Origin: a virus
Length of the DNA stretch: 43,471 bases
IMG/VR virus record: IMGVR_UViG_3300031669_000069
Span: 1 to 43,471 of that record
Reading direction: 5' to 3' (one strand)
Shown: in pieces, positions 1-43,471 of the stretch
How the letters are laid out: each line of letters starts with the position of its first letter
How positions within the stretch are numbered: position 1 is the first letter of the stretch
Notes under the pieces: model-generated
Told to the model about the DNA's origin: nothing
Databases searched by the model: none
Seen by the model: only the letters and a program-made list of their open reading frames with translations
Position numbers and translations under genes: made by a program

Positions 1-3
1 CAT

Positions 4-28
4 CACCTGAAAGAATCACTAAAGACTT
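4..28. repeat. Imperfect direct repeat, copy 1
   Basis: A 25-nt stretch (CACCTGAAAG...AAGACTT) that recurs at 445-468 with four substitutions and one indel. Each copy lies upstream of a gene (58-450 and 529-1137). It could be a regulatory leader or a terminase recognition site; the sequence does not decide. Confidence 0.5.
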
Positions 29-57
29 AATGCAACGACTAATCAAAGGAACCCAAC

Positions 58-450
58 ATGAGTGAAGAACAGAAACCTGCCGGCATCACCCCTGAGGAGC
101 TGGAAAAGAGAACGAGGGCCATCCGCGATGCTGCCGAGATGGGACCTTACATCCCCGACGAACTCAAAGCCCAGTTGGAAGCCGGCCTATCCCCTGAAAT
201 GCGCACAGCGGTCTTGCAGTTGCAGATTCTGGCTATCAAGTACGGGCGCGCACTGGAACGTAGGGATAGCCGTCCTGTGGTCGTTCACCAGCGCCGTAAG
301 GATAGCACCCCGTCTGACCTTGCCCTGAAGCTAGTGAACCGTGCCGGGCAGCAAATCGAGCAGGACTCGAAAGTGCACCAAGTTAACAGCGACAAAAAGA
401 TTGACATCCTTGTAGCTCCAGGATTTTTGGACGTCACAACCAAGCACTGA
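58..450 (+). CDS. Hypothetical phage protein upstream of the small terminase
   Basis: A 130-residue soluble protein of unknown function. The ATG follows an AAAGGAA ribosome site at a good distance. The N-terminal half is charged and helical, with MSEEQKPAG then EELEKRTRAIR, and the C-terminal part is basic (RRKDSTP). No signal peptide, membrane segment or known motif is visible. It precedes the terminase genes and is flanked by the two copies of an imperfect direct repeat, so a packaging or early head role is possible by position only. Confidence 0.75.
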   Translation: MSEEQKPAGITPEELEKRTRAIRDAAEMGPYIPDELKAQLEAGLSPEMRTAVLQLQILAIKYGRALERRDSRPVVVHQRRKDSTPSDLALKLVNRAGQQIEQDSKVHQVNSDKKIDILVAPGFLDVTTKH

Positions 451-468
451 AAGCATCAGTAAAAACTT
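445..468. repeat. Imperfect direct repeat, copy 2
   Basis: Second copy of the element at 4-28 (CACTGAAAGC...AAAACTT). It overlaps the last codons of the first gene and continues into the spacer before the small terminase gene. Confidence 0.5.
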
Positions 469-481
469 GCCTTGATACATC

Positions 482-494
482 GGTAACGGTTACC
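482..494. promoter_or_regulatory. Perfect palindrome GGTAAC-G-GTTACC
   Basis: A 6+1+6 perfect inverted repeat in the spacer 35 nt before the GTG start of the small terminase gene. Such a short perfect dyad fits an operator or a terminase-binding site; this is inference from symmetry and position. Confidence 0.4.
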
Positions 495-528
495 TTGGGA
501 CATCTAATGGAACAGAGGATATTTCAAG

Positions 529-1137
529 GTGCCGATTACTTACATGCACAATGGGAAGCACCAAGCTGGTGAGGAAACCTATCGGCTTCAACAACGCATC
601 TTCGAACTCCGAAGAGACAACGTCAGCTTTCCCAAAATCGCAGCACAGCTTGGTCCAGAGTTCGGTAAGCCTGAAGGGTTTACCCAAGGTTGGATATACA
701 AGCTCTACAAACGTGCGCTCAAAAATATCATCTATGAAGACGTTGAAAGTGTCCGGAAAATGGAACTTGCTCGGCTGGATGAACTGCAGCATTATATCAT
801 GCAAGTGTTGCAAGGATTCCAGCCATTGGTTAATCGTGGCACCATCGTGGTCGACTTCATGGAAGATGAACACGGTAACATGTTAAAGGATGAAGAAGGC
901 AATCCAATTCCAATCAAGCTACAAGACGTTTCCGTCAAGCTGAACGCTGTCAATGTGGCTATCAAGCTCATGGAGCGCCGTGCACGTATCTTGGGTTTGG
1001 ATGCACCTACAAAGACTGCGTTGACCAATCCCACCGGCGACAAAGAAGCGTCACTGGTTCAATACTATTTGCCAGAAAATGGGCGAGACTTAGAAGCTAT
1101 CGATGTTACCCCAGAACCAGAAGCCGGCGAAAGTTGA
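529..1137 (+). CDS. Probable terminase small subunit
   Basis: A 202-residue protein directly before the large terminase, which is the usual place for the DNA-recognition subunit. Residues about 12-60 (YRLQQRIFELRRDN...IAAQLG...WIYKLYKRAL) read as a helix-turn-helix, and the middle (residues 80-160) as long helices suited to oligomerisation. GTG start chosen because AGAGG lies 10 nt upstream; the later ATG (M5) has no better site. Its 3' end overlaps the large subunit by 35 nt, suggesting translational coupling. Assignment rests on context plus the HTH; sequence families of small terminases are very divergent. Confidence 0.7.
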   Translation: MPITYMHNGKHQAGEETYRLQQRIFELRRDNVSFPKIAAQLGPEFGKPEGFTQGWIYKLYKRALKNIIYEDVESVRKMELARLDELQHYIMQVLQGFQPLVNRGTIVVDFMEDEHGNMLKDEEGNPIPIKLQDVSVKLNAVNVAIKLMERRARILGLDAPTKTALTNPTGDKEASLVQYYLPENGRDLEAIDVTPEPEAGES

Positions 1138-2530
1138 GCGCCAAGTAATTAGACCGCAGAAGGGACCTCAGGAAGATTTCCTGAGTTCGTCTGCCGATAT
1201 CGTAATATATGGTGGTGCAGCAGGTGGGGGCAAAAGTTGGGGTGCCCTGCTTGAACCGCTCCGCCACGTTACCAGTAACAAAAACTTCTTTGCAGTCTTC
1301 TTCCGCCGAAATACAGTCCAGATTAAGAATCCTGGCGGACTATGGGACGAATCAATGAAACTCTACCCTTTTGCGGGAGGGCGACCTGTCAGCGCCATAT
1401 TGGAATGGCGGTGGCCAAAGGGAGGGAAGGTCAAGATGGGACACCTGGAATATGAATCCTCGGTGCTTGACTGGCAAGGCTCACAAATTCCGTTGATTAT
1501 CTTCGACGAGCTTACCCACTTTAGCCGTTCCCAGTTTTTCTACATGCTATCCCGTAACCGGTCAATGTGTGGGGTGCGCCCTTACGTTAGAGCAACCTGT
1601 AACCCTGATTCGGAGAGCTGGGTGGCAGAATTCATATCCTGGTGGATAGACCAAGAGACTGGATACCCCATAACCGAGCGAGGTGGGGTTATACGCTGGT
1701 TTATCCGCTTGGGTGAGAACCTTATATGGGGAAACTCCCGAGAGGAGTTAATCGCCCTTTACGGCCATTTAAACGCCGATAAAGACGACGAGGCTCAGGT
1801 GCGTCCCAAGTCGGTTACCTTTATCCCTGCGAAGCTGTCCGACAATAAGGCGCTAACCAAGGCAGACCCAGACTATCGTGCCAACCTCATGGCGCTGACT
1901 CGGGTGGAACGTGAGCGGCTGCTCCATGGGAACTGGAAGATTAAACCCTCCTCGGGGATGTACTTTAAAAAGAGCGAAATAACCATCGTCGACCAGATGC
2001 CGGATGACATCATCAAGTTCGTGCGGCGCTGGGACTTTGCCGCCACCGTCCCGACCGAGACGAATCCTGACCCGGATTATACAGCCGGTGTTCTGATGGG
2101 CAAAAGGCGCAACGGGAAATATATTATTTTGGATTGCGTCTGGGATAGGAAGCGAGCGGGTGATGTCCGCGAGCTGGTAAAACGGGTTGCTCAGAACGAC
2201 AGCTACAAGATTAAGATTGGCATTGCCCAAGACCCGGGTCAGGCCGGCAAGGAGCAGGCCGAAAGCTACGTCCAACTGTTGGCCGGCTTCAATGTGGAAA
2301 TAGTCAGGGAAACCGGCGACAAGATTACCCGCGCCGAACCCTATTCCGCACAATGGCAGGGAGGCAATATAGAAATCCTTCGTGGGGCATGGAATGACGC
2401 CTTTATCACCGAGCACGAAGCCTTCGGGGACGGGAAGGGGCATGACGACCAAGTGGACGCGGCAGGGGGCGCGTTTACTATGTTGGTGGGCAATTCACTT
2501 TCCGTCTGGGCTAAGCTGGGTCAGCGGTAA
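1103..2530 (+). CDS. terL: Terminase large subunit (packaging ATPase/nuclease)
   Basis: Pumps DNA into the prohead at the portal and cuts concatemers. Residues about 37-48 form the Walker A loop (GGAAGGGKSWG) and IPLIIFDELTHF gives Walker B with the catalytic Glu. The C-terminal half carries the RNase H-like nuclease: RRWDFAAT (first acidic residue), IAQDPGQAGKEQA (second) and GHDDQVDAAGG (third). At 475 residues it is of ordinary length. The start overlaps the small subunit gene; no clear ribosome site precedes it, so coupling to the upstream gene is likely. Confidence 0.95.
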   Translation: MLPQNQKPAKVERQVIRPQKGPQEDFLSSSADIVIYGGAAGGGKSWGALLEPLRHVTSNKNFFAVFFRRNTVQIKNPGGLWDESMKLYPFAGGRPVSAILEWRWPKGGKVKMGHLEYESSVLDWQGSQIPLIIFDELTHFSRSQFFYMLSRNRSMCGVRPYVRATCNPDSESWVAEFISWWIDQETGYPITERGGVIRWFIRLGENLIWGNSREELIALYGHLNADKDDEAQVRPKSVTFIPAKLSDNKALTKADPDYRANLMALTRVERERLLHGNWKIKPSSGMYFKKSEITIVDQMPDDIIKFVRRWDFAATVPTETNPDPDYTAGVLMGKRRNGKYIILDCVWDRKRAGDVRELVKRVAQNDSYKIKIGIAQDPGQAGKEQAESYVQLLAGFNVEIVRETGDKITRAEPYSAQWQGGNIEILRGAWNDAFITEHEAFGDGKGHDDQVDAAGGAFTMLVGNSLSVWAKLGQR

Positions 2531-2542
2531 AGATTGCTCGCA

Positions 2543-2566
2543 CTGCCCTCTGTCACGGGGCAGGTC
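2543..2566. other. Hairpin between convergent genes
   Basis: CTGCCC and GGGCAG pair across a 9-nt loop in the short gap between the end of the terminase gene and the convergent minus-strand gene. There is no T-run on either side, so it is at best a weak terminator. Confidence 0.3.
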
Positions 2567-2574
2567 GTGGAACC

Positions 2575-2838
2575 TTACTTGGTGTTGAAGCTGTTCAGGT
2601 ATGAAAGCTGGTAGAGCAAAATGTCTTGTGCGATTTGCCCAGCATTCACCCGTACCAAATCATTGCGTATCAACTGGGAAGCAACATCATAGCACATGTT
2701 CTTTACTCCAGGCTCGCACTGGTTGTAATCGGCAGGGTAGTTAAGCAATATCCGAGCTGCCGCCCACATCCCAGTTGAACCGCCGATTGCATCATATATA
2801 GTTTCGGTCCTGCTTTTTACTTGTTCTACTGTTTTCAT
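2575..2838 (-). CDS. Hypothetical small protein (early cassette)
   Basis: An 87-residue soluble protein of unknown function. The ATG has a strong AAGGAGA site inside the leader ACCAAGGAGAAC that resembles those of other early genes here. It contains three Cys and no recognisable motif. It has its own promoter at 2889-2916, set inside the 3' end of the upstream micro-gene. The cassette runs against the surrounding virion genes, so these genes are probably expressed early and separately from packaging and head genes. Confidence 0.8.
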   Translation of the reverse strand: MKTVEQVKSRTETIYDAIGGSTGMWAAARILLNYPADYNQCEPGVKNMCYDVASQLIRNDLVRVNAGQIAQDILLYQLSYLNSFNTK

Positions 2839-2888
2839 GTTAGTTCTCCTTGGTGGTTGTTGATTAGGTCCCTTGACCTAATGATTCG

Positions 2889-2916
2889 ATTATAGGCTTC
2901 TATTTCTTGGTGGCAA
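2889..2916 (-). promoter_or_regulatory. Sigma70-like early promoter
   Basis: On the minus strand TTGCCA, 16 bp, TATAAT, pointing at the gene at 2838. It has the same -35, -10 and spacer as the promoter at 3696-3723. Confidence 0.7.
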
Positions 2917-3046
2917 CAAGTTTGTTATGAATAAAGTCCACATGACGATGATGGGCATTGGTAACTTTCCAAGCAAACGCTGCCGATGCTGCATATCCAA
3001 AGATTATTGATAAGACTATGATGAGTACAATGTGGTAGTTTTTCAT
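2900..3046 (-). CDS. Small membrane protein, 48 aa
   Basis: Begins MKNYHIVLIIVLSII and contains one hydrophobic segment (residues about 5-26), followed by a short basic His-containing tail that ends VATKK. The start ATG overlaps the stop of the upstream micro-gene as ATGA, a sign of translational coupling, and GGGAAA lies 8 nt upstream. Function unknown; one membrane span with a C-terminal cytoplasmic or periplasmic tail is all that can be said. Confidence 0.6.
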   Translation of the reverse strand: MKNYHIVLIIVLSIIFGYAASAAFAWKVTNAHHRHVDFIHNKLVATKK

Positions 3047-3126
3047 TTTGAATTTCCCATAATAAAAGCAACGATAAGTATTGCGGCTGCACCAAAGTCA
3101 AACATCATCCACCAGAGGTCTCCCAT
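3043..3126 (-). CDS. Micro-protein with one membrane segment, 27 aa
   Basis: MGDLWWMMFDFGAAAILIVA then a short tail ending GNSK. The second ATG (3126) is chosen because AAAAGGA sits 7 nt upstream; the first ATG (3132) overlaps the previous stop as ATGA but is directly against the ribosome site. The downstream gene starts on its stop codon (ATGA). Tight overlaps on both sides argue that it is a real gene. Function unknown. Confidence 0.55.
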   Translation of the reverse strand: MGDLWWMMFDFGAAAILIVAFIMGNSK

Positions 3127-3128
3127 TT

Positions 3129-3434
3129 TCATTCCTTTTCAGTTATGCTGCCATCTTTGTTTAGAACATAGTTCGGAAAATCGATACAATCCTGTTTGCG
3201 GGATTCGCGGAAACGATTTGCCGCAGTATTCGCTTTGTAGCCACATTCAACCGCTGCCTTGATGAACTCTTCGCGGGTAGCCCAAGGACAATTGAAAGCT
3301 GCTTCACGAAGGATGCCGGACTGGGTTATTGGCTCGACCCAGTTTTCCTCAATCCACTGAATTGTGGCAAAGCAGCCGATGCGTTCGTTTTGCTCGGCGG
3401 TCAGTGCTTGGTCTTGGGTTGGGCAGTCGTTCAT
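3129..3434 (-). CDS. Hypothetical soluble protein (early cassette)
   Basis: A 101-residue protein with strong AAGGAGA site and the leader ACCACTAAGGAGA shared with other early genes. The segment CPWATREEFIKAAVECGYKANTAAN (residues about 49-73; key residues TREEF, AVE.G, TAANRF) resembles the 'RadV..A.e.GI...TAATQ' pattern of the three proteins at 37859-39773, so it may carry a short diverged form of that domain. No membrane segment. Function unknown. Confidence 0.8.
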   Translation of the reverse strand: MNDCPTQDQALTAEQNERIGCFATIQWIEENWVEPITQSGILREAAFNCPWATREEFIKAAVECGYKANTAANRFRESRKQDCIDFPNYVLNKDGSITEKE

Positions 3435-3457
3435 TTCATTCTCCTTAGTGGTTGGTT

Positions 3458-3658
3458 TTACTTAACTTTTGGTTCTTCGATTTTGATGAAGCAGTTTTTC
3501 ATGTTTGAATAATGTTGCTCCAATTGTTCGCCGGTATCTTCACGGGTAGTGAAAACAGTGAGCCCTCTAAATCCGGTTACAAGGTAAGTGGCTTTCGTGA
3601 AACGGTTGACCCACTTTGAACCGATTGTTACAAACTTCGGTTGGTTACCTTTTGCCAT
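3458..3658 (-). CDS. Hypothetical small protein (early cassette)
   Basis: A 66-residue protein beginning MAKGNQPKF. The second ATG is preferred: AAGGAG lies 7 nt before it but is directly against the first ATG (3664). The pattern of short beta strands (KFVTIGSKWVNR, TYLVTGFRG, LTVFTTRE) suggests a small beta-barrel fold. It is the first gene after the promoter at 3696-3723. Function unknown. Confidence 0.8.
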   Translation of the reverse strand: MAKGNQPKFVTIGSKWVNRFTKATYLVTGFRGLTVFTTREDTGEQLEQHYSNMKNCFIKIEEPKVK

Positions 3659-3695
3659 TTCCATCTCCTTAGTCAGTTGTACTGCGAATGATTAG

Positions 3696-3723
3696 ATTAT
3701 ATATCACCCAATCTAGGTGGCAA
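3696..3723 (-). promoter_or_regulatory. Sigma70-like early promoter
   Basis: Minus-strand TTGCCA, 16 bp, TATAAT just upstream of the cassette of small genes at 3658-2575. One of four promoters in the window with an identical 16-bp spacer. Confidence 0.75.
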
Positions 3724-3726
3724 CAC

Positions 3727-3747
3727 TTATTTAACGAAATAATGCAT
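3727..3747 (-). other. Mini-ORF MHYFVK with perfect ribosome site
   Basis: AGGAGG lies exactly 7 nt before an ATG that opens only six codons. It sits upstream of the promoter at 3696-3723, so it is not a leader of that transcript. It could be the remnant of a deleted early gene; the preceding bases GCCACTAAATTAGGAGG resemble the early-gene leader. Confidence 0.35.
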
Positions 3748-3851
3748 ATAATAACCTCCTAATTTAGTGGCATCCAAATACCTCTAAATAAGTAATTTTG
3801 GCAACCTATAATAAGGGCTGAATTCACTTTTGAACCTTTTTGGGCATACCA

Positions 3852-5780
3852 ATGGTCGATACCTTCAAACCTCCCCGTTCCAAAAGTATTGTCAGAACTG
3901 CCCGAGCGGCAGTAACTGCAGATACCAAGGCGCGTGAAAGAGCTGTGAAAGATGCCTCCAAGGCGCGCAAGAACGGCTCCACCGTTGACTCCTTTGTAAA
4001 CTTCGCACATAACCTCGGGGTTGGTGCGGATAACGCATTGTCGAGTGCCTCCTATGGATTCAATCCAATCTCCCGTAACAGAACTCAACTTGAATGGATA
4101 CACCGCGGCTCATGGCTGGGTGGCGTAGTTGTAGATTCAGTAGCCGATGATATGACTCGGGCAGGTATTGAGCATATTGGCACAATGAAACCTGACGATA
4201 TGGAAGCACTAGATGAAGCCGCTGTTACTTTCGGCATCTGGAATGCTATCAACGATACAATTAAATGGGCACGCCTTTATGGCGGCGGTATTGCCGTAAT
4301 GCTCATTGACGGTCAGGACCCCGAAACACCCTTCCGACTCCAAACTATCCGCAAAGGTCAATTTCGTGGGCTCCTGAGCCTTGACAGATGGATGGTGGAA
4401 CCAAGCCTGATGGACTTGGTCACCGAGTACGGCCCGAATCTTGGCTTGCCGAAATACTATAGAGTAACTGCGCAAGCTCCTGCTCTTAGCGGAGTCAAGA
4501 TTCACCACACCCGATGTGTCCGGTTGGAAGGTATCAAACTTCCCTACTGGCAACGCATCATGGAAAACTTGTGGGGGCTGTCAGTCATTGAAAGATTGTA
4601 CGACCGGATGATTGCGTTCGATAGCGCCACTACTGGCGCGGCACAATTGGTTTATAAGTCTTATCTGCGTACCTTGAAGGTTAAGGACATGCGTGAGGTA
4701 GTAGCAGCCGGTGGAGATTCCCTCATTGCCCTGACCCGCTATGTAGATATGATGCGCAGGTTCCAAGGTATTGAAGGTATGACGGTGATTGACTCCGATG
4801 ATGATTTCACCGCAGACAGTCACGCAGCATTCGGCGGCTTGTCAGATGCCCTCGCTCAATTTGGTCAACAGTTATCTGGCGCCTCGGGCATTCCTTTGGT
4901 TCGTTTGTTTGGCCAATCGCCGGCAGGCTTCAGTACTGGGGAAACCGACCTTCGCAATTATTACGACACAATCAAGCAGCAACAGGAAAAGGAATTGAAA
5001 GTCCCTGTGGCTATCATTTATCGTGCACTCGCCGCTTCGGAAGGCATCCCCCTGCCGGAAGGGTATCGTCAGAATTTCCGTAGCTTATGGCAGCTTTCAG
5101 ATGAAGAGAAATCGAATATTGCCCAGACCGATTCTACCTCTATCCTGAATGCGGAAGAGAAGGGCACCATCGACCGCGGAACCGCTCTCAAAGAGCTCCG
5201 CCAGTCCAGCCAAGTGACTGGCCGTTTCAGCAATATCACAGATGAAATGATAAAGGATGCCGAAGGGGAAATGGCTCCTGAAGCATCTGAGTTGGTGGCC
5301 AAGGCAGAGATGGAAGAAGGTAAAGGTGAGGAAGCTGTTGCGAAAAGCGACGACCCAAAAGCCAGTGACCCGAAGCCATCCGCGGACAAGAAAACCAAGA
5401 CTACAAAAGATGCTGCTAGACCTCAAGCAGCCGGTGTTCTTTATTGCTCGGGCGACAATGTCCTGCTGTTGAAGCGGGTGGGTCACGAAGCACCTTGGTG
5501 GGACTTGCCCGGAGGTGGGGTGGAGGCCGGCGAAACACCGAAAGATGCTGCCATCCGGGAAAGCCAAGAAGAAGTTGGGCATACTCCAAACACCTTATTT
5601 CCGCTTGTAACTGATACCTCAGGTGGCTGCGATTACACAACTTTCTTTTCCGGAATAGCTAACGAATTTACCCCAGTGCTCAACGCTGAACATTCGGAAT
5701 TCAAATGGGTCGACATAGATACCGCGCTTGGCATGCCGCTGCATCCCGGAGTGCGAAAGTTGTTGGAAAAGGGAATATAA
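3852..5780 (+). CDS. Portal protein (DUF1073-type) with C-terminal Nudix hydrolase domain
   Basis: The portal is the dodecameric ring at the capsid vertex through which DNA is packaged and ejected. Residues about 60-455 have the DUF1073 portal pattern (GSWLGGVVVDSVADDMTRAG, WARLYGGGIAVMLIDGQ, IPLVRLFGQSPAGFSTGE). A charged Lys/Asp/Glu-rich linker (about 465-525) leads to a complete Nudix domain in the last 117 residues. The Nudix box G-x5-E-x7-RE-xx-EE-x-G is intact (GVEAGE...RESQEEVGH, about 555-577), so an active nucleoside-diphosphate-X hydrolase is expected. ATG at 3852 chosen over an in-frame TTG at 3840; neither has a clear ribosome site. The fusion is one uninterrupted frame. Confidence 0.9.
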   Translation: MVDTFKPPRSKSIVRTARAAVTADTKARERAVKDASKARKNGSTVDSFVNFAHNLGVGADNALSSASYGFNPISRNRTQLEWIHRGSWLGGVVVDSVADDMTRAGIEHIGTMKPDDMEALDEAAVTFGIWNAINDTIKWARLYGGGIAVMLIDGQDPETPFRLQTIRKGQFRGLLSLDRWMVEPSLMDLVTEYGPNLGLPKYYRVTAQAPALSGVKIHHTRCVRLEGIKLPYWQRIMENLWGLSVIERLYDRMIAFDSATTGAAQLVYKSYLRTLKVKDMREVVAAGGDSLIALTRYVDMMRRFQGIEGMTVIDSDDDFTADSHAAFGGLSDALAQFGQQLSGASGIPLVRLFGQSPAGFSTGETDLRNYYDTIKQQQEKELKVPVAIIYRALAASEGIPLPEGYRQNFRSLWQLSDEEKSNIAQTDSTSILNAEEKGTIDRGTALKELRQSSQVTGRFSNITDEMIKDAEGEMAPEASELVAKAEMEEGKGEEAVAKSDDPKASDPKPSADKKTKTTKDAARPQAAGVLYCSGDNVLLLKRVGHEAPWWDLPGGGVEAGETPKDAAIRESQEEVGHTPNTLFPLVTDTSGGCDYTTFFSGIANEFTPVLNAEHSEFKWVDIDTALGMPLHPGVRKLLEKGI

Positions 5781-5781
5781 A

Positions 5782-5973
5782 ATGGGGTTCGTCGAAATTG
5801 AGATAATTGCAATCTTGATATTCTTGGTTATGACCTTGTTGGCTGCGTTCGTCTTCACGGAAAGTACAAGAGTTCATCGAACTATCCGTGAAGCCGCTTT
5901 CGTTATTGTGGCAATATCGGTTATTGTCACAATTGTTAATCCATTTGTAGCCATTTTACATATTTTAAAATGA
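5782..5973 (+). CDS. Small protein with two membrane segments
   Basis: A 63-residue protein, MGFVEIEIIAILIFLVM..., with hydrophobic segments at about 5-24 and 36-60. The ATG lies one nt after the portal stop, with AAAAGGGA upstream, and its stop overlaps the MuF start as ATGA. Two-span topology with a short polar loop (TESTRVHRTIRE) recalls class II holins, but the position in the head module is unusual for a holin, so only a membrane protein is claimed. Confidence 0.65.
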   Translation: MGFVEIEIIAILIFLVMTLLAAFVFTESTRVHRTIREAAFVIVAISVIVTIVNPFVAILHILK

Positions 5974-6746
5974 GTACTGCATTGCGAACTGCCGATGAAG
6001 CTCCACGGAGTTTTCGGGCCAGACAGCAAAGGTTTCAAAGGAGCCGTAAGGCGGAACTGGAGTATGCTCGTAAACTTCGTTCTATTGCCAAGCAGGTGGG
6101 GAATATCGTCTCAGGTCTTGCCCCGAATGGGGTAGTGAAGAATCGCGAGCAGTTAATCAAGGCTTTGAATGCCTATGCTGCGATGATTGAACCTTGGGCA
6201 AGGTCGGTTGCGCAGCGAATGATAGATGATATTGCGCGCCGTGACCTTACTATGTGGTCAGACATGGGAATTGACATAGGGCGGAACCTTCGGGATGAAA
6301 TAGAAAATGGCGACACTGGCGAAATACTGCGCGCGTCTTTAGAGGCACAGGTCCATTTGATAACTAGTTTGCCCCGAGAAGCCGCACAACGCGTGCACAA
6401 GCTGACGTTGGAGGGTTTGGTGGATTCCACAAGGGCTGCTGAAATCTCCAAGGAGATAATGCGCTCCGGTGAGGTAACAAAGTCGAGGGCGAACTTAATT
6501 GCTCGAACGGAAGTAGCAAGAACCGCATCGGAATTGACCGCATCACGTTCTACCAAGATTGGGATTACGCATTATGTGTGGAGAACCAGTGGGGATTCGG
6601 ATGTGAGGGAAAGCCACAAACACATGAACGGAAAAGTAATCGAATTTAAAGTACCCCCAGAAGTTGAACCCGGAAAATATTATCACGCGGGGCAATTTCC
6701 AAATTGTCGTTGTTATATGGAACCAGTAATCCCCGAAGAGGAGTAA
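5970..6746 (+). CDS. Phage Mu gpF-like minor head protein
   Basis: A 258-residue head morphogenesis protein, normally a few copies inside the capsid near the portal. The C-terminal MuF domain (about 175-255) is clear: LIARTEVARTASELTASRS, then HYVWRTSGDSDVRESHKHMNG and a final FPNCRCYMEPVI with the conserved paired Cys. The N-terminal two thirds are helical and basic. It follows the portal directly, as is usual, and is coupled to the upstream membrane gene by ATGA. Confidence 0.92.
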   Translation: MSTALRTADEAPRSFRARQQRFQRSRKAELEYARKLRSIAKQVGNIVSGLAPNGVVKNREQLIKALNAYAAMIEPWARSVAQRMIDDIARRDLTMWSDMGIDIGRNLRDEIENGDTGEILRASLEAQVHLITSLPREAAQRVHKLTLEGLVDSTRAAEISKEIMRSGEVTKSRANLIARTEVARTASELTASRSTKIGITHYVWRTSGDSDVRESHKHMNGKVIEFKVPPEVEPGKYYHAGQFPNCRCYMEPVIPEEE

Positions 6747-6751
6747 CAAAA

Positions 6752-7591
6752 ATGAGCAAACATATACATATCCATCTGCCGTCCAAAAAAACCAAGGATG
6801 CTACTGTTGGAGACGCCTTCATTCCCACTTATGCCGAGTACAAGTTGTGGTGCAAAGTGAACAATGCTGGAGATCCTCAGTCACGGGTGACCTTCACCAA
6901 ATACTGTAGAACACTGGGGGTCAATCCTCGTCAATCAGCAGAACTGGCTACTAAGTTCAAAATTGGTCAAGCATCGAAAGACGCCTCCTCTGTTGCACAA
7001 ATCCAGAAGGAGATCACCAACGAGGAACGCCTGTTGAAAGCCCGAGGTGAAACCAATTCCACCCGTCTGAAGATGTTGAAGGAAGAGTTGGAAAAAGCGA
7101 AGGTTGGGGACGAAGGCGAACTGACCGGCAAGGTCGTCTACCAACAAGGCAAGTGGTGGTATCGCAAACCGAATACTGTCCTGCGTTACGGTCCTTTTGA
7201 TACCGCATCCGAAGCGGCTGAAGCTGCTCGGGCAAAAGGTATCACCATGGATGCTGCCAACCACATGGGCGAGAAGAAGTACAACACGTTCGCAGCTTGG
7301 AAAGTAGCTTGTCGCGTAGCGAACCCTTCTGTGGTATTCGAAGGTGACAAGGACATCTGTAATGCCAAGCCGGGTGTTGGTGAGTGGGATGGAGAATCTG
7401 GAGTTGTGTATAACAAAACCAAAGACGCCATCCATAGCGGGTCGGAATCCGGCTGGGTACAGAAGGTGAAGGACAGCTACCCGGCAGCAACGTTTCGGCC
7501 CCGTATAGGCAAAGTGGTGGCCCGTGTTGGCGACCAGACTGTTGGTGAATACAATCCTCAGAAGCGCCTTGGCAGTATTGTGGATAAATAA
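6752..7591 (+). CDS. Hypothetical head-module protein with HIHIH N-terminus
   Basis: A 279-residue protein of unknown function. It starts MSKHIHIHLPSKKTKDA, matching the start of the 14154 product (KKVHIHIHKTADA). A coiled-coil stretch covers about 85-130 (IQKEITNEERLLKARGE..., LKMLKEELEKAK). Then follow an aromatic beta motif (VVYQQGKWWYRKPN) and a compact C-terminal region ending QKRLGSIVDK. ATG chosen at 6752, just after GAGGAG with proper spacing; a longer frame start has no support. A virion or assembly role is inferred from location only. Confidence 0.8.
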   Translation: MSKHIHIHLPSKKTKDATVGDAFIPTYAEYKLWCKVNNAGDPQSRVTFTKYCRTLGVNPRQSAELATKFKIGQASKDASSVAQIQKEITNEERLLKARGETNSTRLKMLKEELEKAKVGDEGELTGKVVYQQGKWWYRKPNTVLRYGPFDTASEAAEAARAKGITMDAANHMGEKKYNTFAAWKVACRVANPSVVFEGDKDICNAKPGVGEWDGESGVVYNKTKDAIHSGSESGWVQKVKDSYPAATFRPRIGKVVARVGDQTVGEYNPQKRLGSIVDK

Positions 7592-7616
7592 CTAAACCTA
7601 GAAAAGGAGATTCAAA

Positions 7617-8231
7617 ATGAAACAACTGTTCGGAATACTTGTCGCCCTGCTGATTGGGGCAGGAAATGCGCAAGCATACCAATTGTACACCAATCTCGGC
7701 ACCATGGACGTAGCTTATGCGAACACCCAAGGAGTCAAGCCTTCTTATCGAGTCCAGATAAATGATGTGACTCCAGTTGCCACAGCTACCGATGTTTTGA
7801 CTCTGTGTGGTTCAGCAACGAAGGTTATTCGAGTTACTAAAATCGAAGCCTCTGCTGATGCTACCGGCGCTGCAATGGTCGACTTTTATATCTATAAAAG
7901 AACGGTAGCAAACACAGGGGGAACTTCCGCTGCTATAACCGCTGCTCAAATGGATAGTGCTGATGCTGCACCTTCTTCTATTGTGTTGCGATATAGTGCA
8001 AACCCAAGTGCTCTTGGGGCCGGCGTATTGGTAGCGGGTGAGCATTATGAAATTCCTGCCACTACTGGGAATTCTTATTCGTCTATTCCTTGGAACGAAA
8101 CTTTCGGGACACGAAATGCCAAAGCCTTGGTCCTTCGAGGAACGGCACAATGTGTCGCATTCAGCCTGAATGGAGCTACTCTCCCTGCCGGCTTATCTTT
8201 GTATGTCGGTATCGAATGGACTGAAGAATAA
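7617..8231 (+). CDS. Exported or virion beta-rich protein with signal peptide
   Basis: A 204-residue protein starting with a textbook signal peptide (MKQLFGILVALLIGAGNAQA, cut before YQ). The mature part is beta-rich: VLTLCGSATKVIRVTKIEASADA, LVLRGTAQCVAFSLNGATLP and a final YVGIEWTEE. Similar mature sequences without secretion signals are known to me as phage structural proteins encoded in head modules. A strong AAAAGGAGA precedes the ATG. Its stop overlaps the next start as TAATG. Whether the signal peptide is used during infection is unknown. Confidence 0.8.
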   Translation: MKQLFGILVALLIGAGNAQAYQLYTNLGTMDVAYANTQGVKPSYRVQINDVTPVATATDVLTLCGSATKVIRVTKIEASADATGAAMVDFYIYKRTVANTGGTSAAITAAQMDSADAAPSSIVLRYSANPSALGAGVLVAGEHYEIPATTGNSYSSIPWNETFGTRNAKALVLRGTAQCVAFSLNGATLPAGLSLYVGIEWTEE

Positions 8232-8683
8232 TGAGCACTGTCCCCGCAAACGAACATGAGCAAAAGGATACTTTCACGGTGGATGTTTTCGTGCCTAATC
8301 ATCCGGACCGGTCAACCACTCCCATCTTCGCAGCTACCCGCCGAAAGTTGATTTCCAATAACCCGGAAGCATGCTGTGAGGTTTGCGGAACGAAAGAGGA
8401 GCTCGAGCTACACCATGACCTAGTTGAATGGTGTGATTCGGAAGGTGTTGACTGGGAGAAGGTGAAAAAGGATTGCCCCGATTTTCCGTGGGCGACTTTC
8501 GACCCAGCGCACCCAGAAGTATTTGTGGATTCAGAATTCAATGCCAAGCGCGTGCTCTGCAAGAAACATCATACCGGCAAGGACCATGGTATCCACATGA
8601 TGCCATATCCAACTTGGTTAATGCAGAAACACAAACGAAATGATTTTGTGTTTTCACCGGACGAAGAAACTAAAACTAATTAA
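8231..8683 (+). CDS. HNH-like zinc-binding protein
   Basis: A 150-residue protein with CEVCGTKEELELHHDLVEW (about 48-66) and a downstream VLCKKHH (about 109-115) followed by GIHMMPYPTW. The C-x2-C, HH and C-x2-HH arrangement fits an HNH/zinc-finger nuclease fold. HNH proteins near the terminase of many phages assist in packaging-linked DNA cleavage; this one is in the head module, so such a role is possible. The second part of a classical HNH motif (N then H spaced in the alpha helix) is not obvious, so catalytic activity is uncertain. Confidence 0.75.
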   Translation: MSTVPANEHEQKDTFTVDVFVPNHPDRSTTPIFAATRRKLISNNPEACCEVCGTKEELELHHDLVEWCDSEGVDWEKVKKDCPDFPWATFDPAHPEVFVDSEFNAKRVLCKKHHTGKDHGIHMMPYPTWLMQKHKRNDFVFSPDEETKTN

Positions 8684-8805
8684 TCAAGAAGAAAGTAGAT
8701 CCCTTTTAGCAATAGTATGTTGCCGAGTATTTTCGGTAAGATAATAATGAAACCTCAATAACAGATTGCCCAGTAACCCCCGAACTTAGTATAAAGGAAA
8801 ATCAA
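8684..8805 (+). promoter_or_regulatory. Gene-free spacer with candidate promoter
   Basis: A 122-bp spacer. TTGCCG (8720-8725), 16 bp, TAATAA (8742-8747) would transcribe the protease/capsid genes. A second pair, TTGCCC (8766) and TATAAA (8790), is rejected as the main start because its transcript would lack the ribosome site. Confidence 0.4.
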
Positions 8806-9249
8806 ATGAAAGCACACTTGTTCAAGATTCTTGCAGTCGCATTGTTGATGGTGAGCACTTCGGTCCTTGCCGATTCGTACCCCTTCTCGACCCCCACCTA
8901 CATCCCAAATCTGCGCGTAGCTACCGTTGCTGCCGCATCCGGTGTTGCCAGCACTTCCAATTCCCTGAACAACATCGGCATCGTCAGCCTCCAGATTACC
9001 GGGACTTGTACTTCGTTGAATGGCCGGTTGGAAGGTTCCAACAATGGGACCGACTGGGTTACATTGAACCTTTATCCGAATCAGGCCATTGCTACCAGTG
9101 CTGCGGTGACCTCGGTGACGGCTACGGGAATCTGGACAGCGAATGCAGGTGGCCTGAATTATGTCAGGTTCAACAATTCAGCGGTCACAGGTTCTGCGTG
9201 CCTGATTACCATAGCGGGTTCGCCTACTGCTTTTGCGTTGCCTCACTAA
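8806..9249 (+). CDS. Exported or virion beta-rich protein with signal peptide
   Basis: A 147-residue protein with signal peptide MKAHLFKILAVALLMVSTSVLA, cut before DS. The mature domain has LEGSNNGTDWVTLN, a pattern typical of jelly-roll-like phage decoration domains, and ends SPTAFALPH. AAAGGAAA precedes the ATG. Like the gene at 7617 it sits in the head module next to protease and capsid genes, so it is probably a virion surface protein. Function and use of the secretion signal are not shown by the sequence. Confidence 0.75.
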   Translation: MKAHLFKILAVALLMVSTSVLADSYPFSTPTYIPNLRVATVAAASGVASTSNSLNNIGIVSLQITGTCTSLNGRLEGSNNGTDWVTLNLYPNQAIATSAAVTSVTATGIWTANAGGLNYVRFNNSAVTGSACLITIAGSPTAFALPH

Positions 9250-9262
9250 AAAGAGGTAACAA

Positions 9263-10684
9263 ATGGCATCTTCTCGCCAGTCGTTTTATGTGACGCAAAA
9301 GATTGGTCCGAAGCAAAGCATGACCCCAGAAGGGTTCTTACTTTGCGAGGAAGTGCCGGTAGCTCGCACAGGAATGATGATTTACGGCCCGGATGAAACT
9401 CCAATTGAAGCTGGGCCAGATGGGATAGTTAAAATCTTTCGCGAAGCGGTAGATGTTTTCAGTCCCAAAACAATTGCAAGTGCTTTAGGTAAATCAGTTG
9501 TCGATGACCATCCTGAAGAAGACGTTTCACCTGCTAATTGGAAAGAGTTAAGCTGCGGGTTTATGTTGAACGTCCGCCGCGGTGATGCAGCAATGGACGA
9601 TTTGCTTCTTGCCGATTTAATGGTAACCACCCCTGAAGGAATTGAGGCGGTGAAGTCAGGGAAGCGTGAAGTTAGCCTCGGTTACGATGCAGATTATGAT
9701 GAAGTGAGTCCGGGTGTTGGTAAGCAGTCCAACATTATTATTAACCATGTAGCATTGGTCGAACAAGGAAGATGTGGTCCTCGTTGTGCGATTGGTGACA
9801 AACGACCGAATTTGAAAAAGGAGCTTACCGTGGCAAAAAAATCGAACAAGTTTTTGGACAAGATGAATGCAGCTCTACATCGCGCTTTCAAGGCGAAGGA
9901 CGCAGAAGAGCTGGAAGCCATCAACAAGGAGGTTCAGGATGAGATGGGGAATGAAGCCCTGACCACGAATGATGAAGAAACCGGTGGCGAAACCCACGTC
10001 CATGTCCACTCAGGTGAGCAAGGTGGTCGTACTGGTTTCTCTGATGAAGACTTCCAAGCGCACGTTGACCAGAACGAACGCGAACATCAGGAAATGCGTG
10101 ACCGCATCGAAGCTCTGGAGCAAATGATTGCCAACGGGCAAGGTTCCGCGGCTACCACCGGCGATGAAGACCTTACTGATGAAGAAAAAGCCGCCAAAGC
10201 TGCCAAGGGTGAAACAGGTGATGAAGAAGCTGAAATGGCAAAAGCTATCGGCGACGAAGTCCCTGAAGAACTGGCCGAAGAAGCCGCCAAAGCAAAAGAT
10301 TCAGCATACTTGGCAGACTCCTTCCAAGATACTGTGGCAATGGCCGAGATTCTGGTTCCGGGCATTCGCATTCCCACATATGACCGTGCAGCAAAGCCCG
10401 GCCAGACGTTCAAGAAAATTTGCGGGCTTCGCAAACAGGCGTTGGATATCGCCTATGTGCAGCCGGCTACCCGAGGCGTTATCGAAGATATGCTCGGTGG
10501 GAAGACTCTGGACACCAAGAACATGACTTGTGATGCTGCGAGGATTTTGTTCCGGAGTGCTGCAGCAGCTCAACGCTCGGCGAACAACTCGAGCAAGGGT
10601 AAAGCAGCAGATGCTGTAGTCGCCAAAGGTCCAATGACAATTGCGCAACTCAACAAACTGAACCGCGAGCGTTTCCCAGTCTAA
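9263..10684 (+). CDS. Prohead protease (DUF2213) with C-terminal scaffold
   Basis: A 473-residue protein. Residues about 20-180 are the DUF2213 serine protease of the prohead: DDHP (His83), REVSLGYDAD (Ser138) and NHVALVEQGRCGPRC (His162) are the catalytic-type residues. Residues 190-473 are acidic and coiled-coil, with AALEQ-like heptads at EREHQEMRDRIEALEQM, as in scaffolds. A complete GTG start with AAGGAG lies inside the frame at 9830 (see the separate entry). Self-cleavage and removal of scaffold before packaging are expected for the family. The C-terminus ends LNKLNRERFPV, perhaps the shell-binding end. Confidence 0.88.
   Translation: MASSRQSFYVTQKIGPKQSMTPEGFLLCEEVPVARTGMMIYGPDETPIEAGPDGIVKIFREAVDVFSPKTIASALGKSVVDDHPEEDVSPANWKELSCGFMLNVRRGDAAMDDLLLADLMVTTPEGIEAVKSGKREVSLGYDADYDEVSPGVGKQSNIIINHVALVEQGRCGPRCAIGDKRPNLKKELTVAKKSNKFLDKMNAALHRAFKAKDAEELEAINKEVQDEMGNEALTTNDEETGGETHVHVHSGEQGGRTGFSDEDFQAHVDQNEREHQEMRDRIEALEQMIANGQGSAATTGDEDLTDEEKAAKAAKGETGDEEAEMAKAIGDEVPEELAEEAAKAKDSAYLADSFQDTVAMAEILVPGIRIPTYDRAAKPGQTFKKICGLRKQALDIAYVQPATRGVIEDMLGGKTLDTKNMTCDAARILFRSAAAAQRSANNSSKGKAADAVVAKGPMTIAQLNKLNRERFPV
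9830..10684 (+). CDS. Nested in-frame scaffold protein (Nu3-like)
   Basis: An internal GTG (codon 190 of the protease gene) follows AAAAAGGAG with a 6-nt spacer, a site as good as any true start in the window. Translation from here gives a 284-residue MAKKSNKFLDKMNAALHRAF... product containing only the scaffold half. This reproduces the lambda C/Nu3 arrangement, in which protease-scaffold and free scaffold are made from one frame. Expression is inferred from the ribosome site, not demonstrated. Confidence 0.65.
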   Translation: MAKKSNKFLDKMNAALHRAFKAKDAEELEAINKEVQDEMGNEALTTNDEETGGETHVHVHSGEQGGRTGFSDEDFQAHVDQNEREHQEMRDRIEALEQMIANGQGSAATTGDEDLTDEEKAAKAAKGETGDEEAEMAKAIGDEVPEELAEEAAKAKDSAYLADSFQDTVAMAEILVPGIRIPTYDRAAKPGQTFKKICGLRKQALDIAYVQPATRGVIEDMLGGKTLDTKNMTCDAARILFRSAAAAQRSANNSSKGKAADAVVAKGPMTIAQLNKLNRERFPV

Positions 10685-10721
10685 TTAACCCTTAACCCAC
10701 AACAGATTCAAGGAGAAACAA

Positions 10722-11264
10722 ATGAAGAAAACGACCCGTATGAAAACCCGCGATGTGGCATTTACTTATCGCATGGGTGCCGGCTTTCCCGGTGATGTGA
10801 ACCGTACCCATCCAGTCGATATCTTGGCTGAGTTGATTGACGCTGCCGCTCCTCCCACCAAGTTCGGCCAAGCCGTGCTTCTGGGAGCAGCAAACGCAGG
10901 CGTACGTCCTTTCACCACTGGCGATGCTTCGCAGGCTGGTTACGGTGTTACGGTTCGCCCGTATCCGTTCCAACAAGCAGCCGCATCTAACTATGGTGCA
11001 GCAGCAATCGGGGCAGCAACCCCACCTGTGACCGGTGTCATTGACGTAATGCGCCGTGGCTACATCATGGTGAACCTGCCTTCCGGTGGCACACCAGTCA
11101 AAGGTGACGGGGTATATGTTCGCGTAGCAGCCGCTGCAACGACACACACACCTGGCGACTTCGAAGCCGGTGCCGATGGCGGCAACAATGTCCTGATGAC
11201 GAACGCAATCTTCAACGGCTCCCCAGATGCAAACGGGAACGTTGAAATCGCATTCAACATCTAA
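10722..11264 (+). CDS. Capsid cement/decoration protein (P22 gp24-like cement type)
   Basis: A 180-residue beta-rich protein directly before the major capsid gene. The start (GAGFPGDVNRTHPVDI, AAAPPTKFGQAV) and the central GVTVRPYPFQ and RRGYIMVNL segments follow the pattern of phage structural cement proteins that stabilise the expanded shell. AAGGAGA lies before the ATG. No Cys and no membrane segment. The family call is from pattern recognition and genomic place. Confidence 0.75.
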   Translation: MKKTTRMKTRDVAFTYRMGAGFPGDVNRTHPVDILAELIDAAAPPTKFGQAVLLGAANAGVRPFTTGDASQAGYGVTVRPYPFQQAAASNYGAAAIGAATPPVTGVIDVMRRGYIMVNLPSGGTPVKGDGVYVRVAAAATTHTPGDFEAGADGGNNVLMTNAIFNGSPDANGNVEIAFNI

Positions 11265-11293
11265 CCCTTAACCAACTCAGCAAAGGAACCATC

Positions 11294-12394
11294 ATGAAGA
11301 AATCAGTTCGCAGCAAGACCCGCGATATGCAAACTTTCGACTCCGGCTACCGCTCTCTTGATGCAGCTGGTAACCAACTCGGCAAACCCCTCGGCAACGC
11401 ATTCCGTACCGCTGATGGACGTACTGTGGATTCCACAGGTGCCTTCCTCGTAGGCGAGCTCGAACGCCTCGATATGACGCTGCATGAGCCGCTCGCCGCG
11501 GTTACATGGGGCCGCGATATCGACCTGCGCGAGGACGTCACTCTGGCCGACGAAGTTTCCAGCTTTACGCTGTCGACTTTCGCTTCTCAGGGCGGGCTCG
11601 GCTTGGGTAACGGCATCGGCAACGGTAAGGCATGGATTGGCAAGGACACAAACCAAATCACCGGTATCTCTGCTGATATCGCCAAGGTTCCCCATCAACT
11701 GCGTCCGTGGGCGATGGAATTGAAGTATACCATTCTGGAACTGGAATCCGCCGCCAAACTGGGTCGCCCTGTCGACCAGCAAAAATTTGAAGGCCTGCAG
11801 CTGAAGCATCAAATGGATATCGACGAACAGATTTACATCGGCGATACCTCCACTGGTGATACCGGTCTGGTCAACAACAGCTTGGTTACGAATGTCTCCA
11901 ACGTTGCAAACGGCGTGAGCGGCTTCTCGGCATGGACCAAAAAGACGGCCGACGAAATCTTGGCAGACGTCAACACCATGTTGACTTCGGTCTGGGCTGC
12001 TTCTGCATGGGCAGTGATTCCCGGTCGCCTGATGTTGCCGCCAGCGCAGTTCGGTTACATCAGCACCCAGAAAGTTTCGCAAGCAGGTAACGTTTCCATC
12101 CTGAAATACATTCAGGACAACAACCTGCTGACTACTTCGGGCAAAGGCAAGCTGGAAATTCTGCCGCTGAAATGGCTGATTGGTGCAGGTGTGGGCGGTA
12201 CCATCGGAACTCCCGGTGTTGACCGTGCGGTTGTGTACACGAAGGAAAAGCAGCGCGTACGCTATCCAATGACCCTGTTGCAACGTACACCAATCCAGTA
12301 CGACAGCATCTATCACAAGACGACTTACTTCTGCCGTCTGGGCGCTGTTGAAGTGGTATATCCGGAAACCATCGGTTACTTCGACGGTATCTAA
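11294..12394 (+). CDS. Major capsid protein (DUF2184 type)
   Basis: A 366-residue protein of the DUF2184 capsid family (HK97 fold). Characteristic stretches are LEPLAAVTWGRDIDL-like (residues 66-78), the helical spine region WAMELKYTILELESAAKLGRPVD, the QLKHQMDIDEQIYIGD segment and the C-terminal RYPMTLLQRTPIQYDSIYHKTTYFCRLGAVEVVYPE. It follows the cement gene with its own AAAGGA site and is closed by a strong terminator, the standard layout for the most expressed virion gene. No obvious N-terminal propeptide is seen. Confidence 0.92.
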   Translation: MKKSVRSKTRDMQTFDSGYRSLDAAGNQLGKPLGNAFRTADGRTVDSTGAFLVGELERLDMTLHEPLAAVTWGRDIDLREDVTLADEVSSFTLSTFASQGGLGLGNGIGNGKAWIGKDTNQITGISADIAKVPHQLRPWAMELKYTILELESAAKLGRPVDQQKFEGLQLKHQMDIDEQIYIGDTSTGDTGLVNNSLVTNVSNVANGVSGFSAWTKKTADEILADVNTMLTSVWAASAWAVIPGRLMLPPAQFGYISTQKVSQAGNVSILKYIQDNNLLTTSGKGKLEILPLKWLIGAGVGGTIGTPGVDRAVVYTKEKQRVRYPMTLLQRTPIQYDSIYHKTTYFCRLGAVEVVYPETIGYFDGI

Positions 12395-12401
12395 ACTATA
12401 A

Positions 12402-12430
12402 AAAGAAGCGGGGGTTTCTCCCGCTTCTTT
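12402..12430 (+). terminator. Intrinsic terminator after the capsid gene
   Basis: AAAGAAGCGGG pairs with CCCGCTTCTTT (11 bp) across a 7-nt loop, starting eight nt after the capsid stop codon. The stem itself supplies the T-tract on the plus strand. Confidence 0.85.
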
Positions 12431-12454
12431 TAACCATTCAAGGAGACCTTTCAA

Positions 12455-12925
12455 ATGTCCGAAAAGACTGCACCACCACCATGGGCCGCAGGTGCTGCGA
12501 CTCCCCCAGCTACCCCTCCGGCAGCACCGGCCCCTGCCGCGCCGGAAACAGCCCCTGCCGCGCCTGCCGCTGCTGAGGTCACACCACCAGCACCCGCTCC
12601 GGCTCCAGCGCCTAAAAAGCCCACCAAAGCTGAAATCGAAGCTGCTGCCAAAGCCAAAGCTGAAATCGAGCAAAACGAAGCCAAGCTCGATACCGAGCAA
12701 AACGAAGCTCTCCAAAAGGCTGCGAATGCTGCCAAAGGTGAGACTGAAGTCGTCAAGGAAAAAATGGTAACTGTCACCGTCCCTCGTGCTTATAAGCTGC
12801 GGGTGGATGACCACATTGAGGTTCCGTACAAGGCCGGTATCCAAGAGATGCCCGAGTCCCATGCGAACCACTGGTGGTCAGTTAACAATGGGGTTGAAGT
12901 TTATACCCCCACTTCAAAAGCATAA
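12455..12925 (+). CDS. Pro/Ala-rich structural protein
   Basis: A 156-residue protein in three parts: an Ala/Pro low-complexity N-terminus (residues 6-55), a charged helical repeat ([21 protein letters not shown]..., 56-95), and a compact C-terminal domain ([19 protein letters not shown]...[12 protein letters not shown], about 105-150). The C-terminal domain is seen alone or on linkers in other phage head modules; no function is known to me. AAGGAGA precedes the start. The linker probably projects the domain from the capsid. Confidence 0.75.
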
Positions 12926-12935
12926 GGAGTTTCAC

Positions 12936-13166
12936 ATGCCACTTGAACAAGGTAAGTCGGAAGCAGCCCTGAAGCAGAATATCGCTACTGAAATTGAAGC
13001 GGGTAAAGACCCGAAACAGGCTGCGGCCATTGCTTACTCTGTTCAACGTGCGCATGATGAATACGTCCCTGTTGCAGTATCGGTGTTGCCGGATTCAGTT
13101 ACACCGGCTTCTCTGAACGAGCAAAATCGCAACTACTGGAAAAACGCAGGCGGAGAGCAGTCATAA
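12936..13166 (+). CDS. Small conserved phage protein
   Basis: A 76-residue protein. The first 35 residues ([20 protein letters not shown], then [13 protein letters not shown]) match a motif common in phage proteins that begin 'MPL..GKS...NI..E...GK...QA.AIA'. The rest ([12 protein letters not shown]) is polar. ATG chosen at 12936, ten nt after the previous stop, where AAGGAG is well placed. Function unknown; no enzyme motif. Confidence 0.75.
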
Positions 13167-13192
13167 TCCGCTTTTGAATACTAGGTGGGAAT

Positions 13193-13657
13193 ATGACTAT
13201 TTTAGCTGCACAATTCAGAACAGATTATCCGGAATTTGCTGACGTTACTGCATATCCCGATTCGGCTGTCACCTACTCCCTCACCTTCGCATACTCAATG
13301 CTGAACGCCGCTGTTTGGGGTTCTCAGCTTGATATTGCTGCCGAGCTCTATGCGGCACATAACTTGGCCATCGAAAAGCGCGCTCAACTTGAAGCTGCTA
13401 ATGGCGAAGTTCCCGGTACCACTACCGGCCCAATCAATAGCAAATCTGTGGACAAAGTCTCCGTAGGATTCGACGTAGGCTCTGCTGTCAATGAAGGTGC
13501 AGGACACTGGAACTTGACCATCTACGGAACTCGCCTGTATCGTCTTATCAGAATGTTTGGTGTTGGTCCACTCTTTGTCGGAATAGGTTCTGTGCCTCCC
13601 GGCAGCGGATTAGCATGGCCCGGTCCTCTGACAACTCCAGGAATGAGCAACTTCTAG
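13193..13657 (+). CDS. Head-tail connector, DUF4054 family
   Basis: A 154-residue adaptor. The DUF4054 signature is clear: FRTDYPEFADVTAYPDSAV at the N-terminus, AVWGSQLDIAAELYAAHNLAIEKR in the helical core, then KVSVGFDVGSA and GTRLYRLIRMFGVGPLF. Proteins of this family sit below the portal and join head and tail. Neighbouring connector genes follow at once. Confidence 0.88.
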   Translation: MTILAAQFRTDYPEFADVTAYPDSAVTYSLTFAYSMLNAAVWGSQLDIAAELYAAHNLAIEKRAQLEAANGEVPGTTTGPINSKSVDKVSVGFDVGSAVNEGAGHWNLTIYGTRLYRLIRMFGVGPLFVGIGSVPPGSGLAWPGPLTTPGMSNF

Positions 13658-13665
13658 GTGGCATC

Positions 13666-14157
13666 ATGAATATTAAAAAAGGAGCTGTCGTTGTCATCAA
13701 TAAACTGCCAAAATTACTTGCGGCAATAAATGGGCTGACAATGCAGAGTGTTTATGTAGGCGTACCAAGGGATGAAACGGTTCGGAATGAAACCGGACCT
13801 ATGAACAATGCAACCTTGGCGTACATAATGGAGCACGGTGCTCCTGAAGCTGGAATACCAGCTCGCCCGTTTCTGATTCCGGGAGTTGAGGAATGCAAGG
13901 ACAAAGTCGGCAAGCAATTAGCCGCGGCTGCGAAGGGTGCAGTACAAGGGAATAAGATAGGTATTGAGGAAGGGTTAGGAAGGGCCGGAATGGTAGCGCA
14001 AAACAGCGTGCGTGCCAAGATAAACAGCGGCATTAACCCACCTTTGGCGAAAAGTACATTGGCAGCTCGTAGGCGCCGTGGTCGTACCGGCACAAAGCCT
14101 TTGATTGATACGGGCCAGTTGAGAAATTCGATAACATATGTCATAAGGAAAAAATGA
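13666..14157 (+). CDS. Tail completion / neck protein (HK97 gp10-like)
   Basis: A 163-residue basic protein. The motifs AYIMEHGAPEAGIPARPFLIPG and PLIDTGQLRNSITYVI are typical of the gp10-like neck/tail completion family, with a helical middle. The start at 13666 is chosen because GGTGGC precedes it; the longer frame overlaps the connector gene and has no ribosome site. The stop overlaps the next start (ATGA). Confidence 0.82.
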   Translation: MNIKKGAVVVINKLPKLLAAINGLTMQSVYVGVPRDETVRNETGPMNNATLAYIMEHGAPEAGIPARPFLIPGVEECKDKVGKQLAAAAKGAVQGNKIGIEEGLGRAGMVAQNSVRAKINSGINPPLAKSTLAARRRRGRTGTKPLIDTGQLRNSITYVIRKK

Positions 14158-14387
14158 TGCCCAAGAAAGTACATATCCATATTCACAAGACCGCGGACGC
14201 TGTCGAAAAGGACCCAAGAGCGGTTCAAGCAAAACGTGCCGCCATTGCGGCGATTAAATCCGCGCAAGATAAATGTGAAGAATTGAGGTCCAGTCTTTTG
14301 GATACAGATGATAGAAACGAAACCCGTTCAGCTGAATCTTATCTTCGCAATGCGCTAGGTAAATTGAACGAGGTTGTGAGCGCCTGA
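14154..14387 (+). CDS. Small protein with HIHIH N-terminus
   Basis: A 77-residue helical protein starting MMPKKVHIHIHKTADAVE. The alternating His motif is shared with the N-terminus of the 6752 product and, as HVHVH, with the scaffold region of the protease. The remainder is a single long helix pair (AIAAIKSAQDKCEELRSSL..., YLRNALGKLNEV). It is coupled to the neck gene by ATGA. Function unknown; the His array might bind metal, which is inference. Confidence 0.7.
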   Translation: MMPKKVHIHIHKTADAVEKDPRAVQAKRAAIAAIKSAQDKCEELRSSLLDTDDRNETRSAESYLRNALGKLNEVVSA

Positions 14388-14388
14388 C

Positions 14389-14778
14389 ATGGGAATGTCC
14401 ATCGCATCTCAGGTAGTTCTTGACCCGTTGTTGGCGGACAAGTTCTCCCGTGTGCGAAGGGCAGAAACCATAAGTGTTGTAACCGGCAGGAGCTCAGTGG
14501 CTAGCGTCCAAACAGATAACCTGATTGGCGTTGTCACAATGTACAAAGATATTGAAACCATCCGGACGGAATTTCCGGAGGTCCAGTTTTCCACAAGGGT
14601 TATCAATGTGGTCACAAAGGCTAACTTGCAAGCTGCCATTGCTGGGTACCAACCAGATTTGGTGATATGGAGAGGGGACAATTTCATAGTCCTCCAAGTG
14701 AGCCCGTATCCCCAGTATGGGAGTGGATTTTATGAAGCTGTTTGCATGAGCATTGATTTGGCGGATGCAGCAATATGA
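14389..14778 (+). CDS. Conserved neck/tail-module protein of unknown function
   Basis: A 129-residue alpha/beta protein (VVLDPLLADKFSRVRRAETI, LIGVVTMYKDIETI, DLVIWRGDNFIVLQV). It lies between the neck protein and the tail terminator candidate and overlaps the latter by 4 nt, so it belongs to the head-tail joining set. Start is one of two close ATGs; no strong ribosome site, so coupling is likely. Confidence 0.75.
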   Translation: MGMSIASQVVLDPLLADKFSRVRRAETISVVTGRSSVASVQTDNLIGVVTMYKDIETIRTEFPEVQFSTRVINVVTKANLQAAIAGYQPDLVIWRGDNFIVLQVSPYPQYGSGFYEAVCMSIDLADAAI

Positions 14779-15347
14779 GCGATAGTTCAACAGGGGGGCC
14801 GTTACTCCAGACATCACCGCTGATAGCCAACTGGTTTGATGATGATGTTTTGTTTAACTTCTTCCATGATTTTATAATGGGATTAACCGGATTGGCAGGG
14901 GATTTGATTATCCCAAGATGGCAACTGGAGCCTCCGAATATCCCAACCAACGCCAACTGGTGTGCCTTTGGGATTAACAGCTATCAGTCGGATGTGTACG
15001 CGGCAGAAATAATCCAAGCGAACGACAGTTATGAAGTTCGCAGGCATGAGACGATAAACCTTTTGGTTTCGTTTTATGGGAATAATCCGGGAGGATATGC
15101 GCGAACCTTCAGGGACGGGATGCAGCTTTCACAGAATAGGGAATCGTTGACGTTGCAGGGGATGGGATTGATTGAAAGCGGTGACATTGTCCAGTTACCG
15201 AGTTTGATGAAAGAAAGATGGTTAAAGCGCGCAGATTTGCCTTTTTCGATTCGCCGGCAATCAGTGCGTACATTCGCGGTTCTACCTTTGCTAACTTCGC
15301 AAGTTGGATTGGACAACGAGCATTATACATTAACAGTTAACAACTAA
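14775..15347 (+). CDS. Probable tail terminator / neck protein
   Basis: A 190-residue protein placed immediately before the sheath gene, the usual position of the tail terminator. The first 60 residues are acidic and aromatic (NWFDDDVLFNFFHDFIM), followed by WCAFGINSYQSDVYAAEI and RRHETINLLVSFYG, a beta pattern found in gp12-like neck terminator proteins. ATGA overlap with the upstream gene. The functional call depends on position and this weak pattern. Confidence 0.65.
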   Translation: MSDSSTGGPLLQTSPLIANWFDDDVLFNFFHDFIMGLTGLAGDLIIPRWQLEPPNIPTNANWCAFGINSYQSDVYAAEIIQANDSYEVRRHETINLLVSFYGNNPGGYARTFRDGMQLSQNRESLTLQGMGLIESGDIVQLPSLMKERWLKRADLPFSIRRQSVRTFAVLPLLTSQVGLDNEHYTLTVNN

Positions 15348-15358
15348 GGAGCAATATT

Positions 15359-16858
15359 ATGCCGCAAACAGCACTCCCCATTAGCCGTTTGGTCAATGTA
15401 TCTATTAACCTGAGCCCTGCGCCAGCACAGATGCAAAACATATCAACCCTTTTGATAATGGGCGACAATGCCGTTATCGATGTGGTGGAACGCCTGCGCA
15501 CTTATGCAAGCATCGATGCTGTTGCCGCTGACTTCGGAACCTCTGCTCCCGAATACCTCGCAGCTTTGTTGTGGTTCGAACAATCCCCACAACCAGTCAG
15601 CCTCCAGATTGGCCGCTGGGCACAAGCAGCATCTATCGGCAAATTGGTTTGTGCACCATTGACTGCTACCCAACAACTGCTTGCCACATGGACAGCAGTT
15701 GTAGCAGGTGCCTTCGATGTAACCATTGGTGCAGCGGTAACTGCTATCACAGGTTTGGACTTCTCTGCCCAGACAAACCTGAATGGTGTCGCTGGAGTTA
15801 TCCAAACTGCCTTGGCAGCAGCAGTAGCCGGTACCACCTGTGTATGGAATGCCACCTACTCCCGATTCGAAATCTCGGACGGTGGGGCAACAGGTGCACT
15901 TTCGAAAATCTCCTTCCTGTCAGCTCCGGCGCTTGGGACTGATATTTCAGGTATGTTGGGCGGTTTGGTCTCCAGTTCCGGCGCATATGTTGCAGACGGT
16001 ATCGCAGCTGAAACAGCCGCCGATGCGGTTGCCCTGATGGACAACAAATTTGGGCAAGGTTGGTACGCTCTTACGCTGCTGGGTGCAGCGGATGCTGACC
16101 ACCTTGCTGTAGCTGCATTCATTGAAGCGGCCAATAACAAACATATCTACGGGGTGTCGACCAATGCTGCCGGAACCATCTCCTCGATAGATACAGCGAG
16201 CATTGCTTACCAACTGTCCCAACTGAAATACAAACGGACAGTTGTTCAGTATTCTAGCTTGAACCTGTACGCGGTTTGCTCCCTGCTCGCGCGAATCCTG
16301 ACCACTGATTACAATGGCAATAATACGGTCATCACTTTGATGTACAAACAGGAACCGGGCATTGTTGCTGAAACATTGACCGCTACCCAAGTGGATGCGA
16401 TAGCTGCCAAGAATGCTAACGTCTTTGTTGCTTACAACAACAGCACAGCAATCATCCAGTCCGGTGTAGCCTGCTCCGGAGATTTTCTCGATATCATTAC
16501 GGGAACCGATTGGCTGGCGCTGGATATTCAGACCACGCTTTACAACTTGCTGTATACTAGCACTACCAAAATCCCACAAACGGATGCAGGTAACCATACT
16601 TTGGTTACGGGGATGGAATCGGTATTGTCGCAGGCTGTTATCAACGGGCTTTTGGCTCCGGGAATATGGGAAGCTGGCGGTTTCGGCGCCCTGAACCAGT
16701 ATGACTTTTTGCCAAAAGGTTTCTACGTTTATGCCCCACTTGTGGCAACCCAGAATCCAGCCGACAGGGCGGCACGGAAATCTGTAGCATTTCAGATAGC
16801 GGCAAAATTGGCAGGTGCCATTCACACTGTTAGTGTATTGATTAATGTAAACCGATAA
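15359..16858 (+). CDS. Contractile tail sheath protein (DUF3383)
   Basis: A 499-residue protein of the DUF3383 family, which forms the sheath in Pam3-like myophages. Typical features: LPISRLVNVSINLSPAPAQ at the start, FGTSAPEYLAALLWFEQSPQP, LQIGRWAQAA, and a C-terminus with DRAARKSVAFQIAAKLAGAIHTV for interaction with the tube. Its presence shows that the phage has a contractile tail. AAGGAG precedes the start. Confidence 0.93.
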   Translation: MPQTALPISRLVNVSINLSPAPAQMQNISTLLIMGDNAVIDVVERLRTYASIDAVAADFGTSAPEYLAALLWFEQSPQPVSLQIGRWAQAASIGKLVCAPLTATQQLLATWTAVVAGAFDVTIGAAVTAITGLDFSAQTNLNGVAGVIQTALAAAVAGTTCVWNATYSRFEISDGGATGALSKISFLSAPALGTDISGMLGGLVSSSGAYVADGIAAETAADAVALMDNKFGQGWYALTLLGAADADHLAVAAFIEAANNKHIYGVSTNAAGTISSIDTASIAYQLSQLKYKRTVVQYSSLNLYAVCSLLARILTTDYNGNNTVITLMYKQEPGIVAETLTATQVDAIAAKNANVFVAYNNSTAIIQSGVACSGDFLDIITGTDWLALDIQTTLYNLLYTSTTKIPQTDAGNHTLVTGMESVLSQAVINGLLAPGIWEAGGFGALNQYDFLPKGFYVYAPLVATQNPADRAARKSVAFQIAAKLAGAIHTVSVLINVNR

Positions 16859-16867
16859 GGAGAAATA

Positions 16868-17311
16868 ATGAAGACATATTCATTCCTCGATACCAACTGT
16901 TCGCTGTATGGTCCGGGCGGTTCAATTAATCTGGGTGCTGGTTCTGCTGCATCCGAAGAAGGCATCACTATTGAAGCTAACAACGATATAGACAGCATGG
17001 CAATCGGAGCAGATGGTACTCCGATGCATTCTTTACATGCCGATAAATCTGGAACTGTAACAGTTCGCTTGTTGAAGACTTCTCCGGTGAATCAGAAGTT
17101 GGCACAGATGTATGCATTCCAAACTTCAACCTCCCAGAACCACGGTCAGAACACAATTGCCTTGGCAAACAACGTCACACAAGATGCGGTAACGTGCCAG
17201 ATGGCAGCATTCAAAAAAGCGCCTTCGCTCACTTATGCAAAAGAAGGTGGGATGAACGAATGGGTGTTTAACGTGGGTATTATCGACCGGATGTTGGGTG
17301 GTGCAACGTGA
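16868..17311 (+). CDS. Tail tube protein (DUF3277)
   Basis: A 147-residue protein directly after the sheath gene. MKTYSFLDTNCSLYGPGGSI, ANNDIDSMAIGADGTPMHS and WVFNVGIIDRMLGG follow the DUF3277 tube family. It polymerises as stacked hexamers inside the sheath. The stop overlaps the GTG start of the chaperone gene (GTGA). Confidence 0.92.
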   Translation: MKTYSFLDTNCSLYGPGGSINLGAGSAASEEGITIEANNDIDSMAIGADGTPMHSLHADKSGTVTVRLLKTSPVNQKLAQMYAFQTSTSQNHGQNTIALANNVTQDAVTCQMAAFKKAPSLTYAKEGGMNEWVFNVGIIDRMLGGAT

Positions 17312-17721
17312 ATTTAACCCTCCATGGAATTAACTATGCTACCAAAGGGAAGCTGGATGCTTTTACCCAGCTTCACATTGCCCGGAAACTGGGTCCGACT
17401 TTACCCATCATTGAAGGTTTAGTCAAACCTGAAAATGACGAAAAGGGCAAGGACCTTGTTACGGTTTTGATGCTGTCCCACATAAGTGATGAAGATACTG
17501 AATATGTCATCCGGAAATGCTTGGCAGTAGTGGTTCGGCAACCCGAAACTGAAGGTCCTTTCGCACCTATTCAAACCCCTCAAGGGTCATTGATGTTTGA
17601 TGATATTTCAATGTCGGATATGCTGGGACTTACCATCGGAGTCATTGAGGAGAACCTCGGCGATTTTTTTCGTACATCCCTCGCAGATTTGAAAGCGGAG
17701 GAAAAGAAACTTCCGGCTTAG
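17308..17721 (+). CDS. Tail assembly chaperone, short form
   Basis: A 137-residue acidic protein between tube and tape measure, the place of the gpG-type chaperone that coats the tape measure protein during assembly. GTG start overlaps the tube stop. Near its 3' end the codons GAT TTT TTT place a T TTT TTT heptamer (17664-17670) in the correct register for -1 slipping, and the -1 frame is open into the next gene. See the separate frameshift entries. Confidence 0.85.
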   Translation: MNLTLHGINYATKGKLDAFTQLHIARKLGPTLPIIEGLVKPENDEKGKDLVTVLMLSHISDEDTEYVIRKCLAVVVRQPETEGPFAPIQTPQGSLMFDDISMSDMLGLTIGVIEENLGDFFRTSLADLKAEEKKLPA

Positions 17722-17775
17722 TTACAATGGCCGGAGAAGAAGATTGGCTTCTTCGACCAGTTCTGCGAGGGATGT
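17664..17775 (+). promoter_or_regulatory. -1 ribosomal frameshift signal with 14-bp stem
   Basis: T TTT TTT at 17664-17670 is followed after only 3 nt by 17674-17687, which is perfectly complementary to 17762-17775 (14 bp; two more G-U pairs can extend it towards the slippery site). The 74-nt loop holds the zero-frame TAG, the ATG of the second ORF and a second hairpin (17712-17717 with 17730-17735). Shifted ribosomes would make a 191-residue fusion, like lambda gpGT. Confidence 0.8.
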
Positions 17776-17882
17776 GTCGTTATGAATCTTTACTGGATGG
17801 GCGGTTGCGGTTGGTTGATATAGTAAAGATGAATGAAGCCTTAGATATTTCCGACGAAAACGAAAGAAGGATGCGAGATTAA
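17727..17882 (+). CDS. Second tail chaperone ORF (frameshifted T-like part)
   Basis: A 51-residue frame starting MAGEEDWLLRPVLRGMCRYE and ending ENERRMRD. The sequence RPVLRGMCRYESLLDG...DIVKMNEALD matches small proteins found between chaperone and tape measure in other phages of this type (DUF6889-like from memory). It lies in the -1 frame of the preceding gene and that frame is open back to the slippery site, so it is probably made mainly as the C-terminal 70 residues of the fusion. Its own ATG has no ribosome site. Confidence 0.75.
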   Translation: MAGEEDWLLRPVLRGMCRYESLLDGRLRLVDIVKMNEALDISDENERRMRD

Positions 17883-17884
17883 AA

Positions 17885-19051
17885 ATGAGCAGCTCTGCTG
17901 AAATCTTACAAGAATATCTAGTCAAACTCGGCTTCCAAACTGATGCCATTTCCCTCAAAAAGTTCGATGATGGTCTGGGAGTAGTTGAAAAGAAAATACT
18001 CGGCTTGGGAATGGGTGTTGCTGGGGTTGTAGCCTCGGTAGAAGCCGCCACCGTTGCGTTTGCATACAGCATGCGCCGTGTTTATTTCGACTCCGAATTA
18101 TCCGGGTCTTCTGTCAAGAACATGAAGGCGATGGAATATGCCGGTAAGCAAATCGGTATATCCGGCGAAACCATGGAATCAGCAATTCATGGAATGGCTC
18201 AAGCAGTTCGTCTCAATCCCGGTCTAAAAGGTTTGGTTGAAAGTTTCGGAGTCCCAGTCAAGGGCAGGGATATGAGCGATGTAATGTTGGATTTCGTTCG
18301 GGCTACTAAACAGATGCCGGAATTTGTTGGCGCTAAGTATGCCGCCATGTTTGGTATCGACGCAGACACCTATCACCAAATGATTAACCACATGGATACC
18401 TTGATGGCCAAAAAGAAACAGGCTCTCAACATGTACAAAGATTCCGGTGTTGACCCTAAAAAGGCCAAAGCTGCAATCATGGAATTTACCCAAGGTCTAG
18501 ACAAATTGGAAATGCGAATCAACTTGCTCGGACAGGCTTTACTTATTCGGTTCGTCGGCCCGTTCCGGGATGCCAATAAATATCTCAACGGATTAATTGA
18601 CTCATGGATGAGGTTGGTCAACCTCCCTAGTTGGAAAGACCAATTCATGAATCCGATGGATATGGTAAGCAATCTTTCTAAAAGTCCAGAATATAGTGGT
18701 GGTATTGAGAACTATGCAAAAAACTCGGTGATGGCTCCTCTTAATTTGGCAAACGACTTAGCTAAAGACCTTATTAATTTTCTTAATCCGTGGGGACATA
18801 TTGGCGATCAACAATTCTCTATGGGCCCCGACTACCAACCTCCTTCGTTGATGGGATTCCCTTCTTTACCTAGATTAGGCAACAGTACTCGTTTAGGTAG
18901 CTCGAACGGTTCTGGAGGCAACCTAGTTGTTCATACCGAAGTTAACGTCCATGGAGTTTCTGACCCGCACAAAGCCGGACAAATTGTAACAGATAAGCAA
19001 GCCAATGTGGCCAAAAATATCATTCGCGATTTCAAAGGAAACCACCAATGA
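17885..19051 (+). CDS. Tape measure protein
   Basis: A 388-residue protein that sets tail length. The N-terminal EILQEYLVKLGFQTDAISLKK motif, a hydrophobic segment (GLGMGVAGVVASVEAATVAFAYS, about 40-62), a long helical middle, and a C-terminal VHTEVNVHGVSDPHKAGQIV...IIRDFKG are typical of tape measures in this group. At roughly 0.15 nm per residue it predicts a short tail of about 55-60 nm, an estimate from the general rule. Overlaps the next gene (ATGA). Confidence 0.9.
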   Translation: MSSSAEILQEYLVKLGFQTDAISLKKFDDGLGVVEKKILGLGMGVAGVVASVEAATVAFAYSMRRVYFDSELSGSSVKNMKAMEYAGKQIGISGETMESAIHGMAQAVRLNPGLKGLVESFGVPVKGRDMSDVMLDFVRATKQMPEFVGAKYAAMFGIDADTYHQMINHMDTLMAKKKQALNMYKDSGVDPKKAKAAIMEFTQGLDKLEMRINLLGQALLIRFVGPFRDANKYLNGLIDSWMRLVNLPSWKDQFMNPMDMVSNLSKSPEYSGGIENYAKNSVMAPLNLANDLAKDLINFLNPWGHIGDQQFSMGPDYQPPSLMGFPSLPRLGNSTRLGSSNGSGGNLVVHTEVNVHGVSDPHKAGQIVTDKQANVAKNIIRDFKGNHQ

Positions 19052-19746
19052 GTGAATCCTATTCTGGGTTTGTCAAAGCAGGTGCCCAACAGGGGCTAAA
19101 CGCCATACAAACTTTACTGATTCGCCCAGTTAGGGGTATTTACGGGCCACAGTTAAACGATGGGACTGTTCTTGGTGACATTATTGCCCAAGCTACTCTC
19201 GAAGAAAAACACCACGACGAATTGGAGGTCACCGACCATCCAGTTGAACAAGGTGCCGCTATCGCTGACCATGCCTTCAAAAGACCTGCGGAAGTTACGT
19301 TACAGATGGGGTGGTCAAATAGCCCTTCCAGTGCAGGTAGCTTGGCTGCTGCTGGGGCAGGCTTAGTATCGGCAGTTAACCCGGCAGCGGCCCAGTTAAC
19401 GAACGCATACGGGCTTGTAACGGGGATACAATCAACCTTAGCTGGCGGTGCGTCAGATAAGATTCAAGCAATGTACCAAGCCTTGTTACAGCTTCAGGAA
19501 ACTCGGGCACTGTTTGTGATATATACCGGCAAGCGGGTTTACACTAATATGATTTGTAAGAGTTTAATGACAGAGACAGATTCCAAAACTGAAAACTCAT
19601 TACTCATAACGGTCGTATGCAAACAAGTCATCTTGGTCAATACTGAAACAGTGTTGCTTTCCAAGAATAAAGTCAGCAATCCCAAGCTCAATGCATCCCC
19701 GTTAAATCTGGGCAAAAAGAGTGCAATTTTAATGGGGTCAAAATGA
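19048..19746 (+). CDS. Baseplate hub-distal (Dit-like) protein
   Basis: A 232-residue protein after the tape measure. The start of its core (GIYGPQLNDGTVLGDIIAQATLEEKHHDELEVTDHPVEQGAAIADH) is the recognised pattern of a Dit-like tail protein: it gives the 'E.h..e..iT.hPvE.G..i.DH' signature. ALFVIYTGKRVYTNMICKSL and the QVILVNTE repeat follow. It should form the ring below the tail tube. ATGA overlaps on both sides. Confidence 0.8.
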   Translation: MSESYSGFVKAGAQQGLNAIQTLLIRPVRGIYGPQLNDGTVLGDIIAQATLEEKHHDELEVTDHPVEQGAAIADHAFKRPAEVTLQMGWSNSPSSAGSLAAAGAGLVSAVNPAAAQLTNAYGLVTGIQSTLAGGASDKIQAMYQALLQLQETRALFVIYTGKRVYTNMICKSLMTETDSKTENSLLITVVCKQVILVNTETVLLSKNKVSNPKLNASPLNLGKKSAILMGSK

Positions 19747-20054
19747 ACATATATGAAATTCCTTTGACCAATGATGCTCAGGTTTTTTCAATCGATTTAG
19801 CAGGCGTTGAGTATCAAGTCAATTTGTACTGGTGCGATGCTGCTGAAATATGGGTTATCGATTTGGCAGACAACGCTACTGGAACTCCAATTTTGTCCGG
19901 TATCCCTTTGGTCGCTGGCCCAGATTTATTAGCCCAGTTTGCATACTTGGGAATTGGTGGAACCCTGTCTGCATATACAGAAGGAGACCTCAATTCTCCT
20001 CCCAATTATGATAATCTAGGGGTAACTGGAAAAGTTACCTTCACTACTCCATGA
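19743..20054 (+). CDS. Baseplate plug protein (Pam3 gp18-like)
   Basis: A 103-residue all-beta protein: MNIYEIPLTNDAQVFSIDLAG, YQVNLYWCDAAEIWVIDL, TPILSGIPLVAGPDLLAQFAYLG. The 'W.idl.d..g.pi..g.pLv.g.dLL' pattern is that of the baseplate plug family described in Pam3. It overlaps the hub genes by 4 nt at each end, in agreement with co-assembly. Confidence 0.85.
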   Translation: MNIYEIPLTNDAQVFSIDLAGVEYQVNLYWCDAAEIWVIDLADNATGTPILSGIPLVAGPDLLAQFAYLGIGGTLSAYTEGDLNSPPNYDNLGVTGKVTFTTP

Positions 20055-21016
20055 GTAATACCACCCAGTGGATTCGTAAAATCGGCCTGATTGTGTTTTC
20101 AGGCAACAAGGCAATAGACCTTTCTGAATTCCGTATCAAGTTTAATACACAAGCCGCATCTGTGGAAACCCCGAACTCCGTTGCCATCCGCGTTTACAAC
20201 TTAGCCGATGCTACTGTTCAAAAAATAACCGAGAAGGGTGAGTTTTCAGACGTGGCACTTAACGCAGGATATGAAGGTGGCAACTATGGGCTAATTTTCA
20301 AAGGTACCATCAAACAATACCGAATCGGCAGAGAAAGTGCCACTGACAATTATTTGGATATCCTAGCTTCGGACGGGGACCTCGGTTTCAATCAAGGATA
20401 TATTAACACCACTTTAGCTTCAGGATACACTTTAGAAGATGTCACCAAGGCTTGTCAGGCGGGGATGCCTTCCACTACCCTTGCTCCGACTGGTGGGATT
20501 AAATTTTCAGGTGGGGGGAACTTTCTGAATCCACAATTAAGGGGCACAGTTCTTTTTGGCCTTCCTCGAATTCATATGCGAAATTGTGCTGCCACTTTGA
20601 ACGCCGCTTGGTCGATTCAAAACGGTGCACTGACACTTATTCCAAAGACTGGATATCTTCCGGGCGAAGCTGTAAAGATTAACGTTGGAACCGGTTTGAT
20701 AGGAATACCTGAGCAAACTGACGAAGGGGTTAACATAAGATGCCTTCTTAACAGTAGCATCAAAGTGGGTGGGCTTATTCGACTGAACAATAAGGAGCTA
20801 CAAAGGCTCATGAGCTCTGGAGGAAACCCTTACAATACCCCCTATAATCAAAGAGCTGGTATACAGTTTAACGCACCTCTTTCAGATGATGGGACTTACA
20901 TGGCTTTTGGAATAGAGCATGAAGGCGACACAAGGGGTCACGATTGGTATACCAATCTCATATGTTTAGCGGTAGATACTACTGCACCGGCTAGCAATTC
21001 GGTAAGGGCTCCTTAA
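20051..21016 (+). CDS. Baseplate hub protein (gp27/gpD-like)
   Basis: A 321-residue beta-rich protein beginning WIRKIGLIVFSGNKAIDLSEFRIKFNT, with PNSVAIRVYNLADATVQKI and IFKGTIKQYRIGRES, the standard first domain of tail hub proteins. The C-terminal part includes EHEGDTRGHDWYTNLICLAV, which resembles the hub end in related phages. It should hold the spike encoded next. Confidence 0.85.
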   Translation: MSNTTQWIRKIGLIVFSGNKAIDLSEFRIKFNTQAASVETPNSVAIRVYNLADATVQKITEKGEFSDVALNAGYEGGNYGLIFKGTIKQYRIGRESATDNYLDILASDGDLGFNQGYINTTLASGYTLEDVTKACQAGMPSTTLAPTGGIKFSGGGNFLNPQLRGTVLFGLPRIHMRNCAATLNAAWSIQNGALTLIPKTGYLPGEAVKINVGTGLIGIPEQTDEGVNIRCLLNSSIKVGGLIRLNNKELQRLMSSGGNPYNTPYNQRAGIQFNAPLSDDGTYMAFGIEHEGDTRGHDWYTNLICLAVDTTAPASNSVRAP

Positions 21017-21018
21017 CA

Positions 21019-21927
21019 ATGGATAGAAGAGAAAGATTCGAAAGCCTAGAAGAAGCGTTGCGCGCTGCCTTTGACGGTGAGCGAGCCAATCTGTGGACAG
21101 CTCTTCCGGGAATTATCCAATCTTTCGACCCCGTAACTCAAACCTGTACTATCCAGCCTTCAATCAAGGCGCTGATGACAAGTCCAGCAGGAATCAGGAG
21201 TTGGGTTCAGTTACCTCTGCTGGTAGATTGCCCGGTGTACTTTCCGAAGGGTGGGATCTTCACTATGACATTTCCTGTTGCAAAAGGAGATGAAGCATTA
21301 GTGGTATTCTCCTCTCGGTCTATTGACGCATGGTGGGCGAGTGGAAACGTTGATATCCAATCCCCGCTCAGAATGCATGATTTGTCGGACGGGATGGTGT
21401 TTGTTGGATTTGGTTCAAAGCCGAATATAATTTCTGGGATCAGCACTGACACTGTCCAGATTCGGTTGAATGACGGGAGTGACTTTATCGAGTTAGCCGC
21501 GGACGGTTCCATCAACCTAACTAGCTGGACCGGGATGATAGCAGCTTTCGGTATGAACGCAATTCCGGCAGGATGGCTTGCTTGCCCAGTAGCACAGACT
21601 CTGGTTAGCACGGTTTCTTACCCGAGACTATTTGCGAAGTTAGGTTACACTTGGGGAGGTTCCGGAGCTAGTTTCGGGATACCTTACTTCGCAGCAGGTT
21701 ACGTACCGATTCATGGAACTGCTGGTGTGTTGAGTCATGGCAAAGTGAAAGATCACATTCACCCACAATCACCAAATACGATGTTATATGTAGGTGGGGG
21801 TTCCGCAGCTAATGGCTCAAGTCCATATCTTATAACGGGAGGTATTACCGGGACTCCAACATCACCAGAAGGTGGAGCAGACAACTTGGCTGCGGGTATG
21901 GGTGTTCAACTCTGTGTTAAATACTGA
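21019..21927 (+). CDS. Baseplate spike with C-terminal tail-collar domain
   Basis: A 302-residue protein. Residues about 15-165 form a gp138/gpV-like spike OB domain (ANLWTALPGIIQSFDPVTQTCTIQPSI, LVDCPVYFPKGGIFTMTFPVAKGDEALVVF). Residues about 171-232 are a phage tail collar domain (GMIAAFGMNAIPAGWLACP...YPRLFAKLGYTWG...FGIPYFAAGYVPI). The end (LAAGMGVQLCVKY) is nearly identical to the end of the fibre protein at 24724. A collar domain at the tip is not the usual PAAR-type apex of spikes, so tip and fibre may share ancestry. Confidence 0.85.
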   Translation: MDRRERFESLEEALRAAFDGERANLWTALPGIIQSFDPVTQTCTIQPSIKALMTSPAGIRSWVQLPLLVDCPVYFPKGGIFTMTFPVAKGDEALVVFSSRSIDAWWASGNVDIQSPLRMHDLSDGMVFVGFGSKPNIISGISTDTVQIRLNDGSDFIELAADGSINLTSWTGMIAAFGMNAIPAGWLACPVAQTLVSTVSYPRLFAKLGYTWGGSGASFGIPYFAAGYVPIHGTAGVLSHGKVKDHIHPQSPNTMLYVGGGSAANGSSPYLITGGITGTPTSPEGGADNLAAGMGVQLCVKY

Positions 21928-21934
21928 GGACAAT

Positions 21935-22357
21935 ATGAAATATCGAAAACTTGACACCGCGGGAGATTACACCTTTGGACAACAGGGGGCGAACTTCTAC
22001 AAGGATACCCCTGAGGCGGTTGCCCAAGCCATCCAGACTAACTTAGGACTCATTCAAGGTGAGTGGTTCTTGGATACCACAATAGGGACTCCATATCAAG
22101 CTCGCATCCTCGGGATGGGGAGGTTGGCTACTTACGACCAAGCAATCAAAGAGACCATTCTCAACACTCAAGGAGTCAAGTCGATTTTGACTTATTCCAG
22201 CAGTTATGAACCAACAAGTAGAGCTGCTTCTGTAACTTGTACTGTGGATACCGTTTATGGACAAATCGCAGTAACAATGAATTATGCCTACAGCTCTTCT
22301 GGAATGCCATCCTTATTGGATGTGAATTTTATACTGAACCAATCATTATTGGGATAG
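21935..22357 (+). CDS. Baseplate wedge protein (gp25-like)
   Basis: A 140-residue protein with MKYRKLDTAGDYTFGQQGAN, QGEWFLDTTIGTPYQARILG and YDQAIKETILNTQGVKSIL, the signature of the gp25-like wedge in small myophages; this connects sheath and baseplate. ATG at 21935 follows GAGGA. Confidence 0.85.
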   Translation: MKYRKLDTAGDYTFGQQGANFYKDTPEAVAQAIQTNLGLIQGEWFLDTTIGTPYQARILGMGRLATYDQAIKETILNTQGVKSILTYSSSYEPTSRAASVTCTVDTVYGQIAVTMNYAYSSSGMPSLLDVNFILNQSLLG

Positions 22358-22365
22358 GAGATATC

Positions 22366-22926
22366 ATGAAAAAATTGATTTTGTTAATGGGGTTGTTCAT
22401 TTCATTTTCTGCCAATGCTTATATCTTTACAGCAGGGCAACCGCTGACTGCTGCACAATTGAATGCGGCGTTTGCCAATGCTCAGATTACTAGTGGTACA
22501 ATTTCAGGAGCAGCCATTGATGGTGCTGCGATTGGACAAACGGTTCCTGCTGCTGGGAAGTTCACATCCTCAGGGGCTACCTCCGGATTCTACCTGAGTG
22601 GAAAACTCCTTACCTCTTCCACCCCTCCAGTCATAGCAAGCGGGTTTGGGACCACTCCAACTTTTACATACTCCAACGGTACTGAAACTTTTGGTATCAA
22701 TGTCGGAACTGGCGGGACAGCTTCTTCTGGAATTTTGACTTTTCCGTCATCTACCACAGGGTATACTTGTCTCGTTGGGTTCTATGGTGCTAGCACAAAC
22801 ATGAGAACTTATGCTGTTGCGACATCGACTACCTCCGTGACCGTCACAAACGAAACCGCAAGCACTGGAGCAACTGTGGCTTGGCCTGCTTCAACGGTCT
22901 TAGACTTCATTTGTAAAGGTAGATAG
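22366..22926 (+). CDS. Fibre-like protein with signal peptide
   Basis: A 186-residue protein. It opens with a signal peptide (MKKLILLMGLFISFSANA, cut before YI), followed by a tail-fibre-like segment (FTAGQPLTAAQLNAAFANAQ, ISGAAIDGAAIGQTVPAAGKF) and a compact beta domain (TGYTCLVGFYGASTNMRTYAV). It lies between the wedge and gpJ genes, a place for tail proteins. ATAGGAGA precedes the ATG. Third virion-type protein in the window with a secretion signal. Confidence 0.78.
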   Translation: MKKLILLMGLFISFSANAYIFTAGQPLTAAQLNAAFANAQITSGTISGAAIDGAAIGQTVPAAGKFTSSGATSGFYLSGKLLTSSTPPVIASGFGTTPTFTYSNGTETFGINVGTGGTASSGILTFPSSTTGYTCLVGFYGASTNMRTYAVATSTTSVTVTNETASTGATVAWPASTVLDFICKGR

Positions 22927-22928
22927 AT

Positions 22929-24116
22929 ATGCCCACTTACCCTCTAGCAACACTGGCTCCCACCGTAGGCACAACGGGCATTTCTGCCCCTTCCTACAGT
23001 GACATATACCAAAGCCTCATTGCCACTTTCCAAGCGATTTACGGCTCGGATATCTATGTCTCTGCGGATTCACAAGACGGGCAATGGTTAGCAGCTTTGG
23101 CGCAAGCTATCTATGATAGCAATCAAGCAGCGGTAGCGGTATTTAACTCTTTTGCCCCTGCATTCTCACAAGGGATGGGGTTATCGTCATTGGTGAAAAT
23201 CAATGGCCTCCAGCGCCTTATTCCGACTCATTCACAGGCTGTTGGAAACATTGTCGGGGTAATTGGCACGGTAATCACCAGCGGTGTGGTTCAAGATTCA
23301 AATGGGCAAATGTGGAACCTCCCTACAACTGTGACTATCCCAACAGGAGGTTCAATTGCGGTTACTGTTACAGCTCAAAATCCGGGCAATATTAATGCCG
23401 CCATCGGAGACATTAATAAAATAGCAACCCCCCAACTAGGTTGGCAATCGTTTTCAAATACCTCAGCAGCCACTGCAGGCTCGCCCGTTGAGTCTGATGC
23501 TGCTTTGAAACTTCGTCAATCTGTTTCTGTTGCATATCCGGCACAAGCAGTCATTGATTCTATCTCTGCAGCCATAGCCAACGTGCCGGGTGTCACTCGG
23601 TATTTGGTCTATGAAAACAATACGGGAGCTGCTGACACAAATGGGGCACCCGCACACTGCATCTACCCAGTGGTGGAAGGTGGCGACCTCACCGCTGTTG
23701 CTCAAGCCATCGCCAATCGGAAAACACCGGGCGGACAAACTTACGGAACTACCTCGGTTTTGCTCACATCCCCCAGAGGATTGCAAGCTGCTATTAACTT
23801 CTTCGTTTTAGCATATACCCCTGTGTACTTCGCAGTGACCATCAAAGCACTCGGTGGATATGTGGCTACAACGGGTGATACCCTTAAAGCAGCTTTGGTT
23901 AGCTATGTAGCCGCCATGGAGATAGGAGAAGATGTTTACTATTCGCAAATGCAGGCAATTGCTTCTTTAATGAATGGTCCTTTAGGTGAGACCTTCTATT
24001 TGGTATCTTTCTATCAAGGAACGGCACCTGCTCCCGTAGGGACTGCAAACTTGGCCATAGCTTTTGACCACATTGCACAGTGCCCTCTAGCTAACATTGC
24101 ATTGACCACCACGTAA
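22929..24116 (+). CDS. Baseplate protein gpJ-like
   Basis: A 395-residue wedge protein of the baseplate J family: QSLIATFQAIYGSDIYVSADSQDGQWLAALAQ near the start, SDAALKLRQSVSVAYPAQAVIDSISAAIANVPGVTRYLVYEN in the middle, then GGDLTAVAQAIANRKTPGG and a C-terminal AIAFDHIAQCPLANIAL. Three nt separate it from the upstream gene. Confidence 0.93.
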   Translation: MPTYPLATLAPTVGTTGISAPSYSDIYQSLIATFQAIYGSDIYVSADSQDGQWLAALAQAIYDSNQAAVAVFNSFAPAFSQGMGLSSLVKINGLQRLIPTHSQAVGNIVGVIGTVITSGVVQDSNGQMWNLPTTVTIPTGGSIAVTVTAQNPGNINAAIGDINKIATPQLGWQSFSNTSAATAGSPVESDAALKLRQSVSVAYPAQAVIDSISAAIANVPGVTRYLVYENNTGAADTNGAPAHCIYPVVEGGDLTAVAQAIANRKTPGGQTYGTTSVLLTSPRGLQAAINFFVLAYTPVYFAVTIKALGGYVATTGDTLKAALVSYVAAMEIGEDVYYSQMQAIASLMNGPLGETFYLVSFYQGTAPAPVGTANLAIAFDHIAQCPLANIALTTT

Positions 24117-24126
24117 AGGTTATCCA

Positions 24127-24711
24127 ATGCCCGGTTCTACTTATTCATACACCAAACTCATTACCTCTGAACATGCTGACAAAGCCAAGTTCATGGCGAC
24201 TGTGTCTGCCTCTTTCCAACCGTTCGCAGACCTTTTAGACCTCTACTCACAAGTTCCAACGCTTTATGATGTTGACCAAGCTGTAGGGGCACAGTTGGAT
24301 ATTATCGGGCAATGGGTAGGTAGAAATAGAAATTTGTCTCTCCCCATTGCGGGTGTATATTTTGCTTTTGATACTCCCGGTCTAGGGTTCGACCAAGGAG
24401 TATGGTTAGGTCCGTATGATTCAGCTACTGGAGTGGTTTCTTTGTCAGACCAGTACTTCAGACTCCTGATTAAATCGGCAATCATGAACAACCAATGGAA
24501 TGGAAGTTTAGCTGATGCCTATTTGTTTGCAGGGCAAGTTTTCGATGCTTTTGGATATTCATTTGTAATCAATGATTATTGTAATTTAACTATGTCTTTA
24601 GAGATACAAGGACCGGCAAACCCTCCACCTTTGGTCGTAGCTTTATTGACAGGTGGGTATTTCGATATCCGCCCAGCAGGTATCCTCATTTCATCATATA
24701 TTCACCCTTAG
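24127..24711 (+). CDS. Baseplate/tail protein DUF2612 (gpI-like)
   Basis: A 194-residue protein. YDVDQAVGAQLDIIGQWVGRNR, FDTPGLGFDQGVWLGPYD and LSDQYFRLLIKSAIMNNQWNGSLADAY are DUF2612 signatures. This family connects the gpJ wedge to the fibres. Follows gpJ and precedes the fibre gene as expected. Confidence 0.92.
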   Translation: MPGSTYSYTKLITSEHADKAKFMATVSASFQPFADLLDLYSQVPTLYDVDQAVGAQLDIIGQWVGRNRNLSLPIAGVYFAFDTPGLGFDQGVWLGPYDSATGVVSLSDQYFRLLIKSAIMNNQWNGSLADAYLFAGQVFDAFGYSFVINDYCNLTMSLEIQGPANPPPLVVALLTGGYFDIRPAGILISSYIHP

Positions 24712-24723
24712 AAAGGTTAAACC

Positions 24724-25401
24724 ATGCCAGTCAATAATTTTAAAGCCTTTGCTAGCGACCCAGCAGCAAACGTAATTACACAGTCTGCGTACGAAGCACT
24801 TACGGCTTTAATAGCAGACGGTTTCGCAACGGGTACAGCGGAATCTTCACAAGTTAATAAAGTGGTTAGGCAGAGCTCCATCATGGCAGCTGTACTAGCT
24901 CAGTTGATTTCAGACCAAACAGGTCAGGATTCTATAGATGATGGAACCACTACAACTTTGTTGGCTAACCTGAAAACAATTATCACACCTCCCGGTACGC
25001 TCATCTCTTACACGGGTACGGTTGCTCCACCGGGATATTTGCCCTGTCCTTCTTCGGTAACCAACGTTAGTAGAACTACTTATGCTAACTTATTTGCAGC
25101 CATCGGAACTACTTGGGGAGCAGGTGACGGTGTTACTACTTTCGGTATCCCGTACTTTGCACCGGGTTATGTTCCTGTACAGGGGACGCCGGGTGCTCTA
25201 ACGCATGGTGCTCTCCTATCACACACGCACTCTCCTCCCGCAGGAGGTACTGGATTCTTATATTTTCAAGCTGGTTATGGAGCTACTTATGTGACTCCCG
25301 GAAACTTTTTGAATCCTGTGGTCAATAACACCACCTCTGCAACAGGCGGCGCTAACAACTTAGCTGCCGGTATGGGTGTCTTAATTTGTGTCAAATACTA
25401 A
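24724..25401 (+). CDS. Tail fibre / collar-domain protein
   Basis: A 225-residue protein. The first 85 residues are helical (attachment region), residues about 89-152 a tail collar domain (PPGTLISYTGTVAPPGYLPC..., TYANLFAAIGTTWGAGDGVTTFGIPYFAPGYVPV), and the C-terminal part a Gly/Thr-rich tip with HGALLSHTHSPP, a His motif common in collar tips. C-terminus NNLAAGMGVLICVKY is shared with the spike at 21019. Likely the host-binding protein; only short, so additional receptor proteins may be encoded elsewhere. Confidence 0.85.
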   Translation: MPVNNFKAFASDPAANVITQSAYEALTALIADGFATGTAESSQVNKVVRQSSIMAAVLAQLISDQTGQDSIDDGTTTTLLANLKTIITPPGTLISYTGTVAPPGYLPCPSSVTNVSRTTYANLFAAIGTTWGAGDGVTTFGIPYFAPGYVPVQGTPGALTHGALLSHTHSPPAGGTGFLYFQAGYGATYVTPGNFLNPVVNNTTSATGGANNLAAGMGVLICVKY

Positions 25402-25410
25402 GAGGAAATT

Positions 25411-26097
25411 ATGAAAAACTACTATTTGTTCGACCAAACTACTTTTGAATATCTTCCTGCACCCGCGGGAGTACTTTATACCGCCCATCCAAACCCAGAA
25501 GAGCCAGGGAAGTGGTTGGTTCCTGAGTCAGCAACCCTATTGACTCCTCCTCCCTGCGTGGAAAATCAAATTCCAATATTCACAAATGGAAAATGGACAA
25601 TCCAACCAGACTTCAGAGGAGAAACTTGGTTCGATGCTCAAGGGAACGGGGTTGAAATAGTGGATATTGGCACTCCCCCGTCTACTTTAACACAAACTCT
25701 TCCTCCTGCAATTATCTTGGAACGTGCTAAAGCTGACCAAACTGTTGCAATAGACCAAGCGTGTGCTGTTGCCATTATGAAAGGGTTTACATCCTCAGCT
25801 CTTGGGGTTCCTCACACCTATCCATCTAAAATGGAAGACCAACAAAACTTGGCAGCTAACGTACTATCATCCACTTTACCGAACGGGCAGGTTGCCGGAT
25901 GGACAACACCACAGATATGTGCTACTCAAGACCCGACTCCAGTCTGGGCCTATCTGAGCCACACAGCTGCTGAAATTCAGCAAGTGGGAGAAGATGGAAA
26001 AGCCGCGATTTTGAACCATCGTATGCGCAACCAAACATTGCAAGACCAAATCGCACAAGCTACCACCGTTGCCGGAGTAGCTGCTGTAATGTGGTAA
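25411..26097 (+). CDS. Tail fibre assembly-like protein (DUF4376)
   Basis: A 228-residue protein. The N-terminal part (MKNYYLFDQTTFEYLPAPAG...PPPCVENQIPIFTNGKWTIQPDFRG) matches tail fibre assembly proteins. Residues about 105-225 form a DUF4376 domain (ERAKADQTVAIDQACA, VPHTYPSKMEDQQNLAA, ILNHRMRNQTLQDQIAQA). It follows the fibre gene with a strong AGAGGAAA site. Role: chaperone or a part of the fibre. Confidence 0.82.
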   Translation: MKNYYLFDQTTFEYLPAPAGVLYTAHPNPEEPGKWLVPESATLLTPPPCVENQIPIFTNGKWTIQPDFRGETWFDAQGNGVEIVDIGTPPSTLTQTLPPAIILERAKADQTVAIDQACAVAIMKGFTSSALGVPHTYPSKMEDQQNLAANVLSSTLPNGQVAGWTTPQICATQDPTPVWAYLSHTAAEIQQVGEDGKAAILNHRMRNQTLQDQIAQATTVAGVAAVMW

Positions 26098-26134
26098 TAA
26101 TAATTTTCAATCTGTAAATAAAGGGAGCTAGCAA

Positions 26135-26371
26135 ATGAACGACGATAGACGTGCACATGAACGCCTAACTGTTCTCGAAGATAGAGTCACCACTCTTGAA
26201 AATGGGATGTCCGAAAACACTGCCATAACTAAAAGAGTTGATGCCAATACGAAAGAATTGGTTATGCTTCTAAAAGGGGCAAAAGGATTGCGCGCTTTCA
26301 TTGTGTGGGCAACGCCATTGTTAGCCACAATAAGTATTGCTTTCACTTATATCAAAGGCCACTGGAAATGA
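26135..26371 (+). CDS. Coiled-coil membrane protein, holin-associated candidate
   Basis: A 78-residue protein: a polar helical N-terminus (RAHERLTVLEDRVTTLENG) and one C-terminal membrane segment (residues 53-73, FIVWATPLLATISIAFTYI), then KGHWK. This XhlA-like shape and the ATGA overlap with the endolysin gene suggest a holin or holin partner. AAGGGAG site upstream. No homology can be proven from the sequence alone. Confidence 0.7.
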   Translation: MNDDRRAHERLTVLEDRVTTLENGMSENTAITKRVDANTKELVMLLKGAKGLRAFIVWATPLLATISIAFTYIKGHWK

Positions 26372-26877
26372 TTGGCGATTTCGATAAAGCCTTTTCGATA
26401 GTAGTTTACGAAGAAGGTGGCACAGACCCTGACCGAGCATACCAATCTCCAGAGCAAGCAATCGCGCGAGGGGACTCCGGTGGGGAGACCAAGTTTGGAA
26501 TTTCCAAGAAAGCATACCCGAACCTTGACATCAAGAATCTTACCCTTGACCAAGCAAAAGAAATTTATAATTCCGAATACTGGGTCAAAATCAAGGGTGA
26601 CCAGCTCCCGTGGCCTCTCTGTCTTTTTGTGTTCGATTCTGCAATTAATCAAGGGGTAGATGCTGCGATAAAGATGCTTCAGAAAACTGTCGGAGTTGCA
26701 CAGGATGGAATCTTAGGTAGAGATACTCTCGCAGTAGCTACCAAAGCAAACCAGTTCAAGAGTGCGCAATTCATGGCAGTTCGAGGGTTGAGGTACACTG
26801 GCACGCGGGGTTTTGATGTAGACGGAAAAGACTGGTTTACTAGGCTTTTCGATGTAGCAATGAAAAGTAGCACGTAG
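26368..26877 (+). CDS. Endolysin, GH108 muramidase with PG-binding domain
   Basis: A 169-residue lysozyme that cuts the glycan backbone of peptidoglycan. FDKAFSIVVYEEGG (catalytic Glu16 in the EGG motif), GGETKFGISKKAYP and LPWPLCLFVFDSAINQG are glycosyl hydrolase 108 features; the C-terminal half (AIKMLQKTVGVAQDGILGRDTL) is the type 3 peptidoglycan-binding domain. There is no signal peptide, so export through a holin is expected. ATG at 26368 overlaps the upstream stop. Confidence 0.92.
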   Translation: MIGDFDKAFSIVVYEEGGTDPDRAYQSPEQAIARGDSGGETKFGISKKAYPNLDIKNLTLDQAKEIYNSEYWVKIKGDQLPWPLCLFVFDSAINQGVDAAIKMLQKTVGVAQDGILGRDTLAVATKANQFKSAQFMAVRGLRYTGTRGFDVDGKDWFTRLFDVAMKSST

Positions 26878-26906
26878 CACTCTTTCAATTTTAAAAGGAT
26901 AGAATC

Positions 26907-27527
26907 ATGAATACTTTTACCAAGCAACAATTGATACACATTGCAATAGGTGTAGTTGCCTTCATAACATGGATTGGTTTATTGGTAGCCAGCCGATTCG
27001 TCGCAGATGGAGCCGGATTCTTGGCCACCTTCTCCGATATCATCATGCTGGCCAAGACCACCTGCGTCAGTGCGGTAGCGATTGCAACGGCAGTCGGGAA
27101 CTTTAATGCGCCGGGAATCAAACCTTCTCCCAAGGTTGTTGCTACCTCTGAAATCCCTGCAGTTTCAAGTCAGGCTGGTTTCATTCAGGTGCGCTTGATG
27201 GTTTTGTTGGCAGTTCTTTCAGTTGGCGCTTTTGGCTTGGCCGCTTGCAGTTCTATTACCGGACCTCAGGCTACTACCCAATCCGCACAAGTCAGTTATG
27301 TTCGCGCATGCACCGCTTATGGGGCAGCATTCGAGGCAGCACTGCACGCAAGAGAAGCCGGCAAGCTGACGTCAGCTCAAATCAGTCAGGTGGGGCAAAT
27401 TGATAAACAGATAACCCCAATTTGTACCGGACAGCTTCCCACTGACCCTGTGGCAGCTACTCAACAGATCACAGCTGCTCTGACTAGTTTGGCTGTACTC
27501 GGGGCAGTCAATCACCTCAGTAAGTAA
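26907..27527 (+). CDS. Membrane protein fused to a lipoprotein-like domain (lysis region)
   Basis: A 206-residue frame. Hydrophobic segments at about 11-30 and 42-65 resemble a two-span holin. Residues 98-114 (MVLLAVLSVGAFGLAAC) form a complete lipoprotein signal with an LAAC lipobox (Cys114), followed by an Ala/Gln-rich helical domain. Either one protein has three spans, or a second product starts at Met98 (27198), where AGGTG lies 6 nt upstream, and is processed to an outer- or inner-membrane lipoprotein of 92 residues. Holin/spanin-type roles are inferred from the site next to the endolysin. Confidence 0.7.
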   Translation: MNTFTKQQLIHIAIGVVAFITWIGLLVASRFVADGAGFLATFSDIIMLAKTTCVSAVAIATAVGNFNAPGIKPSPKVVATSEIPAVSSQAGFIQVRLMVLLAVLSVGAFGLAACSSITGPQATTQSAQVSYVRACTAYGAAFEAALHAREAGKLTSAQISQVGQIDKQITPICTGQLPTDPVAATQQITAALTSLAVLGAVNHLSK

Positions 27528-27555
27528 TCCAACTCTTTTCTAAAAAGGAATCATC

Positions 27556-27870
27556 ATGTCCGAACAACAGAATCAAAATGTGGTGGGTGATACCATCAAA
27601 CAAACAGTCGAAGCACTGGCTCCTGCTATCATAGCAGCCGGTGTAGCTTCGAACCCGAATGCTGCTGCCATTGCATCGCTGGCACCAGTCGCCCTCCAGT
27701 TCCTCCAGAGCGCGACAGCCTTGCAACAAGCTGGCGCACTAAGCCCTGAACAATTGGCCTATATGTTCAGCAGCATGGGTCAAGGGATTCAATCCACTCA
27801 TGATAAATGGGCAGCGATGGATGCTGCGGATGCTGCCAAAAAGATGCAAGGTGTCAAGTCCCAAGGTTGA
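27556..27870 (+). CDS. Hypothetical Ala-rich protein (lysis region)
   Basis: A 104-residue protein, MSEQQNQNVVGDTIKQTVEA..., with a weakly hydrophobic Ala-rich middle (ALAPAIIAAGVASNPNAAAIASLAPVALQFL) that could be an amphipathic helix, and a polar C-terminus. AAAAGGA precedes the ATG. Its stop is followed at once by the lipase start. Function unknown. Confidence 0.7.
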   Translation: MSEQQNQNVVGDTIKQTVEALAPAIIAAGVASNPNAAAIASLAPVALQFLQSATALQQAGALSPEQLAYMFSSMGQGIQSTHDKWAAMDAADAAKKMQGVKSQG

Positions 27871-28473
27871 ATGATGATTTCCGACCTCGATGCCGCCAAG
27901 CTCTGCCTAGCTGCCTATACCGGTAAATCTGCTGGATGGGAGAAGTGGTTGGATGTTGGCGGTGTCGTGGCTGGAATCAAAAAGGTTGCCGATATTACCA
28001 TTGTTGCCTTTAGGGGTTCTGACTCCTGTGAAGATTGGTTACGAGACCTCGATGAAGTCCCAGAAGAGCATCCGGACCTTGGATATGTCCATTCTGGATT
28101 TCTGGAAGGTATGGACGCGTTTTACGGCGTTTTACGGCCTTTGTTGAAAGGGGATATATACTTGGTAGGGCACTCCCTCGGCGCCGCGCATGCGTGCATT
28201 CTAGCCGGCCTAATGGCCGAACATCCGCCGAAGCGATTATCCCTTTTCGGGTGCCCACGGCCGGGATTCGAAGAATTGCGTAAATTGGTGATGAAATCTT
28301 GGCCAATGATTACTTCTTACCGCAACAGGGATGACCCCGTCACAGAAGTTCCCTACCTGCTAGGTTTATATGAACACATCATAGAACCTACGCGCCTTTT
28401 CTCACCGACCAATCCGCTCAATCCGGCATCGGAACATTCGATATATCTCTATATCGAAGCACTTCAGAAATAA
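27871..28473 (+). CDS. Class 3 lipase-like alpha/beta hydrolase
   Basis: A 200-residue hydrolase. ITIVAFRGSDSCEDWLRDLD is the oxyanion-side motif of class 3 lipases, VGHSLGAAHA holds the nucleophile Ser (GHSLG), RNRDDPVTEVP the Asp and SEHSIYLY the His, so the triad is complete. No signal peptide. It starts directly after the previous stop, with a choice of two adjacent ATGs. In the lysis cassette it could attack outer-membrane or other lipids at lysis; the substrate is unknown. Confidence 0.85.
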   Translation: MMISDLDAAKLCLAAYTGKSAGWEKWLDVGGVVAGIKKVADITIVAFRGSDSCEDWLRDLDEVPEEHPDLGYVHSGFLEGMDAFYGVLRPLLKGDIYLVGHSLGAAHACILAGLMAEHPPKRLSLFGCPRPGFEELRKLVMKSWPMITSYRNRDDPVTEVPYLLGLYEHIIEPTRLFSPTNPLNPASEHSIYLYIEALQK

Positions 28474-28596
28474 AGTTAACCGATTGGCAAGATTAATCCC
28501 GTCGAATGTCATGCACTTGGGGGAAACGGTTCCCAGCACATCCAGCCCTTTGCCGTCTAGAAGAGGTTAGCCTTCTGTATCCGAGTTTCCCCCAGT
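28474..28596. other. Spacer with nested inverted repeats between convergent genes
   Basis: TGGGGGAAAC (28518-28527) pairs with GTTTCCCCCA (28585-28594), enclosing an AGAAG/CTTCT hairpin. There is no T-run, so it is not a classical terminator; it could be a bidirectional transcription barrier or part of a 3' UTR. No gene is visible. Confidence 0.45.
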
Positions 28597-28968
28597 TTAA
28601 TTGTGGTCAGAGTCCATCGGGTTTCGGAGTTGGGCCATTATCTTTCGATAACAAGTCCATCGCTTCCCGTACCCATGGTCCAGTCCCCAACGAAGCAAAA
28701 ACATCTGTTGCGACTTGCTGAACCAGTATGGGCGCTTAAACGGCCACGTTCGGTCTCGGATAGATTGGGCGGCAAACTCGTAGAAAGTTTCTTCCCTGAA
28801 TTGAGCAATGCCGCAGGATACCCCATCGTCACCACAGTGGAATCGCCCAGACTTGGTTAGGTGCTGTCCGCTGCTTTCACAGAAGACAATCTTTTTGACC
28901 AGCCAAGGATTCGCTGCCTGCGCTGAAAAGGTGATTGCCATTAAAATTGCAAATAGAAATATCTTCAT
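28597..28968 (-). CDS. Exported lytic transglycosylase-like protein
   Basis: A 123-residue protein with signal peptide MKIFLFAILMAITFSAQA cut before AN. The mature part has CESSGQH (catalytic-type Glu31), GDDGVSCGIAQFREETF and a C-terminal helical portion, the pattern of short SLT-type lysozymes. Cys30, Cys45, Cys52 could form disulfides in the periplasm. GGAG lies 7 nt before the ATG, which overlaps the stop of the upstream micro-gene (ATGA). Encoded opposite to the main lysis genes, so it may act at another time, e.g. exit aid or exclusion of other phages. Confidence 0.8.
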   Translation of the reverse strand: MKIFLFAILMAITFSAQAANPWLVKKIVFCESSGQHLTKSGRFHCGDDGVSCGIAQFREETFYEFAAQSIRDRTWPFKRPYWFSKSQQMFLLRWGLDHGYGKRWTCYRKIMAQLRNPMDSDHN

Positions 28969-29072
28969 CCTAGTACTCCAGTTAATAAGAACATCACAAT
29001 AACAACACCAGCTACTACAAAGACTACCCAGTGTATGTCATTGTGCCCTTGATAAACTTCCCAGCCCTTCAT
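28965..29072 (-). CDS. Micro membrane protein, 35 aa
   Basis: MKGWEVYQGHNDIHW then one hydrophobic segment (VVFVVAGVVIVMFLLTGVLG). Its ATG overlaps the stop of the upstream gene and its stop overlaps the start of the transglycosylase gene, both as ATGA, which strongly suggests a real coupled gene. A single-span protein between these genes could anchor or release the transglycosylase; no family is recognised. Confidence 0.65.
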   Translation of the reverse strand: MKGWEVYQGHNDIHWVVFVVAGVVIVMFLLTGVLG

Positions 29073-29401
29073 TGGTCGCCCTCCTGTTCAAGTTGTTCAA
29101 CAGACATGGTTTCTGCTTCAACTATGTTGGCGGCTCGTTCTTTCCAGTATGCTAGTGCCCCTTTTGAAAGAACCAAGCCGGTGTAAATAGGAGCATCAAT
29201 TCCCCCTCTGAAAGATGCTTCCGCGCCATCCCGGAGCTTGCTCAAATCTTCGTCCGGGATATTCGAGAGGTATTCTTCGAAGTTAGTTTTCTCGAACGGG
29301 TAGTAATTCTCAGCCAGATTTTCCTTATCCTCCAGCAAGTAGGCAACCTTCGAATTGATGAGACGTGTTCTTTGGTTTTCATAGAATGTGCGGTTTTTCA
29401 T
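29069..29401 (-). CDS. Hypothetical acidic protein
   Basis: A 110-residue soluble, acidic protein, MKNRTFYENQRTRL..., with EEYLSNIPDEDLSKLRDGAEASF and an acidic C-terminus (MSVEQLEQEGDQ). ATG at 29401 chosen because TAGGAGA lies 7 nt upstream; a longer frame exists but has no ribosome site. First member of the three-gene overlapping set that ends with the transglycosylase. Function unknown. Confidence 0.75.
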   Translation of the reverse strand: MKNRTFYENQRTRLINSKVAYLLEDKENLAENYYPFEKTNFEEYLSNIPDEDLSKLRDGAEASFRGGIDAPIYTGLVLSKGALAYWKERAANIVEAETMSVEQLEQEGDQ

Positions 29402-29489
29402 TTCATTTCTCCTATTTCCTGCCCTGCCCCATATAAGGGAGGGCAATTTTAAATTTGGTTGCGAGCCGTATGCTAGGCTGGATTTTGGG

Positions 29490-29711
29490 TCAACCTTCGA
29501 CACTTCTCAAGGTATCTTGTCCATCGTTGGCAAGGGCACCAATTATTCGCATCACAGCATGATTGCTACCGACTACTGCAAAGAAATTGCGTTGGTCAAA
29601 TATGGCAACGCAATCTTGGCTAATACCAATGTTAGTTGTCATGACGGTCAAACCGGCAATTTTGGCAGCGGCTTCGAGTTCTCTGCGATTGTTGTTGAAC
29701 AAGGCTTTCAT
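29490..29711 (-). CDS. Hypothetical small protein
   Basis: A 73-residue alpha/beta protein (MKALFNNNRRELEAAAKIAG, FFAVVGSNHAVMRIIGALA). AGGAGATAG lies well placed before the ATG. It follows the polymerase gene by 33 nt on the same strand, with a possible weak promoter TTGCCT-16-TTAATT in between. No known motif. Confidence 0.7.
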   Translation of the reverse strand: MKALFNNNRRELEAAAKIAGLTVMTTNIGISQDCVAIFDQRNFFAVVGSNHAVMRIIGALANDGQDTLRSVEG

Positions 29712-29744
29712 TTCTATCTCCTGAGTTAATTAACGATGGATAGA

Positions 29745-31814
29745 TTATGAGGCAACAGACTCCTCTTGGCACGCACTTTCGTTATCTTTTTCAACCTTTT
29801 TTAAATACCCGATATCATACAAGATTCTTGTTGATTCTTCTTCGTATCTAGGGTAGTCAATATCATCAGGGAATTCTGCCGGCAAGTCCATGCAAGGCTT
29901 CGCACCAGTAGTGAGCGCCACCTTATTCCCCGTTTTCGCGTAGATGATATCGCCTTGTTCGCCGACAGCAAAATACCATCGGATCACTTTGCCAAGGAAG
30001 ATCCCACTGACCACCGGATTGCCCGGTTCCACTGGGTCACCTTTAACTGCCCCTCCTGAAACGGCGCGCATGGTAGTGAACTTGGTAAGGTCTCGACATT
30101 CCCTTATTGTATCTATCAGCGGCTTTCCTGTGGCAATAAAGTTCTTAACTGCCTCTACACAGATTTCATTGACAGCATTCTTTTTCGGCGCAGTTGGCCC
30201 GTAGGCTCCTTTTAGTTTGAACTGCTTCCCCTTCTGTGGGGTTTCATAGACTGCAATGTAGTTGTTAATGTCTCGACTGTAGGTTGCTTTGTACCGAACT
30301 TCTTCAGTGCTGAAGCCGGTATCTTTTTCCCACTGTTTAACAATCGCATTGAATTCTGTTTCCATCCGGCGCAAACATTTAACAACGATGCCGTCCGTAT
30401 TGATTGAGGTAACTTCGATGCCGGACAGTTCGAATCGCTCAGCCAACATGAGAATCGAAAGCTGCCCAGTGACCGTAACTTGAATCATTAAATTCGGCGC
30501 ATACACAATTGACCAAGGACTACCTAGTTTACCGAATGTACCGTTCGCTACAATTTTCAAACATTCTGCGACGATTATGTTACCGGCCTCTTTTGCAGAA
30601 ACCCGTTCCACCACTATCCCGTTATACACCAGCAAGAAACTTTGCCCGAGATTGGCAGGTGCCATACCAGCATTGAGAATCATCCTCGGGTAGTATGAAG
30701 TCACATCAGTATCTGCTATAAAGTAATCAGCATCTGCTAGGTGCGCAATACTTTTTTCTTGGCTGTGCAACCCTCCGATACCAAATTTATATTTGCACTT
30801 ACCCATCTCAATGACCAGTTCCCCAAGTTCAGGAGGCATGATGGTCGAACCGTTTTCATGGATGACGAAGTTTGCATTCCGGACTAATCCAAGAACATAG
30901 TTCATCAATTCTGACTGGTATTTGATGAAACTTGGAACTTGGTATTTGTAACTGGTTCCAGGTGGTATTTCAGTTCTTGCTAAATGCTTCCGCCCAGTAG
31001 TACGCCGGACCTCAGACCCGATGATGGCTTCTGCCATCTGAGCATCTGATAAGGACCGAAGGTCGATACCATACCGGAGCCCCATTTGCTCACGAAGCTC
31101 AATTTGTGGCAACACTGCATTGTAAAGGATGATGGTGTTGTCAAGGTCGTTGATACAATACCGACGAAGAATTGCAATCTGATTTTCTGATAACACTGTA
31201 CCTGGTTCAAAAGGCAAATCTTGCAATCGTGGAGCATGCAATCTACCAGCACAGACTTTCAAACCTGGCGACAACGCGGTCAGCTCAATCAGGTCAATTT
31301 GATTAACGACCAGCTTCTTGACCTTGAACTTCTTGTAAACATCCTGCGGCCGAAGATTCTGCTGAATGAGCATATCTGTGGCTATCCACAAAGCTTCCGA
31401 ACTGTTGTCAGCAAGCGCAACCGCTGTTACCGGAAAGTCGAACTCGAGGCCGTTAAAGTCGACTAGCAGGAAGTTATCCAGAATCCATCGCAGCTTCGGG
31501 ATGTCCAAGGAGTAAGCATAGCCGAGCTCAAGGTATGTGACTTTGCCGCTGTCGATTCCCTTGAAGGCGAACAGGCAGTAATTGGGGTAAACCTCAATGT
31601 CGAAGACTAGCCGTTCTTTGTTCAGCGAAGCCTGATACAGCTCCATATCCTGATAAAGATCAGGGACCCATGCTCGGGCCTCTTCTAAGCCAGGCAAATA
31701 GTCGGGCCGAGTCCAGAACCGCTCCGGTGGGATTGATTTCGGTTTCTCTTTCTTGGGAGGTTTAGGTGGAGGCCGGTCATCCCACCAAAGTCCGCAGAGG
31801 TCCGCGCGGGCCAT
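29745..31814 (-). CDS. DNA polymerase, family B
   Basis: A 689-residue replicase with proofreading. Exonuclease motifs: VFDIEVYP (Asp72, Glu74), VDFNGLEFD (Asn121/Asp126) and YCINDLDNT (Tyr219, Asp223). Polymerase motifs: A DTDVTSYYP (Asp370), B KIVANGTFGKLGS (Lys420, Asn424), C SINTDGIVV (Asp474). In motif C the usual first Asp of DTD is Asn, but the catalytic second Asp is kept. The first 40 residues are Pro/Lys-rich. Its ATG overlaps the stop of the clamp gene (TAATG), so polymerase and clamp are made together. Confidence 0.9.
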   Translation of the reverse strand: MARADLCGLWWDDRPPPKPPKKEKPKSIPPERFWTRPDYLPGLEEARAWVPDLYQDMELYQASLNKERLVFDIEVYPNYCLFAFKGIDSGKVTYLELGYAYSLDIPKLRWILDNFLLVDFNGLEFDFPVTAVALADNSSEALWIATDMLIQQNLRPQDVYKKFKVKKLVVNQIDLIELTALSPGLKVCAGRLHAPRLQDLPFEPGTVLSENQIAILRRYCINDLDNTIILYNAVLPQIELREQMGLRYGIDLRSLSDAQMAEAIIGSEVRRTTGRKHLARTEIPPGTSYKYQVPSFIKYQSELMNYVLGLVRNANFVIHENGSTIMPPELGELVIEMGKCKYKFGIGGLHSQEKSIAHLADADYFIADTDVTSYYPRMILNAGMAPANLGQSFLLVYNGIVVERVSAKEAGNIIVAECLKIVANGTFGKLGSPWSIVYAPNLMIQVTVTGQLSILMLAERFELSGIEVTSINTDGIVVKCLRRMETEFNAIVKQWEKDTGFSTEEVRYKATYSRDINNYIAVYETPQKGKQFKLKGAYGPTAPKKNAVNEICVEAVKNFIATGKPLIDTIRECRDLTKFTTMRAVSGGAVKGDPVEPGNPVVSGIFLGKVIRWYFAVGEQGDIIYAKTGNKVALTTGAKPCMDLPAEFPDDIDYPRYEEESTRILYDIGYLKKVEKDNESACQEESVAS

Positions 31815-32770
31815 TACTCTCTGAACCCGATAATGGCTCCCCGCAGATTGTCACCATGGAAAAGACAAGGGCGCGGGTAAGTGGTGAAGTCGATTGTTTT
31901 TATATTTTTACCTAGCAAGAGAAGTTGTTTAAAATTGAAACATCCCCCTGCTACCGGAAGACCTGGAACTTCTATGGCTGCCCCATCTCCTTCCACCAAA
32001 CTGGTACAAGCTGACCCATTTTTAAAATAGATTCTACCTAGGTCATCTACGAATGGCGCAAGGTTTTCAACAGCTGCCCACAATTCGGTTGGCATCGGAA
32101 CTTGCTGGCTCTCAATTTCAAGAACCCGACTCAGGTCTGGCCATTCAGCAGAATAGGTTTGAGTGCTTAACCAACGATTCTCAGGATAGTGAAAAGTTAC
32201 TCGATTTTCAGTAACCTGAATGCGGATAGGTTCTTCCGCAATCCTAACTAACTCGAGCACTGCAGACCGAGGGATGTTTACATCAATAGGAAACGGGCTC
32301 GCCATCCAATGTTCAATCAGACAAATGTTATTTGTGGCGAATGCCGATTGCCCTTTGAACAAAATACCCCTCGCCCACGGCTTCGAAGCGTCCTCGGCAA
32401 TGAAAGGGGCAAGGGTTTTTAGTACTGCTAGCATGCTGCCGTTTAAAGCTATCTCCGTGCCTTCTGGGGCTACGTCTGGGAACTCGGTTGGGGAGCATTC
32501 GATGAATGCTTTAAACTTGCCCGATTTGATGGACAGCCGACCTGCTGGGGTTACATGGAGTTGGACCGTTTCATCCTTGCAAGTTTGAATCGCTTTGATA
32601 AACGGGGCAGCTTTGGGGCTGACATCCAAGTCCAGGTCGATGGGGCAGCACAACCCTAGCATGCCGTTATACCCGCGTATAGTGCCATTCTCTATGCGGA
32701 AATGCATGAGCTCGGGGACAAAATCTTTCGCAGCAACTGCCCCTTGAACGAATTTAAGTGCCTTGAGCAT
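31814..32770 (-). CDS. DNA polymerase sliding clamp (beta-clamp-like)
   Basis: A 318-residue protein with the DnaN-like repeat of similar domains: FKAFIECSPTEFPDVAPEG..., then LAPFIAEDASKPWARGILFKGQSAFATNNICLIE, and RLSTQTYSAEWPDLSRVLE. It is shorter than bacterial beta clamps (about 366) and is diverged, so dimer versus trimer is open. Its location right before the polymerase gene supports a processivity factor. AGGGGT precedes the ATG. Confidence 0.82.
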   Translation of the reverse strand: MLKALKFVQGAVAAKDFVPELMHFRIENGTIRGYNGMLGLCCPIDLDLDVSPKAAPFIKAIQTCKDETVQLHVTPAGRLSIKSGKFKAFIECSPTEFPDVAPEGTEIALNGSMLAVLKTLAPFIAEDASKPWARGILFKGQSAFATNNICLIEHWMASPFPIDVNIPRSAVLELVRIAEEPIRIQVTENRVTFHYPENRWLSTQTYSAEWPDLSRVLEIESQQVPMPTELWAAVENLAPFVDDLGRIYFKNGSACTSLVEGDGAAIEVPGLPVAGGCFNFKQLLLLGKNIKTIDFTTYPRPCLFHGDNLRGAIIGFRE

Positions 32771-32772
32771 TT

Positions 32773-33315
32773 TTACCCCTGCTTGAAAGTTAGTCGCTTG
32801 AACTCGCGAAGGAACGCTGCTTTGCTTGTTTGATTAGTCCAAGGGAAGATTTTATCTCTAAGAGGAGTAATACCAATGATGGGTTCCCACACATCATCGT
32901 GGGCCGGCATAAGGTCTCGCTGCTCGGTGGCAAGCATAACTATGTCGGCATGTTTCACTTCTTCGGGGAGGTTCGAAGGTAAACCGAATCTCTCGAAGAT
33001 TGCTTGTTCGGTTTTCGCTTCTAGCTTCATATATTCAGGCAAAAGCTGTTTCAACGGTTTAGTGATATCACCGAGGAATGCTTCAGCAGCATCATGCAGA
33101 AGGGCATGAAGTGCCATGTCTGGATTAATGTCTCCTACTATCCATGATACATAGACGCTGTGTTGGGCAACACTATAGAACCTTTCACAGTGCCCACCGA
33201 AACGACAGATATTAGATAACGCATGGGCAATATCATAGATAGTGTAAACATTGTTCTTCGGTTCAAGGAAATTGAAATAGTTGCCGGATTGAATCAGTAT
33301 GTCGGGACGAATCAT
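32773..33315 (-). CDS. HD-domain phosphohydrolase (YfbR-like)
   Basis: A 180-residue metal-dependent hydrolase. The HD set is complete: AQH (His52), LLHDAAEA (His74-Asp75) and KHADIVMLATE (Asp123). The N-terminal IYDIAHALSNICRFGGHCERFYSVAQHS is typical for phage and bacterial HD nucleotidases. It may remove phosphates from dNMPs or dNTPs, thereby shaping the precursor pool for modified DNA. No PurZ-like gene is in the window, so a 2-aminoadenine role (DatZ) is not supported. AGGAGT site before the start. Confidence 0.85.
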   Translation of the reverse strand: MIRPDILIQSGNYFNFLEPKNNVYTIYDIAHALSNICRFGGHCERFYSVAQHSVYVSWIVGDINPDMALHALLHDAAEAFLGDITKPLKQLLPEYMKLEAKTEQAIFERFGLPSNLPEEVKHADIVMLATEQRDLMPAHDDVWEPIIGITPLRDKIFPWTNQTSKAAFLREFKRLTFKQG

Positions 33316-33324
33316 AACTTACTC

Positions 33325-34260
33325 CTAGAATAACCCTTGTTGGTCCGGAACGAAAACCGGGTTCGGTCCTTTTTCTTCCGTAATGATATTACCAAGTTTG
33401 TTAAACGCATACATATTATAAGTCCAACGGCCCAAGTATAATTCTTGGACTCTGTCCATGTCAACCCCTTCGGCGATTAATTTCGCCTCCACGGCTGCTC
33501 TTTGCGGAGCCGGTATTGTGGTTAAATGTTGCCCTTCTACCCTGCGCTGTGGGCTCTGATTAGAAACATTCAATACCCTAGCTTCCGGCAATAACAACAT
33601 GCCCCCTACTCGGGCAATCTGAACCCATGAAGAAGAGTCGACAGAATACCATGGATATCTCCGCATCAGTTCTGGCGTAGTCAATCCAAACCCGTGAACC
33701 TTAACCTTCGGGTGCCCAGCATCATCGGTTAGGTATTTTTCCCAAAGTTCATCCAGCCACAGTTTCAACTGCCAAGTGGATTGGGCCACCATTCCACCTA
33801 TAGTAATGTAATCGTAATTAGCAACATAGTACTCGAGATAGCGAGGGTCTTCGCCAAAGTGGAAGCAGGGTAACGGTTTAACACCCATCGCTTCCATTGC
33901 CTTTTGATTCTGATAAGTTCCAAGTTCATTTCCAATATCATCCATGACGGACGCCAAGAGCGTTCCATCATCCTTGCGAATGATGTCGTCGTTTCTTTTG
34001 ATGTATTCGCAATAGGCGGCAATGTCCACCTTCGCTCCCAGTGACCACATGGAGAACGCCCCCGAGTCGAGGAAGACTTGGCGACCATCCTCCCGAATCA
34101 TATCCACCGACCGTTGCCGGCCAATGTAGTGGAATGATTCGAGGAGATTGCCGTCACCGGCTGCTAGCCGCTGCTTCTTTTCATTCTCGGTTAAACGTTC
34201 CCAAAGGGTGCCACCGATTTTGAAACCGGCAGTGTAGATGCCGGCGTTATACAGTTTCAC
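33325..34260 (-). CDS. dpdA: DpdA-like 7-deazaguanine DNA transglycosylase
   Basis: A 311-residue TGT-fold enzyme expected to exchange guanine in DNA for a 7-deazaguanine. VFLDSGAFS (Asp65, like the DSGGFQ base-binding motif of TGT), ITIGGMVA (like the GGLA loop) and WYSVDSSSW (Asp208, nucleophile position) are all present; the zinc cysteines of tRNA-TGT are absent, as in phage DpdA. It is encoded with the complete preQ0 pathway, which is the strongest argument for DNA as target. GTG start with AAGGAAG seven nt upstream. Confidence 0.87.
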   Translation of the reverse strand: MKLYNAGIYTAGFKIGGTLWERLTENEKKQRLAAGDGNLLESFHYIGRQRSVDMIREDGRQVFLDSGAFSMWSLGAKVDIAAYCEYIKRNDDIIRKDDGTLLASVMDDIGNELGTYQNQKAMEAMGVKPLPCFHFGEDPRYLEYYVANYDYITIGGMVAQSTWQLKLWLDELWEKYLTDDAGHPKVKVHGFGLTTPELMRRYPWYSVDSSSWVQIARVGGMLLLPEARVLNVSNQSPQRRVEGQHLTTIPAPQRAAVEAKLIAEGVDMDRVQELYLGRWTYNMYAFNKLGNIITEEKGPNPVFVPDQQGLF

Positions 34261-34262
34261 TT

Positions 34263-35186
34263 TTACTTCCTTGCCAACATCATGAACTCTGCACGGGCCT
34301 CAGGAACTTCTTTCAATACCCCACGCAGGGCGCTAGTTACTGTTTCATGTCCCTGCTGGCAGATGCCTCGGGACTCCATGCAAAGGTGACGGGCTGTGAT
34401 GATTACGCCAACACCTTTAGGATTGAGGTTGGTCCAGATTGCTTCGGCTATTTCATTGGTCAGCCTTTCCTGAACTTGGAGTCGGCGCGCGAAAATATCC
34501 ACTACTCTGGATATTTTAGACAGGCCAACTATTTTCCCGTTTGGTATGTAAGCGACTGTGGCTCGACCGAAGAATGGTGCCATGTGGTGTTCACAATGGG
34601 TATAGAACGGGATATCCCGAACGATGACCATTTCATCGCATCCGTCTGCCCCATCTTCAAACACCTTGAGGATGTTCTTCGGGTCCAGCTTGTATCCAGA
34701 TGTCCAATGTCCCCAAGCCTTCGCAACACGGTGGGGAGTTTCCAGCAATCCACCTCGGCTAGGGTCTTCCCCGACAAACTGGAGCAGGCGACGAATGTTG
34801 TCTTCAATACCACCTTCAGCAGTTGCCTCCCATGGAAACACCACCCACTTGCCGCGAAAGGCATCCGCAGCACAATCGGTTTTATCGATAAGTGCATAGA
34901 AAGGTTTTTCCGGAAACTGGTCACAAATGCGCTTCATGGTTTCACCGGAATCAATGATGTCATCCACGAAGAAATCCGCTTTTTCTGGGGTATCGGCTGC
35001 TGTGATATGCAAACCATCTGGCGCTGCTGCCATGATGGCGTACAATGCAGGAATGCCACCGCGGGGTATGGCATAACCTTTGAGAGGCCGGTGGTACTGG
35101 AAATGGTCTGCGATTTCATCCACTGCCACCTCTGCAAGGTGGGCAATATCTTCGTTATTCAAAATCAGTTTTTGTTGGTCGGACAT
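34263..35186 (-). CDS. Phosphoribosyltransferase-GTP cyclohydrolase I fusion
   Basis: A 307-residue two-domain enzyme. Residues 1-122 are a type I phosphoribosyltransferase: GYAIPRGGIPALYA, the PRPP loop VDDIIDSGETMKR (74-86) and WVVFPWE, common in xanthine/hypoxanthine-guanine enzymes. Residues 125-307 are FolE: LLETPHRVAKAW, THCEHHMAPFFGRATVAYIPNG, GLSKISRVVDIFARRLQVQERLT and ARHLCMESRG; the zinc ligands Cys198, His201 and Cys269 are kept. FolE turns GTP into dihydroneopterin triphosphate, first step to preQ0. The PRTase could salvage guanine to GMP to feed it (inference). Confidence 0.9.
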   Translation of the reverse strand: MSDQQKLILNNEDIAHLAEVAVDEIADHFQYHRPLKGYAIPRGGIPALYAIMAAAPDGLHITAADTPEKADFFVDDIIDSGETMKRICDQFPEKPFYALIDKTDCAADAFRGKWVVFPWEATAEGGIEDNIRRLLQFVGEDPSRGGLLETPHRVAKAWGHWTSGYKLDPKNILKVFEDGADGCDEMVIVRDIPFYTHCEHHMAPFFGRATVAYIPNGKIVGLSKISRVVDIFARRLQVQERLTNEIAEAIWTNLNPKGVGVIITARHLCMESRGICQQGHETVTSALRGVLKEVPEARAEFMMLARK

Positions 35187-35189
35187 AAT

Positions 35190-35726
35190 TTAGAACCCTT
35201 TTTTAGTATATGAAACGGAGCATTTACGAGTTTCCTCAATTATGCATTTAACCAAAACAACCCCAGTGCCGGCAAGCTGTTTCGGACCGATTGTGTTGAC
35301 AAGATACTCGGCCATGTTTTCAGCGGTAGGATTGAAGGGGGTCCAGACGAGAGAACCGTCTAACATGGCAACGGCCGACCCATCGAAATCATTAAGATCA
35401 TCTCTAGTCGCTAACGAAATACGTCTCATGAAAATATCATCCTCCCATGCCAAGAACTTATGATCCCAGTTGTTTTCCAGCCACATACAGAGCTTTTCTT
35501 TGATGACCCCGAAGTCCATCACCCGGCCAAGTTTGTCAAGGGCAACCTCCTTTTCGGATAAGCTCAAACCTTCAGGGTCCCCAAGTTCATTCAGTTTGGA
35601 TTGTACATCCATCTGGACACTGAAATGAACGCGATAGTTATGCCCGTGAAGGTGTTGGCACTTTGATTCATGGCCATGTACTCTGTGGCCAACTGAGAGG
35701 TCGTGGTAACGGTCAGCGGTTATCAT
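35190..35726 (-). CDS. queD: 6-carboxytetrahydropterin synthase QueD
   Basis: A 178-residue enzyme for the second step to preQ0, making 6-carboxytetrahydropterin. The zinc and catalytic set is visible: GHRVHGHESKCQHLHGHNY contains the His ligands (His14 region, His27, His29) and catalytic Cys23; VMDFGVIK, WDHKFL and PTAENMAEYL follow. It overlaps QueC by ATGA, with GGAGGT upstream in the QueC end. Confidence 0.93.
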   Translation of the reverse strand: MITADRYHDLSVGHRVHGHESKCQHLHGHNYRVHFSVQMDVQSKLNELGDPEGLSLSEKEVALDKLGRVMDFGVIKEKLCMWLENNWDHKFLAWEDDIFMRRISLATRDDLNDFDGSAVAMLDGSLVWTPFNPTAENMAEYLVNTIGPKQLAGTGVVLVKCIIEETRKCSVSYTKKGF

Positions 35727-36508
35727 ACTGTTTCACCTCCGACCAGACCAGTGTAGTTCAAAGTGTTAGGCAATTCCATCAAACCTTCGCGCCATGCTCT
35801 TACCACAAGTGGGTCAGGCAAGCCGGCATCTTGGAAGCCTTTTGCGCGCAGCACATTCGAGTGGTTCATATCGGTCGGGGGATACTTGCCGTCATAGCTG
35901 GTATGTGTGTATGCCATCGCCTCCCAGCACTGGGGCATAGCTTTTGCCGCCAAGACCGTTTCGGCTTTACTGGAGCACATCAACGGAGCATGAATCCGGA
36001 AGCGAGGGTTGCCTTGGTCATCGAGAGTCCCGAGGGCGAGGTTTGCCATCTTTTCGAACTGTGCGCGGAATGCTTCAGTACAATCCGGATAGTTGGCATT
36101 GTCTTCCTGACAGATGCCTGTAACCAGATTATCACAACCCAAAGCCACCGCACGATTCATGGCCAAGATAAAGAAGAAGGGATTGCGCATAGGGACAAAG
36201 GTCAACTCCACTCGGTCACCGATTACCTTTTCCATTTGTTCGGCGTTTTCATATTGCTCCAGTTCGTTGCCGCTGGTCAGAGGAGAAGATGATTTTAAAA
36301 CTCCAGGCAGGTGGATTACCTCGTGGGATTTAACCCCAGCCATTGCCGCTACTTTCTTGGCGGCTTCAACTTCGATTATATGACGCTGTCCATAATCGAC
36401 GGTTATGGCATGGACTTCGTCGAACTTCAACCCGGCCCAGAAAAGGGTAGTAGTTGAATCTTGACCTCCGGAAAGGATGACAAGTGCTTTAGTAGGTGCT
36501 TTTTCCAT
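35723..36508 (-). CDS. queC: 7-cyano-7-deazaguanine synthase QueC without zinc cysteines
   Basis: A 261-residue ATP-dependent enzyme that converts CDG to preQ0. The PP-loop SGGQDSTT (13-20), VDYGQRHIIEVEAA and MRNPFFFILA are typical, as is LRAKGFQDAGLPDPL. But the stretch between, THTSYDGKYP-PTDMNHSN (201-218), lacks all four zinc-binding Cys expected in QueC (C-x(6-8)-C-x2-C-x2-C); the aligned THSCYD of bacterial enzymes is THTSYD here. Either zinc is dispensable in this form or the product differs. GGAG site upstream. Confidence 0.88.
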   Translation of the reverse strand: MEKAPTKALVILSGGQDSTTTLFWAGLKFDEVHAITVDYGQRHIIEVEAAKKVAAMAGVKSHEVIHLPGVLKSSSPLTSGNELEQYENAEQMEKVIGDRVELTFVPMRNPFFFILAMNRAVALGCDNLVTGICQEDNANYPDCTEAFRAQFEKMANLALGTLDDQGNPRFRIHAPLMCSSKAETVLAAKAMPQCWEAMAYTHTSYDGKYPPTDMNHSNVLRAKGFQDAGLPDPLVVRAWREGLMELPNTLNYTGLVGGETV

Positions 36509-36509
36509 T

Positions 36510-37256
36510 TCAAGGTACTCCTATTAGTTTGTGATTTTGCAATTGTAAGGTGTATCCAAATTCCATCACGCTGTTAACTGTGGTATTTAGATTCTCACGG
36601 TTCTTTCCTTCATCTCCTTCATCAGCAGGTTGAACCAAGACCATGCCTTGAAATCCCACAGGGGGACGTGCCAACCTGCCTCCGCAAGGATGCTTCAATG
36701 CTGACATTGGAAGTCCGTCTACATCTGAAACATCCTCCGAACAAATGACATACTTTAGGGTTTGGATGTGGGGAACTAAATCCTTGTTGATGGAACCTGT
36801 CTTCGGGCTGCATACAACTATGATGTCTTCGTAGGGGAGGTCTTGATAGAGGGTGCCATTGGTTTCGAGTTGAACTCCGAATCCATCTTCAAGCAGGGCT
36901 TCGATTGCCGGCCGCAGGTTTTGGCGAAAGGGTTCCCCACCTGTAATAACCACAAGATAGCCCATGTTAATTTCAACCCTTAACGCCGTTGCCATCTCTG
37001 AAGCAGCCCAGTCAGGCAGGTTAGGGGTAGCAGCGTGTTCTACGGCCTTTACAAGCTCGTTTGGAGCCATTAAACCGCCATGTGAAGTGTATTCGGTATC
37101 GCACAGGGGGCATTGGAGGTTGCATCCCCATAACCGGACAAAGATTGCCCGTTGCCCGGTGAAAGGACCTTCGCCCTGTATAGTTTTGAAAATGGAATGG
37201 ACTTTGAGTGAGCCGTCCACGGATGTAGATGGCTTTTCGGGCGGTTGGATATTCAC
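36510..37256 (-). CDS. queE: 7-carboxy-7-deazaguanine synthase QueE (radical SAM)
   Basis: A 248-residue radical SAM enzyme. FKTIQGEGPFTGQRAIFVRLWGCNLQCPLCD holds the QueE TIQGEG motif and the CxxxCxxC cluster (Cys45, Cys49, Cys52); VVITGGEPFRQN is the SAM-binding GGE motif, LETNG the next. First gene of the operon: a perfect GGAGGT 5 nt before a GTG start, about 22 nt downstream of the expected start of transcription from the promoter at 37285-37312. Confidence 0.94.
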   Translation of the reverse strand: MNIQPPEKPSTSVDGSLKVHSIFKTIQGEGPFTGQRAIFVRLWGCNLQCPLCDTEYTSHGGLMAPNELVKAVEHAATPNLPDWAASEMATALRVEINMGYLVVITGGEPFRQNLRPAIEALLEDGFGVQLETNGTLYQDLPYEDIIVVCSPKTGSINKDLVPHIQTLKYVICSEDVSDVDGLPMSALKHPCGGRLARPPVGFQGMVLVQPADEGDEGKNRENLNTTVNSVMEFGYTLQLQNHKLIGVP

Positions 37257-37284
37257 GGGTTACCTCCGTATTTATAGGGTCCCC

Positions 37285-37312
37285 ATTATAAGGCAATCAC
37301 CCTTGTATTCAA
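37285..37312 (-). promoter_or_regulatory. Promoter of the deazaguanine/replication operon
   Basis: Minus-strand TTGAAT, 16 bp, TATAAT. It lies between the terminator at 37335-37366 and queE and shares the 16-bp spacer with the other early promoters. Confidence 0.75.
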
Positions 37313-37334
37313 TAGGGAACCTTGAACCCTCCTC

Positions 37335-37366
37335 ACAAAAAAGAAGCCGGCAGGGGGCGCCGGCTT
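37335..37366 (-). terminator. Intrinsic terminator, minus strand
   Basis: AAGCCGGC (37344-37351) pairs with GCCGGCTT (37359-37366); on the minus strand the hairpin is followed by CTTTTTTG. It ends transcripts that enter from the structured locus on its right and isolates the queE promoter. Confidence 0.85.
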
Positions 37367-37367
37367 T

Positions 37368-37801
37368 AAAGGTTTGATGTTGATGTTTCAGCGTTTGTCT
37401 CTCCCCCGATAATCCACTCATCCTTGTCAGATTGGTTTTAACCTACCCGTCCGGCCTCTTGTGTGCTTTCGCCCTCGGGGCTAGCGGGGCTACCTGAACC
37501 GTTCCCTCAAGAGTACGTCTACCGCTCAAGGATTTGGCACCACGTCAGGCACTTGAAACACCAACAGGTCGATCACATTTCACCCTGCACAGGGGACGTG
37601 GTCCATGAGCATACCCTTGACCTATCCGTCATGAAATGTGACCGCCTCTTGGTACTTCTCTTTTGGGAAGTTCCTCCGCCTCTATTTCTGCGCCGGTTGG
37701 ACGATGCCCGAGTTCGATCGTGGGTTTCCCCTTAAACGTTCGTCTCCTATTGCTTTGCCAACTTAGACCAGACCTCATCGAGGCTGAGGAACTTCCGAAA
37801 A
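37368..37801 (-). ncRNA. Candidate structured non-coding RNA, about 0.43 kb
   Basis: No credible gene lies here, but paired elements are dense. Arms 37661-37682 and 37780-37801 form a 22-bp stem with two mismatches. TCACATTTCA (37573-37582) pairs with TGAAATGTGA (37632-37641). ACCACGTC (37539-37546) pairs with GACGTGGT (37595-37602), crossing the former, i.e. a possible pseudoknot. CTCTTG/CAAGAG (37456/37508) and GTTGG/CCAAC (37696/37758) are further helices. On the minus strand 37722-37731 reads GGG-GAAA-CCC, a GNRA hairpin, which favours that strand. It ends in the terminator at 37335-37366. No clear promoter of its own was found. Confidence 0.55.
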
Positions 37802-37822
37802 AGCCTCCCCCGAAGGGGAGGC
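37798..37822 (-). terminator. Intrinsic terminator with UUCG loop, minus strand
   Basis: Minus strand GCCTCCCC-TTCG-GGGGAGGC followed by TTTTT, 37 nt after the stop of the gene at 37859. A strong rho-independent terminator of the three-paralogue operon. Confidence 0.88.
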
Positions 37823-37858
37823 CTGCCAACAACCACGAAGGCACTGTTGACTTGTTAC

Positions 37859-38302
37859 TCAGCTTGCTGCTGGCTCGGTTGCAGGGGCCGCTGCCGGTGC
37901 CTTGGCTGCTTTAGCTGCTGCCTTGGCGGCGTCCTTGGCTGCTTTGTCGGCTGCTTTTTTGGTATCCTTCTCAGCTTTGGCTGCTGCCTTGGCTGCTTCC
38001 TTTTCTTCAGCAGTTTGCTTCGGTGCAGCAGGTGTAGCCTTCACACCATTGAACTTGCACCAGCGGCCGAACTGGGTTGCAGCTGTGGTCACATTGATAC
38101 CTTCGGCTTCAGCAGCCTTCAGGACATCCGCACGTTTGGCAGGTGCCTTGGCTTCAGCTGACTGCGCATCGGCGATTTCCCAGATACGGCCGGTTGCAGT
38201 ATCTGCGCCAGGACGGGTAACACCGTTTTGTTCGATCTTGGGTACCTTCACCGGTGTGACAGGTGCGGTTGCCTCAGGTGCTGCGGTTTGATTCTTTTCC
38301 AT
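37859..38302 (-). CDS. Small-domain paralogue A with Ala/Lys-rich tail
   Basis: A 147-residue protein. Residues about 35-88 hold a domain (GRIWEIADAQ...KRADVLKAAEAEGINVTTAATQFGRWCKFNG) that also occurs in the two genes upstream. The C-terminal 55 residues are Ala/Lys-rich, histone-like (KEAAKAAAKAEKDTKKAADK). ATG at 38302 chosen for the AAGGAGA site; a longer frame lacks one. The basic tail suggests DNA binding and the shared domain looks like a small helical, perhaps winged-helix, module. Function unknown. Confidence 0.75.
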   Translation of the reverse strand: MEKNQTAAPEATAPVTPVKVPKIEQNGVTRPGADTATGRIWEIADAQSAEAKAPAKRADVLKAAEAEGINVTTAATQFGRWCKFNGVKATPAAPKQTAEEKEAAKAAAKAEKDTKKAADKAAKDAAKAAAKAAKAPAAAPATEPAAS

Positions 38303-38361
38303 TTTGATTCTCCTTGAACGATGATTAATGATTTTAAAATTACGGGTCGAATGTTTAACTC

Positions 38362-38411
38362 GTGGAAAGGATATTAACCTTTGAAACATGCTACGGCAAG
38401 TTCCTTTCCAC
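38362..38411. promoter_or_regulatory. Intergenic stem-loop
   Basis: GTGGAAAGGA (38362-38371) pairs perfectly with TCCTTTCCAC (38402-38411) over a 30-nt loop, starting 7 nt after the stop of the gene at 38418. No T-run follows on the minus strand, so an RNA stability or processing element is more likely than a terminator. Confidence 0.55.
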
Positions 38412-38417
38412 TTCTTT

Positions 38418-39017
38418 CTAGATGCCTTTTGCCTTCTTCCATTTTGCATATTGTGTCGCTGCGGTTGAACCATTGATACCTGCTGCTTCACATGCCGCGA
38501 TTACATCAGCACGGTTGGGCATTTGGTTCCCGGCCTTTTCGAATTCAGCATCCGCCAGTTCCCAAACTTGACCAGTCGTACTCGTGGCCTTTGGGCGACT
38601 AGGTGGTGCATTCGGGTCCTTCTCTTCTTTGGGAACCGGAGTAGTAGGGTCGTCCAGATTGATACCGAGGCGCTTAATTTCCCGCATCAGTTCTTCAAAC
38701 GTCTTACCATCCTGCTCTATCTTCTGAACCACTGCCAGTGCATTGCGAACCAAATCTTCGTATGCATCAGGTGGGGTTTCCTGAGTCAAGTCCCAGTACA
38801 GATATTGGAGGTTGAGCTTTTCCAATTTGGAAAACCCGCGCCCTTCTACTGGTGGGGCAATAACTCTGCGCCCTTGTTGTTTGAATATATGTCCCCACAG
38901 GGTAACACATTTCAGGTCTGCAACCTTCAGTATTTTGGTGCCTTTGGGGGTAGTTACATCAATCAACATATACATAACAGGTCCCGGTGGTGGGTTAAAT
39001 GTACGAATACTTGCCAT
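38418..39017 (-). CDS. Small-domain paralogue B
   Basis: A 199-residue protein. The N-terminal half (MYMLIDVTTPKGTKILKVAD, LWGHIFKQQGRRVIAPPVEGRGFSK) is beta-rich and unlike the neighbours. A proline-rich linker leads to the shared domain at about 145-199 (GQVWELADAEFEKAG...NRADVIAACEAAGINGSTAATQYAKWKKAKG). TAGGAGA before the ATG. Function unknown; conserved place among two paralogues suggests a common early role, perhaps nucleic-acid binding. Confidence 0.8.
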   Translation of the reverse strand: MASIRTFNPPPGPVMYMLIDVTTPKGTKILKVADLKCVTLWGHIFKQQGRRVIAPPVEGRGFSKLEKLNLQYLYWDLTQETPPDAYEDLVRNALAVVQKIEQDGKTFEELMREIKRLGINLDDPTTPVPKEEKDPNAPPSRPKATSTTGQVWELADAEFEKAGNQMPNRADVIAACEAAGINGSTAATQYAKWKKAKGI

Positions 39018-39071
39018 GATTATCTCCTAGAAATTTGGTAGTGAAAAGAGGCGGAGCGAACCCCGCCACCT

Positions 39072-39773
39072 TTATTGCTTAGCAGCAGCTTGTTGTGCTT
39101 CGCGCTCTGCCATTTCCTTTTGGATACCCAGCCATTGTTGATACTGAGTACGGGCCGTATAGTATGCGATGCCTTGGGCAACACATTCTGCCAATACTGC
39201 GCCGCGTTTCACATTGGGGTTCGCATCTTTCATGTCGCTGGCGATGCCCCAAACGCGCTTGCAAGGATGGTCGATTTCCGATTTGTGAAGGATAGGGCCA
39301 TTTACTTTCTTCGGTGCCGGCTTGGCTGGCTTTTCGGTTGCGGCTGGCAGGTCTGGGCCAAATTCCCCATCGCAGGCCATGCACCAGAATTCCTTCTCTT
39401 GGGTTTGAACAACGTGCTTACCGTTAACTTCATCCTCGTGGATGCCTACCCCATTGTCGAGGTGGATACCGCAGTGGGGGCAACGATACAGGCCATGTGA
39501 TTCGAAAGCATAAGGCTTCGAACCGGCTTCATCTTCGGCGCGTTGCTCGGCGGCAAGTGCTTCTGCATCTGGGAGGGCAGCTTCCGGAACCACAATTTCA
39601 AATTCGACTTCCGATTTGTTTTTGACGCTGCCTACAAGTTTGTCTGCGGCTTTTGCATCGCGAGCGGCTTGGCGAGATTTGTAGGCGCCGACCAAGTAAT
39701 CTTCGTTGATAATTACCCATGTTGCTGATTGCAGGGCGATGGAAGCGGCTGGTGTGATTTTGATTGCATTCAT
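39072..39773 (-). CDS. Small-domain paralogue C with zinc ribbon
   Basis: A 233-residue protein, first gene of its operon. The middle has a four-Cys zinc ribbon: YRCPHCGIHLDNG and EFWCMACDGEFG (about 97-137). Residues about 170-222 are the shared domain (KRVWGIASDM...KRGAVLAECVAQGIAYYTARTQYQQWLG). N-terminal 60 residues include ATWVIINEDYLVGAYKSRQAARDAK. The leader ACCACTTAGGAGAA is that of the early gene set and the promoter at 39841-39868 is directly upstream. Confidence 0.82.
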   Translation of the reverse strand: MNAIKITPAASIALQSATWVIINEDYLVGAYKSRQAARDAKAADKLVGSVKNKSEVEFEIVVPEAALPDAEALAAEQRAEDEAGSKPYAFESHGLYRCPHCGIHLDNGVGIHEDEVNGKHVVQTQEKEFWCMACDGEFGPDLPAATEKPAKPAPKKVNGPILHKSEIDHPCKRVWGIASDMKDANPNVKRGAVLAECVAQGIAYYTARTQYQQWLGIQKEMAEREAQQAAAKQ

Positions 39774-39840
39774 TTTAATTCTCCTAAGTGGTTGTTGGTT
39801 GTTTATGAACCGGTGGTTAGTTCCCCCTGTTCATGTGCCC

Positions 39841-39868
39841 ATTATATAGAACCAAATCATTGTGGCAC
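39841..39868 (-). promoter_or_regulatory. Sigma70-like early promoter
   Basis: Minus-strand GTGCCA, 16 bp, TATAAT, 68 nt before the start at 39773; drives the three paralogues. Confidence 0.72.
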
Positions 39869-39922
39869 GCTTTTTCGCAACTTTTTTTCAGGAGATTGAT
39901 GCTAATTCTATAAGTGATTGAT

Positions 39923-40138
39923 TTAGAACGGGATATCACCTTCCCATTCCTTCCCACAACTGAAAAGAATTACGTTTATCGGGGGCACCACCCCGAATTT
40001 AGTGCATTTAAACGCATCAGGTTCCTTTGTATATATGTTGTTATTAGCATATAAACAGTTGGCACAACTCCGCATCCTCTGCGCTCCGATTAGAAACTCT
40101 ACCACCGTCTTAACCGCTTCATGCTTTTCGGCAATCAT
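39923..40138 (-). CDS. Small Cys-containing protein
   Basis: A 71-residue protein with C-x2-C (SCANCLYANN) and two more Cys (FKCTKFG, LFSCGKEW), perhaps a small zinc finger. Its ATG overlaps the helicase stop as ATGA. Function unknown; by coupling it may work with the helicase. Confidence 0.7.
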   Translation of the reverse strand: MIAEKHEAVKTVVEFLIGAQRMRSCANCLYANNNIYTKEPDAFKCTKFGVVPPINVILFSCGKEWEGDIPF

Positions 40139-41811
40139 TTTTTCTCCTTAACAAAACCAGTTGTCCCAGTGTAACTGTACGCAAGTATTTCATCATATTT
40201 TGGTTTGAGCCAAACCCGAATGTGTGTTGGGATACGCAATGAATCTACATCCAATAATGCAGCCGCTGTGCTGACCGGTGGTTCTGCATCAGCACGTTCG
40301 CGCCACCAGTCCCTAGCCTTCTTACCTGCGAACCCTTCGTGCTCCAAACAAACATATTCTTTGAATAGCCGGAGTCCACAAAAATAACTTACTTTGATGG
40401 AATCAGGCCGGTCCTGTTTTTGATGTAAAGCGTAGGTTACTCGCTCAACCGGAAACACCTCCGTCACCGGCGCATTGGCTGCAATCAATTCCGCCGTGCT
40501 GGCATAGTATCCAATCTTAACCTCTTTCGGGAACTCTGCCCCACAGTGAACACAGAACCTGACGCTCGCATGATTATAGGTATTACACATTGGGCAAACT
40601 TTTACCGGAGCAGTACCACCACCGCCCTTCCCCCTTCGTTTCGGAAGCATGGGGTCATTGACTGGGCCAAGCCTTTTTGTGTTGCCGGCAAAGTCCATTA
40701 CCAAACAATTTTGTTTGCCGCTGTTGGCAATGGCTGCGAGCCTACCTTCAACTGCCCCAAGGTCATATCCTGGTGCATAATCCGGACGGGTGCCGCGCCC
40801 TAGCATTTGCACCCACAACGATGGAGATTGGGTGGGACGAAGCATACCAATCAAATCGATGGGAGGATGGTCGTACCCTGTGGTCAAAATCCCATTGTTC
40901 ACTATGGCTTGATATTTGCCAGCTTTGTGCGCGGCTATATTGGCATCTCGAGTCTTGGTATCCATTTTCGAATGGACGCAAGTTGCAGATACTCCCAAGC
41001 TATCGAGCATGGCTGCTACATGGACCGCGTGCTCTATTCCAGAAGCGAAGATGAGCCAACATTTTCGGTCGTGCCCGTATTCAAGCATTTCCTGCATCGC
41101 GCCGTAGGTTACTTCGTTCTTGTCAACCGCCTCCTGCAATTCGTTTTGTTTATATTCCCCACCGTGCATATGAACACTGGAGATGTCCAACTCAAAGTTC
41201 GTTCGCTTTGGGACAAGGGGAACCAGATATCCTTGTTCAATGAACCAATTGAATCCTACCAAAGTGGTCATATCAAAACAAGTATCTGTAAACAACCCAC
41301 CTTCATCTGTGAGCATCCCATGCCCTAAGCGATACGGGGTAGCGGTAAATCCAATTACCTTGAGCAGGGGATTCAAGACCTTTAACCCTGCAATAATTTG
41401 CTGATACATAGTGGCATCATTCGGAGATAACAAGTGGCACTCGTCTATGAGTAACAAATGTATCTGTCCGAATAATTCCGGAGTCGCTCTTGCCACAGTA
41501 CCCACCCCGCCAAAGGTAATAGGATAGTGGAAATCCTTGCGCTTTAACCCCGCGGAATAGACCCCTGCCGGCGCTGTTGGCCATACCCGTAACAACTTGT
41601 CCAGGTTCTGTTCGATAAGCTCTTTAACATGGGTTAATTTCATCACCCGAGTCGAAGGATAGTATTCCAATGCCCGTCGAATGAATTCGGCTATAACAAT
41701 GGATTTACCCGTCCCAGTGGGCAGAGCGACAATAGGATTACCTTGCCCACCGTTTGCGAAGTATTCGAAGATGCCAGTTACGGCCGCATCTTGGTAGTCA
41801 CGAGGTTTCAT
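40135..41811 (-). CDS. SF2 DEAD/DEAH-type helicase with C-terminal zinc finger
   Basis: A 558-residue helicase beginning MKPRDYQDAAV (Q-motif-like). Motif I PTGTGKS (31-37), II DECH (123-126), III GFTATP (154-159), and VI QMLGRGTRP are present, so ATPase and helicase functions are expected. After the core follow CPMCNTYNHASVRFCVHCG, a four-Cys zinc ribbon, and a C-terminal domain with W-rich segments. Start at 41811 overlaps the nuclease stop (ATGA); an in-frame ATG at 41847 is possible but has no ribosome site. Likely for replication or recombination. Confidence 0.92.
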   Translation of the reverse strand: MKPRDYQDAAVTGIFEYFANGGQGNPIVALPTGTGKSIVIAEFIRRALEYYPSTRVMKLTHVKELIEQNLDKLLRVWPTAPAGVYSAGLKRKDFHYPITFGGVGTVARATPELFGQIHLLLIDECHLLSPNDATMYQQIIAGLKVLNPLLKVIGFTATPYRLGHGMLTDEGGLFTDTCFDMTTLVGFNWFIEQGYLVPLVPKRTNFELDISSVHMHGGEYKQNELQEAVDKNEVTYGAMQEMLEYGHDRKCWLIFASGIEHAVHVAAMLDSLGVSATCVHSKMDTKTRDANIAAHKAGKYQAIVNNGILTTGYDHPPIDLIGMLRPTQSPSLWVQMLGRGTRPDYAPGYDLGAVEGRLAAIANSGKQNCLVMDFAGNTKRLGPVNDPMLPKRRGKGGGGTAPVKVCPMCNTYNHASVRFCVHCGAEFPKEVKIGYYASTAELIAANAPVTEVFPVERVTYALHQKQDRPDSIKVSYFCGLRLFKEYVCLEHEGFAGKKARDWWRERADAEPPVSTAAALLDVDSLRIPTHIRVWLKPKYDEILAYSYTGTTGFVKEKK

Positions 41812-42716
41812 GCTTTTATGATAGCGTTCATTTCGTAGAATTTGCACCCTGCTAGTTGTTCAGCTTGGGTGAGTTCGGACAGCTTACTGATGTGCTTGCA
41901 AAACCATTTCCCATCATCCCCGATTCTCGAATTGACACAAGTCCTGCAGTTATGTTCTGGGAGCTGCTTTAAATGGCACAGTTGTTGATGGTCGCAGAAT
42001 TTGCACTTATAGAAACCCGGAGTATTGCTGATGCGGGGCGGTGGTTCATGTGAGTCTATAATCATAGCAGACCGGTCAAGATACCGTTGGTATTGGGTTG
42101 GGTCAAACTCAATTATCTCCATGTGAAGGGCATCAGTGTTTTTATTGACCGCACAATATAATCCCCACTTGAGGTCATTCTTACCCATATATATTTGCAT
42201 CTGGATAAAGTGTTCCCACTTAGCTGCCAATACCCCTTCTGCAACCAATTTCAAGAAAGACTTTTCTCCGTGCGTTTTGAATTCACCTAGTGCCGGAAGA
42301 TTGTCTGGGATGTCGGGGATGCCGGCAGCAACCGCATCCATACTGCCTCCGAAGTGCCCACGGTGGCCAGTTATGCGGAATTGTTTTCCATTGGCATCTA
42401 CTTGCCAGACTTGGCACCCTATCATCAACAATAAGGCAACCATCCGCGGTTCCTCGAGGTGGCCCCGATTAAATAAACGAAGCATACGCCCATCGAAAGT
42501 TTTCTTGGTACACCAACGAAAGCTGTACCAAAGCTCACGAGCACATTCCCTGCCAATCAACGATGCGCCAAGGTGGGCACGGAACGACTCTTCCTTTGTG
42601 GAATAGGCATCTCCAGCAAGTGGCATTAATTGCCCAAGCAGTCCGCGATACTTTGCGCCTTGGTCTTTTTGGAATGCGGCTTCAATTGCAGCGAGGGTTT
42701 TGACCGCGATTTTCAT
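41808..42716 (-). CDS. PD-(D/E)XK nuclease (Cas4/RecB-like) with Cys cluster
   Basis: A 302-residue nuclease. IGRECARELWYSFRW opens the RecB-like fold; GGSMDAVAAG gives Asp127 and LGEFKTHGEKSF gives Glu145-x-Lys147, the catalytic triad. The C-terminus has CKFCDHQQLCHLK, HNCRTCVNSR and FCKH with at least seven Cys, suited to an Fe-S cluster or zinc. Expected to be the recombination or end-processing exonuclease that works with the helicase and the DUF669 protein. Confidence 0.88.
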   Translation of the reverse strand: MKIAVKTLAAIEAAFQKDQGAKYRGLLGQLMPLAGDAYSTKEESFRAHLGASLIGRECARELWYSFRWCTKKTFDGRMLRLFNRGHLEEPRMVALLLMIGCQVWQVDANGKQFRITGHRGHFGGSMDAVAAGIPDIPDNLPALGEFKTHGEKSFLKLVAEGVLAAKWEHFIQMQIYMGKNDLKWGLYCAVNKNTDALHMEIIEFDPTQYQRYLDRSAMIIDSHEPPPRISNTPGFYKCKFCDHQQLCHLKQLPEHNCRTCVNSRIGDDGKWFCKHISKLSELTQAEQLAGCKFYEMNAIIKA

Positions 42717-42834
42717 TATGATGTGCCGGTTGTAAGTTTGGAGAGCTCCGTCAGTGTTAAACCACCGGACGATGATGGGACTGTGCCCGAGCTCACCAAA
42801 CCCCCCTCTCGCGAAGGGAGCCGGTATTACTCTA
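42717..42834 (-). other. Spacer with weak hairpin
   Basis: A 118-bp gap without a gene. On the minus strand CCCT-tcgcgag-AGGG (about 42803-42819) is a weak hairpin ahead of GGGTTTGG; it may attenuate transcription. The nuclease start has no obvious ribosome site. Confidence 0.3.
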
Positions 42835-43471
42835 CTACTTAACGAGAACGAGCCACGGTGGAGTAGCTGCCCGTGTTGCGGGTGCTGCCGCCGCTACTAG
42901 CGCCGGTGCTGAGGCAGGTGCCGGAAATGCCGGTGCAGGAAAGGCCGGCGCTGCGGCTGCGACTGGTGCTGCGGCTGCGACTGGTGCTGCCGGTGCCGGA
43001 AATGCTGGTGCTGCCGCTGCAGGTGGTGGAGGAGCCGATGCGGTAGCCCCGCCTGCCCCTTCGACTTCCTTGTAATCCTTGACCTCGTTGCTGGGGCCAT
43101 GATCCTTGCCATCCGAAGCATCTTTCGCAGCAACCGCAGGGCGTACCGCAACCTTCAGCATCAAAGGACGGTTGTGGAACTGCGAGCTGTCTGCCACCTG
43201 GATGACATTGACCGCATGGCAAATTCCCGACAGCTTGCGATACGCGATTTCAACAGCCGCAGGATTCTTGTTGCCCAGATTCAGGTTGTCATAGATCTTG
43301 CGGCCATTATACTCGCCGCCCATAACAGTGAATTCGCATTCGAGATATGAGCCATCGTTTGCCTTGGTCGGTTTGGATTCAGAAGCCGACATGATGACCG
43401 GATACCATCCGGCCGGAAGCGGTTCGTTGTCGCCAATCGGTTTGACATTGGTTGAGTCAAAGTTCAATATT
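42835..43471 (-). CDS. DUF669 family single-strand DNA-binding/recombination protein, 5' partial
   Basis: The frame runs off the window end, so the first residues are missing; TTG at 43467 is unlikely to be the real start. NFDSTNVKPIGDNEPLPAGWYPVIM, ESKPTKANDGSYLECEF, GRKIYDNLNLGNKNPAAVEIAYRKLSGICHAV are DUF669 hallmarks. This family is linked to phage replication and recombination modules and resembles ssDNA-binding proteins. The last 75 residues are a Pro/Ala low-complexity tail, with an exact 18-nt DNA repeat (42950-42967 and 42968-42985) coding PVAAAA twice. It ends with a short ATPPWLVLVK tip, like the C-terminal tips of SSBs. Confidence 0.88.
   Translation of the reverse strand, partial: ILNFDSTNVKPIGDNEPLPAGWYPVIMSASESKPTKANDGSYLECEFTVMGGEYNGRKIYDNLNLGNKNPAAVEIAYRKLSGICHAVNVIQVADSSQFHNRPLMLKVAVRPAVAAKDASDGKDHGPSNEVKDYKEVEGAGGATASAPPPPAAAAPAFPAPAAPVAAAAPVAAAAPAFPAPAFPAPASAPALVAAAAPATRAATPPWLVLVK
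42950..42985. repeat. Two tandem 18-nt repeats in the DUF669 tail
   Basis: GCTGCGGCTGCGACTGGT occurs twice in a row, in frame. Repeat-length variation would change the tail of the ssDNA-binding candidate without a frameshift. Confidence 0.7.

Follow-up and report, generated by a model that had tools for sequence, protein, structure and literature searches.

The window analyzed here is the 43,471-base IMG/VR virus record IMGVR_UViG_3300031669_000069 (positions 1 to 43,471), in which the genes run helicase, small proteins, Ala/Lys-rich protein, queE, queC, queD, folE, clamp and polymerase, an order similar to that of Vibrio phages 033B and VpKK5. Its DNA polymerase is 47–51% identical to Queuovirinae polymerases (JG054, Seurat), and from sequence alone we infer that the phages hosting the locus described below form a Queuovirinae-like lineage infecting bacteria. 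About 600 bases separate the stop (37,859) of the Ala/Lys-rich phage protein gene (37859..38302; its ATG at 38302 is inferred from homologues) from the start (37,256) of its downstream neighbor queE (7-carboxy-7-deazaguanine synthase-like; 36510..37256). Both genes, and the RNA parts and transcription signals of the gap given below, are on the minus strand.

An original prediction had placed in this gap, at 37335–37822, a non-coding, densely paired locus bounded by terminators and had proposed it as a novel phage RNA. The coordinates were correct, and the claim that the locus holds no believable gene was upheld: its open reading frames are mechanical only (71 and 90 aa), a PHROG search with them gave no phage-family match, and across the conserved domain every one of the six frames contains stops in each of the four homologues. 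A conserved protein frame in relatives, which would have refuted the prediction, was thus looked for and is absent from the four members. Fold-energy z-scores for 37330–37830 are -4.7 (minus strand) and -3.8 (plus strand), with 0/100 shuffles as good, and the three homologues introduced below have RNA-sense fold z-scores of -3.3, -5.2, and -4.6. Terminators were detected on both sides as claimed (37798–37822 and 37335–37366), and the two principal stems are real: the 22-bp stem has arms at 37661–37685 and 37777–37801 (25 nt, 88% complementary; P1 hereafter), and the 10-bp stem is CGATCACATTTCA/TGAAATGTGACCG (P2). For the 8-bp helix said to cross the latter, the window offers a candidate (37539–37546/37595–37602); one homologue (L079) has an 8/8 equivalent and a second (L080) only 7/8, in another domain, and the conservation of this helix is not established.

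We infer that the RNA extends from P1 to its 3′ terminator (37344..37801, ~458 nt; fold z -3.7 to -4.7, with covariation across three homologues); members of the family span ~370–480 nt. From 5′ to 3′, the order of parts is a hairpin with a U-run, P1, strand A, P2, strand B, the P3 arm, P5 with a pseudoknot, a variable hairpin, strand C and the terminator. Comparison shows that the 5′ side consists of one or two long hairpins whose sequence varies while the helices persist. The 5′ domain of the window (37661..37801), closed by the 25-nt arms of P1, keeps its long stem, with 15–20 pairs retained in different letters among members; in L114 a single hairpin, rather than two, ends in the A:B helix and so may correspond to P2, not P1. 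Strand A (GAAGUACCAA; 37649..37658) is the alternative partner of strand B, with 10/10 pairs, and their pairing forms the base of the P2 hairpin (37555..37658).

The ~185-nt 3′ domain (37379..37565; 184 positions in our covariance model, R1) is the conserved part, and comparison shows it to comprise a closing helix, the P3 arm and a pseudoknot. Closure is by strand B (GUUGGUGUUUC; 37555..37565) and its 3′ partner, strand C (GAAACAUCAAC; 37379..37389), which form 11/11 pairs in all four members even though most of the helix has changed sequence in L114 (window, GUUGGUGUUUC:GAAACAUCAAC; L114, GUAGGUGAAAC:GUUUCACUUAC). The P3 arm (37491..37551) contains UGCCUGA/UCAGGUA, P3b, a conserved AAA, and the P3c/P3d hairpin with a GACG loop; P3b is GCC/GGU, changing to GUC/GAC in L080 and AUG/CAU in L114, and three members close the GACG loop with A-U, U-A, or G-C, whereas the fourth has C-G and a different loop. 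P5 (37471..37490) is an invariant GCCC/GGGC in the four members, and its loop carries CCCCGA (37475–37480), which pairs with UCGGGG (37404..37409) across the P5 stem (37471–37474/37487–37490). This pseudoknot, found in 4/4 members (one mismatch in L079; outer pair C-G replaced by U-A in L114), is not the crossing helix named in the original prediction. The core motifs of the RNA are CCUGACGUGGUGYC, UCAGGURGCCCCGCU, and CCCGAGGGC.

At least three homologues beyond the window, in distantly related viruses, exist in IMG/VR (L021, which is the same as L079; L080; and L114), and all four members lie between the Ala/Lys-rich gene and queE on the same strand. L021, a syntenic relative located via a neighboring protein, matches the window at 76% identity over 190 nt (E about 3e-30); L080 and L114 were found by scanning a queE alignment and then with a two-sequence profile (E = 2e-26 and 4.5e-12, respectively). 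Homology of the 3′ domain is thus supported by nhmmer and blastn, and R1 scores it at 180.7 bits by cmsearch, although the model was built from that domain. Run on 92 records of viruses and phages, either related or candidates, the covariance model recovered only the four members and one chance-level match. Named phages and plasmids, searched at the DNA level, gave no homologue. Several further candidates were rejected: scans with a 15-mer (GAAATGTGATCGACC) and a 16-mer (GGTTCAGGTAGCCCCG) returned chance matches except for the L021 contig, seven genome-contig matches to a gapped pattern were due to chance (0/7 recovered by profile or model), and a weak model match in G034 (9.5 bits), which was not in the slot, was dropped. 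No match was found, under stricter filters, in 369 genomes of the class of a Limnohabitans match, a search with little bearing on lytic phages. On the queE tree, three members are neighbors and L114 belongs with them to a group of eight that has moderate support, and the history of the RNA could involve either one gain with losses or two gains.

The original prediction would also have been refuted by a lack of covariation among homologues, and here the support is strong. When the four 3′ domains were aligned with plain MAFFT, without structure, 95.5% of base-pair cells paired (vs. 30–45% with slid partners), seven pairs had changed on both sides (vs. 2.6 in shuffles), and the covariation score of 0.303 (vs. 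0.148 for shuffles) was reached by 0/500 of them. A hand alignment, built with the structure in view, paired 153/156 cells, falling to 127–131 after 3′ strands were swapped between species, and 14/39 pairs were doubly compensated. The 21 G-U cells favor a minus-strand RNA: there, 153 cells pair, as against 133 on the opposite strand. While the family evidence rests on four members only, all metagenomic and without transcript data, there is little doubt that the locus represents a real, uncatalogued RNA family.

Comparison further shows that strand B is able to pair with either A, on its 5′ side, or C, on its 3′ side, the two helices being mutually exclusive. A:B comprises 10, 8, 7, and 6 pairs in the window, L079, L080, and L114, and the energy difference between the alternatives is 5.2, 2.0, 1.5, and 8.9 kcal/mol, respectively, favoring A:B in three members and B:C in L079, with the caveat that the pseudoknot is unscored by the tools used. 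Refolding during transcription is a natural reading, though an inferred one; strand exchange between molecules is conceivable.

Signals for transcription flank the structure on both sides. Upstream, a terminator-like hairpin ends in a U-run (37798..37822) that pairs with an A-run of P1 (UUUU:AAAA) in three of four members, so that the RNA must include this U-run. There is no room for a promoter between the U-run and P1, and none was found in the window between the upstream terminator and the RNA, as originally noted. Read-through of the upstream terminator is therefore inferred to be the simplest source of the RNA, and transcription as a whole is still merely inferred. Downstream, the RNA has its own intrinsic terminator (37338..37366; 9-bp stem and U-run), which strand C does not overlap and which in L079 is preceded by a tRNA and a tRNA-like element. 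A sigma-70-like promoter for queE (TTGAAT-N16-TATAAT; 37285..37312) lies 3′ of this terminator, and the same TATAAT box, 16–17 bases from a -35-like hexamer, precedes queE in 4/4 members. This promoter call is a consensus match and no proof of use; its conservation between RNA and queE nonetheless makes it unlikely that the RNA serves as a leader for the que operon.

The same slot upstream of queE varies among relatives, being empty or holding tRNAs, tRNA-likes or other hairpin-rich elements. In the RNA-less relatives L082–L084, a single terminator is followed by the TATAAT box, and the empty site is thereby shown. tRNA genes occupy the slot in L102, L106, L132, and L090, and several slot tRNAs lack a normal anticodon loop, having 18 nt in L079 and 66 nt in L102. 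A number of tRNA-likes (L079:3685-3765 and 3768-3868; L102:3507-3631 and 3432-3500; L090:3794-3860) combine good acceptor, D, and T arms with an anticodon arm that is of excessive or insufficient length or has been replaced (18-nt and 66-nt stretches); inferring from sequence, we consider them likely to be non-decoding. Two other structured elements were observed in this slot, a multi-branched one with a ~21-bp closing stem in L146 (3748-3892; z = -7.5) and one with a 20-bp stem among the tRNAs of L102 (3632-3760; z = -6.0). Both lack an Rfam match and look unrelated to the window RNA. The window itself has no tRNA (ARAGORN), and ARAGORN and Rfam were negative there for a tRNA/tmRNA cloverleaf or tRNA-like domain.

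Searches of Rfam 15 gave no family match, even at permissive thresholds. The GOLLD and ROOL covariance models matched neither at gathering cut-offs nor at E<=5 with permissive filters (window, L021, L080, L114), there was no match to preQ1 or other riboswitch models, the group I intron model reached 12 bits against a cut-off of 50 in the window, and group II introns gave no match. Weak hits to named families (TCV_Pr, SmY, CRISPR-DR8, group I intron) were below cut-off and fell on terminator hairpins or flanks, or were noise. The open-access literature, searched for Queuovirinae with structured RNA, yielded nothing.

Taken with the likenesses set out next, these data support the original proposal of a novel structured phage RNA resembling GOLLD and ROOL, on the grounds of homologues, covariation, absence of a reading frame, absence of an Rfam match, niche and anatomy. 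GOLLD and ROOL occur near phage tRNA islands and their functions are unknown; GOLLD has a universally conserved 3′ region and a less conserved 5′ region, many GOLLD RNAs exceed 800 nt, and a solved ROOL measures 659 nt (PMC12286853). Like GOLLD, the window RNA is phage-borne, sits near tRNA genes (adjoining a tRNA in L079, in the same slot in relatives) and has both a conserved 3′ domain and a less conserved 5′ domain; unlike GOLLD, it has no Rfam match, is about half as long and has core motifs of its own. A homo-oligomeric (14-mer) cage is a further mark of GOLLD. With ROOL it shares being a large, ornate, pseudoknotted phage RNA near tRNA islands, whereas it is shorter, has no Rfam match and shows the 3′/5′ split that is a GOLLD trait rather than a ROOL one. 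OLE RNA is likewise a large ornate class of unclear function, yet it is found mostly in Bacillota extremophiles (PMC12054373), not in phages, and there is no Rfam match here.

We therefore favor, with a probability of roughly 0.62, the reading that the locus encodes a stand-alone structured non-coding RNA of ~460 nt, on the minus strand, in an accessory tRNA slot upstream of queE in Queuovirinae-like phages, its transcription and function both being inferred. It would be of the ornate phage-RNA kind, working at most by analogy with GOLLD and ROOL and belonging to neither family. The RNA would be co-transcribed with the upstream gene through a leaky terminator, its U-run paired into P1, and would end at its own terminator; A:B would form first and refold to B:C once strand C is made; and the product would be a stable free RNA acting in trans or as a particle, like GOLLD or ROOL, and not an on/off switch for queE. 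No promoter of its own is visible, and oligomers, read-through and refolding are all inferred.

Among alternatives, a cis-acting leader (riboswitch or attenuator) of queE-queC-queD-folE, with A:B and B:C as two states and the terminator as output, is unlikely. As in preQ1 riboswitches and attenuators of queuosine genes, the RNA lies directly upstream of the que operon (4/4 members) and has what a leader calls for, a pair of helices that exclude each other and a terminator after them. However, a leader also calls for no promoter between RNA and operon, and the TATAAT promoter stands there, separate and after the terminator, in 4/4 members and in RNA-less L082–L084; moreover, strand C is separate from the terminator stem, the RNA is missing from most phages that carry the same operon, no preQ1 or other riboswitch model matches, and a tRNA comes between RNA and terminator in L079.

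Also improbable is a known large RNA, GOLLD, ROOL, or another, that has diverged beyond the reach of Rfam models. The phage setting, tRNA slot, conserved 3′ and variable 5′ domains, pseudoknot and attached tRNA in L079 speak for it (PMC12286853), whereas the failure of each of the four members to give a match at E<=5, even under permissive filters, and member lengths well below those cited above speak against it. That the RNA is a structured 3′ UTR by which the mRNA of the Ala/Lys-rich gene is protected or processed is similarly doubtful: P1 pairs with the upstream U-run, so the RNA must reach into that terminator, and there is no promoter between gene and RNA, but the conserved part is the 3′ domain, distant from the gene, and relatives with the same gene have a simple terminator only. 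A role at the DNA level, as an origin or packaging signal with repeats that merely resemble RNA, is very unlikely: the dense inverted repeats in a non-coding gap are offset by 21 G-U cells mostly unpaired on the other strand, hairpin and internal loops conserved in sequence, absence from most relatives and a position away from the switch between the two gene blocks.

A bolder extension of the stand-alone RNA reading is possible, in which the slot is an island where structured RNAs that do not decode are exchanged (the bistable RNA with its pseudoknot, tRNA-likes that lack a usable anticodon loop, and the elements seen in L102 and L146) and in which the window RNA forms particles or acts as a decoy or anti-defense RNA during infection. 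Phages offer few large structured RNAs. Another, unrelated family in a like niche, whose ~185-nt core is small enough to dissect and whose empty site is defined in relatives, would make it possible to ask why phages retain ornate RNAs next to tRNA genes. The covariance model makes the family searchable in other data.

Two observations concern the upstream neighbor. The proteins of window 38418-39017 and 37859-38302 have a common domain (TG.VWELAD...RADV..A..A.GIN.STAATQ..KW) with PHROG matches solely to families of unknown function, one of the two having an Ala/Lys-rich tail. Just past the Ala/Lys-rich gene and ahead of the terminator (37825-37838) is a TGGYTGTTGG-like motif, which is also present in RNA members and in the RNA-less relatives L082 and L084.
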